NCBI RefSeq assembly: GCF_028285565.1
Contig: NZ_JANQOY010000235.1
Location: 1-32,579 of the forward strand
DNA length: 32,579 nucleotides
Origin: Acaryochloris sp. IP29b_bin.148
Lineage (GTDB): Bacteria; Cyanobacteriota; Cyanobacteriia; Thermosynechococcales; Thermosynechococcaceae
Direction of reading: 5' to 3'
This document shows positions 1 through 32,579 of this stretch, piece after piece. Below the pieces are notes generated by a model that made no database searches, was not told the DNA's origin, and saw only the letters and a program-made list of their open reading frames with translations. The number at the start of each line of letters is the position of its first letter. Positions within the stretch are counted from its first letter, which is position 1. The position numbers and the translations under genes are program-made.

Positions 1-358
1 ACTAGGGATTGCCCTACGAAGATTGCGACTCCGTCACGGTGAAGCTTCTTGGGGATGGTTACGTTATATCCACTATGGGTTGGGTATTACGCTAGTACTG
101 ACCATTTTAGAATTGATGACCATTGGTATCTTAGGTGCCTCTACTTATGAGGGAACCTCCGGTCATTCGTCCCATTTACCTGCTGGTTTATTAGTGGCTG
201 GCTTGACCCTAGCTTCGGCTTGGGCTGCCAGTCGTGTTCATCCTAAACGGCCTTGGGCACGGCCCCTCCATGTCAGCATTAACGGCATGCTGTTCTTAGC
301 ATTAACAGCCGTATCTTGGACGGGTTGGTCGGTCCTGCAGAATTATCTGCCCCAGTAG
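1..358 (+). CDS. DUF4079 family membrane protein, 3' part
   Basis: C-terminal part of an integral membrane protein. The frame is open to the left edge, so the true start lies outside; a TTG at 23 is only an internal codon. About 118 residues are visible, with three hydrophobic stretches (beginning at HYGLGITLVL, LPAGLLVAGLTLASAW and ISINGMLFLALT-like segments). The spacing of HYG, SGHSSHLPAG and HPKRPWARPLH fits the DUF4079 family, which is common in cyanobacteria and has no established biochemical role; histidines near the membrane recall heme-binding b-type membrane proteins, but that is inference. The gene ends at a TAG just before a strong hairpin terminator. Family call is from remembered family features, not a search. 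Confidence 0.75.
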   Translation, partial: LGIALRRLRLRHGEASWGWLRYIHYGLGITLVLTILELMTIGILGASTYEGTSGHSSHLPAGLLVAGLTLASAWAASRVHPKRPWARPLHVSINGMLFLALTAVSWTGWSVLQNYLPQ

Positions 359-382
359 GCTCTGATAAATCTTCAACTTCAA

Positions 383-411
383 AGTACGCAGTCATAACTG
401 CGTACTCTTTT
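383..411 (+). terminator. Rho-independent terminator after the DUF4079 gene
   Basis: A perfect 9-bp stem (AGTACGCAG, 383-391, with CTGCGTACT, 398-406) closes a 6-nt loop and is followed by CTTTTAT. It lies 25 bp after the upstream stop codon. It ends only about 6 bp before the ATG of the next gene, which leaves no room for a ribosome binding site between the two. Confidence 0.75.
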
Positions 412-416
412 ATCTT

Positions 417-848
417 ATGCAAAAACTAAGTGGTCGCTGTCTCTGTGAAGGCATCGCTTATGAGATTTCAGGCGAGCTAGGTCCCATCTTTAACTGCCAT
501 TGTTCAAAATGCAGGCGCTGGCATGGGGCTGCTTTCCGCACCCGAGCCACTATCAATGCCCAGCAATTTCGGTGGATTAGGGGTGAAGATCTGCTGTCTC
601 GCTACCATTCGTCGGAGTTTGTCGTAAAGCATTTTTGCTCTGTCTGTGGCTCTAATCTAATCAGCACCTATGACAATCAGCCTGATAAGATCGGCATTCC
701 GTTGGGGGGACTAGATCAAGCCCCTCACAATGCCCCAGAGGGGCATATTTATGTGGGATCCAAATCGCCTTGGTTCACCATTACCGATGACCTTCCTCAG
801 CACGATACCTGGCCAGGCAGCCATGCCAAAGTTCGCGAGACTCGCTAA
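417..848 (+). CDS. GFA / CENP-V domain zinc protein
   Basis: A 143-residue single-domain protein of the GFA family (named after glutathione-dependent formaldehyde-activating enzyme; most members have no proven substrate). The zinc-binding pattern is complete: C8 and C10 in GRCLCEG, C27/C29/C32 in NCHCSKC, and C74/C77 in FCSVCGSN. Length and motif order are normal for stand-alone family members. No Shine-Dalgarno sequence precedes the ATG, because a terminator hairpin ends just upstream. The message must therefore be leaderless, come from read-through, or use a start I cannot identify. It faces ubiX convergently with a 31-bp gap. A specific formaldehyde role cannot be read from sequence. Confidence 0.85.
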   Translation: MQKLSGRCLCEGIAYEISGELGPIFNCHCSKCRRWHGAAFRTRATINAQQFRWIRGEDLLSRYHSSEFVVKHFCSVCGSNLISTYDNQPDKIGIPLGGLDQAPHNAPEGHIYVGSKSPWFTITDDLPQHDTWPGSHAKVRETR

Positions 849-879
849 GTTTTCGTTAATGCGCTGCTAATTGAAAGCA

Positions 880-1512
880 CTATGCAGTCGGTTCAGTTCC
901 CTGCCAACGCTGCAGGGGCACACAATCGATCCCGAGTTGATCTAAAGCCCGAGCCACCACAAAGTCCGCTAGATCTTCGATGGTTTGGGGATTGTGATAC
1001 CAGGCAGGAATTGCAGGTACAATCCGGGCCCCCGCTTCTGCCAATGTAGTCAGATTGCGCAGGTGAATGAGGCTAAAGGGAGTTTCTCTAGGCACGATCA
1101 CTAAAGGTCGTCGTTCCTTCAGATGAACATCAGCTGTTCGCTCCAAGAGGCTAGAGCTAAGACCCGCAGCAATTTTAGCCACTGTACTCATACTGCAAGG
1201 AATCACCAGCATCCCTAAGGTACGAAAGGAACCGCTGGCAATGCCTGCACCAACATTAGTCGCAGCATGGCAAGTTAATTTCCCACCCCATTCATCGGCT
1301 TGCTGACGCCAAAATTGCTCTTGCTTAACGGGGTCAGCGGGCATCCGAATATTTTGTTCGGCTTGCCAAACCTGAAAAGTGGCCTTAGACGCCACTAGCT
1401 CTATCGAATAATTTGCTCGCAGCAAAAACTTAATGGTGCGCACAGCATAGAGTAATCCAGATGCACCAGACACGCCTAAGGTAACGGGTAAAGGTGAGTT
1501 AGAGTGAGACAC
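880..1512 (-). CDS. ubiX: UbiX-type flavin prenyltransferase
   Basis: A 210-residue UbiX/Pad1 flavoprotein. The family makes prenylated FMN from reduced FMN and dimethylallyl phosphate, the cofactor of UbiD-type decarboxylases. Near the N-terminus is the nucleotide-binding GVSGASGLLYA. Downstream are SGSFRTLGMLVIPCSMSTVAKIA and the RRPLVIVPRETPFSLIHLRN block (described here in parts), both hallmark segments of the family. Length is typical (about 190-210). In cyanobacteria the likely context is plastoquinone ring decarboxylation together with UbiD, which is not in this window. The ATG at 1512 is the first in-frame start and precedes the conserved core by a normal distance. A candidate -10 box lies upstream. 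Confidence 0.93.
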   Translation of the reverse strand: MSHSNSPLPVTLGVSGASGLLYAVRTIKFLLRANYSIELVASKATFQVWQAEQNIRMPADPVKQEQFWRQQADEWGGKLTCHAATNVGAGIASGSFRTLGMLVIPCSMSTVAKIAAGLSSSLLERTADVHLKERRPLVIVPRETPFSLIHLRNLTTLAEAGARIVPAIPAWYHNPQTIEDLADFVVARALDQLGIDCVPLQRWQGTEPTA

Positions 1513-1553
1513 AAGTGTTGGCCGTAAAAAGAGTGGTATTTCGCTTCAGCGGA

Positions 1554-1594
1554 ACGTTTTATTATAACGTTGCACCTCTGTATTCCTCACAGAG
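1554..1594 (-). promoter_or_regulatory. Candidate ubiX promoter and hairpin in the divergent gap
   Basis: The 198-bp gap between divergent ubiX and the vanZ-like gene holds a perfect TATAAT on the minus strand (plus-strand ATTATA, 1561-1566), about 45 bp before the ubiX start. It is flanked by two AACGTT palindromes (1553-1558 and 1566-1571). Just beyond is an inverted repeat, CTCTGT (1576-1581) with ACAGAG (1589-1594). I find no good -35 box, so the promoter call is weak. Confidence 0.35.
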
Positions 1595-1710
1595 AAAGCG
1601 ATCCCCAATTTAGGCATTATCTCTATTCTGCTGGCAGAATCAATGCCGTCAGAAAATCAGAGAATCGCGCAATCTCTCTATAAACTCAGATTGACACTAA
1701 GGAACCCAGA

Positions 1711-2190
1711 TTGAATCGAACTTTCTTTTCATCCAAAGGCTTTACATTGCTCTGTTGGGCAGTGTGGATGGGGGTAATGATCCAGTTTTCCACTCAGCGA
1801 TGGGGCGGCGACCAGACCCAATCCATTTTGACAACGCTCTTAAATTGGAGTGTACCCGCCTTGCTCAATGTCCTCAGCCCAGAGCAGCTACACACCCTGA
1901 ACTTTATCGTGCGGAAGGGGGCTCACTTAACGGAATATGCTATTCTCACCTCCCTTTGCTTCACCATGGGGACATGGGGGTTCCAACAACCTTGGAAATC
2001 CGTAGTACCTTTTGCAGTCCTGGGTTCAGCCATCTTTGCGGTTACTGATGAGTTTCATCAGAGCTTTGTCCCTAATCGCGGTGCGTCTCCGGTAGATGTG
2101 ATGATCGATATTACAGGTGCCTTGATGGCAGTGGGCTTGATTAGTATTTGGAAAACCCAGTTTCAGCCGGAGACGGAACAAGATCGATGA
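1711..2190 (+). CDS. VanZ-like membrane protein
   Basis: A 159-residue protein with about four membrane segments and the VanZ-family signature around DEFHQSFVPNRGASPVDV near residues 110-130, in which the acidic, histidine and arginine residues are conserved. VanZ homologues are named after a teicoplanin-resistance accessory gene, but the function of chromosomal copies is unknown. Start chosen: TTG at 1711, preceded by AAGGA at a suitable distance; no ATG fits better. The stop codon overlaps the ATG of the next gene (ATGA at 2187-2190), implying translational coupling with the VOC and MOSC genes. Confidence 0.8.
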   Translation: MNRTFFSSKGFTLLCWAVWMGVMIQFSTQRWGGDQTQSILTTLLNWSVPALLNVLSPEQLHTLNFIVRKGAHLTEYAILTSLCFTMGTWGFQQPWKSVVPFAVLGSAIFAVTDEFHQSFVPNRGASPVDVMIDITGALMAVGLISIWKTQFQPETEQDR

Positions 2191-2547
2191 CAGTAACTCA
2201 GTTTTTACATGCAGCCTTGCTTGTACAAGATTTAGAGCGATCTCGACATTTTTATGGCGAGGTGCTGGGATTAACAGAATGTCCCCGTCCCTTTGATTTT
2301 CCAGGGGCTTGGTATCAAATCGGCCCTCAACAGCTCCATATCATGGTGTCTCCAGAGTATTCTGCTCGACAAGCCGATCAAGACCGTTGGGGGCGCAATC
2401 GCCATGTGGCCTTGGCGGTGTCTAATCTAGAGGACTGCCAAACTCAGCTCAAGGCCGCCGGAATGGCCTACCAATTAAGCCACTCAGGTCGAGCTGCATT
2501 ATTTGTACACGATCCCGATGGCAACATTATTGAGCTAAGCCAAGTCG

Positions 2548-2570
<23 letters not shown>
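2187..2570 (+). CDS. VOC superfamily (glyoxalase/dioxygenase fold) protein
   Basis: A 127-residue vicinal-oxygen-chelate protein. It opens with FLHAALLVQDLERSRHFY and EVLGL, continues with GRNRHVALAVSNLEDC, and ends with FVHDPDGNIIELSQ, the typical closing strand with a metal-ligand glutamate. These match the two beta-alpha-beta-beta-beta modules of the glyoxalase/bleomycin-resistance fold. The substrate cannot be inferred. I chose the ATG at 2187, which overlaps the upstream stop codon, over an in-frame start 39 bp earlier that would lie inside the vanZ-like gene. The 3' end overlaps the MOSC start by 23 bp, so the three genes look like one operon. Confidence 0.87.
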
Positions 2571-5087
<2,517 letters not shown>

Positions 5088-5126
5088 GCGGCCCCAATCC
5101 ACCCCGCTTGATTTCCCAAGGCGGTA

Positions 5127-5174
5127 GGGAGAATAACGCTTAAAGTTGCTCTCCCGCGACGATTTAGGTCGCGG
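5127..5174. terminator. Possible bidirectional terminator between pyrG and ispF
   Basis: The 76-bp convergent gap has two stem-loops: GGGAGA (5127-5132) with TCTCCC (5150-5155), and CCGCGAC (5154-5160) with GTCGCGG (5168-5174) around a 7-nt loop. The second overlaps the ispF stop codon, and the two share two bases, so only one can form at a time. No strong T-tract follows either, so termination is plausible rather than shown. Confidence 0.35.
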
Positions 5175-5649
5175 CGATCAATAAGGCCACCGCATATGCA
5201 CAAATACCTTGTTCTTGGCCCACTGGCCCTAATTTCTCGTTAGTGGTCGCTTTAATACCAATCTGATCTGGAGTGAGATTAAGAACTTGGCTAATGCGAT
5301 CGCGCATAGCATTGAGATGGGGTTTGAGCTTAGGCTGTTCCGCCACGACCACCGAGTCAATATTGCCGATCTGCCATCCTCTTTCAGCAATCAGGTGATG
5401 AACTTGAGCCAACAATTTAAGGCTATCGGCTCCTGCCCACTGTGGATCCGTGGGCGGAAAGTAATGACCAATATCTCCCAAACTCAACGCCCCTAACAGC
5501 GCATCCATAATGGCATGGGTAAGGACATCTGCATCACTATGCCCCTTTAATCCTAAAGCGTGTTCTATTCGAACCCCACCTAAAATAAGAGGACGGCCTT
5601 CAACCAGTTGATGAATATCATAGCCATTGCCGATACGGATAGATGTCAT
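5164..5649 (-). CDS. ispF: 2-C-methyl-D-erythritol 2,4-cyclodiphosphate synthase
   Basis: A 161-residue IspF, the MEP-pathway enzyme that cyclises CDP-methylerythritol 2-phosphate with release of CMP; it supplies isoprenoids for carotenoids, phytyl chains and quinones. The zinc site is visible in GNGYDIHQL (Asp, His) and in LKGHSDADV (His). The block [18 protein letters not shown] and the C-terminal [20 protein letters not shown] match the family. I start at the ATG at 5649 ([10 protein letters not shown] follows), giving the usual length; another in-frame ATG at 5673 would add eight residues not expected in the family. Confidence 0.96.
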
Positions 5650-5941
5650 TGGTTTACCGTTAGCTGCATTCAACCCTAACTCAATGCTCTCGTACCATAC
5701 TATGATGATGTTCTCTTTTGGAAGATTCCCTCACCCCTCTAGCTGAGGCTGCCTTGAGATAGAAAATGCTTAAGATCAAACATAGCCACCACTAGACAAT
5801 CTTCAATCCCAATTCGCTATTCTGTCTGTAGGGATTGGAACAGGGGCTTAATATAGCCGTCTATGCAATCTAACTGTCTCATCAGAAGAGTATATAAGCT
5901 CATCAACTGTCCTCTTATTGTTGTTTACCCCATTCACATTT

Positions 5942-6448
5942 ATGTATAAATCTCTATTGTTTTCATCGATGCTCATCGTCCCCTTAGCCGCATCTACTGC
6001 TGTTGACGCCCAGGCACAATCCCAGCAAGGCGTGGTTCAACCATTGCGCTTAGCGCAAGAAGCCGTTAGAACCGATCCTTACTTCCTCACTCGAGCCAAG
6101 AACTTAGCCCGTCAGGCAGCCGAGCGAGAGAATGGCGGTTTGAGCAAGTATCGCGCAGAGGCGACGATGTACGGCCCTGCCGTTGATTCTAGCTATGTCG
6201 AGAATGAAGATGGTAGTGTAACGTTCTCCTTCAAAGGTGGACCTCCTGGATTTACAACCCCTACTTTAGAAACAGTTGCGACCGTTGCTCCCACTGGAAC
6301 AGTGGCCATCGGCTATAACGGTCCTATCCGGCCAGCTGGTGCAGAAGCCGCAGAGCCTGCATCGACAGAGCCAACACCGACTGCTACTGATCCCGTGCCT
6401 GAGGTTCCTTCCCCGATCATTGACCAGATTAAAGATTTGGTTGAGTAG
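5942..6448 (+). CDS. Exported hypothetical protein with Pro/Thr-rich tail
   Basis: I do not recognise a family. The 168-residue product begins with a clear signal peptide (YKSLLFSSMLIVPLAAS, cleavage probably near AVDAQA around residue 24). A charged helical segment follows (about 30-65), then a short beta-rich stretch with SYVENEDGSVTFSFKGGPPG, and a low-complexity Ala/Pro/Thr tail (about 120-155) ending in a hydrophobic-acidic helix. It is probably periplasmic or outer-membrane associated. An in-frame ATG 24 bp upstream would extend the signal peptide unfavourably, so 5942 is preferred. A second small exported protein follows 124 bp downstream on the same strand, but the two are not obvious paralogues. 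Confidence 0.7.
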   Translation: MYKSLLFSSMLIVPLAASTAVDAQAQSQQGVVQPLRLAQEAVRTDPYFLTRAKNLARQAAERENGGLSKYRAEATMYGPAVDSSYVENEDGSVTFSFKGGPPGFTTPTLETVATVAPTGTVAIGYNGPIRPAGAEAAEPASTEPTPTATDPVPEVPSPIIDQIKDLVE

Positions 6449-6572
6449 GATAAAGGATTAGGGCTGTTGGAGGTAGTGCTTGCTATTCTTAGGGATATCC
6501 TTGAAAAGCTTAATTTCTGCAAAGAAATGGGTAGACTAGGGTATATCAAACACACGTTTAAGGATAATTGGT

Positions 6573-7025
6573 ATGGGTGTGAGCTTCAAACACTGGAGTG
6601 GGGGTATAGCGCTAGCCACCTTGGTTCTGGCTGCAAATGGCATTGCAGTCGCTCAAGAACAAGATGTTGATCTACAGAATCGGCCATTGCGCCAATCCAC
6701 GATTTCTGAAACGCTAGATCAGCAGACCAATTTAGATAGTCACTGGACAGATACAAATGTAGGCGGAGATGCCAACTTTGCTTTTAGTTTTGATCAACCT
6801 GAAGGGGTGATCAGAGATGCATCTGAGCGCATTGAAGTCATTTACAAAGATTTACTGCAACAACAGGATGATGATTTCCCAACGATGCGGACTCGGGACT
6901 TAGCTAATCCGTATTCAACCTCTTTATTAGAGCTGCAAAGTTCCTCGGGAATTGGCAACTCCGAAATCGACCCTGCCCCTCAATATATTCCTCCAGCGGC
7001 CCCTGCAGTTCCTGCCCTTTGGTAA
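6573..7025 (+). CDS. Exported hypothetical protein
   Basis: A 150-residue protein of no recognised family. A signal peptide is evident: GIALATLVLAANGIAVAQ, with likely cleavage after AVA near residue 27. The mature part is acidic and Gln/Asp-rich, with a predicted helical stretch around RDASERIEVIYKDLLQQQ and a proline-rich C-terminus ending PAVPALW. It follows another small exported protein by 124 bp on the same strand and is closed by a good hairpin terminator, so the pair may be co-transcribed. No catalytic motif is visible. Confidence 0.68.
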   Translation: MGVSFKHWSGGIALATLVLAANGIAVAQEQDVDLQNRPLRQSTISETLDQQTNLDSHWTDTNVGGDANFAFSFDQPEGVIRDASERIEVIYKDLLQQQDDDFPTMRTRDLANPYSTSLLELQSSSGIGNSEIDPAPQYIPPAAPAVPALW

Positions 7026-7054
7026 AAAACGCTACGGCCCATAACCAACTTTGG

Positions 7055-7090
7055 ACCCGGTTCTCCTTAAGGAAGCCGGGTTCTCTATTG
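7055..7090 (+). terminator. Hairpin terminator after the exported-protein gene
   Basis: An outer stem, ACCCGG (7055-7060) with CCGGGT (7076-7081), encloses the self-complementary TCCTTAAGGA, followed by TCTCTATT. It lies 30 bp after the stop codon, between the exported-protein gene and the oppositely oriented tRNA. Confidence 0.6.
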
Positions 7091-7106
7091 ATACAGTCTT
7101 GCCTAA

Positions 7107-7179
7107 TCCAGGGTGCAGGAGTTGAACCTGCCTAAGGCGAATTATGAGTTCGCTGCCTCAACCGCTCGGCCAACCCTGG
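7107..7179 (-). tRNA. tRNA with CAT anticodon (probably tRNA-Ile2, lysidine type)
   Basis: Read on the minus strand this 73-nt stretch folds as a full cloverleaf. The acceptor CCAGGGT pairs with ACCCTGG, the anticodon arm is GCGAA-CTCATAA-TTCGC (anticodon CAT), the variable region is short, the T arm is GCAGG-TTCAACT-CCTGC, and the discriminator is A. No CCA is encoded. Position 1 pairs with position 72, unlike the C1-A72 mismatch of bacterial initiator tRNA, so initiator is unlikely. The anticodon arm and T loop resemble plastid trnI-CAU, so I favour the isoleucine isoacceptor whose C34 is modified to lysidine by TilS. Elongator tRNA-Met cannot be excluded. Confidence 0.92.
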
Positions 7180-7302
7180 GGATCGTCAGCACTACCAACT
7201 AAGCTATATTATTACTGAATTCAGAAGTGCTGTTTCAGTATAGCGTTCACTTCGGGCCGAAATCGAACACTAGTATCGCTGCGGCTCGCATCATTCAATT
7301 AG

Positions 7303-8058
7303 GTGTCTATTAAACGGCTAAAGCGGGTGACCTTGACAAAAGCGAATAAACCTAAAAATAAACCTCGGTACCGATTCAAAATTGATCCGTCGATCAAACG
7401 AACCGTTTTGCTATTAGTGTTTATGCTAATAGTCGGGTCGGTCTGTGGAATAGTGGGGTACGTTTTTGCCCGTCAATCCTTAAAAGGCATTACTCAACCA
7501 GCCACTAACCCATTCCTGAATGATTCTAATGATTTAGATCGCCGCCCTCGCCAAGGGGCTGATTTCCTCAATGAGAAGGATCTGATTGCCAAAGTGAAAT
7601 CTCAAACGAGCGGTGCGAATGTGGCCAAAGAGCAGAAGAAACGTGCTCCTAAACCCAAGAAATCACAAACGAAAGACCAAAAGGAAAAGGATTCTCAGCC
7701 TAAAGTCAAGTCATTCCCCATTAAAGCCCAAAATCAGGGAATGAACTTTGAGGTAAAGTCCTTAACGAGGGAAGATGATACCCTTGTTCTGAATGTTGCT
7801 TTGCAAAATACTAGCGACAAAACCATTCAGTTTGTCTATACCTTTCTAGATATTACAGATGATCAGGGACAAGCCCTATTCTCTGAGATTCGCGGATTGC
7901 CAACGGAATTTAAGCCCAAGGGTGAAACTTTCATTGGCACGATCAAGATATTAGATGTGCCACCAGAAACGGTGGAAAAGGTGTCTCTATCGCTAAATGA
8001 TTATCCGGATCAAAAAGTAAAATTAGATATTCAGAATATTCCGGTGTTAGATGAGTAA
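7303..8058 (+). CDS. Membrane-anchored hypothetical protein with an Ig-like C-terminal domain
   Basis: A 251-residue protein, no family recognised with certainty. In order: a basic cytoplasmic N-terminus (1-30), one transmembrane segment (about 33-55, TVLLLVFMLIVGSVCGIVGY), a Lys/Gln-rich low-complexity linker (about 95-145), and a C-terminal beta-sandwich-like region (about 150-250). That last region has LTREDDTLVLNVALQNTSDK and KPKGETFIGTIKI, resembling FxLYD/DUF4352-type domains on bacterial surface-exposed proteins. It is presumably anchored in the cytoplasmic membrane with the domain outside. Start is GTG at 7303; an AGG immediately upstream is only a weak ribosome binding site. Confidence 0.72.
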   Translation: MSIKRLKRVTLTKANKPKNKPRYRFKIDPSIKRTVLLLVFMLIVGSVCGIVGYVFARQSLKGITQPATNPFLNDSNDLDRRPRQGADFLNEKDLIAKVKSQTSGANVAKEQKKRAPKPKKSQTKDQKEKDSQPKVKSFPIKAQNQGMNFEVKSLTREDDTLVLNVALQNTSDKTIQFVYTFLDITDDQGQALFSEIRGLPTEFKPKGETFIGTIKILDVPPETVEKVSLSLNDYPDQKVKLDIQNIPVLDE

Positions 8059-8169
8059 GCGGTATGCGATCGCAAGCAAAGCAACCGTTTAATAGCTGCG
8101 CCAGCTATTTAGAAGTGTCCTCATGATCATGCAGATGAGTGCTATCCCCTCCTCAATGTCTACCACTCT

Positions 8170-9621
8170 ATGTCCCTTATATTTGCATTGGAACTGAGTC
8201 CTCTAGAACTAGCAATAATCAACCCTCAAGCTCTTAGCATTGCAGATGTTAGCGCCCGGCTGCTTGCCATTGCTGCCCTGATTGCCATTAATGCTTTTTT
8301 CGTGACCGCTGAGTTTTCTATCGTAGCCGTGCGGCGATCGCGAATTAACCAGCTGGTCCAAGAGGGAGATGTCCAAGCCAAGCTCGTACAGCGCCTGCAA
8401 CAAGATATTGCTCGTCTATTGTCAACTACACAAATTGGCATTACCTTGTCGAGCCTAGCGTTAGGTTGGATTGGCGAAAATACCGTTGCTATCTTAATTA
8501 TTTCTGGTTTTCAGCAGAACACTCTCCCCTCTGCCACTAGTGGCCTTATGGCCCATTCTTTGGCCGTTCCTCTCGCCTTTGTGGCCATTGCTTATCTCCA
8601 AATCGTACTGGGAGAGTTATGTCCTAAAGCCGTTGCCTTACTCTATTCAGAAAAATTAGCTCGTCTGTTAGGTCCCACTAGCCTTACGATTGCCCGCTTG
8701 TTCAATCCGTTGATTTGGATCTTAAATCAATCCACCCGTTGGTTACTTCGAGTCGTGGGAATTCAATATTCTGATCAAGATTGGTATCACCAAGTTACCC
8801 CCGAAGAATTGCAGCTTATGATTGCGACATCAACGGAATCCACGGGCCTAGAAGCCGACGAACGAGAACTGCTTACCAATGTCTTTGAATTTACAGACGT
8901 CTTAGTCGAAGAAGTGATGGTGCCGCGCACCAGTATTGATGCTCTGGAAGAGTCAGCAACCTTCCAAACTCTTTTAGCAGAGGTCGCCCAGTCTGGGCAT
9001 GACTACTATCCCGTCATTGGTGAATCCCTAGACGATATCCGAGGTATTGCTCGCTTCAAAGAGTTAGCCGTTGCCTTCGCTAAAGGAGAGTTGCAAAACG
9101 AAACCGCCATCAAAGCTTGGGTACAAACAGCATGGTTTGTATCAGAGGGAACACCCATCAATGAGGTGTTACAGCTGATGCAAAAATACCATCTGGATAT
9201 CGTTATGGTTCGGGAAGGCGAGGTGAATGGCACTGCGGGCTTAGTGACCATCAACGATCTAGTCCATGAAATCATTGGTGGGGATGATGGATCCAGTAGT
9301 GTTCCAGCCACTGATATTCAAGAGCTGGATAACCACACCTTTATTGTCCAAGCCCAAACAGACTTAGATGAAGTGAACGAGTATTTGGGGATTGAGTTAC
9401 CGATTGTTGATGACTACCAAACCTTGGGGGGCTTTTTACTGTTCCAATTGCAAAAGCTGCCTGTACAAGGTGAAGTCCATCAGTTACACAATCTAGAGTT
9501 CACTATTGTCTCAACAGATGGCCCCCGCTTGGATCAGATCCAAATTTACAAGCTAGAATTAAGTGCTGATCAGGGTTTGCCGACGCACCCAAACTCATTA
9601 TCGGATTCACTACCCAACTAG
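8170..9621 (+). CDS. CNNM/CorC (hemolysin-type, UPF0053) membrane protein
   Basis: A 483-residue protein with the classic three-part layout. A DUF21/CNNM transmembrane domain (about 25-215, with FFVTAEFSIVAVRRSRI and LGELCPKAVALLYSEKLARL) is followed by a pair of CBS domains (about 235-365, with EVMVPRTSIDAL and GLVTINDLVHEIIGG). A C-terminal CorC_HlyC transporter-associated domain (about 385-460) ends it. Family members are linked to magnesium or cobalt homeostasis, and CBS pairs usually bind adenine nucleotides; the old hemolysin name is historical. A roughly 25-residue extra N-terminus precedes the first membrane helix. A good terminator follows. The transported ion cannot be read from sequence. 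Confidence 0.92.
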   Translation: MSLIFALELSPLELAIINPQALSIADVSARLLAIAALIAINAFFVTAEFSIVAVRRSRINQLVQEGDVQAKLVQRLQQDIARLLSTTQIGITLSSLALGWIGENTVAILIISGFQQNTLPSATSGLMAHSLAVPLAFVAIAYLQIVLGELCPKAVALLYSEKLARLLGPTSLTIARLFNPLIWILNQSTRWLLRVVGIQYSDQDWYHQVTPEELQLMIATSTESTGLEADERELLTNVFEFTDVLVEEVMVPRTSIDALEESATFQTLLAEVAQSGHDYYPVIGESLDDIRGIARFKELAVAFAKGELQNETAIKAWVQTAWFVSEGTPINEVLQLMQKYHLDIVMVREGEVNGTAGLVTINDLVHEIIGGDDGSSSVPATDIQELDNHTFIVQAQTDLDEVNEYLGIELPIVDDYQTLGGFLLFQLQKLPVQGEVHQLHNLEFTIVSTDGPRLDQIQIYKLELSADQGLPTHPNSLSDSLPN

Positions 9622-9625
9622 CAGA

Positions 9626-9652
9626 AAGGGAAGGACACCTTTCCCTTATTTT
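9626..9652 (+). terminator. Rho-independent terminator after the CNNM/CorC gene
   Basis: AAGGGAAGG (9626-9634) pairs with CCTTTCCCTT (9638-9647) with one bulged base and a 3-nt loop, followed by ATTTT. It sits 5 bp after the stop codon. Confidence 0.8.
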
Positions 9653-9736
9653 AGGAAGGTCGCTCAATAGCAGTGAGCCACGATCCCCATAGGAAGGAGA
9701 TAAAACTGTGGCCGCACATACCCTGATTTCAAAGCG

Positions 9737-10036
9737 TTAGGCCGTACCCGTAAACACCACTTCAGGGAATCGAGTCTTCGCTTCAGTTAAGGGACGCCGA
9801 CGCCCTTCCTCTTGCCAATAGTTGATCACCTCAGTGGCTTTGTTGAGGATGGAGATGCGCTCCACTTCATCTATCCAAGTTTTCTTCTCTAATTCTTCTT
9901 TGAGATTTTCCCAAGCATCATTGCGGGGCCAGAAAAAGTATGACGTTAAGGGGCTACTGCCGTTGCCAACGACTTGATCTACTGCAAGAGCCACGTTTTC
10001 GTCTAACCAGAGCACTTTAAGAATAAACTTTGACAA
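9737..10036 (-). CDS. Plastid/cyanobacterial ribosomal protein PSRP-3 (Ycf65)
   Basis: A 99-residue protein of the PSRP-3/Ycf65 family, a component of the small ribosomal subunit found in cyanobacteria and plastids. The core is unmistakable: [20 protein letters not shown], then [16 protein letters not shown] and [15 protein letters not shown] place the start at TTG 10036, because GGAGG lies 4 nt upstream and the conserved N-terminus begins there; the frame stays open for 15 more codons to an ATG at 10081, but that extension is not part of the family. The TTG start may be one to correct in automatic annotation. It is transcribed toward the CNNM gene's terminator. Confidence 0.93.
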
Positions 10037-10170
10037 TCTGCCTCCTATGAACCACGCAAAATAGGAACTACAATCCCCCATTATAGTTGATTATGCTCAT
10101 CCTTCCTTTGAGATCAAAAATATCTAACTATCTGGGGATGTCAGCGGCAACATACCGCCCATCGGTCAAC

Positions 10171-10761
10171 CTAGAGAGCAGGCATGCCGCCATGACTGCG
10201 GGGATCATCCTGGTTGCCCTTCACCGCAGCTTGAAACAGAGAGGTTTTGCCTATCGTTGGAGATGTTGCTACAGTTCCCTCAGCCACAAGAGCTCCCAGA
10301 CTGTCCGCTAAGATTTGTCGAGGTTGCTGACCAATCGTACTGGCAATTGCTTTGCCCTCCGCATCCATAAATACAAAATGAGGAATTCCGTCGACATCAT
10401 ATTTCAAAATTTCAGGTAACCACTTACTGTTATCCACGTTTAGCATCACAAAATTAACCTGGCCAGAAAATTGCTCTTCGAGGTCTTGGATATCGTCAGC
10501 CATAGCCTGACAACTGGTACACCAGTTAGCATAGAATTCCAAAAGGGTCGGTTTTTGGTTAGCTAATGCCACCTCTAAAGGCGTAGAATTCTGCGCCAGT
10601 GCAGACAAAGAGGGTTGTTGGGTGTGCTGACGAGATCCCATGAAAAGAACAAGGCTGAGGGCGATTGCTACCATCACAATCAAAAAATTTCTGAATCGTT
10701 GGCTCAGCGTTGCCTGTTCGGTCTCAGGGTCTAATGGCATTTTGGATGGATCTGAAGTCAT
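10171..10761 (-). CDS. txlA: Membrane-tethered thioredoxin, TxlA/HCF164 type
   Basis: A 196-residue protein with a short cytoplasmic N-terminus, one membrane segment (about 25-41), and a thioredoxin domain whose active site is W80-C81-T-S-C84 in EFYANWCTSCQAM. A conserved cis-proline region follows in VDGIPHFVFMDAEGKA. This arrangement matches cyanobacterial TxlA and plant HCF164. HCF164 sits in the thylakoid membrane with the domain on the lumen side and delivers reducing power for cytochrome b6f assembly; the same role here is inference. The symbol is given on family resemblance. It is divergent from the sigma-like gene across a 427-bp gap. Confidence 0.87.
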   Translation of the reverse strand: MTSDPSKMPLDPETEQATLSQRFRNFLIVMVAIALSLVLFMGSRQHTQQPSLSALAQNSTPLEVALANQKPTLLEFYANWCTSCQAMADDIQDLEEQFSGQVNFVMLNVDNSKWLPEILKYDVDGIPHFVFMDAEGKAIASTIGQQPRQILADSLGALVAEGTVATSPTIGKTSLFQAAVKGNQDDPRSHGGMPAL

Positions 10762-11188
10762 GAATTTTGTCAGAGTGAAGGATATGTCATTCTCTTCAGT
10801 TTAGTCATCTCTGTCGACTATCAACGGATCTGGATTTAAAAGTCAGTGCCCTTACCTGATCAGCAAGCTTGCTTTCGCTTCTCGCGGTATGAGAAGTTGA
10901 GTAAGGTTAGATACATTTTTTAACCAGCCCATTAGTGATTCACCTCACATCTATAGCTCCCATTCTCTTGTAGTGTTCAAAGTAACCTGTAGACAGCAAC
11001 CCAAATTGGACTTTTTCTCAGTAAATTAGGCAAAGTTCTAGCGTGGGTTGGATCAATACACTGAGATACTAGCAAAATCATAGATTATTGCTTCCTCACG
11101 TAAAAATCAGGTTTCAATTTCAAGTGTAAAGGTGAATTGTTAACGTTCTACCAAGGGTCTTATTTGAAAGGGGATAAGTGGGTGGCTT
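10762..11188. other. Divergent intergenic region between txlA and the sigma-like gene
   Basis: 427 bp with no coding potential that I trust. It must carry promoters for txlA (minus) and the four-gene signalling cluster (plus). Visible structures are a perfect 12-bp palindrome AGCAAGCTTGCT (10862-10873) followed at once by CTTCTC (10878-10883) pairing with GAGAAG (10891-10896). No convincing -35/-10 pair was identified by eye. Confidence 0.5.
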
Positions 11189-11851
11189 ATGCAACTAACG
11201 AATCAGCGGATGTTACCTCTGGAAGACAAACTGCGTCAACTGGTCCTAGAAGCCCGTCAATATCCATCGGGCCATCTCAAACGGAAACAGTGCTTGACGA
11301 AGATGGTGCGGCTGATCGAACAGTCTCATAAACTCTGGCATGAGCATACACCCTACTATGAAGATGCCTTACAACAAACCTGGGTTTACTTTTGCCAGAA
11401 TGTTTGCGAAGCGGGGACGGGGGAGCAGTACGATCCGAATCGCAGCAGTGTGATCACCTGGTTAAATCGATATCTCAAATGGCGATTACAAGATTTTCGC
11501 ATTGACCAACAAAAGCGCCTAGCTAGATGTACCTCTGCAATGCCCAGTGCGATGGGTAGAACCACAGATGTCACAGATAATATTGCCGCGCCACCGGATA
11601 CCCCTCCCATTCTAGAAACCACGCATCACTGGATCGTCACAGATCCTGAAGGAGAATTACGAAGTATTTACATTCAGAATCGTCCAGATGTGAATTGTCA
11701 GACATTGCTTCTGCGGCGGCTCCCCCCAGAACAAAGCTGGGAGAAGATTTCAGAAGAGTTTGGCTTGCCGATTTCCACTTTAAGCAGCTTTTATCAACGA
11801 CAATGTATTCCCCGCTTGCGTAATTTTGGTCAGTCGCAAGGATATCTATAA
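11189..11851 (+). CDS. Sigma-70-like (ECF-type) protein, first gene of the CHAT/CHASE2 cluster
   Basis: A 220-residue protein resembling a small sigma factor. Region 2-like sequence spans about 45-108: YYEDALQQTWVYFCQN, then YDPNRSSVITWLNRYLKWRL with the WL-rich core-binding and -10-recognition helix. Region 4-like sequence spans about 168-215, with a helix-turn-helix LPPEQSWEKISEEFGLPIST. The linker (about 110-165) is long and poorly conserved-looking. It should direct RNA polymerase to specific promoters, but sequence divergence means it could also be an inactive relative. Start: ATG 11189; the ribosome binding site is weak. The next gene starts 35 bp later on the same strand. Confidence 0.78.
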   Translation: MQLTNQRMLPLEDKLRQLVLEARQYPSGHLKRKQCLTKMVRLIEQSHKLWHEHTPYYEDALQQTWVYFCQNVCEAGTGEQYDPNRSSVITWLNRYLKWRLQDFRIDQQKRLARCTSAMPSAMGRTTDVTDNIAAPPDTPPILETTHHWIVTDPEGELRSIYIQNRPDVNCQTLLLRRLPPEQSWEKISEEFGLPISTLSSFYQRQCIPRLRNFGQSQGYL

Positions 11852-11886
11852 TAGAAGTTCTAGATTTTGACTGTATGCTTCCCTTG

Positions 11887-12837
11887 ATGAGCGATTCTTT
11901 GGCCTTACCCATCACTCAATTTGCCAGACAGACTGCCCAAGAATTTGGACAACAACAGTCAACCCCCGAAAAAGCCCAACAAGTCTATCTCAATACGCTA
12001 GCGGTCTGTGCTGTCAAAAATTACTTTAATTTGATGGACATTCCTTGCAATTTAGAAGCTAGTGATAGCTGGAATCCAGTCATCCGCCTCTATGCTGATG
12101 TGGCGGATCTGGTTGTAACAGGGATTGGCCGATTGGAATGTCGCCCCGTCTTACCTCAAGATCTGACTTGCTCTTTACCCCCTGAGGTCTGGCTTGATCG
12201 CATCGGTTATGTAGCGGTCATGATCGATGAAAGCAACTATCAGGCTCGTCTATTAGGATTTACCACCTCCGTCATAGAAGGCGATATTATCCTCAAACAG
12301 TTACAACCCCTCGAATCTTTGTTAGCCCACCTCAATGAATTTAGACCTGCTATAGCTTCTCAGTCTGCTACTGATCTAGGTCAGTGGCTTCAAGGTATTT
12401 TTGAACAAGGCTGGCAAGTCGTGAACGATATATTGCAGCCTTCAACGCCTGAGTTAGCCTTCAATTTTAGAAGCGCAGCTACAACATCAACCCTAGATCT
12501 TGAGACCAACTCACTTCAAGTTCAACGAGCGAAGTTAATCCAGTTTCAAGACAATCCAGAGGCCACGCCATTAGTTTTAATTATCAATCTCCTTAAAAGT
12601 GAAGGAGATGGCCAACGGATGATTGGTGTACAGCTCCGTCCGGTTGGGAATTGCCTCTTTTTGCCTGCCAATTTGGTGCTCAAAATTCTAGATGGTCAGC
12701 AAACTACGTTTCTAGAAGTCCAATCCCGAGCGGTAGACAACTATATACAACTTGAATTTAGTGGACAGCCCGGAGAGCAATTTCATCTCAGCTTAGAACA
12801 AGGTGAACAGGTAATTACAGAAGCTTTTGTGATGTGA
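11887..12837 (+). CDS. DUF1822 family protein
   Basis: A 316-residue soluble protein of the cyanobacterial DUF1822 family, of unknown function. Recognisable features are the N-terminal LALPITQFARQTAQEF, the segment KAQQVYLNTLAVCAVKNYFN with WNP and DVADLVV following, and GYVAVMID. The C-terminal part (about 200-316) is beta-rich and ends with LEFSGQPGEQFHLSLEQGEQ. There is no signal peptide or membrane segment. Two starts are in frame; ATG 11887 gives MSDSLALP, and the ATG at 11875 adds four residues. The family is often next to sigma-like and CHAT/CHASE2 genes in cyanobacteria (remembered context), which is exactly the arrangement here: 35 bp after the sigma-like gene and 37 bp before the large receptor gene. 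Confidence 0.85.
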   Translation: MSDSLALPITQFARQTAQEFGQQQSTPEKAQQVYLNTLAVCAVKNYFNLMDIPCNLEASDSWNPVIRLYADVADLVVTGIGRLECRPVLPQDLTCSLPPEVWLDRIGYVAVMIDESNYQARLLGFTTSVIEGDIILKQLQPLESLLAHLNEFRPAIASQSATDLGQWLQGIFEQGWQVVNDILQPSTPELAFNFRSAATTSTLDLETNSLQVQRAKLIQFQDNPEATPLVLIINLLKSEGDGQRMIGVQLRPVGNCLFLPANLVLKILDGQQTTFLEVQSRAVDNYIQLEFSGQPGEQFHLSLEQGEQVITEAFVM

Positions 12838-12874
12838 AGACATAATAGAGCTAACTGACCAGGAAAAGGTAGCC

Positions 12875-15800
12875 GTGGACAAGTTGGTGGTCTTAAGGAT
12901 TGGAGAAGGTTGCTTCACACAGGGTTTCCCTGTGACGCTTCAGATTGGCCAAGAGGGGGATCGACCTTCCCTGGAAATTGTTGGCTCCCTGCCTAAAGCA
13001 CCCGAGATCCCCAAATATTATCGAGAATGGCAAATAGCTTATTCTAATTTAGGTTTAGCAACCCGCTTAGAAGCACCCGACACTCAAGTGACGAATGTTG
13101 CTTCGCAAGAGCTCTATGACCACTGTGAAACTGCAGCACAGGCTCTCCAAAGTCACTTAAACGACTGGCTGCTGGACGAAACCTTTCGTCCCCTTCGCGA
13201 TAAATGGTTAGAGCAGTTATCCACCAGCGACTGCATTCGAGTCATTCTACAAACAAATAATCTTCAACTTCAGCGACTGCCCTGGCACCAGTGGGAACTC
13301 TTGCAACGATATGCCCATGCAGAAATTGTTTTGGGTGCCCCGACCTATGAAGGCAAACGCTATCAAGCGGTATCAAAATCTAAGGTTAATATCCTCGCCA
13401 TTTTAGGCAGTAGTCAAGGGATCAATACGCAAGCAGATCAAGCCTTACTGGAAAACCTTCCAGATGCCCATGTGCAATTTTTAGTAGAACCAAAGCGGCA
13501 GGAATTGACCGATCAGCTCTGGGAGCAACATTGGGATATTTTATTCTTTGCAGGACATAGCCACAGCTCAGATCCTTGCGATACAGGACATATTTGCCTC
13601 AATGCTCAAGAGACCCTAAATATTAGTCAGCTCAAGTATGCACTCCAAAAAGCGATTAGTCAGGGTCTGAAGCTGGCCATTTTTAACTCATGCGATGGGT
13701 TAGGACTTGCCCACCAATTGGCAGATTTGCAAATCCCAGCCATGGTGGTCATGCGTGAACCGGTGCCTGATCGAGTTGCCCAGTGCTTTCTCAAATATTT
13801 TCTGACCTCCTTTTCTCAAGGACAGCCTTTCCACTTAGCGGTCAAAGAAGCTCGGGAGAGATTGCACGACTTAGAACCTCAGTTTCCCTGTGCAACTTGG
13901 TTACCCATGATTTGCCAAAATCCAGCTGAGGTCTCTCCGGTATGGAAACATCTCTGCTATGGGACCGAGGCCGAGCAGACAGTGTGGAAGCCACATAATA
14001 GTTCAGTTGCTCAGTTTGTCACGATTGTATTTACTGATCTGGTGAGTTCAACGGCCATTAAGCAGGCCATGCCGGGGGCTAATGTTACCGATCGCAATCA
14101 ACAATATTTTGAAACCATTTTGCAGCCTCATCGCCAAAGAGTGGAAGCTAGCTTAGCAGCCTTTGGGGGTTGCATCATCAAAACGGAAGGCGATGGCTTT
14201 TTAATGAGCTTTCCGGGGGCCATGCAGGCGGTGCAATGGTCGGTAGCATTACAGCAACACCATGAAACGGATCCGATTGATACCCCTTTGGGTCCTCTCC
14301 GCATCAGAATTGGTATGCATACCGGAAGTCCATTAATGGATGCGGAAGATCATGACTATATTGGCCAAGAAGTAGACTATGCCTATCGCATCTCTGATCT
14401 TGCTGATGGGGGGCAAATTTTACTGTCTGAAGTCTCGGCTGTTTTACTACGCAATGCGGGATTAATAGATACTTCGGTTTATTCCCATGGCTATTTCCAC
14501 TTGAAAGGAATTGGCTCAGTTCCTATTTTCGAAATTCTTTGGGATAGCAGACAACCTCAGCCCTTGCGAAGTCCGGCATCGGGACAAGCTGAACCCTCTG
14601 AACCGTTGGCCCCGTCGGATACCGCTGCAGATAGCAGGTCTAAAGCGCCCCCTCTACCCCGGCCTTCTTTACGATCTAGAATTTATCAATTTTGCTACCA
14701 GCCATTGCTGTCTGTACTGCCAACTAGCCTAATTTTGACCGCAGCACTAATGGGTCTCAGAGGGATAGGGGCTTTACAGCCATTAGAATTCTGGGCATTT
14801 GATCAGTTAATGCGCCGCCGTCCCGTTGAAGGGCCAGATCCGCGTATATTGGTTGTTTTAGTCAAAGATGAAGATATCCAAGCCCAAGGGCCTCAGGCCC
14901 GTCGGAGTTCTTTAGCAGATCAAACCCTAACCAAATTACTGACTCAGCTAGAGCAGGCACAGCCTAGAGCAATTGGCCTAGACATCTATCGAGATTTTGC
15001 AGTTGACTCTCGCTACCCTGACTTAAAACGACAACTCCAGCGAAGTGAACGGTTAGTTGTCCCCTGTAAACATAGCGATACCGCGAGTGATCCAGCGGGG
15101 ATTGCACCACCACCAGAAGTATCAGCACCCAATCGCATTGGTTTCACTGACTTCGTTGAAGATGGAGATGGTGTTCTACGGCGACATCTGTTGCATATGA
15201 GTCATGGATCAACCTCTCCTTGCACGGCTCCCTTCTCTTTCGCCTCTTTGCTGGCCTTTCACTATCTTGAACATCAATCGGGTCAAGAGTTAGCTTTAAA
15301 CTTAACGGAACCAGGTCAAGGCAATCCCTTTCAATTGAGCGTCCAACCTACGACATCCATCGATCCAACAGTCTTTAAACACTTACGGGCTCAAGGGGGA
15401 TATCAAGGGATTGATCCTCGCAGCATGGCGGGCTTGCAAGTGATGCTGAATTACCGCGCTTTAAACCAACCTATGGATATTGCGGAAACGGTCACCGTTG
15501 GTCAGGTCCTAGCAGGCCAGGTTCATCCCCGAGCCATTAAGGGAAAAGTGGTGTTGGTGGGAGTCCAGTCCAGTAGTTCTGGAGATTTTTGGTCTACTCC
15601 CTATGGGGCTGGCCCGACTCAAAAAGTTGCGGGTGTATTTGTACAAGCCCATATGCTCAGCCAAATCATTAGTGCAGTGGAGGATGAACGCCCTTGCTTA
15701 TGGATGTGGCCTCAATGGGCGGATGTACTTTGGATATGGAGTTGGGCTATGGTTGGGGGGATGTTGGCGCTGGTGTTCCGGCTGACCATGCGTTTAGGTG

Positions 15801-15985
15801 TAACGAGTGGTTTAGCGATGGGTCTTTTAGTCGCGACATGTCTGTGGGGACTCATTCAGGGAGCTTGGATACCCTTAATTCCTACCCTCTTGGCGTTTTT
15901 ACTCACAAATATCATCGTTTTGCTCATCCGTGCTCAACAGATCAATCAGAATCATCCAAGCTATCCACTTTCATCCAAATCCTGA
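12875..15985 (+). CDS. CHAT protease - class III nucleotidyl cyclase - CHASE2 membrane receptor
   Basis: A 1036-residue multidomain protein. After a roughly 150-residue N-terminal region comes a CHAT (caspase-like) domain (about 165-355) with its His/Cys dyad intact: H228 in FAGHSHS and C273 in FNSCDG. Next is a class III adenylate/guanylate cyclase domain (about 380-525). It has metal-binding D388 (VFTDLVSST) and D440 (KTEGDGF), adenine-type K436 and D494 (DYIG), and R505, but D501 where a transition-state Asn is usual. A Pro/Ser-rich linker (540-605) leads to one membrane helix (about 611-632), a periplasmic CHASE2 sensor (about 636-935), and three closing membrane helices (about 948-1020). 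Both outputs lie N-terminal to the sensor, the reverse of ordinary CHASE2 cyclases. GTG start with AGGAAAAGG upstream. Confidence 0.93.
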   Translation: MDKLVVLRIGEGCFTQGFPVTLQIGQEGDRPSLEIVGSLPKAPEIPKYYREWQIAYSNLGLATRLEAPDTQVTNVASQELYDHCETAAQALQSHLNDWLLDETFRPLRDKWLEQLSTSDCIRVILQTNNLQLQRLPWHQWELLQRYAHAEIVLGAPTYEGKRYQAVSKSKVNILAILGSSQGINTQADQALLENLPDAHVQFLVEPKRQELTDQLWEQHWDILFFAGHSHSSDPCDTGHICLNAQETLNISQLKYALQKAISQGLKLAIFNSCDGLGLAHQLADLQIPAMVVMREPVPDRVAQCFLKYFLTSFSQGQPFHLAVKEARERLHDLEPQFPCATWLPMICQNPAEVSPVWKHLCYGTEAEQTVWKPHNSSVAQFVTIVFTDLVSSTAIKQAMPGANVTDRNQQYFETILQPHRQRVEASLAAFGGCIIKTEGDGFLMSFPGAMQAVQWSVALQQHHETDPIDTPLGPLRIRIGMHTGSPLMDAEDHDYIGQEVDYAYRISDLADGGQILLSEVSAVLLRNAGLIDTSVYSHGYFHLKGIGSVPIFEILWDSRQPQPLRSPASGQAEPSEPLAPSDTAADSRSKAPPLPRPSLRSRIYQFCYQPLLSVLPTSLILTAALMGLRGIGALQPLEFWAFDQLMRRRPVEGPDPRILVVLVKDEDIQAQGPQARRSSLADQTLTKLLTQLEQAQPRAIGLDIYRDFAVDSRYPDLKRQLQRSERLVVPCKHSDTASDPAGIAPPPEVSAPNRIGFTDFVEDGDGVLRRHLLHMSHGSTSPCTAPFSFASLLAFHYLEHQSGQELALNLTEPGQGNPFQLSVQPTTSIDPTVFKHLRAQGGYQGIDPRSMAGLQVMLNYRALNQPMDIAETVTVGQVLAGQVHPRAIKGKVVLVGVQSSSSGDFWSTPYGAGPTQKVAGVFVQAHMLSQIISAVEDERPCLWMWPQWADVLWIWSWAMVGGMLALVFRLTMRLGVTSGLAMGLLVATCLWGLIQGAWIPLIPTLLAFLLTNIIVLLIRAQQINQNHPSYPLSSKS

Positions 15986-16010
15986 TCTTAGACGAAGGAG
16001 ATTTTAATTT

Positions 16011-16853
16011 ATGCTGAGTTCTCAAGGTTTGTTCCGTTCAGTGACACTATCACTGTCCATTGCCGTGCTCAGTTGGGTAGGGTCAGGTTCTTTACGGTTA
16101 ATGGCCATGCAGCCACATCATGGGACGCAATTTAAAATTCCGACAACGACCCAGGATCCGGGTGCCCCCATTGGCCGACGAGAAGGTGGCAGCAGCCGAG
16201 GTAAAAATATTTTCGCGTTATGTACCAGTGTGGAAGAGGTGGCTAGCCAGCAATGTGCAACGGCGAGGTTAACCGCCTTAGTCCCAGAAACAACGGATAC
16301 AAAGCAGGTTTGGGGGTTAACGACGGCCGACCATCCAGAGTTTTTATTCTATCTATCCAAGTTTCGCAATCCCAGCGACCCAGCAATCACACATTTGCCG
16401 ATCGAGTTCGTGCTACAGGATGAAAATGATCAGTACATCTACAAAGCGAGCTTTGTGTTGCCGCTTACTGAAGGGGGAATTATTCGGATCCCTGTTCCTG
16501 CAACCAGTACGCCCTTAAACGTGGGTCAACGGTATACATGGACTTTATATACCCGCTTTCATCCGGATGAGACCAATTTTGTACACGGCACTATTTATCG
16601 GACTCAATTAACCGCTCAACGGCAGCAACAATTGGATACGGCAACGCCTCTCCAACGCTTAGATATTGCCTTGCAAGAAGGGCTCTGGTTCGATGCATTG
16701 TCAACCTTGGTTGATCTGCAGCGAGCTAATCCGAAGGATTTGAAATTGAGAAATCAGTGGGCCAGTTTACTGCATGATATTAATCTCAATGAATTAGCAG
16801 CTGAACCCATGCTCTCGTGCTGTACACCCGAGCCTCATGTTTCTCTCAAGTAA
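16011..16853 (+). CDS. Exported DUF928 family protein
   Basis: A 280-residue protein with an N-terminal signal sequence (SVTLSLSIAVLSWVGSGS, about 10-30), a Gly/Arg/Ser-rich spacer (GRREGGSSRG), and a DUF928 domain (about 65-270). That domain carries LTALVPETTD, the HPEFLFYLSKF strand, FVLQDENDQYIYKASF and the helical C-terminal part LDIALQEGLWFDAL. DUF928 is a cyanobacterial family of unknown function. Export would place it in the same compartment as the CHASE2 sensor encoded 25 bp upstream, so it could be that sensor's ligand-binding partner or modulator; this is inference from gene order. A GAAGGAG ribosome binding site precedes the ATG. It is the last gene of the four-gene cluster. Confidence 0.87.
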   Translation: MLSSQGLFRSVTLSLSIAVLSWVGSGSLRLMAMQPHHGTQFKIPTTTQDPGAPIGRREGGSSRGKNIFALCTSVEEVASQQCATARLTALVPETTDTKQVWGLTTADHPEFLFYLSKFRNPSDPAITHLPIEFVLQDENDQYIYKASFVLPLTEGGIIRIPVPATSTPLNVGQRYTWTLYTRFHPDETNFVHGTIYRTQLTAQRQQQLDTATPLQRLDIALQEGLWFDALSTLVDLQRANPKDLKLRNQWASLLHDINLNELAAEPMLSCCTPEPHVSLK

Positions 16854-16901
16854 TTGGCGAAACGCTATAGGGACTTCTGCTAGTTAAGCTCCCTGCAAGA
16901 T

Positions 16902-16913
16902 CTAGTAGGTAGA
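16902..16913. promoter_or_regulatory. Operator half-site upstream of the TetR gene
   Basis: CTAGTAGGTAGA is identical to one half of the TetR-family operators at 16956 and 17573, but the other arm is not conserved. It could be a weak secondary site about 55 bp upstream of the main operator, or a degenerate leftover. Confidence 0.4.
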
Positions 16914-16950
16914 GCTGTTTGGGAAGCACTCGCTCTATTTCGTCTCATTT

Positions 16951-16980
16951 TTGACATCTACCTACTAGATGGTAGATACT
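16951..16980 (+). promoter_or_regulatory. Promoter of the TetR gene, overlapping its operator
   Basis: A perfect -35 box TTGACA (16951-16956) and a -10-like GATACT (16975-16980) are separated by 18 bp. The palindromic operator fills the spacer, so repressor binding would block polymerase directly. The expected transcription start, 6-7 bp after the -10, falls on the ATG at 16987. Confidence 0.6.
16956..16977. promoter_or_regulatory. TetR-family operator, site O1 (autoregulatory)
   Basis: A 22-bp palindrome: ATCTACC, eight bases centred on CTAG, then GGTAGAT, with only the two innermost arm positions mismatched. The same CTAG-centred core recurs at 17573-17588 in front of the SDR gene. Size and symmetry suit a TetR-type dimer. 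Confidence 0.75.
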
Positions 16981-16986
16981 GGGGGT

Positions 16987-17553
16987 ATGGAGAAAAACAC
17001 GGCCACTCAAATCCTAGATGTTGCCCAAGAGATGGTGCGGAATCGAGGCTATAGCGCCTTTAGTTACGCCGATATCTCCCAGCAAGTGGGGATTCGCAAA
17101 GCCAGTATTCACTATCACTTTTCCACTAAGGATGAGTTAGTGAAGGAACTGGTGAAGCGATATCGAGAGGGCATGATGCGGGCGTGCGATCGCATCACCC
17201 AATCCAACGCCAGTCTTGATCAGCAGATGTTCCAATTTGCCCAGCTCTATCGCAATGGTTTAGAAGAAGAACAAATCTGTCTCTGTGCCATGTTGGCTGC
17301 AGATTATGCCGTTCTTCCCCAACCGGTCCGAGACGAGATTCAAGCTTTCTTTCAGGAAACGGAAACTTGGCTCACCAACCTTCTCCAGCAAGGATGCGAC
17401 GCCCAACTTTGGACCTGCCAGCCTGAGCAAGAAGCCAAAGGGTTAATTGCTCTGTTCCAAGGCGTGCAATTGTTAGCCCGTTCCGCAGCGGGCACCACCA
17501 CCTTTGAGCAAGTGGTTTATCCTCTCTTAGCAACCAAATTTCCGAGTCGTTAA
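16987..17553 (+). CDS. TetR/AcrR family transcriptional repressor
   Basis: A 188-residue TetR-type repressor. The N-terminal DNA-binding domain (about 5-55) has ILDVAQEMVRNRGYSAF, then YADISQQVGIRKASIHYHF and STKDEL, the canonical helix-turn-helix. The C-terminal ligand domain carries several cysteines (RACDRI, QICLCAML, GCDAQLWTC), which could sense thiol-reactive compounds as in NemR-like regulators; this is inference. Start: an ATG at 16969 would add six residues, but it lies inside the operator and upstream of the predicted transcription start, so ATG 16987 is chosen; that makes the mRNA essentially leaderless. The regulated operon starts 71 bp downstream on the same strand. Confidence 0.92.
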   Translation: MEKNTATQILDVAQEMVRNRGYSAFSYADISQQVGIRKASIHYHFSTKDELVKELVKRYREGMMRACDRITQSNASLDQQMFQFAQLYRNGLEEEQICLCAMLAADYAVLPQPVRDEIQAFFQETETWLTNLLQQGCDAQLWTCQPEQEAKGLIALFQGVQLLARSAAGTTTFEQVVYPLLATKFPSR

Positions 17554-17572
17554 ATTTTTTTGCCTTGCTATC

Positions 17573-17588
17573 TACCTACTAGTAGGTA
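17573..17588. promoter_or_regulatory. TetR-family operator, site O2 (in front of the SDR operon)
   Basis: A perfect 16-bp palindrome, TACCTACTAGTAGGTA, between the TetR stop codon and the SDR gene. It shares the CTAG-centred core with the operator in the TetR promoter. A TTGCTA (17565-17570) and TTTAAA (17589-17594) flank it as possible -35 and -10 boxes, 18 bp apart. Confidence 0.8.
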
Positions 17589-17623
17589 TTTAAAATCATT
17601 CATCCATCTATTAGGAGTTCATC

Positions 17624-18406
17624 ATGTCTCAATCCTTTACCGGTCAAAAACTCATTGTTGTCGGTGGCACCAGCGGCATGGGCAAAGCCGTTGCCCGCAT
17701 CGTCCTTGAACAGGGAGGCTCCGCAGTCTTAATTGGTCGTCGCCTTGAAAAGCTCCATGCAGCCATTGAGGAATTAAAAGCCTATGGTCCGGTATCCGGC
17801 GAGCAAGCCGATATTGCCAGCCCAGAAGATCGTCAGGCCCTAATCGCCCGCCTCAATCAGTCCCATGCCGATGCCACCCTATTGGTTAACGCCGCTGGCG
17901 TCTTTCTGCCCAAGCCTTTTCTGGAGTATCAAGAAGCCGACTACGATCGCTACTTAGAGCTGAACAAAGCCACCTTCTTTATTACTCAAGCCGTCGTCCA
18001 GAACATCATCAACCACCATCACAAAGGAGCCATCGTCAATGTCGGTTCCATGTGGGCCAAGCAAGCCGTACAGGCCACACCATCCTCCGCCTACTCCATG
18101 GCCAAAGCCGGACTCCATTCCCTTACCCAACATCTCGCTATGGAACTGGCCGAGCATAATATTCGAGTCAATGCCGTTTCCCCCGCAGTTGTCGCTACTC
18201 CCATCTATGAAGGGTTTATTCCCAAAGAAGAGGTCCATGGAGCCCTACAAGGCTTTAACAGCTTTCATCCCATTGGTCGCATCGGCACCCCTGAAGACAT
18301 CGCTGAAACCATCGCCTTCTTACTATCCGATAAAACCAGCTGGGCAACAGGCGCAATCTGGGATATAGATGGTGGCGTCATGGCCGGTCGGAACCAGTAC
18401 AGCTAG
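17624..18406 (+). CDS. Short-chain dehydrogenase/reductase (SDR)
   Basis: A 260-residue classical SDR. The NAD(P)-binding GGTSGMGKA lies at residues 14-22, the structural NAAG near residue 90, and the catalytic Tyr157-Lys161 pair in SAYSMAKAG, with an upstream Ser in VNVGSMW. The closing segment [13 protein letters not shown] is typical. An Arg after the glycine motif (IGRRLEK) suggests NADPH preference. The substrate is unknown; as first gene of a TetR-controlled operon with a cupin and an OsmC-like protein, reduction of a reactive carbonyl or quinone is plausible. AGGAG precedes the ATG. The next gene follows after 33 bp. Confidence 0.94.
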
Positions 18407-18439
18407 CGTTGCAGACAGTAAACAGAAGAGATAGGCACT

Positions 18440-19120
18440 ATGAAAATTCACGCAGATCTAACGCAACGGGCTGTTGTCCATAGCGACGCCCTACCCTGGG
18501 TGAAGTCTCCCATGCCAGGGGTTCATCGCCGCATGTTGGAGCGGGATGGCAAAGAAGTGGCTCGGGCCACCTCCATCGTTCGCTATGCCCCTGGCAGTGC
18601 ATTCTCTGCCCACACCCACGGGGGTGGCGAAGAATATATTGTCATAGACGGCGTGTTCTCCGATGAGCATGGCGACTTTGGGCCAGGCACGTATGTCCGT
18701 AATCCGGTCGGATCCAGCCACACCCCCCATAGCAAAGAAGGAGCCACCATTCTGGTCAAACTCTGGCAAATGGACCCAGCCGATCAGCAGCCAGTGGTGG
18801 TTGATACCAATCAGGCAGAATGGGTGCCGGGTTTAGTACCAGGGTTGCAGGTGCTACCGCTACATCATCACGGTACGGAGCAAGTAGCGTTCGTGAAGTG
18901 GGCACCGGGGACAAAGTTCCAAACCCACCAGCACTGGGGCGGCGAAGAAATCTTTGTCCTAGACGGCACCTTTGCCGATGACCAGGGCGTTTATCCCCAG
19001 GGGACTTGGCTACGCAATCCCCCCGGCAGCATCCATACCCCCTTTAGTGAAGAAGGCTGTCTGATTTACGTGAAAACGGGACATTTAGAGAAGGTCTATC
19101 ACCCAGGAGAATCCTTATGA
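18440..19120 (+). CDS. Double-cupin protein, ChrR-like
   Basis: A 226-residue protein made of two tandem cupin domains related to the C-terminal cupin of the anti-sigma factor ChrR. Each half keeps the metal-binding set: HTHGGGEEYIVIDG with GSSHTP in the first (about 40-100), and HQHWGGEEIFVLDG with GSIHTP in the second (about 150-212). There is no N-terminal zinc anti-sigma domain, so it is not an anti-sigma factor by structure. Possible roles are metal-dependent dioxygenase or small-molecule binding in stress defence. Its stop overlaps the ATG of the OsmC-like gene (ATGA), implying coupled translation. Confidence 0.9.
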   Translation: MKIHADLTQRAVVHSDALPWVKSPMPGVHRRMLERDGKEVARATSIVRYAPGSAFSAHTHGGGEEYIVIDGVFSDEHGDFGPGTYVRNPVGSSHTPHSKEGATILVKLWQMDPADQQPVVVDTNQAEWVPGLVPGLQVLPLHHHGTEQVAFVKWAPGTKFQTHQHWGGEEIFVLDGTFADDQGVYPQGTWLRNPPGSIHTPFSEEGCLIYVKTGHLEKVYHPGESL

Positions 19121-19509
19121 TTTCGGTTCAAGTTGCCTCCAATCATTCCCGGTATGGCCAAGATATTTCCATACGCCATCTACATTTGGCTGCGGATGAA
19201 CCGGCGTCCCTCGGGGGGGATGATCTGGGTCCTACCCCAACGGAATTGATTTTTGCAGGCTTAGGCTCGTGCAAGGCAATTACCCTGCAAATGTATGCCG
19301 AGCGCAAAGGATGGCAGCTAGAGTCCGTGGCGGTGGAGTTGAGTTACGACTCCAATGATCAACAGCCCGCCATCCAGGCCAAGCTCACCCTCGAAGGTGA
19401 CCTAGATGAACAGCAACGACAACGGCTCCGAGACATTAGCGATCGTTGCCCGGCCCATAAACTGCTGACCACTCCGGTCAAGATCGAAACACAACTCGTT
19501 GTTGCTTAA
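19117..19509 (+). CDS. OsmC-like thiol protein (peroxiredoxin-related)
   Basis: A 130-residue OsmC/Ohr-superfamily protein. The redox pair is present: C52 in GLGSCKAITLQMYAERKGW and C111 in DRCPAHKLL, each in the family's normal helical context. OsmC and Ohr proteins reduce organic hydroperoxides through these cysteines; other relatives are less well understood. The sequence DDLGPTPTELIFAGLG matches the YhfA/OsmC branch rather than Ohr. It is the last gene of the TetR-controlled operon and overlaps the cupin gene by 4 bp. Its presence is the best argument that the operon defends against oxidants or electrophiles. Confidence 0.93.
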   Translation: MISVQVASNHSRYGQDISIRHLHLAADEPASLGGDDLGPTPTELIFAGLGSCKAITLQMYAERKGWQLESVAVELSYDSNDQQPAIQAKLTLEGDLDEQQRQRLRDISDRCPAHKLLTTPVKIETQLVVA

Positions 19510-19628
19510 ACCTCGAATCGGCTGAAGGTGGGTGTTATGGAGGTGTCTATTGTGTTCGACTTCTGTGAAACTGTGGAGGGTATCGGCAATATTAGGTACG
19601 GTTATAAGCCCTGCTATCGCAAACTCAA

Positions 19629-20465
19629 TCAAAGTTGAACTGCTGTTCCGCTGACGACAATGCCCCCACTCGTAGGAATATCCACCACCAATCGACTGGG
19701 CCGTCCCATCGTCTCTCCTTGGCGAATAACAATCTGATTAGGGGCTGATATCAATTGTGCATCCCGCAGATAACCGCCCAAAGCAGCCGCCGCTGCCCCG
19801 GTTGCCGGGTCTTCTATCACACCTCCCACCGGAAAAGGGTTGCGAGCGTGAAAAATGCTGGGACTCTCTTGCCAGATCAACTGTAATGTAAGTAAGTCTT
19901 CCTGGAGCATTAAGGCTTTAAGTTGCTCAAAATCATAGTTAAGATCAGCCAGCCGAGTTGCTTGAGTAACAGCCAAGATCAAATGCCAGGCTCCAGCATA
20001 GGCTCGTGCGGGTGGGATAGACGGATCGAGCTGATCGTGTTGCCAGTTCAGAGCAGATAGGGTTTTGGATACTAAGGTATCAGAGGCTAGGGTATGGCTG
20101 GGTATGACGGAGGTCAAAGAGGCCTGCCATTGTCCCTCTTTCGGGCTGACGGCAACGGGCACCTCCCCCACGGTTGTTGCGAGGTGATATACCCCTTCAC
20201 CACTCAACTGGCCCAGAACAACACCGGTCGCAATTGTGGCATGTCCACAAAAAGGAACTTCTACTTCTGGACTGTAATAGCGAATCGTCCGCGCCAATCC
20301 ATTCTGGGGAGCCACGAATGCTGTCTCAGAAAAACCGACTTCAGCCGCGATCCGCTGCATCACTTCAGAGGTTGGTAGGGTGTCGCCAATCCATACCCCT
20401 GCAGGGTTACCTCCCTTGGGATCAGTGGTGAAAGCAGAGAACAGATGCAGTGAGGAGTGAGTCAT
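19629..20465 (-). CDS. PhzF family isomerase/epimerase-like protein
   Basis: A 278-residue PhzF-like protein with a diaminopimelate-epimerase-type fold in two halves. The catalytic Glu lies in EVGFSETAFV, and the conserved substrate-binding loops are VPFCGHATIA and EDPATGAAAAALGGYL. No phenazine genes are nearby, so the name reflects fold only; most PhzF-like proteins have no known substrate. I use the ATG at 20465 (THSSLHLFSAFTTDP follows); an in-frame ATG at 20495 adds ten residues. It is convergent with the OsmC operon and has no visible terminator in the 119-bp gap. Confidence 0.9.
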   Translation of the reverse strand: MTHSSLHLFSAFTTDPKGGNPAGVWIGDTLPTSEVMQRIAAEVGFSETAFVAPQNGLARTIRYYSPEVEVPFCGHATIATGVVLGQLSGEGVYHLATTVGEVPVAVSPKEGQWQASLTSVIPSHTLASDTLVSKTLSALNWQHDQLDPSIPPARAYAGAWHLILAVTQATRLADLNYDFEQLKALMLQEDLLTLQLIWQESPSIFHARNPFPVGGVIEDPATGAAAAALGGYLRDAQLISAPNQIVIRQGETMGRPSRLVVDIPTSGGIVVSGTAVQL

Positions 20466-20614
20466 ATCATTCGCAACTTGATCACAGTCGTTCAACTCTC
20501 GTACAGTCGTTTCCCAGACAAGATCGGCATTTCAACGCACTATCAACATGGGGATGCATAGGCTCGTGGAAGCAGTTTAAGGTAGGGAGCCCTTCTAACT
20601 CAATATCTATAGAA

Positions 20615-21655
20615 TTATTGGGCTTGAACGATCGCCGTGGAAACGGGCCAAACTCTGATCGTTGTGTCACTGCCAGAACTGACCAACGTTTGCCCATCGG
20701 GGCTGAACTGAATCGCCCTCACGGACTTTGTATGGCCTACGAAATTCCCTAATGGCTTGCCTGATAAGGGCTGCCATAACTTAATGGTTTGATCGTAACT
20801 GCTGCTTGCTAGACTGTGGCCATCAGGGCTGAATGCAACTGACAACACTGGCCCGTCATGTCCCGTCAAGGTTTGTAAGAGCTGTCCTTCCTGTAGGTGC
20901 CAAACCTTCGTACTTTGGTCTTGGCTACCACTGGCCAAGTATGTCCCCTCTGGACTAAAGGCAATTGAGCGCACCGCTCCCCGATGTCCTTCTAAAGCAT
21001 AAGTCGGAGCCAGGTGTTGCCGTTGCCAAAAGCGAATCATACGATCTCGGCCTCCCCCTGCGAGAACTTTGCCATCAGGACTAAAGGCCAAGGACAGAAC
21101 CACCGTTGGAGTCTTGCGCTGACGAATTTGCTGGCCCGTCTTCAGATCCCACAACCTTAAGGTTTTGTCAGCAGCACTGGCGGCGACATATTGACCATCA
21201 GGACTGAGTGCGATCGCACTGACATCATCCTTCGCCTCATCTAGGGTTTTAAGACGTTTGCCCGTCTGTAAATCCCACACCGCAACCCGATTATCCCAGC
21301 TTCCACTCACCAACGTTTTACCATCTGTACTAATCGCCAATGATGAGATGGCATCTTCATGGGCAGCTAGGGTGCGGCGTATGGTTCCGGTTCGTAAATC
21401 CCAGAGCTTGATTTTACCGCCATAACATCCGCTGGCCAGGGTTTCACCATCAGGACTGAGTGCGATCGCATAAACCCAAATCCCATGAGTTTTCAAGGTA
21501 TGCTTGGCTGTATGAATCGTATTGATTGACAAAGCAGTGGATCGATAGGTGACCAATCTACCGAGCACCTCATGTGCTTTGAGTCCGTATAAAGTTGCCA
21601 TTGTAGACAGAATCAAAAACATAACCCAGTTTCGTTTTTGAGGTGTTTTAGCCAT
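20615..21655 (-). CDS. Membrane-anchored WD40 beta-propeller protein
   Basis: A 346-residue protein: a short basic N-terminus, one membrane segment (about 9-25, NWVMFLILSTMATLYGL), a spacer, then seven WD40 repeats (about 55-340). Each repeat has the pattern LAFSPDG, LASGS, D, IKLW with modest variation; the third lacks the usual GH and the fourth has a degenerate beginning. Seven blades make a complete propeller, so this is a stand-alone scaffold, probably exposed on the outer face of the membrane. No enzymatic domain is attached, unlike many cyanobacterial WD40 proteins. Its partner is unknown. Confidence 0.9.
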   Translation of the reverse strand: MAKTPQKRNWVMFLILSTMATLYGLKAHEVLGRLVTYRSTALSINTIHTAKHTLKTHGIWVYAIALSPDGETLASGCYGGKIKLWDLRTGTIRRTLAAHEDAISSLAISTDGKTLVSGSWDNRVAVWDLQTGKRLKTLDEAKDDVSAIALSPDGQYVAASAADKTLRLWDLKTGQQIRQRKTPTVVLSLAFSPDGKVLAGGGRDRMIRFWQRQHLAPTYALEGHRGAVRSIAFSPEGTYLASGSQDQSTKVWHLQEGQLLQTLTGHDGPVLSVAFSPDGHSLASSSYDQTIKLWQPLSGKPLGNFVGHTKSVRAIQFSPDGQTLVSSGSDTTIRVWPVSTAIVQAQ

Positions 21656-21764
21656 TGTTTCTGCTTCCTATTAAAAAAATTTGGATTGAGCAAAGATAGT
21701 CGTTTAATACGCCAAATAAGTAACCTTTGGTCTGCATTGATTTGAAAGTTTTCTCTTTAAAAAC

Positions 21765-22280
21765 TTATTTGACCAGTTTTGATCGTGCGCGCATCATTCG
21801 TATCAGAGATAGAAGAGTGATGCTGCCTATCATCAACAATGCAAAAGGCGTTAACCAAGTCCAATGCCCCCACATTTTGTCGATCACATGCCAAATTAAT
21901 AGGAACATTGCTAAGTAAGTGAGTTGATGTAACTTCTTCCAGTTTTTCTTGAGCTTCTTTACGCTCCAGTCATTAGATGTTATAGCCAAGATCGTAAATA
22001 TCAGAAATGTAAAAATCCCCTGACAATATATCCAATAAGTTTGACTATCTAAGAGATCTAACTCTCGCTTTGTTGCCATCCAATAGCCATGAACAATAGA
22101 CAGTAAAAATGCCATTAGGCCGATCAAACGTCTTTGAGTAAGAAGGAATTTAGGGATGCTTGTTGTTTTTGTTGATGGAAAAACAACTCTTAAAATAGTA
22201 GGGAGTAAAGTGGCAACATAAAATAAGGCAGACCCAAACCCTGCCCAGTTCGCATAGGGAGGAAAATCAAGCATAGACAT
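21765..22280 (-). CDS. Ferric-reductase-like / MsrQ-like membrane protein
   Basis: A 171-residue integral membrane protein with about five helices and the histidine pattern of the ferric reductase-like transmembrane domain: SIVHGYW in one helix, and LHQLTYLAMFLLIWHVID in a later one, spaced to hold heme b. FAD- or NAD-binding domains are absent, as in MsrQ/YedZ, which delivers electrons to the periplasmic sulfoxide reductase MsrP. No msrP is adjacent, so the partner is unknown. GC content is lower than in the genes to its left, in keeping with the AT-rich stretch that follows. Confidence 0.8.
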   Translation of the reverse strand: MSMLDFPPYANWAGFGSALFYVATLLPTILRVVFPSTKTTSIPKFLLTQRRLIGLMAFLLSIVHGYWMATKRELDLLDSQTYWIYCQGIFTFLIFTILAITSNDWSVKKLKKNWKKLHQLTYLAMFLLIWHVIDKMWGHWTWLTPFALLMIGSITLLSLIRMMRARSKLVK

Positions 22281-23284
22281 ATAAAATTCTAAATAAAGAC
22301 ACCAAATATAGCCTTGAATTCGATATTCAAGAGAATTATAACTTGCATGAAATAAAATGCATATATTTCAAGAGATATGGTAAATTCCCAATGCACATCC
22401 CTTTCGCGATGGCAGTAGTATTATTAAGTTTTGGTCACATTCTTAGATAGATAACGCAGCAGGCAATATCTTGATCTTGGTTCAGCAATAATCTTCTTAT
22501 AAACCTTAAAACCATAGATGGGGTTCGCTATCCAATGGTCTTCAATAAGCCTTCTGTACATATATCTGGAGAGTTCAGAAAAAATACGCAAATCTTATTT
22601 ATTCCTTCAGAGATTATTTTGATTTTTATCTACCTGGTATGGAGACATCTACTGAATAGCTAGATTATCTTGAATAAGACACCTAGTTTTCTTGAAATAA
22701 CCTGAGGTATATAAGTAATCTTAGCTGTTCTTTGAAACAAGAAAATCTACACATAAAGTATTGAATTATAATTATATTTTTAATAGATCCATTTTTGACT
22801 AAATCATAGATTTTATCCTTGATATCTCAATTTTGAAGCCACTAATAGAGTCAATATAGTTTGAGAGGCTTTTTGCTTTTCTCCAGCCTGAACCACTCAT
22901 TCCTGTAGAGACTGTTTGAGAAGTCAGGGAAACTCTCAGGAGACTAATCTGCGAAGGCTTTTTGAAGAATGCTGAAACTCTTCAAAAAGTCTCTTAGATT
23001 GCTGTAACGTAAACCTTTCCCAGTGCTGAGCAAAAAAGAACTGATGATCTAACAGCCGTTATTGCCAAAAATAAGGACTATCTTTTGTAACACAATTCTT
23101 GTACCCATACCAATTTAATCAACGACCTTAATCAATATTTAATCAATATGGCGGTCAAAAATATTCTAGTACAGTCCGAATGGCAGTCTAGTAAAAGTGA
23201 TCACACTTTGAAATCACTACAGTTCAGGGCTATTTCATTCTAAAAACGTCCATCAGCATGCCTATCGACGCCGTTTTGGCCTTT
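22281..23284. other. AT-rich intergenic region, no gene seen
   Basis: About 1 kb without a credible coding region on either strand; short frames here lack ribosome binding sites and coding character. It contains the 88-bp MITE-like inverted repeat (22907-22994) and a small inverted repeat AGTGAT/ATCACT (23196-23218) near the left boundary of the tnpB remnant. It probably accumulated by insertion and decay of mobile DNA. Confidence 0.6.
22907..22994. repeat. MITE-like 88-bp element with terminal inverted repeats and a strong internal hairpin
   Basis: The ends are AGAGACT (22907-22913) and AGTCTCT (22988-22994). Extended inward, the arms remain similar for about 20 bases: AGAGACTGTTTGAGAAG against AGAGACTTTTTGAAGAG read from the right. 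Inside, CTTTTTGAAGA (22958-22968) pairs perfectly with TCTTCAAAAAG (22979-22989) around a 10-nt loop, with AATCT/AGATT outside it. No clean target duplication is visible. It could be a miniature transposable element or fused IS ends. Confidence 0.5.
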
Positions 23285-23731
23285 GCTCGAAAAAGTGAAC
23301 AGGCTAGGAAGCACTATGCTCGTGTTCATGAAGCCATCAAAGATAAGTGAACAGACTGGTTTTGGAAGTTGGTTCATCAGCTCACAGACCAGTATGACCA
23401 CCTGCTTTTTGAGACGTTGAATTTGAAAGGAATGCAGCGGCTATGGGGTCGAAAGGTCAACGATCTAGCTTTCCGTGAATTCCTGCAAATTTTAGAGTTC
23501 GTTGCCTGCAAAAAGGGTAAGACCGTGGGCTGTGTAGACCAGTGGTATTCGTCGAGTAAGACATGTAACTACTGCAAGCATGTGCTGGAGTCTGTGCGGT
23601 GTTGGCGCTGTCCCAATTGTCAGACAGTCAATGATCGCGATGGCAACGCAGCAAACAACATCAAAGAGGCAGGATCTCTGTCTCTGGGAGTAGGCGATGT
23701 TAGACCGTCTCAGACGGCAGTTGCTGCTTGA
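23285..23731 (+). pseudogene. tnpB: Remnant of IS200/IS605-family TnpB
   Basis: The C-terminal part of a TnpB (OrfB) RNA-guided nuclease relative. Readable blocks are KSEQARKHYARVHEAIKDK, an in-frame TGA at 23348-23350, then DWFWKLVHQLTDQYDHLLF. After that come ETLNLKGM (the RuvC-II Glu), a zinc ribbon with CNYC and CPNC, and DRDGNAANNI (RuvC-III Asp). The whole N-terminal half including RuvC-I is missing, and a few residues seem deleted in the ribbon between ESV and RCWRC. The gene is therefore dead. The TGA probably replaced an Arg codon. A poly-C/poly-G hairpin typical of the IS right end follows. Confidence 0.88.
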
Positions 23732-23740
23732 GTCCCGAAT

Positions 23741-23761
23741 CCCCCCATCTTCAGTGGGGGG
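23741..23761. repeat. Right-end hairpin of the IS200/IS605 remnant
   Basis: CCCCCCA (23741-23747) pairs with TGGGGGG (23755-23761) around a 7-nt loop, ten bases after the tnpB stop codon. IS200/IS605 elements end in such subterminal hairpins, which the TnpA transposase recognises. It lies 15 bp beyond the coaE stop codon and may also act as a 3' barrier for the purL-purF-coaE message. Confidence 0.65.
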
Positions 23762-23776
23762 CGTGGATCAAGGTAT

Positions 23777-24361
23777 TTATTGATTAATGGCTCGATCAAT
23801 CTGACCATATAAGCCCGTAAGATTGGATTCATTGTATATGACCAAATTGGCTTGGTTTGTTTTTTCACTCAAAGGCATTTGGCTATCTATTCTGGCTGCC
23901 GCCTGAGACCGAGAAATAGAATCTCGCTGCATTAACCGCTGATACTGTTGCTCATCCGAACACACCACCACCCAAATCTCCGTTGCCAAATCTGTCATCT
24001 TCGCTTCAAACAACAACGGCACCACCATCACAATGATTGGATCAGTTAACTGTTGTTGAGCAGATAAGATTCGTTCTCGCACATAGGGATGAATTTGACC
24101 TTCCAGCCAAGCGCGTTCAGACTCATTATTGAAGATAATATTGCCCAGCTGCTTCCGATCAAGATTGTCGTCTGCCAGCAGAATCTCTGCTCCATAGCGT
24201 TGGGCAATCTTGGCTAACGCCATCGACCCCGGTTTCACAGCATCGCGAGCATAGATATCTGCATCCAAAATAGGCAAGTTATAGCGTGTTTCTAGATAAG
24301 CAGCCACGCTAGATTTTCCCGTGGCAATCCCTCCGGTCAACCCAATGATTCGCTGTGTCAT
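23777..24361 (-). CDS. coaE: Dephospho-CoA kinase
   Basis: A 194-residue P-loop kinase that phosphorylates the 3' hydroxyl of dephospho-CoA, the last step of coenzyme A synthesis. The P-loop GGIATGKS is at residues 10-17, followed by the substrate-binding DADIYARDAV and the later GQIHPYVRERI and VVPLLFEA segments expected of CoaE. Length is normal. It lies 93 bp after purF on the same strand; the gap contains a short hairpin (AAAGC-GTG-GCTTT), so co-transcription with purL-purF is possible but not certain. The IS remnant has inserted just past its 3' end without touching the coding region. Confidence 0.96.
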   Translation of the reverse strand: MTQRIIGLTGGIATGKSSVAAYLETRYNLPILDADIYARDAVKPGSMALAKIAQRYGAEILLADDNLDRKQLGNIIFNNESERAWLEGQIHPYVRERILSAQQQLTDPIIVMVVPLLFEAKMTDLATEIWVVVCSDEQQYQRLMQRDSISRSQAAARIDSQMPLSEKTNQANLVIYNESNLTGLYGQIDRAINQ

Positions 24362-24454
24362 TTTCCTCGCTTTGCCAACAGACCGCTTGCTCGATCTTAA
24401 AGCGTGGCTTTAGGAACTTATCCGACTATTGCAGCGCTACGCGCAGCTGTTGCC

Positions 24455-25966
24455 TTACGCTTTTTCCAACATAAGCTTTGTGCGTTTAAGTGGTTCAGGA
24501 ATAGAGATGGGATACTCTCCTGTAAAACAGGCTGAACAATAATTCTCAGGGTTGCGTTGAGTGGCTGCTAACATACCTTCCCAACTGAGATAGTGAAGTG
24601 AGTCAACTCCAATCTTGTGAGCAATATCTGAAGTTGAGGTGGTAGCAGCGATCAACTGATCTTGATCATCCGTATCAATGCCATAGAAGCAAGGGTGGGT
24701 GACGGGGGGGGAAGACACCCGCATATGCACTTCTTGCGCTCCCGCTTCTCGCAGAGCGCGGACAATCTTGTAGCTAGTCGTTCCCCGAACAATGGAGTCA
24801 TCGACAATCACAATCCGTTTCCCTTCTAGCACATCCCGAAGTGGATTCAGCTTCATACGAATGCCAATTTCCCGCATGGCCTGAGTGGGTTGAATAAAGG
24901 TGCGGCCCACGTAGCGATTTTTAATTAGGCCTTCTGCGTAGGGAATATCACTTGCTTGAGAGTAGCCAATGGCAGCGGGGACACCCGAATCGGGAACAGC
25001 AATCACCATATCTGCATCTACAGGAGCCTCTTGTGCGAGATGTTGACCCAGGCGCAACCGATAGCTATAGAGACTTTCACCTTTCATATGGCTATCGGGA
25101 CGGGCGAAATAAATCATCTCGAAAATACATAGCTTGCGCTCAGGTTTGGGCGCCCAAGTCTGAGAGGTAATCCCTTCTGCTGTGATATGAACAATCTCAC
25201 CGGGTTCAATTTCTCGCAGGTGGGTTGCCCCAACGATGTCTAGGGCACAGGTTTCTGATGCCAATACATAGTGGGGTGCATTGGGATTATCCTCATTTTC
25301 CAAGGTACCTAGGACCAAAGGTCGGATGCCGTGGGGGTCGCGAATACCAATGAGGCCTGTGGGAGTACCGATGACTAAACTAAAGGCCCCTTCACATTGT
25401 TGGCAAGCCGTAATCACACTTTGGTGCCAGTTGTCCCCTGCTTTGATGGCTTCGCCAATTGCATAGGCAATGACCTCAGAATCTGTTGTGGTTTCTAGAG
25501 GACAGTTCTGAGCCAGTAACTTTTCCCGGAAATCAATGGTGTTAACCAGATTGCCATTATGGGCCAGAGCGATTGAGCCTTGCGATGTCTCCACCACGAC
25601 GGGTTGGGCATTGGCGACTCGGCTTGATCCGGTGGTGGAGTAGCGGGTATGGCCGACGGCAATGTGGCCTGGCAAGTCATTCAAAATAGGTTCAGAAAAG
25701 ACTTGGGAGACCAAACCCATATTTTTGTAGGTGTGGGTCTGACCTTCGGTGGTATAAGTGGTAATCCCTGCGGATTCTTGGCCGCGATGTTGGAGGGCGT
25801 AGAGGCCAAAGTAGGCCAGCTTAGCAGCCTCAATACCAGGAGCAAAAACGCCAAATACCCCACAGGCTTCTTCCGGTTTGTCTGCTGACCACGATTCAGT
25901 GGAAAGGTAGGGATCGGCAGGATCGGTGCCAGATGGAATCAGTGGAACAGAAGCAGCAGGAAACAT
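24455..25966 (-). CDS. purF: Amidophosphoribosyltransferase
   Basis: A 503-residue glutamine PRPP amidotransferase, the first committed step of purine synthesis. A 34-residue N-terminal leader precedes C35 in EEACGVFGVF; in this class the leader is removed to expose the nucleophilic cysteine. The PRPP loop is IVIVDDSIVRGTTS. Four cysteines in CIFEMIYFARPD, THPCFYG and NYCSACFTG fit the 4Fe-4S ligands of the Bacillus-type enzyme, so this is an iron-sulfur, oxygen-sensitive type. It is encoded 82 bp downstream of purL on the same strand. A run of eight Cs (24704-24711 on the complementary reading) lies in the coding sequence. Confidence 0.98.
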   Translation of the reverse strand: MFPAASVPLIPSGTDPADPYLSTESWSADKPEEACGVFGVFAPGIEAAKLAYFGLYALQHRGQESAGITTYTTEGQTHTYKNMGLVSQVFSEPILNDLPGHIAVGHTRYSTTGSSRVANAQPVVVETSQGSIALAHNGNLVNTIDFREKLLAQNCPLETTTDSEVIAYAIGEAIKAGDNWHQSVITACQQCEGAFSLVIGTPTGLIGIRDPHGIRPLVLGTLENEDNPNAPHYVLASETCALDIVGATHLREIEPGEIVHITAEGITSQTWAPKPERKLCIFEMIYFARPDSHMKGESLYSYRLRLGQHLAQEAPVDADMVIAVPDSGVPAAIGYSQASDIPYAEGLIKNRYVGRTFIQPTQAMREIGIRMKLNPLRDVLEGKRIVIVDDSIVRGTTSYKIVRALREAGAQEVHMRVSSPPVTHPCFYGIDTDDQDQLIAATTSTSDIAHKIGVDSLHYLSWEGMLAATQRNPENYCSACFTGEYPISIPEPLKRTKLMLEKA

Positions 25967-26048
25967 ATTTTAAGTCGTTAAGTAAACGGAATAAACCAGA
26001 AAAACTGACACATTACATTTGTCCTTTCTAGCCTCAAGTAGCCTGGAT

Positions 26049-28400
26049 TTACGCTAGCTTGGATTCAATGGCTTGAGACCATCGTTGAGTGGCCTCTTCA
26101 ATCCTAACCTTGATTAAGGTTCGGTGAACATTTGTTGTGAGCGTGAGCGTCGAATGGGGGATCGTAACGGTTCCTATCTGTTGCCAATATTGAGACAAAT
26201 TTTCTTGCAAATAGGATTCCCAATCTGCTTGGTGAGTTACATCTACAGAAACAATAATTCTGGCTCCTCCTTCGCCAAATAAGACCTGATCCCAACGATT
26301 TTGACCTGTAGGAACCTGAATTTCAGCACCGCGTTGGCCACTGATGCAAGATTCGGCCAGAGCGACGGCAACTCCCCCTTCTGCACAGTCATGGGCAGAC
26401 TGCAGCCAGCCTTGTTGAATGCCATAGCGGCAGGTGGCTTGGACTTGGGCTTCTAGATCTAAATCGGCATGGGGGGGGGTACCGGCTACCTGATGATGCA
26501 TGCTGGCTAAATATTCTGTGCCACCTAGGGTTACCAGGTCACTTTGGGCGTTGAGAGGGATCCCCAATAAATAAATTAAATCGCCGTCTGCTTGCCAGCC
26601 CTGGACACAGGTCTTAGTGAGATCGGGGACTAACCCCACCATGCCAATCACAGGGGTGGGATAGATAGGCTGAGGCTGACCATCAGCGTCAAAGGTTTCG
26701 TTGTAGAGGGAAACATTACCGCCCGTCACTGGGGTTTGTAAATGGCGACAGGCTTCTGAGAGGCCTCGGCAGGCTTCTGCTAGTTGCCAATAGCCAATGG
26801 GTTTTTCGGGACTGCCAAAGTTGAGGTTATCGGTGACGGCGATGGGTTCTGCACCGACGCAGCTCAAGTTGCGAGCGGCCTCGGCTACGGTCATCTTGGC
26901 CCCTTCATAGGGATCTAGATAGACGTAGCGAGAGTTGCAGTCGATGGTGGCAGCGACTGCGGTTTTAGACTCTACCCCTTGGTCAGGGGTTTCTTGGTGG
27001 GCGACGGGACGAAGGCGAACGATAGTGGCATCGGCATCACCGGGCAAGACAACGGTGTTATTTTGCACCTGATGGTCGTATTGGCGATACACCCAACGCT
27101 TGCTGGCGATGGTGGGAACTTGCAGAAGCTGGAGGAGGATGTCTGACCAGGAGTGCTGCTGTCCCTGAATTTCAATGCCTTCGGTAGTGCAATTGGGGAT
27201 GCGATCGCAACTCCACTCCCGTGCTTTCCGGACATACTCAGGGGGGGCAGCTAACACCTCACGCTTATAAATCGGCGTATTGTCGGATAGGGCCGTAGCG
27301 GGAATTTCTGCCGCTACTTCTCCTTGGAACCGAATCTTGACAATGGGGTCGGCGATCACTGAGCCAGCGACAACGGCCTGTAGACCCCAACGATGGAAGA
27401 TATCAATCAGCTCCTGTTCCCGGCCTTTTTCGGCTACGAATAACATCCGCTCTTGAGATTCGGAGAGCAAATATTCGTAAGGCACCATCCCCGTCTCTCG
27501 GTTGGGAATTAGATCTAAATCCAGATCAATGCCAACGCCGCCTTTCTCTGCCATTTCGGCAGTGGAGCAGGTTAGTCCAGCCGCTCCCATATCTTGAGCA
27601 GCGACCACTGCTCCGGTTTGAAAGGCTTCTAGACAGGCTTCAATTAAGGATTTTTCTAAAAAGGGGTCGCCCACCTGAACCGCAGGGCGATCCTCTACTT
27701 CAGAGGTGGCATCCAGTTCAGCACTGGCAAAGCTAGCCCCTCCCATACCGTCTCGCCCGGTAGTGGATCCCACATAAAGCACCGGATTGCCCACACCGGA
27801 TGCCCCGGCTTTGACAATCTCAGAGGTTTCCATCAGGCCCATAGCCATGGCATTGACTAAGGGATTGCCCGTGTAGGCGGGGTCAAAATAAACTTCACCG
27901 CCAACGGTCGGCACGCCTACACAGTTTCCATAGTGGGCAATTCCGGCCACCACTCCACTAAATAAGCGACGGGTGCGGGCATCGTCTAGATCGCCAAACC
28001 GCAAAGAATTAAGCACGGCAATCGGGCGAGCGCCCATGGTGAAAATATCTCGTAAGATACCGCCGACTCCCGTTGCCGCACCCTGAAAGGGTTCAACGGC
28101 AGAGGGATGGTTATGGGACTCGACTTTAAAGGCAAGCTGCAACCCATTCCCTAAATCTACGACTCCAGCATTCTCTCCAGGACCGATTAAAACATGCTTG
28201 CCTTCGGTGGGAAATTGTGAAAGTAAGGGGCGAGAATTCTTATAGCAGCAATGCTCAGACCACATCACCCCAAACATACCGAGTTCGGCTCGATTGGGAT
28301 GGCGACCTAAACGCTGAACAATATCGTCGTATTCTTCGGGCTTTAGCCCTTCAGCAGCAATTTCTTCAGGGGAAAAGGGAGGAGATCCAGGGCTGGCCAT
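26049..28400 (-). CDS. purL: Phosphoribosylformylglycinamidine synthase subunit PurL
   Basis: A 783-residue small-type PurL, the ATP-dependent synthetase subunit that works with PurQ and PurS (neither is in this window). Key segments are [19 protein letters not shown], the catalytic-histidine motif [14 protein letters not shown], the repeated [10 protein letters not shown] and the second-half [22 protein letters not shown] and [10 protein letters not shown]. The ATG at 28400 ([13 protein letters not shown]) is preferred; an in-frame ATG at 28430 adds ten residues. A nine-base C tract (26471-26479 complement) lies inside. It is the first gene of a purL-purF(-coaE) minus-strand group. No purine riboswitch is visible upstream. 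Confidence 0.98.
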
Positions 28401-29257
28401 GTACTCTATACCAATCGCACAAGTCCTCATTGTACAGGTTGATATAGCGTATCGATTCAGCTTGGACGTCGATATTCAGAAAGGCTTAGAATTTATATCC
28501 AGTATTTTCAGAAATACCACAAATAGAAAAGGATTGCAGTATTTTATTCAAGATTCAATCCAGATTAAACCTACTGAATCTTTCGCCAGGGTTAGCAATT
28601 TAATCACAATAAACATCTAATACTTTTGCATAATTAGTATTGGCGAGGCATTAAATTTTCAGCATAAAAATTTAAACATATGTTTCATGCTGCATAAAGT
28701 TTAGTGCAAAATAGTGATGAGTAAGTATAGTTCTGCAAGATCTGATGCTAATGCGAAAATATTAATATTTTGGCTTATTGAGAAAGGATGACTCTAGTTT
28801 AAATACTAGATTCTCATAAAAAGCAACCGAAATATTTTAAAGCTCTAGTTCTTCTAGGAAGAGATAGACTGATTTCGTAGTTTATTAGCACTGATTAATA
28901 GAGGTAAATCGATTGGGGAAGCTATCTCTAAAAATATCTGGCAGCATGGGTTTGTTTTGATTTACAAGAAATATAGAGAATCTCTTACATACAGAATCTC
29001 AGAAAACGTCTTGGGTGATTCGAGAGCAATTGAGCACTGATCACGGATCGGCTATTGTCTCGATATCAAGGAGCAATCTACTCAATGCTACAGACGTAGC
29101 AAAGAACAGATTAGCTCAATTAATAGTGTGTTCTCAGTAAGTCAATATTGCTTGAGATTGGACTGTTATAGGGACAGAAAATTTCAAGTGAATCTTCAAA
29201 TATTTTCTCTGCCGAAACAGATTTTTATAGCTATTCGGAACAGAGGTTGATTCAGAA
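28401..29257. other. AT-rich intergenic region with clustered palindromes
   Basis: About 860 bp with no convincing gene. It should contain the purL promoter at its left end (minus strand) and a promoter for the cysteine-rich gene at its right end, but I could not assign boxes with confidence. It contains overlapping inverted repeats at 28651-28692 and a perfect 16-bp palindrome AAAATATTAATATTTT at 28756-28771. Confidence 0.5.
28651..28692. repeat. Overlapping, mutually exclusive inverted repeats
   Basis: TTAAATTTT (28651-28659) pairs with AAAATTTAA (28667-28675) around the loop CAGCATA. That loop's CAGCAT (28660-28665) is complementary to ATGCTG (28687-28692), and AACATATGTT (28675-28684) is itself a palindrome. 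The structures share bases, so they compete. Confidence 0.55.
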
Positions 29258-29998
29258 ATGAAAAGTTTTCTCGATCGATTAAGTCAACAAATCAAGTCCT
29301 GGCTGATTGACAAGCCAGTGACCATTCAATCCACAAAAAAGGAGACACACAATATGGTTAATCCAGGTACTAACCCTACAACCCCTAAAACAACTAGTTT
29401 TTCAGATTTTGTTGCAGACTTTCCACAAAGCAAAGATCCCAAAATTTGTAAACTTGCAGAAGACTTTGCTGATCAACTACTCGATAAAGAATGTGAAGCA
29501 AAAGAGTTCATCATTGACGCTGGCCATCCCTATCCAAAAGCTAAAGATCCAAACGCTAAAGTTTGCAAACCAGCGGATATTCCAGAACTTGCACCCCATT
29601 TCAAAATTCACTGGGGTGACGGTCCTAAGGACATGATTGAAACCACAGATACTGAATGTTTGTGCATTACAGCTTGCAACCCTTATTCCAACGTTACTTT
29701 CAAAGACTTAACGGTCGTTATTTCTGTGGTGACTAAAGCAGATGGGACACCAGTGCCGGAGTTGCCTGATGGCACGCCTTCTGTTTACATTAAGCCTTCC
29801 AAGTTTATTTGTTTTGGTGATTTGCCACCTTGCGATCCTCATAAACCGAATAAGCTATCTTGCCTATCGCGGGAGTTAGTCTTAGTCAGTTGTGGGGCAA
29901 TGGAAGGAGACTATTGCTTCAAGATTCTCTATTGCTACTCAATTCACTTTGACCTTAAGGGCGTTGATAAGTTCAAACTACCCCTATGTGCTAGCTAA
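29258..29998 (+). CDS. Cysteine-rich hypothetical protein
   Basis: I do not recognise this 246-residue protein. The first 32 residues (KSFLDRLSQQIKSWLIDKP and a basic linker) form a possible amphipathic helix and could be leader-like. A second in-frame ATG at 29354 is preceded by a much better ribosome binding site (AAGGAG, 9 nt upstream), so a 214-residue product is likely the main or only form. The rest has 13 cysteines, many in the C-terminal two thirds (ECLCITAC, FICFG, PPCDP, LSCLS, VSCG, YCFKILYC, PLC). It also has beta-rich stretches such as NVTFKDLTVVISVV, and an Asp/Pro-rich middle. There is no Sec signal peptide or membrane segment. It is flanked by long AT-rich gaps, suggesting an accessory gene. 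Confidence 0.72.
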   Translation: MKSFLDRLSQQIKSWLIDKPVTIQSTKKETHNMVNPGTNPTTPKTTSFSDFVADFPQSKDPKICKLAEDFADQLLDKECEAKEFIIDAGHPYPKAKDPNAKVCKPADIPELAPHFKIHWGDGPKDMIETTDTECLCITACNPYSNVTFKDLTVVISVVTKADGTPVPELPDGTPSVYIKPSKFICFGDLPPCDPHKPNKLSCLSRELVLVSCGAMEGDYCFKILYCYSIHFDLKGVDKFKLPLCAS

Positions 29999-30138
29999 GC
30001 AAAGGGTTGTGCATGGGTAAACGAAATTTTGCGCGGGATGTTTGTATCCCTGAAAACTGGAACAGTATTTTTAGATATCTCGAATTGCTTAAGCGATTCA
30101 GATCCCGTGCTTTTTTCGTTTACCACAGTTCAGTTGAT

Positions 30139-31230
30139 CTAGCTTTGAGGTGGTGGAACGGTCCAGATGGGGGGATTACCATCTGCGATCGCATAGGGTC
30201 CAGAGAAAAACGGATTACGAACGCCTGGAAGCACCTGCACATCAAAAATTTCATCCACACCGCTTTGAAACTCCAGCAGTCCGATCTGTTTACCAGTTTG
30301 CAAATCAACAATAGCCAACCCACATTTGAGGTCATCGAACCGTTCACAAATGGGTAAATTCCCAAACGTCGCCGTTTCTCGCACCTTCGACAGTCCCACG
30401 AACGCAAACTGGCCTGCTAAGGCCAAGCCTCTTGGATAACCGGGCAGCTCCGCTATTTTTTGGGCTTTTCCAGAGGATAAATCGATGCTTTTCATTTCTC
30501 CTCTCCCGGAATCTAGGACCCAAAGTTGGCCATCTCTAACCCGAGGAGAATGGGGCATGGCGAACCCCTGAGCGACGACCCGTCCTGTAGGAACCTCCAA
30601 AACACAACCCTGGGTCGCCTTATCAGGACGCCATCCCCCTGAAGTATCTGTTTGGCCTAAAACCGTTGCATACTTGGGCTGCCCATTCACTAACGCAACG
30701 CCATTAAGATGGCAGCGATCTTCCGGAGCCAGAGCACTGATAAAGGGAGGACGCCATTCAGGAACAAAACTATAGTGATTATCCAAAGAGCATAAACAGG
30801 AAAATCGAGTATTGGTCACCACTAATTGTTCCTGTCCCCAGGCCAATTCATGGACTGAAATTTCGCTAGTGTAGTGAGCACCTCGAATTAGAAAACAGGC
30901 ATCATGACTATTCGCAGGCCCCACTTGTGCCGCTAGTTCCGGGGCATTCTTTAAAAAGTAGATCCAATCTTTACCACCAACGGCAATTTTTTTATGCCCT
31001 ACCGCTACGCCCATTGCCCGTTCAAAATTATGAAATGAAAGCTGAAGCTGATCATCATGAACCCCGACAACGACCAGCTTGCCTGCTTGATAGGTAGACA
31101 AAATCAGTGAGCTGCCTAATTGTTTGAGCAATGGCGCGAGATTGTTTGTGTATTGATAACGAACCTCTCGGTGAGCAGTATCCTCTGAAGTTGATGACGC
31201 GGGGTTGCTCTGCATGGGTGACTGCGACAT
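30139..31230 (-). CDS. TIGR03032 family (DUF4915-like) protein
   Basis: A 363-residue protein of the TIGR03032 family, of unknown function; members are predicted beta-propeller-like and are often fused to or near TPR and sulfotransferase/glycosyltransferase proteins in cyanobacteria and proteobacteria (remembered, not searched). Typical blocks are LGSSLILSTYQAGKLVVVG, FERAMGVAV, HDACFLIRGAHYTSEISVHE, LAPEDRCHLNGVAL, GGWRPDKATQGCVLEV and FAMPHSPRVRDGQLWVLDSG. The C-terminus ends with VRNPFFSGPYAIA. The N-terminal 25 residues are Ser/Pro-rich and probably disordered. There is no signal peptide. It is convergent with the cysteine-rich gene across a 140-bp gap. Confidence 0.88.
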   Translation of the reverse strand: MSQSPMQSNPASSTSEDTAHREVRYQYTNNLAPLLKQLGSSLILSTYQAGKLVVVGVHDDQLQLSFHNFERAMGVAVGHKKIAVGGKDWIYFLKNAPELAAQVGPANSHDACFLIRGAHYTSEISVHELAWGQEQLVVTNTRFSCLCSLDNHYSFVPEWRPPFISALAPEDRCHLNGVALVNGQPKYATVLGQTDTSGGWRPDKATQGCVLEVPTGRVVAQGFAMPHSPRVRDGQLWVLDSGRGEMKSIDLSSGKAQKIAELPGYPRGLALAGQFAFVGLSKVRETATFGNLPICERFDDLKCGLAIVDLQTGKQIGLLEFQSGVDEIFDVQVLPGVRNPFFSGPYAIADGNPPIWTVPPPQS

Positions 31231-31425
31231 AATTCACTGCTCGAACCTATAGTTACATCTATCAAAATATCGGAAAATCTCCCAAGTTTATGAACACTGA
31301 ATAATCGAAGTGGAAAAAGTATTCTTATGTTTTTTTGGATTAGCTACTGATTGATTATATTCTCTAAAAATAAAATATTGAAGAATAAGAAATATCTTTT
31401 TATGTCAGCAGTCTAGATTTTTGTA

Positions 31426-31456
31426 TTGACAAAAAACTAAAAAAAGCAAACAATAT
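31426..31456 (+). promoter_or_regulatory. Candidate promoter for the ELWxxDGT repeat gene
   Basis: A perfect TTGACA (31426-31431) is followed after 19 bp by CAATAT (31451-31456). Spacing is longer than the ideal 17, and AT-richness makes chance matches likely. It would give a leader of about 400 nt that includes the hairpin at 31762-31788. Confidence 0.3.
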
Positions 31457-31748
31457 ACGAGGATAAAAATCTTTGGTTCGTGTTTGCTTGGGAGATATAT
31501 ATTTTCGCTGCGTAATTCTTTCGCTATGAAGTGTTGATTCTGTAGTTGAGGATTTTGGTTTACCTTTTTTAGGAGGTTGCTATCTCAATGAAGCTTTCCC
31601 TCATGTCTTCTTCAAGAAGAGATGTCTTTCATCTGATGGAATAAGTCTTAACATAATGAACTGAATATGCCTCAAAAAATCTAATCTCGCAGGTGCCACT
31701 ATCGGAACAATTTTCTGGTATCCGGAGTCGAGCTTTAGAAATTTACAC

Positions 31749-31796
31749 AAGGTTCTGAGTCTCTCAATACTTAAATTGAGTATTGAGAAGGTTCTG
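31749..31796. repeat. 10-bp-stem hairpin flanked by 9-bp direct repeats
   Basis: TCTCAATACT (31762-31771) pairs perfectly with AGTATTGAGA (31779-31788) around a 7-nt loop. AAGGTTCTG occurs at 31749-31757 and again at 31788-31796, bracketing the hairpin. No T-tract follows directly, so a terminator is less likely than a small inserted element or a leader structure. Confidence 0.55.
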
Positions 31797-31864
31797 TACG
31801 CAAAAAATATGGGATTGTATTCATTCTAATTTGTCGAGCTAACACTTTATGAGGTTTTTAAAAG

Positions 31865-32579
31865 ATGGAACCCAACGATACTTTATTAACAGCAACACCA
31901 ACCAATATTGATGCTGGTGAAAAGGGTGAATTTACGTTTAATGGTGAGATTGGCGACAACCCAGATGTTGACACTTCTGGGGATGTTGATTTGTATACCC
32001 TTGAGTTATCAGCAGGCACGGGTGTAACCTTTGATCTCAATACTAATAATAGCGATTCATTCTTTGACTCCATCCTCAGAGTATTTGATGCTGAGGGAAA
32101 TGAGTTAGCAGTGAATGATGATGCTGGTAACGGCTCATTTATTGGCTTTCTACCCCCTGCTGATGGAACTTATTATGTAGGGGTCAGCGGTTTTTCTAAC
32201 TTTGAATATGACCCTGAAGTTGCTGGAAGTGGTTCTAGTAATAATTCGACTGGCAGTTATGAGTTAATCGTCACCACCTCTGATTTTGAGGCGGGTGGAT
32301 TTATTGGTGCTGCCCAACTGCTCAAGGATATAAGGCCAGGTAATAGCCCCTATGGGTATGGGGGTGACTATCCAGCCAGCTCCAATGCTTCTGACTTCAC
32401 CGAATTTAATGGCCAACTATTTTTTACCGCCAATGATGGAACGACGGGGAATGAGTTATGGGTCACTGATGGCACCGCTGAAGGGACTCAACTGCTCAAA
32501 GATATAAGACCGGGTGAAGGCCCTTATGGATCCAGCTCCAATGCTTCTGACTTCACCGAATTTAATGGCCAACTATTCT
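31865..32579 (+). CDS. PPC-domain and ELWxxDGT-repeat protein, 5' part
   Basis: Open from ATG 31865 to the right edge (238 codons visible). The N-terminal region (about 1-140, beginning EPNDTLLTATPTNID) is a bacterial pre-peptidase C-terminal (PPC/DVUA0089-like) beta-domain, with DVDLYTLELSAGTGVTFDL and DGTYYVGVSGFSNF. From about residue 150 it enters repeats of LLKDIRPG, SSNASDFTEFNGQLFF and NDGTTGNELWVTDGTAEGT, the ELWxxDGT repeat type. There is no Sec signal peptide, as is common for large acidic proteins exported by type I secretion; export is inference because the C-terminus is not in the window. It is probably a large cell-surface or secreted protein. Confidence 0.87.
   Translation, partial: MEPNDTLLTATPTNIDAGEKGEFTFNGEIGDNPDVDTSGDVDLYTLELSAGTGVTFDLNTNNSDSFFDSILRVFDAEGNELAVNDDAGNGSFIGFLPPADGTYYVGVSGFSNFEYDPEVAGSGSSNNSTGSYELIVTTSDFEAGGFIGAAQLLKDIRPGNSPYGYGGDYPASSNASDFTEFNGQLFFTANDGTTGNELWVTDGTAEGTQLLKDIRPGEGPYGSSSNASDFTEFNGQLF
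32315..32579 (+). repeat. Tandem repeat units within the ELWxxDGT gene
   Basis: Two units are visible, starting at CAACTGCTCAA (32315 and 32489; offset 174 bp). From the AGCTCCAATGC core onward the offset is 156 bp, because the first unit has an extra 18 bp (GYGGDY-type insertion). The shared stretch 32376-32419 against 32532-32575 is identical at the DNA level over at least 40 bases, so the copies are recent or kept alike by recombination. Confidence 0.8.

Follow-up and report, generated by a model that had tools for sequence, protein, structure and literature searches.

A four-gene Acaryochloris cassette of a probable ECF-like sigma factor, DUF1822, a CHAT-cyclase-CHASE2 receptor and DUF928

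How might a cyanobacterial cell couple a sensor on its outer face to both a transcription factor and a caspase-like protease? Four adjacent genes of Acaryochloris sp. IP29b_bin.148 raise this question. They lie on contig NZ_JANQOY010000235.1, in a stretch of 32,579 nucleotides analysed as a whole and called the window here, and a preliminary description had read them as one signalling system. The window holds a member of a gene set that is widespread in cyanobacteria and seems to make such a connection. Two of the products belong to DUF1822 and DUF928, families that are common (matches in 39/60 and 50/60 sampled genomes of the class, respectively) and unexplained.

Results

All four plus-strand open reading frames, spanning 11189-16853, were confirmed. 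They encode an ECF-sigma-like protein of 220 aa (11189..11851), a DUF1822 protein of 320 aa (11875..12837; Pfam DUF1822, E=3e-72), a membrane receptor of 1036 aa with a GTG start (12875..15985) and a DUF928 protein of 280 aa (16011..16853; Pfam DUF928, E=5.8e-47). The intergenic gaps are 23, 37 and 25 bp. Of the spacings first given as 35, 37 and 25 bp, the last two stand, and the first is 23 bp unless the DUF1822 gene starts at its second in-frame ATG, at 11887. A promoter scan was uninformative (10 found vs 8.8 expected), and a terminator scan found 1 vs 7.0 expected.

The first gene, whose product the preliminary description had called sigma-like, is probably an ECF-like sigma gene, judging from its family profile and predicted fold. 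The protein has no match of its own in Pfam, NCBIfam or PDB sequence scans. Among 22 family members, three match Sigma70_r2 at E<=1 (best E=0.0013), and the best PDB match of the family profile is an ECF sigma factor, at a weak E=0.25. Sigma factors also make up most of the top matches to the predicted fold, but their TM-scores are low, about 0.2-0.4, and no match reaches E<=0.001; the match to E. coli sigmaE has a probability of 0.96, E=0.037 and a TM-score of 0.31-0.37. The model places region-2-like helices at about residues 57-115 and HTH-like C-terminal helices at about 184-217. Five of 10 scanned sigma-like genes from other cassettes match the NCBIfam model of the type III-E CRISPR sigma factor, all below the cut-off, as general ECF similarity would also produce.

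DUF1822 has been described as a TPR protein in the discussion of related systems in PMC8195603, whereas our predicted model has an N-terminal alpha/beta part and a C-terminal beta-sandwich without a TPR array, and we rejected the TPR assignment. Fold matches are mostly to generic beta-sandwich domains, none at E<=0.001, and no anti-sigma factor occurs among the 50 of 1352 matches listed. A detectable relation to the CRISPR-associated protein Csx30 was ruled out as far as libraries that may lack a Csx30 entry allow: the DUF1822 profile gave one chance-level PDB match, and 34 members scanned against NCBIfam gave no Csx30 (best E=0.04).

The receptor carries CHAT, Guanylate_cyc and CHASE2 matches in one polypeptide (Pfam). 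Its N-terminal region (12875..13324) is conserved between the window receptor and its paralogs, and context alone assigns it to EACC2, which Kaur et al. 2021 describe as a novel N-terminal alpha+beta domain; no EACC2 model occurs among the Pfam or NCBIfam matches of the four proteins, and a PDB search with the EACC2-CHAT part gave no useful match. The CHAT caspase-like protease domain follows (13325..13876; E=3.1e-13). Its His-Cys dyad, earlier called intact, is indeed present, with H228 in FFAGHS (codon 13556-13558) and C273 in FNSC (codon 13691-13693). The CHASE2 sensor domain (14738..15760; E=7.8e-62) begins at a hydrophobic stretch (residues 610-628), and several more lie at or after its end (950-1017). 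The DUF928 protein has an N-terminal hydrophobic stretch (residues 6-28) that can be read as an export signal.

Between CHAT and CHASE2 lies a class III nucleotide cyclase domain (14012..14515; Guanylate_cyc, E=3.9e-8). It retains D388, K436, D440, D494 and R505, with Asp 501 in place of the canonical Asn; we take these positions to be the metal Asp pair, the Lys/Asp purine pair and the Asn/Arg transition-state pair. By sequence the site thus seems mostly intact, as first reported, with 5/6 key residues kept, and the Asn-to-Asp change recurs in all five genus sequences aligned, the window's included. The domain is a genus-level insertion. It occurs in six of seven genus genomes, is cleanly missing from the orthologous cassette of the seventh (G196), is missing from both paralogous cassettes of the source genome, and was found in 0/67 sampled EACC2-CHAT regions outside the genus. 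Given these absences we rejected a core role for the cyclase, and the preliminary description, which counted it in the pathway, is not borne out on this point. Cyclase-CHASE2 proteins of G073 and G015, candidate donors of the window receptor, have CHASE2 domains inside the CHAT-CHASE2 clade, with no supported adjacency to the genus.

The arrangement itself is not due to chance, since the source genome holds three four-gene cassettes, the window's and two paralogous ones, and the arrangement recurs across the class. In the 60-genome class sample, DUF1822 lies within 700 bp upstream of EACC2-like-CHAT in 52/70 profile matches, a distance rule between matches that overlooks some ORF-adjacent genes (e.g., L159, L168 and L171). 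Counted by ORF, it is directly upstream in 46/61 class-sample regions. The 70 EACC2-CHAT rows score at least 118 bits, weaker rows, most of them matching the CHAT part alone, being left out; subtracting the window's own genome leaves the 67 regions used above. A second set, the best 80 of 557 loci, is biased to close relatives and may share genomes with the class sample; in it DUF1822 is directly upstream in 65 of the 75 loci with enough flank (at least 1.5 kb, or 2.8 kb for sigma). A window-type sigma gene lies within 3 kb upstream in 16/69 such loci and in 28/61 class-sample regions. Window-type sigma and DUF1822 genes also precede CHAT proteins that carry WD40, periplasmic-binding, kinase or PsbP-like parts. 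The co-occurrence for which the preliminary description had suggested a neighbourhood survey is thus borne out for the core, by the two paralogous cassettes and the 52 class-sample matches with DUF1822.

DUF928 goes with the CHASE2 sensor type and not with the CHAT core. In the class sample it follows 24/38 CHASE2 receptors vs 0/22 receptors with other partners (p=2.9e-7; counts entered by hand, with 16 of the 22 Pfam-checked and L162, L164, L166, L175, L176 and L180 resting on a custom HMM). Among the best 80 of 557 loci it follows 57/61 CHASE2 receptors vs 0/7 others, L086 being counted by its nearer, CHASE2-less ORF. With 0/22 and 0/7 behind non-CHASE2 receptors, we rejected the idea that DUF928 accompanies the CHAT core in general. 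Nor does DUF928 follow all CHASE2 receptors, and a strict rule to that effect was dropped: the count is 24/38 once divergent CHASE2 domains found by Pfam are included. One divergent set of CHAT-CHASE2 receptors mostly has DUF1822 but lacks DUF928.

Judged by protein distances, sigma co-varies with DUF1822, DUF1822 with CHAT, and CHASE2 with DUF928. The partial correlation of sigma and DUF1822 given the receptor is 0.52, and that of sigma and receptor given DUF1822 is 0.06; DUF1822 and receptor given sigma reach 0.66. DUF928 and CHASE2 given CHAT reach 0.63, against 0.21 for DUF928 and CHAT given CHASE2. This order of co-variation coincides with that of the genes, and recombination between adjacent genes could yield the same pairing without any contact. 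The earlier placement of DUF1822 between sigma factor and protease fits these values, although gene order alone also explains them.

Discussion

The best explanation of this gene set is, in our judgement, a receptor-controlled switch for a sigma factor, proposed on the precedent of Craspase, Csx30 and CASP-sigma, and we regard its chances as about even. The analysis establishes the domain anatomy, conserved gene neighbourhoods, domain swaps, catalytic residues and order of pairwise co-variation. The switch is favoured by the neighbourhoods, the tracking of CHASE2 by DUF928, the sensor swaps, the partial correlations, the fold of the sigma-like protein and the CRISPR precedent. Against it weigh the agreement of co-variation with gene order, the lack of any detectable kinship of DUF1822 with Csx30 or an anti-sigma factor, the weak sigma matches of the first protein, the minority of loci with a window-type sigma gene nearby, and the divergent CHAT-CHASE2 receptors that lack DUF928. 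We infer a sidedness in which CHASE2, outside the membrane and aided by the exported DUF928 protein, would sense a signal through some ligand; the earlier suggestion that the two form an outside sensing half is favoured. The signal would then pass inward through the membrane helices to CHAT. There DUF1822 may bind the ECF-like sigma factor and keep it inactive until activated CHAT cuts or remodels DUF1822, freeing the sigma factor to transcribe its target genes. In Acaryochloris, the cyclase between CHAT and CHASE2, if active, may provide an optional second output in the form of a cyclic nucleotide.

The same gene plan was interpreted by Kaur et al. 2021 (PMC8195603), in their treatment of these systems, as a counter-invader or cell-death module, in which the EACC2-caspase would sense a stimulus and switch itself on by self-cleavage, and the sigma factor or another partner would execute suicide or defense. 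We consider this unlikely here, if a serious contender. It draws strength from EACC2-CHAT relatives on plasmids (40/72,556 records at E<=1e-20), from EACC2-CHAT fusions to STAND, WD40 or kinase parts, and from a sigma-like domain that ends a NACHT-HEAT protein in L084 and, to judge from length and where the match lies, in L089. Yet a PADLOC scan of the four proteins returned 0 families; the cassette shows no toxic effector, and CHASE2 with an exported DUF928 protein would be better suited to a signal from the environment than to an invader inside the cell.

It is also conceivable, at a rather low probability, that CHAT acts on the sigma-like protein or on the receptor itself, and that DUF1822 is a scaffold docking sigma to the receptor instead of an inhibitor. 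Such a role would suit the co-variation of DUF1822 with both neighbors and its predicted beta-sandwich, which is apt for protein contacts; the experimental precedent for a CHAT protease acting with a sigma factor, as presented in PMC10028731, has the inhibitor as the substrate. Least probable, and in our view improbable, is that history alone has placed the CHASE2-DUF928 pair beside the sigma-DUF1822-CHAT trio and that the two act separately. Among the matches listed, up to 150 each for DUF928 and CHASE2, 43/54 DUF928-CHASE2 pairs lack EACC2-CHAT within 3 kb. Likewise 43/95 DUF1822 rows lack it within 700 bp behind, at least three of these being ORF-adjacent nonetheless (95 of 103 rows were kept, eight fragments or sub-threshold rows being left out). 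Against a separation stand the single polypeptide shared by CHAT and CHASE2 and the tracking of sensor type by DUF928.

Returning to the sigma-factor switch, we tentatively propose a broader version, which we think has a real chance but would sooner expect to fail than to hold: a large cyanobacterial family of membrane-anchored CHAT proteases with swappable sensors may free ECF-like sigma factors by cutting DUF1822, as a CRISPR-free functional cousin of the Craspase-Csx30-sigma arm. DUF928 would be the dedicated outside partner of CHASE2, and one Acaryochloris receptor would also make a cyclic nucleotide, so that one signal would lead to proteolysis, transcription and a second messenger. The data give both unexplained families testable roles, DUF1822 as a link between sigma and CHAT and DUF928 as an exported CHASE2 partner. 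If the proposal is true, CHAT-controlled sigma release would be a general signaling principle and no CRISPR peculiarity, and many uncharacterized receptors would gain a predicted output.

The CRISPR precedent is type III-E, in whose published descriptions (PMC10028731, PMC9729208) Csx30 inhibits an ECF-type sigma factor and is cut by the CHAT protease Csx29. That arm (Csx29, a TPR-CHAT protein; Csx30; CASP-sigma/RpoE) shares with our cassette a CHAT protease, a sigma factor that is ECF-type there and probably so here, and a third protein in one locus. It differs in its RNA trigger, where an apparent membrane sensor stands here, and in its third protein, to which DUF1822 has no detectable relation; the window has no CRISPR-like direct repeat or array, and no Cas7-11 turned up in the PADLOC scan of the four proteins.

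Nearer at hand, the outline of the pathway, expected to be novel in the preliminary description, had already been published by Kaur et al. (eLife 2021, PMC8195603), whose account of EACC2-caspase systems places ECF sigma and DUF1822 genes beside that of a caspase-type protein whose sensor varies and can be CHASE2. An N-terminal region, a caspase-type domain, a CHASE2-capable C-terminus and the same neighbors are shared. In the window we find a caspase-superfamily domain (CHAT, E=3.1e-13; CHAT is placed in that superfamily in the relevant part of PMC9729208), a C-terminal CHASE2 (E=7.8e-62) and DUF1822 (E=3e-72), while the ECF sigma neighbor is recognized by family profile and fold only. That account names no cyclase in this setting, and DUF928 has 0 occurrences in the paper's main text. 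A cyclase and a caspase in one protein are not new as such, given the TRADD-N protein of Gemmata massiliana that the paper describes, with both in one chain. A metacaspase-CHASE2 protein of Trichodesmium, as set out in the pertinent section of PMC3501461, has an N-terminal caspase-type domain and a C-terminal CHASE2 preceded by one helix and followed by three, and differs in having no cyclase and no sigma or DUF1822 partner named there; the same section reports sigma-70 genes in Myxococcus metacaspase operons. In Nostoc punctiforme, CHASE2 and DUF928 genes share one cluster with WD40 genes, only there among seven species according to the passage on that cluster in PMC5587647, a single case from which that passage draws no general rule. 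Set beside these systems, the added cyclase domain and an exported DUF928 protein paired with CHASE2 look new.

Results

The preliminary description had proposed a four-gene cassette at 11189-16853, and this was confirmed as four plus-strand genes, separated in order by gaps of 23, 37 and 25 bp. They comprise a sigma-like gene (11189-11851), whose product gave no matches in a Pfam scan, a DUF1822 gene (11875-12837; Pfam E=3e-72), a receptor gene (12875-15985) with CHAT (3.1e-13), class III cyclase (3.9e-8) and CHASE2 (7.8e-62) domains, and a DUF928 gene (16011-16853; 5.8e-47). The CHAT domain has both His228 and Cys273, and the cyclase has D388, K436, D440, D494 and R505, with Asp replacing the usual Asn at residue 501; we take all of these to be active-site positions. 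The hydrophobic stretches of the receptor (residues 610-628 and others between 950 and 1017) are placed so as to fit a predicted topology with CHASE2 outside and CHAT and cyclase inside. The DUF928 protein has a hydrophobic stretch at N-terminal residues 6-28. Directly after the cassette, TetR, short-chain dehydrogenase, ChrR-type double cupin and OsmC genes stand in a row (16969-19509), perhaps a separate stress unit, and the contig edge (32315-32577) holds two pairs of direct repeats (94% and 83% similar), perhaps from a repetitive gene continuing past the end.

The same genome carries two further cassettes, C137 and C186 (loci L010 and L011), each with sigma-like, DUF1822, CHAT-CHASE2 and DUF928 genes on one strand. 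Their receptors are each 41% identical to the window receptor and lack the cyclase, which in the alignment is cleanly inserted between the CHAT and CHASE2 domains. Searching genome contigs with the EACC2-CHAT part, the receptor's N-terminal region plus its caspase-like CHAT domain, gave at least 557 confirmed relatives, of which the best 80 were retained; among the matches listed, the named loci with the best CHAT-part match are from Acaryochloris (74-79% identical), the genus of the window's own genome. Conserved co-occurrence in other genomes, a check set by the preliminary description, was borne out, for instance by DUF1822 lying directly upstream in 65/75 loci with enough flank (best 80 of at least 557) and, by open reading frame, in 46/61 such regions from a separate class sample of 60 genomes. 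In that sample DUF1822 ends within 700 bp upstream in 52 of 70 EACC2-CHAT rows, and EACC2-CHAT lies behind 52 of 95 DUF1822 rows. EACC2-CHAT genes also occur on cyanobacterial plasmids (L231-L233 and 40 plasmid records, 11 of the 40 typed conjugative), with the order sigma, DUF1822, CHASE2-protein at plasmid locus L232.

The sigma gene is a less constant part of the cassette than DUF1822. Of 69 loci taken from the best 80 of at least 557 relatives, 16 have the window-type sigma no more than 3 kb upstream and 23 have it somewhere in the locus; in the class sample, 28/61 regions have it. At a Nostoc locus (L035) it is further away, with one long gene intervening, and in some cassettes different proteins occupy its place. 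When 10 of these proteins were scanned with NCBIfam, six scored above the sigma70-ECF cut-off and one just below, while three gave nothing worth naming. One of these three is encoded by a Nostoc plasmid and carries a sigma-70 family annotation. In two loci, the window-type sigma-like domain ends an 858 aa NACHT-HEAT protein (by Pfam; L084:4400-6973) or matches at the same position in a protein of the same length (L089:130-2703), each before DUF1822 and CHAT-CHASE2.

We read the sigma-like protein as a putative diverged ECF sigma factor. When its predicted model (pLDDT 78, pTM 0.43) is compared with known folds, E. coli sigmaE ranks second (probability 0.96, E=0.037), and the top 16 matches are sigma factors judging by titles or chains, about half of them ECF; no match reached E<=0.001. 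TM-scores are just 0.15-0.40 over both domains (rmsd 15-25 A), and the fit improves when region 2 of sigmaE is compared by itself (TM 0.55 of the target, rmsd 5.2 A, E=3.0). Of 22 members of the family, three match Sigma70_r2, with E=0.0013 at best, and the top PDB match to the family profile is an ECF sigma at chance level (E=0.25).

The DUF1822 model, predicted with fair confidence (pLDDT 86, pTM 0.57), has helices and strands N-terminally and then a beta-sandwich with weak matches to Ig-like and similar domains. DUF1822 is labelled a TPR protein by Kaur et al. 2021, in the portion of the paper available to us (PMC8195603); a TPR array is absent from the model of the window member, and this label does not fit its predicted fold. 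A relation of DUF1822 to Csx30 or to anti-sigma factors was sought in PDB, in NCBIfam and among the listed fold matches, and not found.

The nearest solved structures to the cyclase are of Ma1120 (E about 5e-11), likewise without Asn at the position of Asp 501 in the printed alignment. The orthologous receptor carries the cyclase in six of seven genomes of the genus; in G198 it is truncated at a contig end, and in G195 it lies in pieces across three frames (L227 5524-8562), either a decayed gene or an assembly error. The G196 genome has a full four-gene cassette without the cyclase. Because G196 groups with G198 in the tree (support 93), a single gain followed by loss in G196 would be the simpler reading. 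Elsewhere the cyclase was found in 0/67 class-sample EACC2-CHAT regions, and in the retained loci (best 80 of at least 557) in three from Acaryochloris only. A search of 194 genomes placed the two nearest cyclases outside the genus (54% and 52%) directly before CHASE2, with DUF928 adjoining both and a trypsin-like domain preceding one. Loci L229 (6038-8551) and L230 (5208-7091) encode trypsin-cyclase-CHASE2 and cyclase-CHASE2 proteins, each adjoined by a DUF928 gene; the protease preceding the cyclase-CHASE2 unit seems swappable. A further 26 cyclase proteins, all more distant, were retrieved, and neither EACC2-CHAT nor CHASE2 shares a reading frame with any of them. The window's own genome has 14 cNMP-binding matches, 12 above cut-off, so it holds candidate readers of a cyclic nucleotide.

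Receptor relatives replace CHASE2 with WD40 plus nSTAND1, a periplasmic-binding domain, a kinase, TPRs, beta-propeller repeats or a PsbP-like domain, and some instead have pentapeptide repeats before CHAT. A Kamptonema locus (L095:8001-13973) joins EACC2-CHAT, an ATPase-like part, TPRs and a RelA/SpoT synthetase part in one 1991 aa open frame, which may be a real fusion or may result from a join made in sequencing. As a rule, DUF928 goes with CHASE2: it follows 57/61 CHASE2 receptors and 0/7 others in the 80-locus set (best 80 of at least 557), and 24/38 versus 0/22 in the class sample (p=2.9e-7), where, of the 14 CHASE2 receptors without it, 11 belong to a divergent CHAT-CHASE2 group and three are of the window kind. 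Among 150 listed matches to each family, at least 54 of the DUF928 genes have a CHASE2 gene no more than 3 kb away, and at least 43 of these pairs have no EACC2-CHAT nearby; chance alone would give about 0.9 in a genome of 5.5 Mb. One genome (G015) has 20 DUF928 and 16 CHASE2 matches, a large number for both families.

Discussion

Co-variation of protein distances (plain percent differences, 500 shuffles per test) follows the order sigma, DUF1822, CHAT, CHASE2, DUF928, as a relay would give. Across 48 cassettes, sigma and DUF1822 correlate at 0.52 with the EACC2-CHAT part held constant, and DUF1822 and receptor at 0.66 with sigma held (0/500 shuffles reach either), whereas no correlation is left between sigma and receptor once DUF1822 is held (0.06; reached by 122/500). 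Across 68 cassettes, DUF928 follows CHASE2 (0.63; 0/500) far more closely than CHAT (0.21; 1/500); it also correlates with DUF1822 given CHASE2 (0.31; 0/500), a link not expected of a strict chain. Because the genes themselves are arranged in this order, the pattern may come from linked inheritance of neighbours instead of a relay.

The outline of the cassette is already known. In the portion seen, Kaur et al. 2021 describe proteins in which EACC2 is joined to a caspase and the C-terminus varies, CHASE2 being one option, encoded beside ECF sigma and DUF1822 genes; they propose cleavage-driven self-activation with a transcriptional step, and report a Gemmata TRADD-N protein with nucleotide cyclase and caspase in one chain (PMC8195603). 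Within the literature searched, EACC2 appears in no other relevant paper, and DUF928 is named in none besides PMC5587647, whose consulted part has one CHASE2-DUF928 neighbourhood. Neither the cyclase insertion nor the DUF928 rule was found in a partial search of the literature on DUF1822, CHAT-CHASE2, CHAT in cyanobacteria, CHASE2-sigma and CHASE2-caspase. The features that look new are the insertion of a cyclase in this setting, the rule linking DUF928 to CHASE2, the different picture of DUF1822 and a concrete, testable relay. From the sections consulted, HetF, another cyanobacterial CHAT protein, requires its conserved active site for function (PMC8406250). In type III-E CRISPR systems, as described in the parts seen, Csx30 binds an ECF sigma factor and keeps it inhibited, and the CHAT protease Csx29 cleaves Csx30 (PMC10028731, PMC9729208); this Csx29-Csx30-sigma arm is a functional precedent for the cassette.
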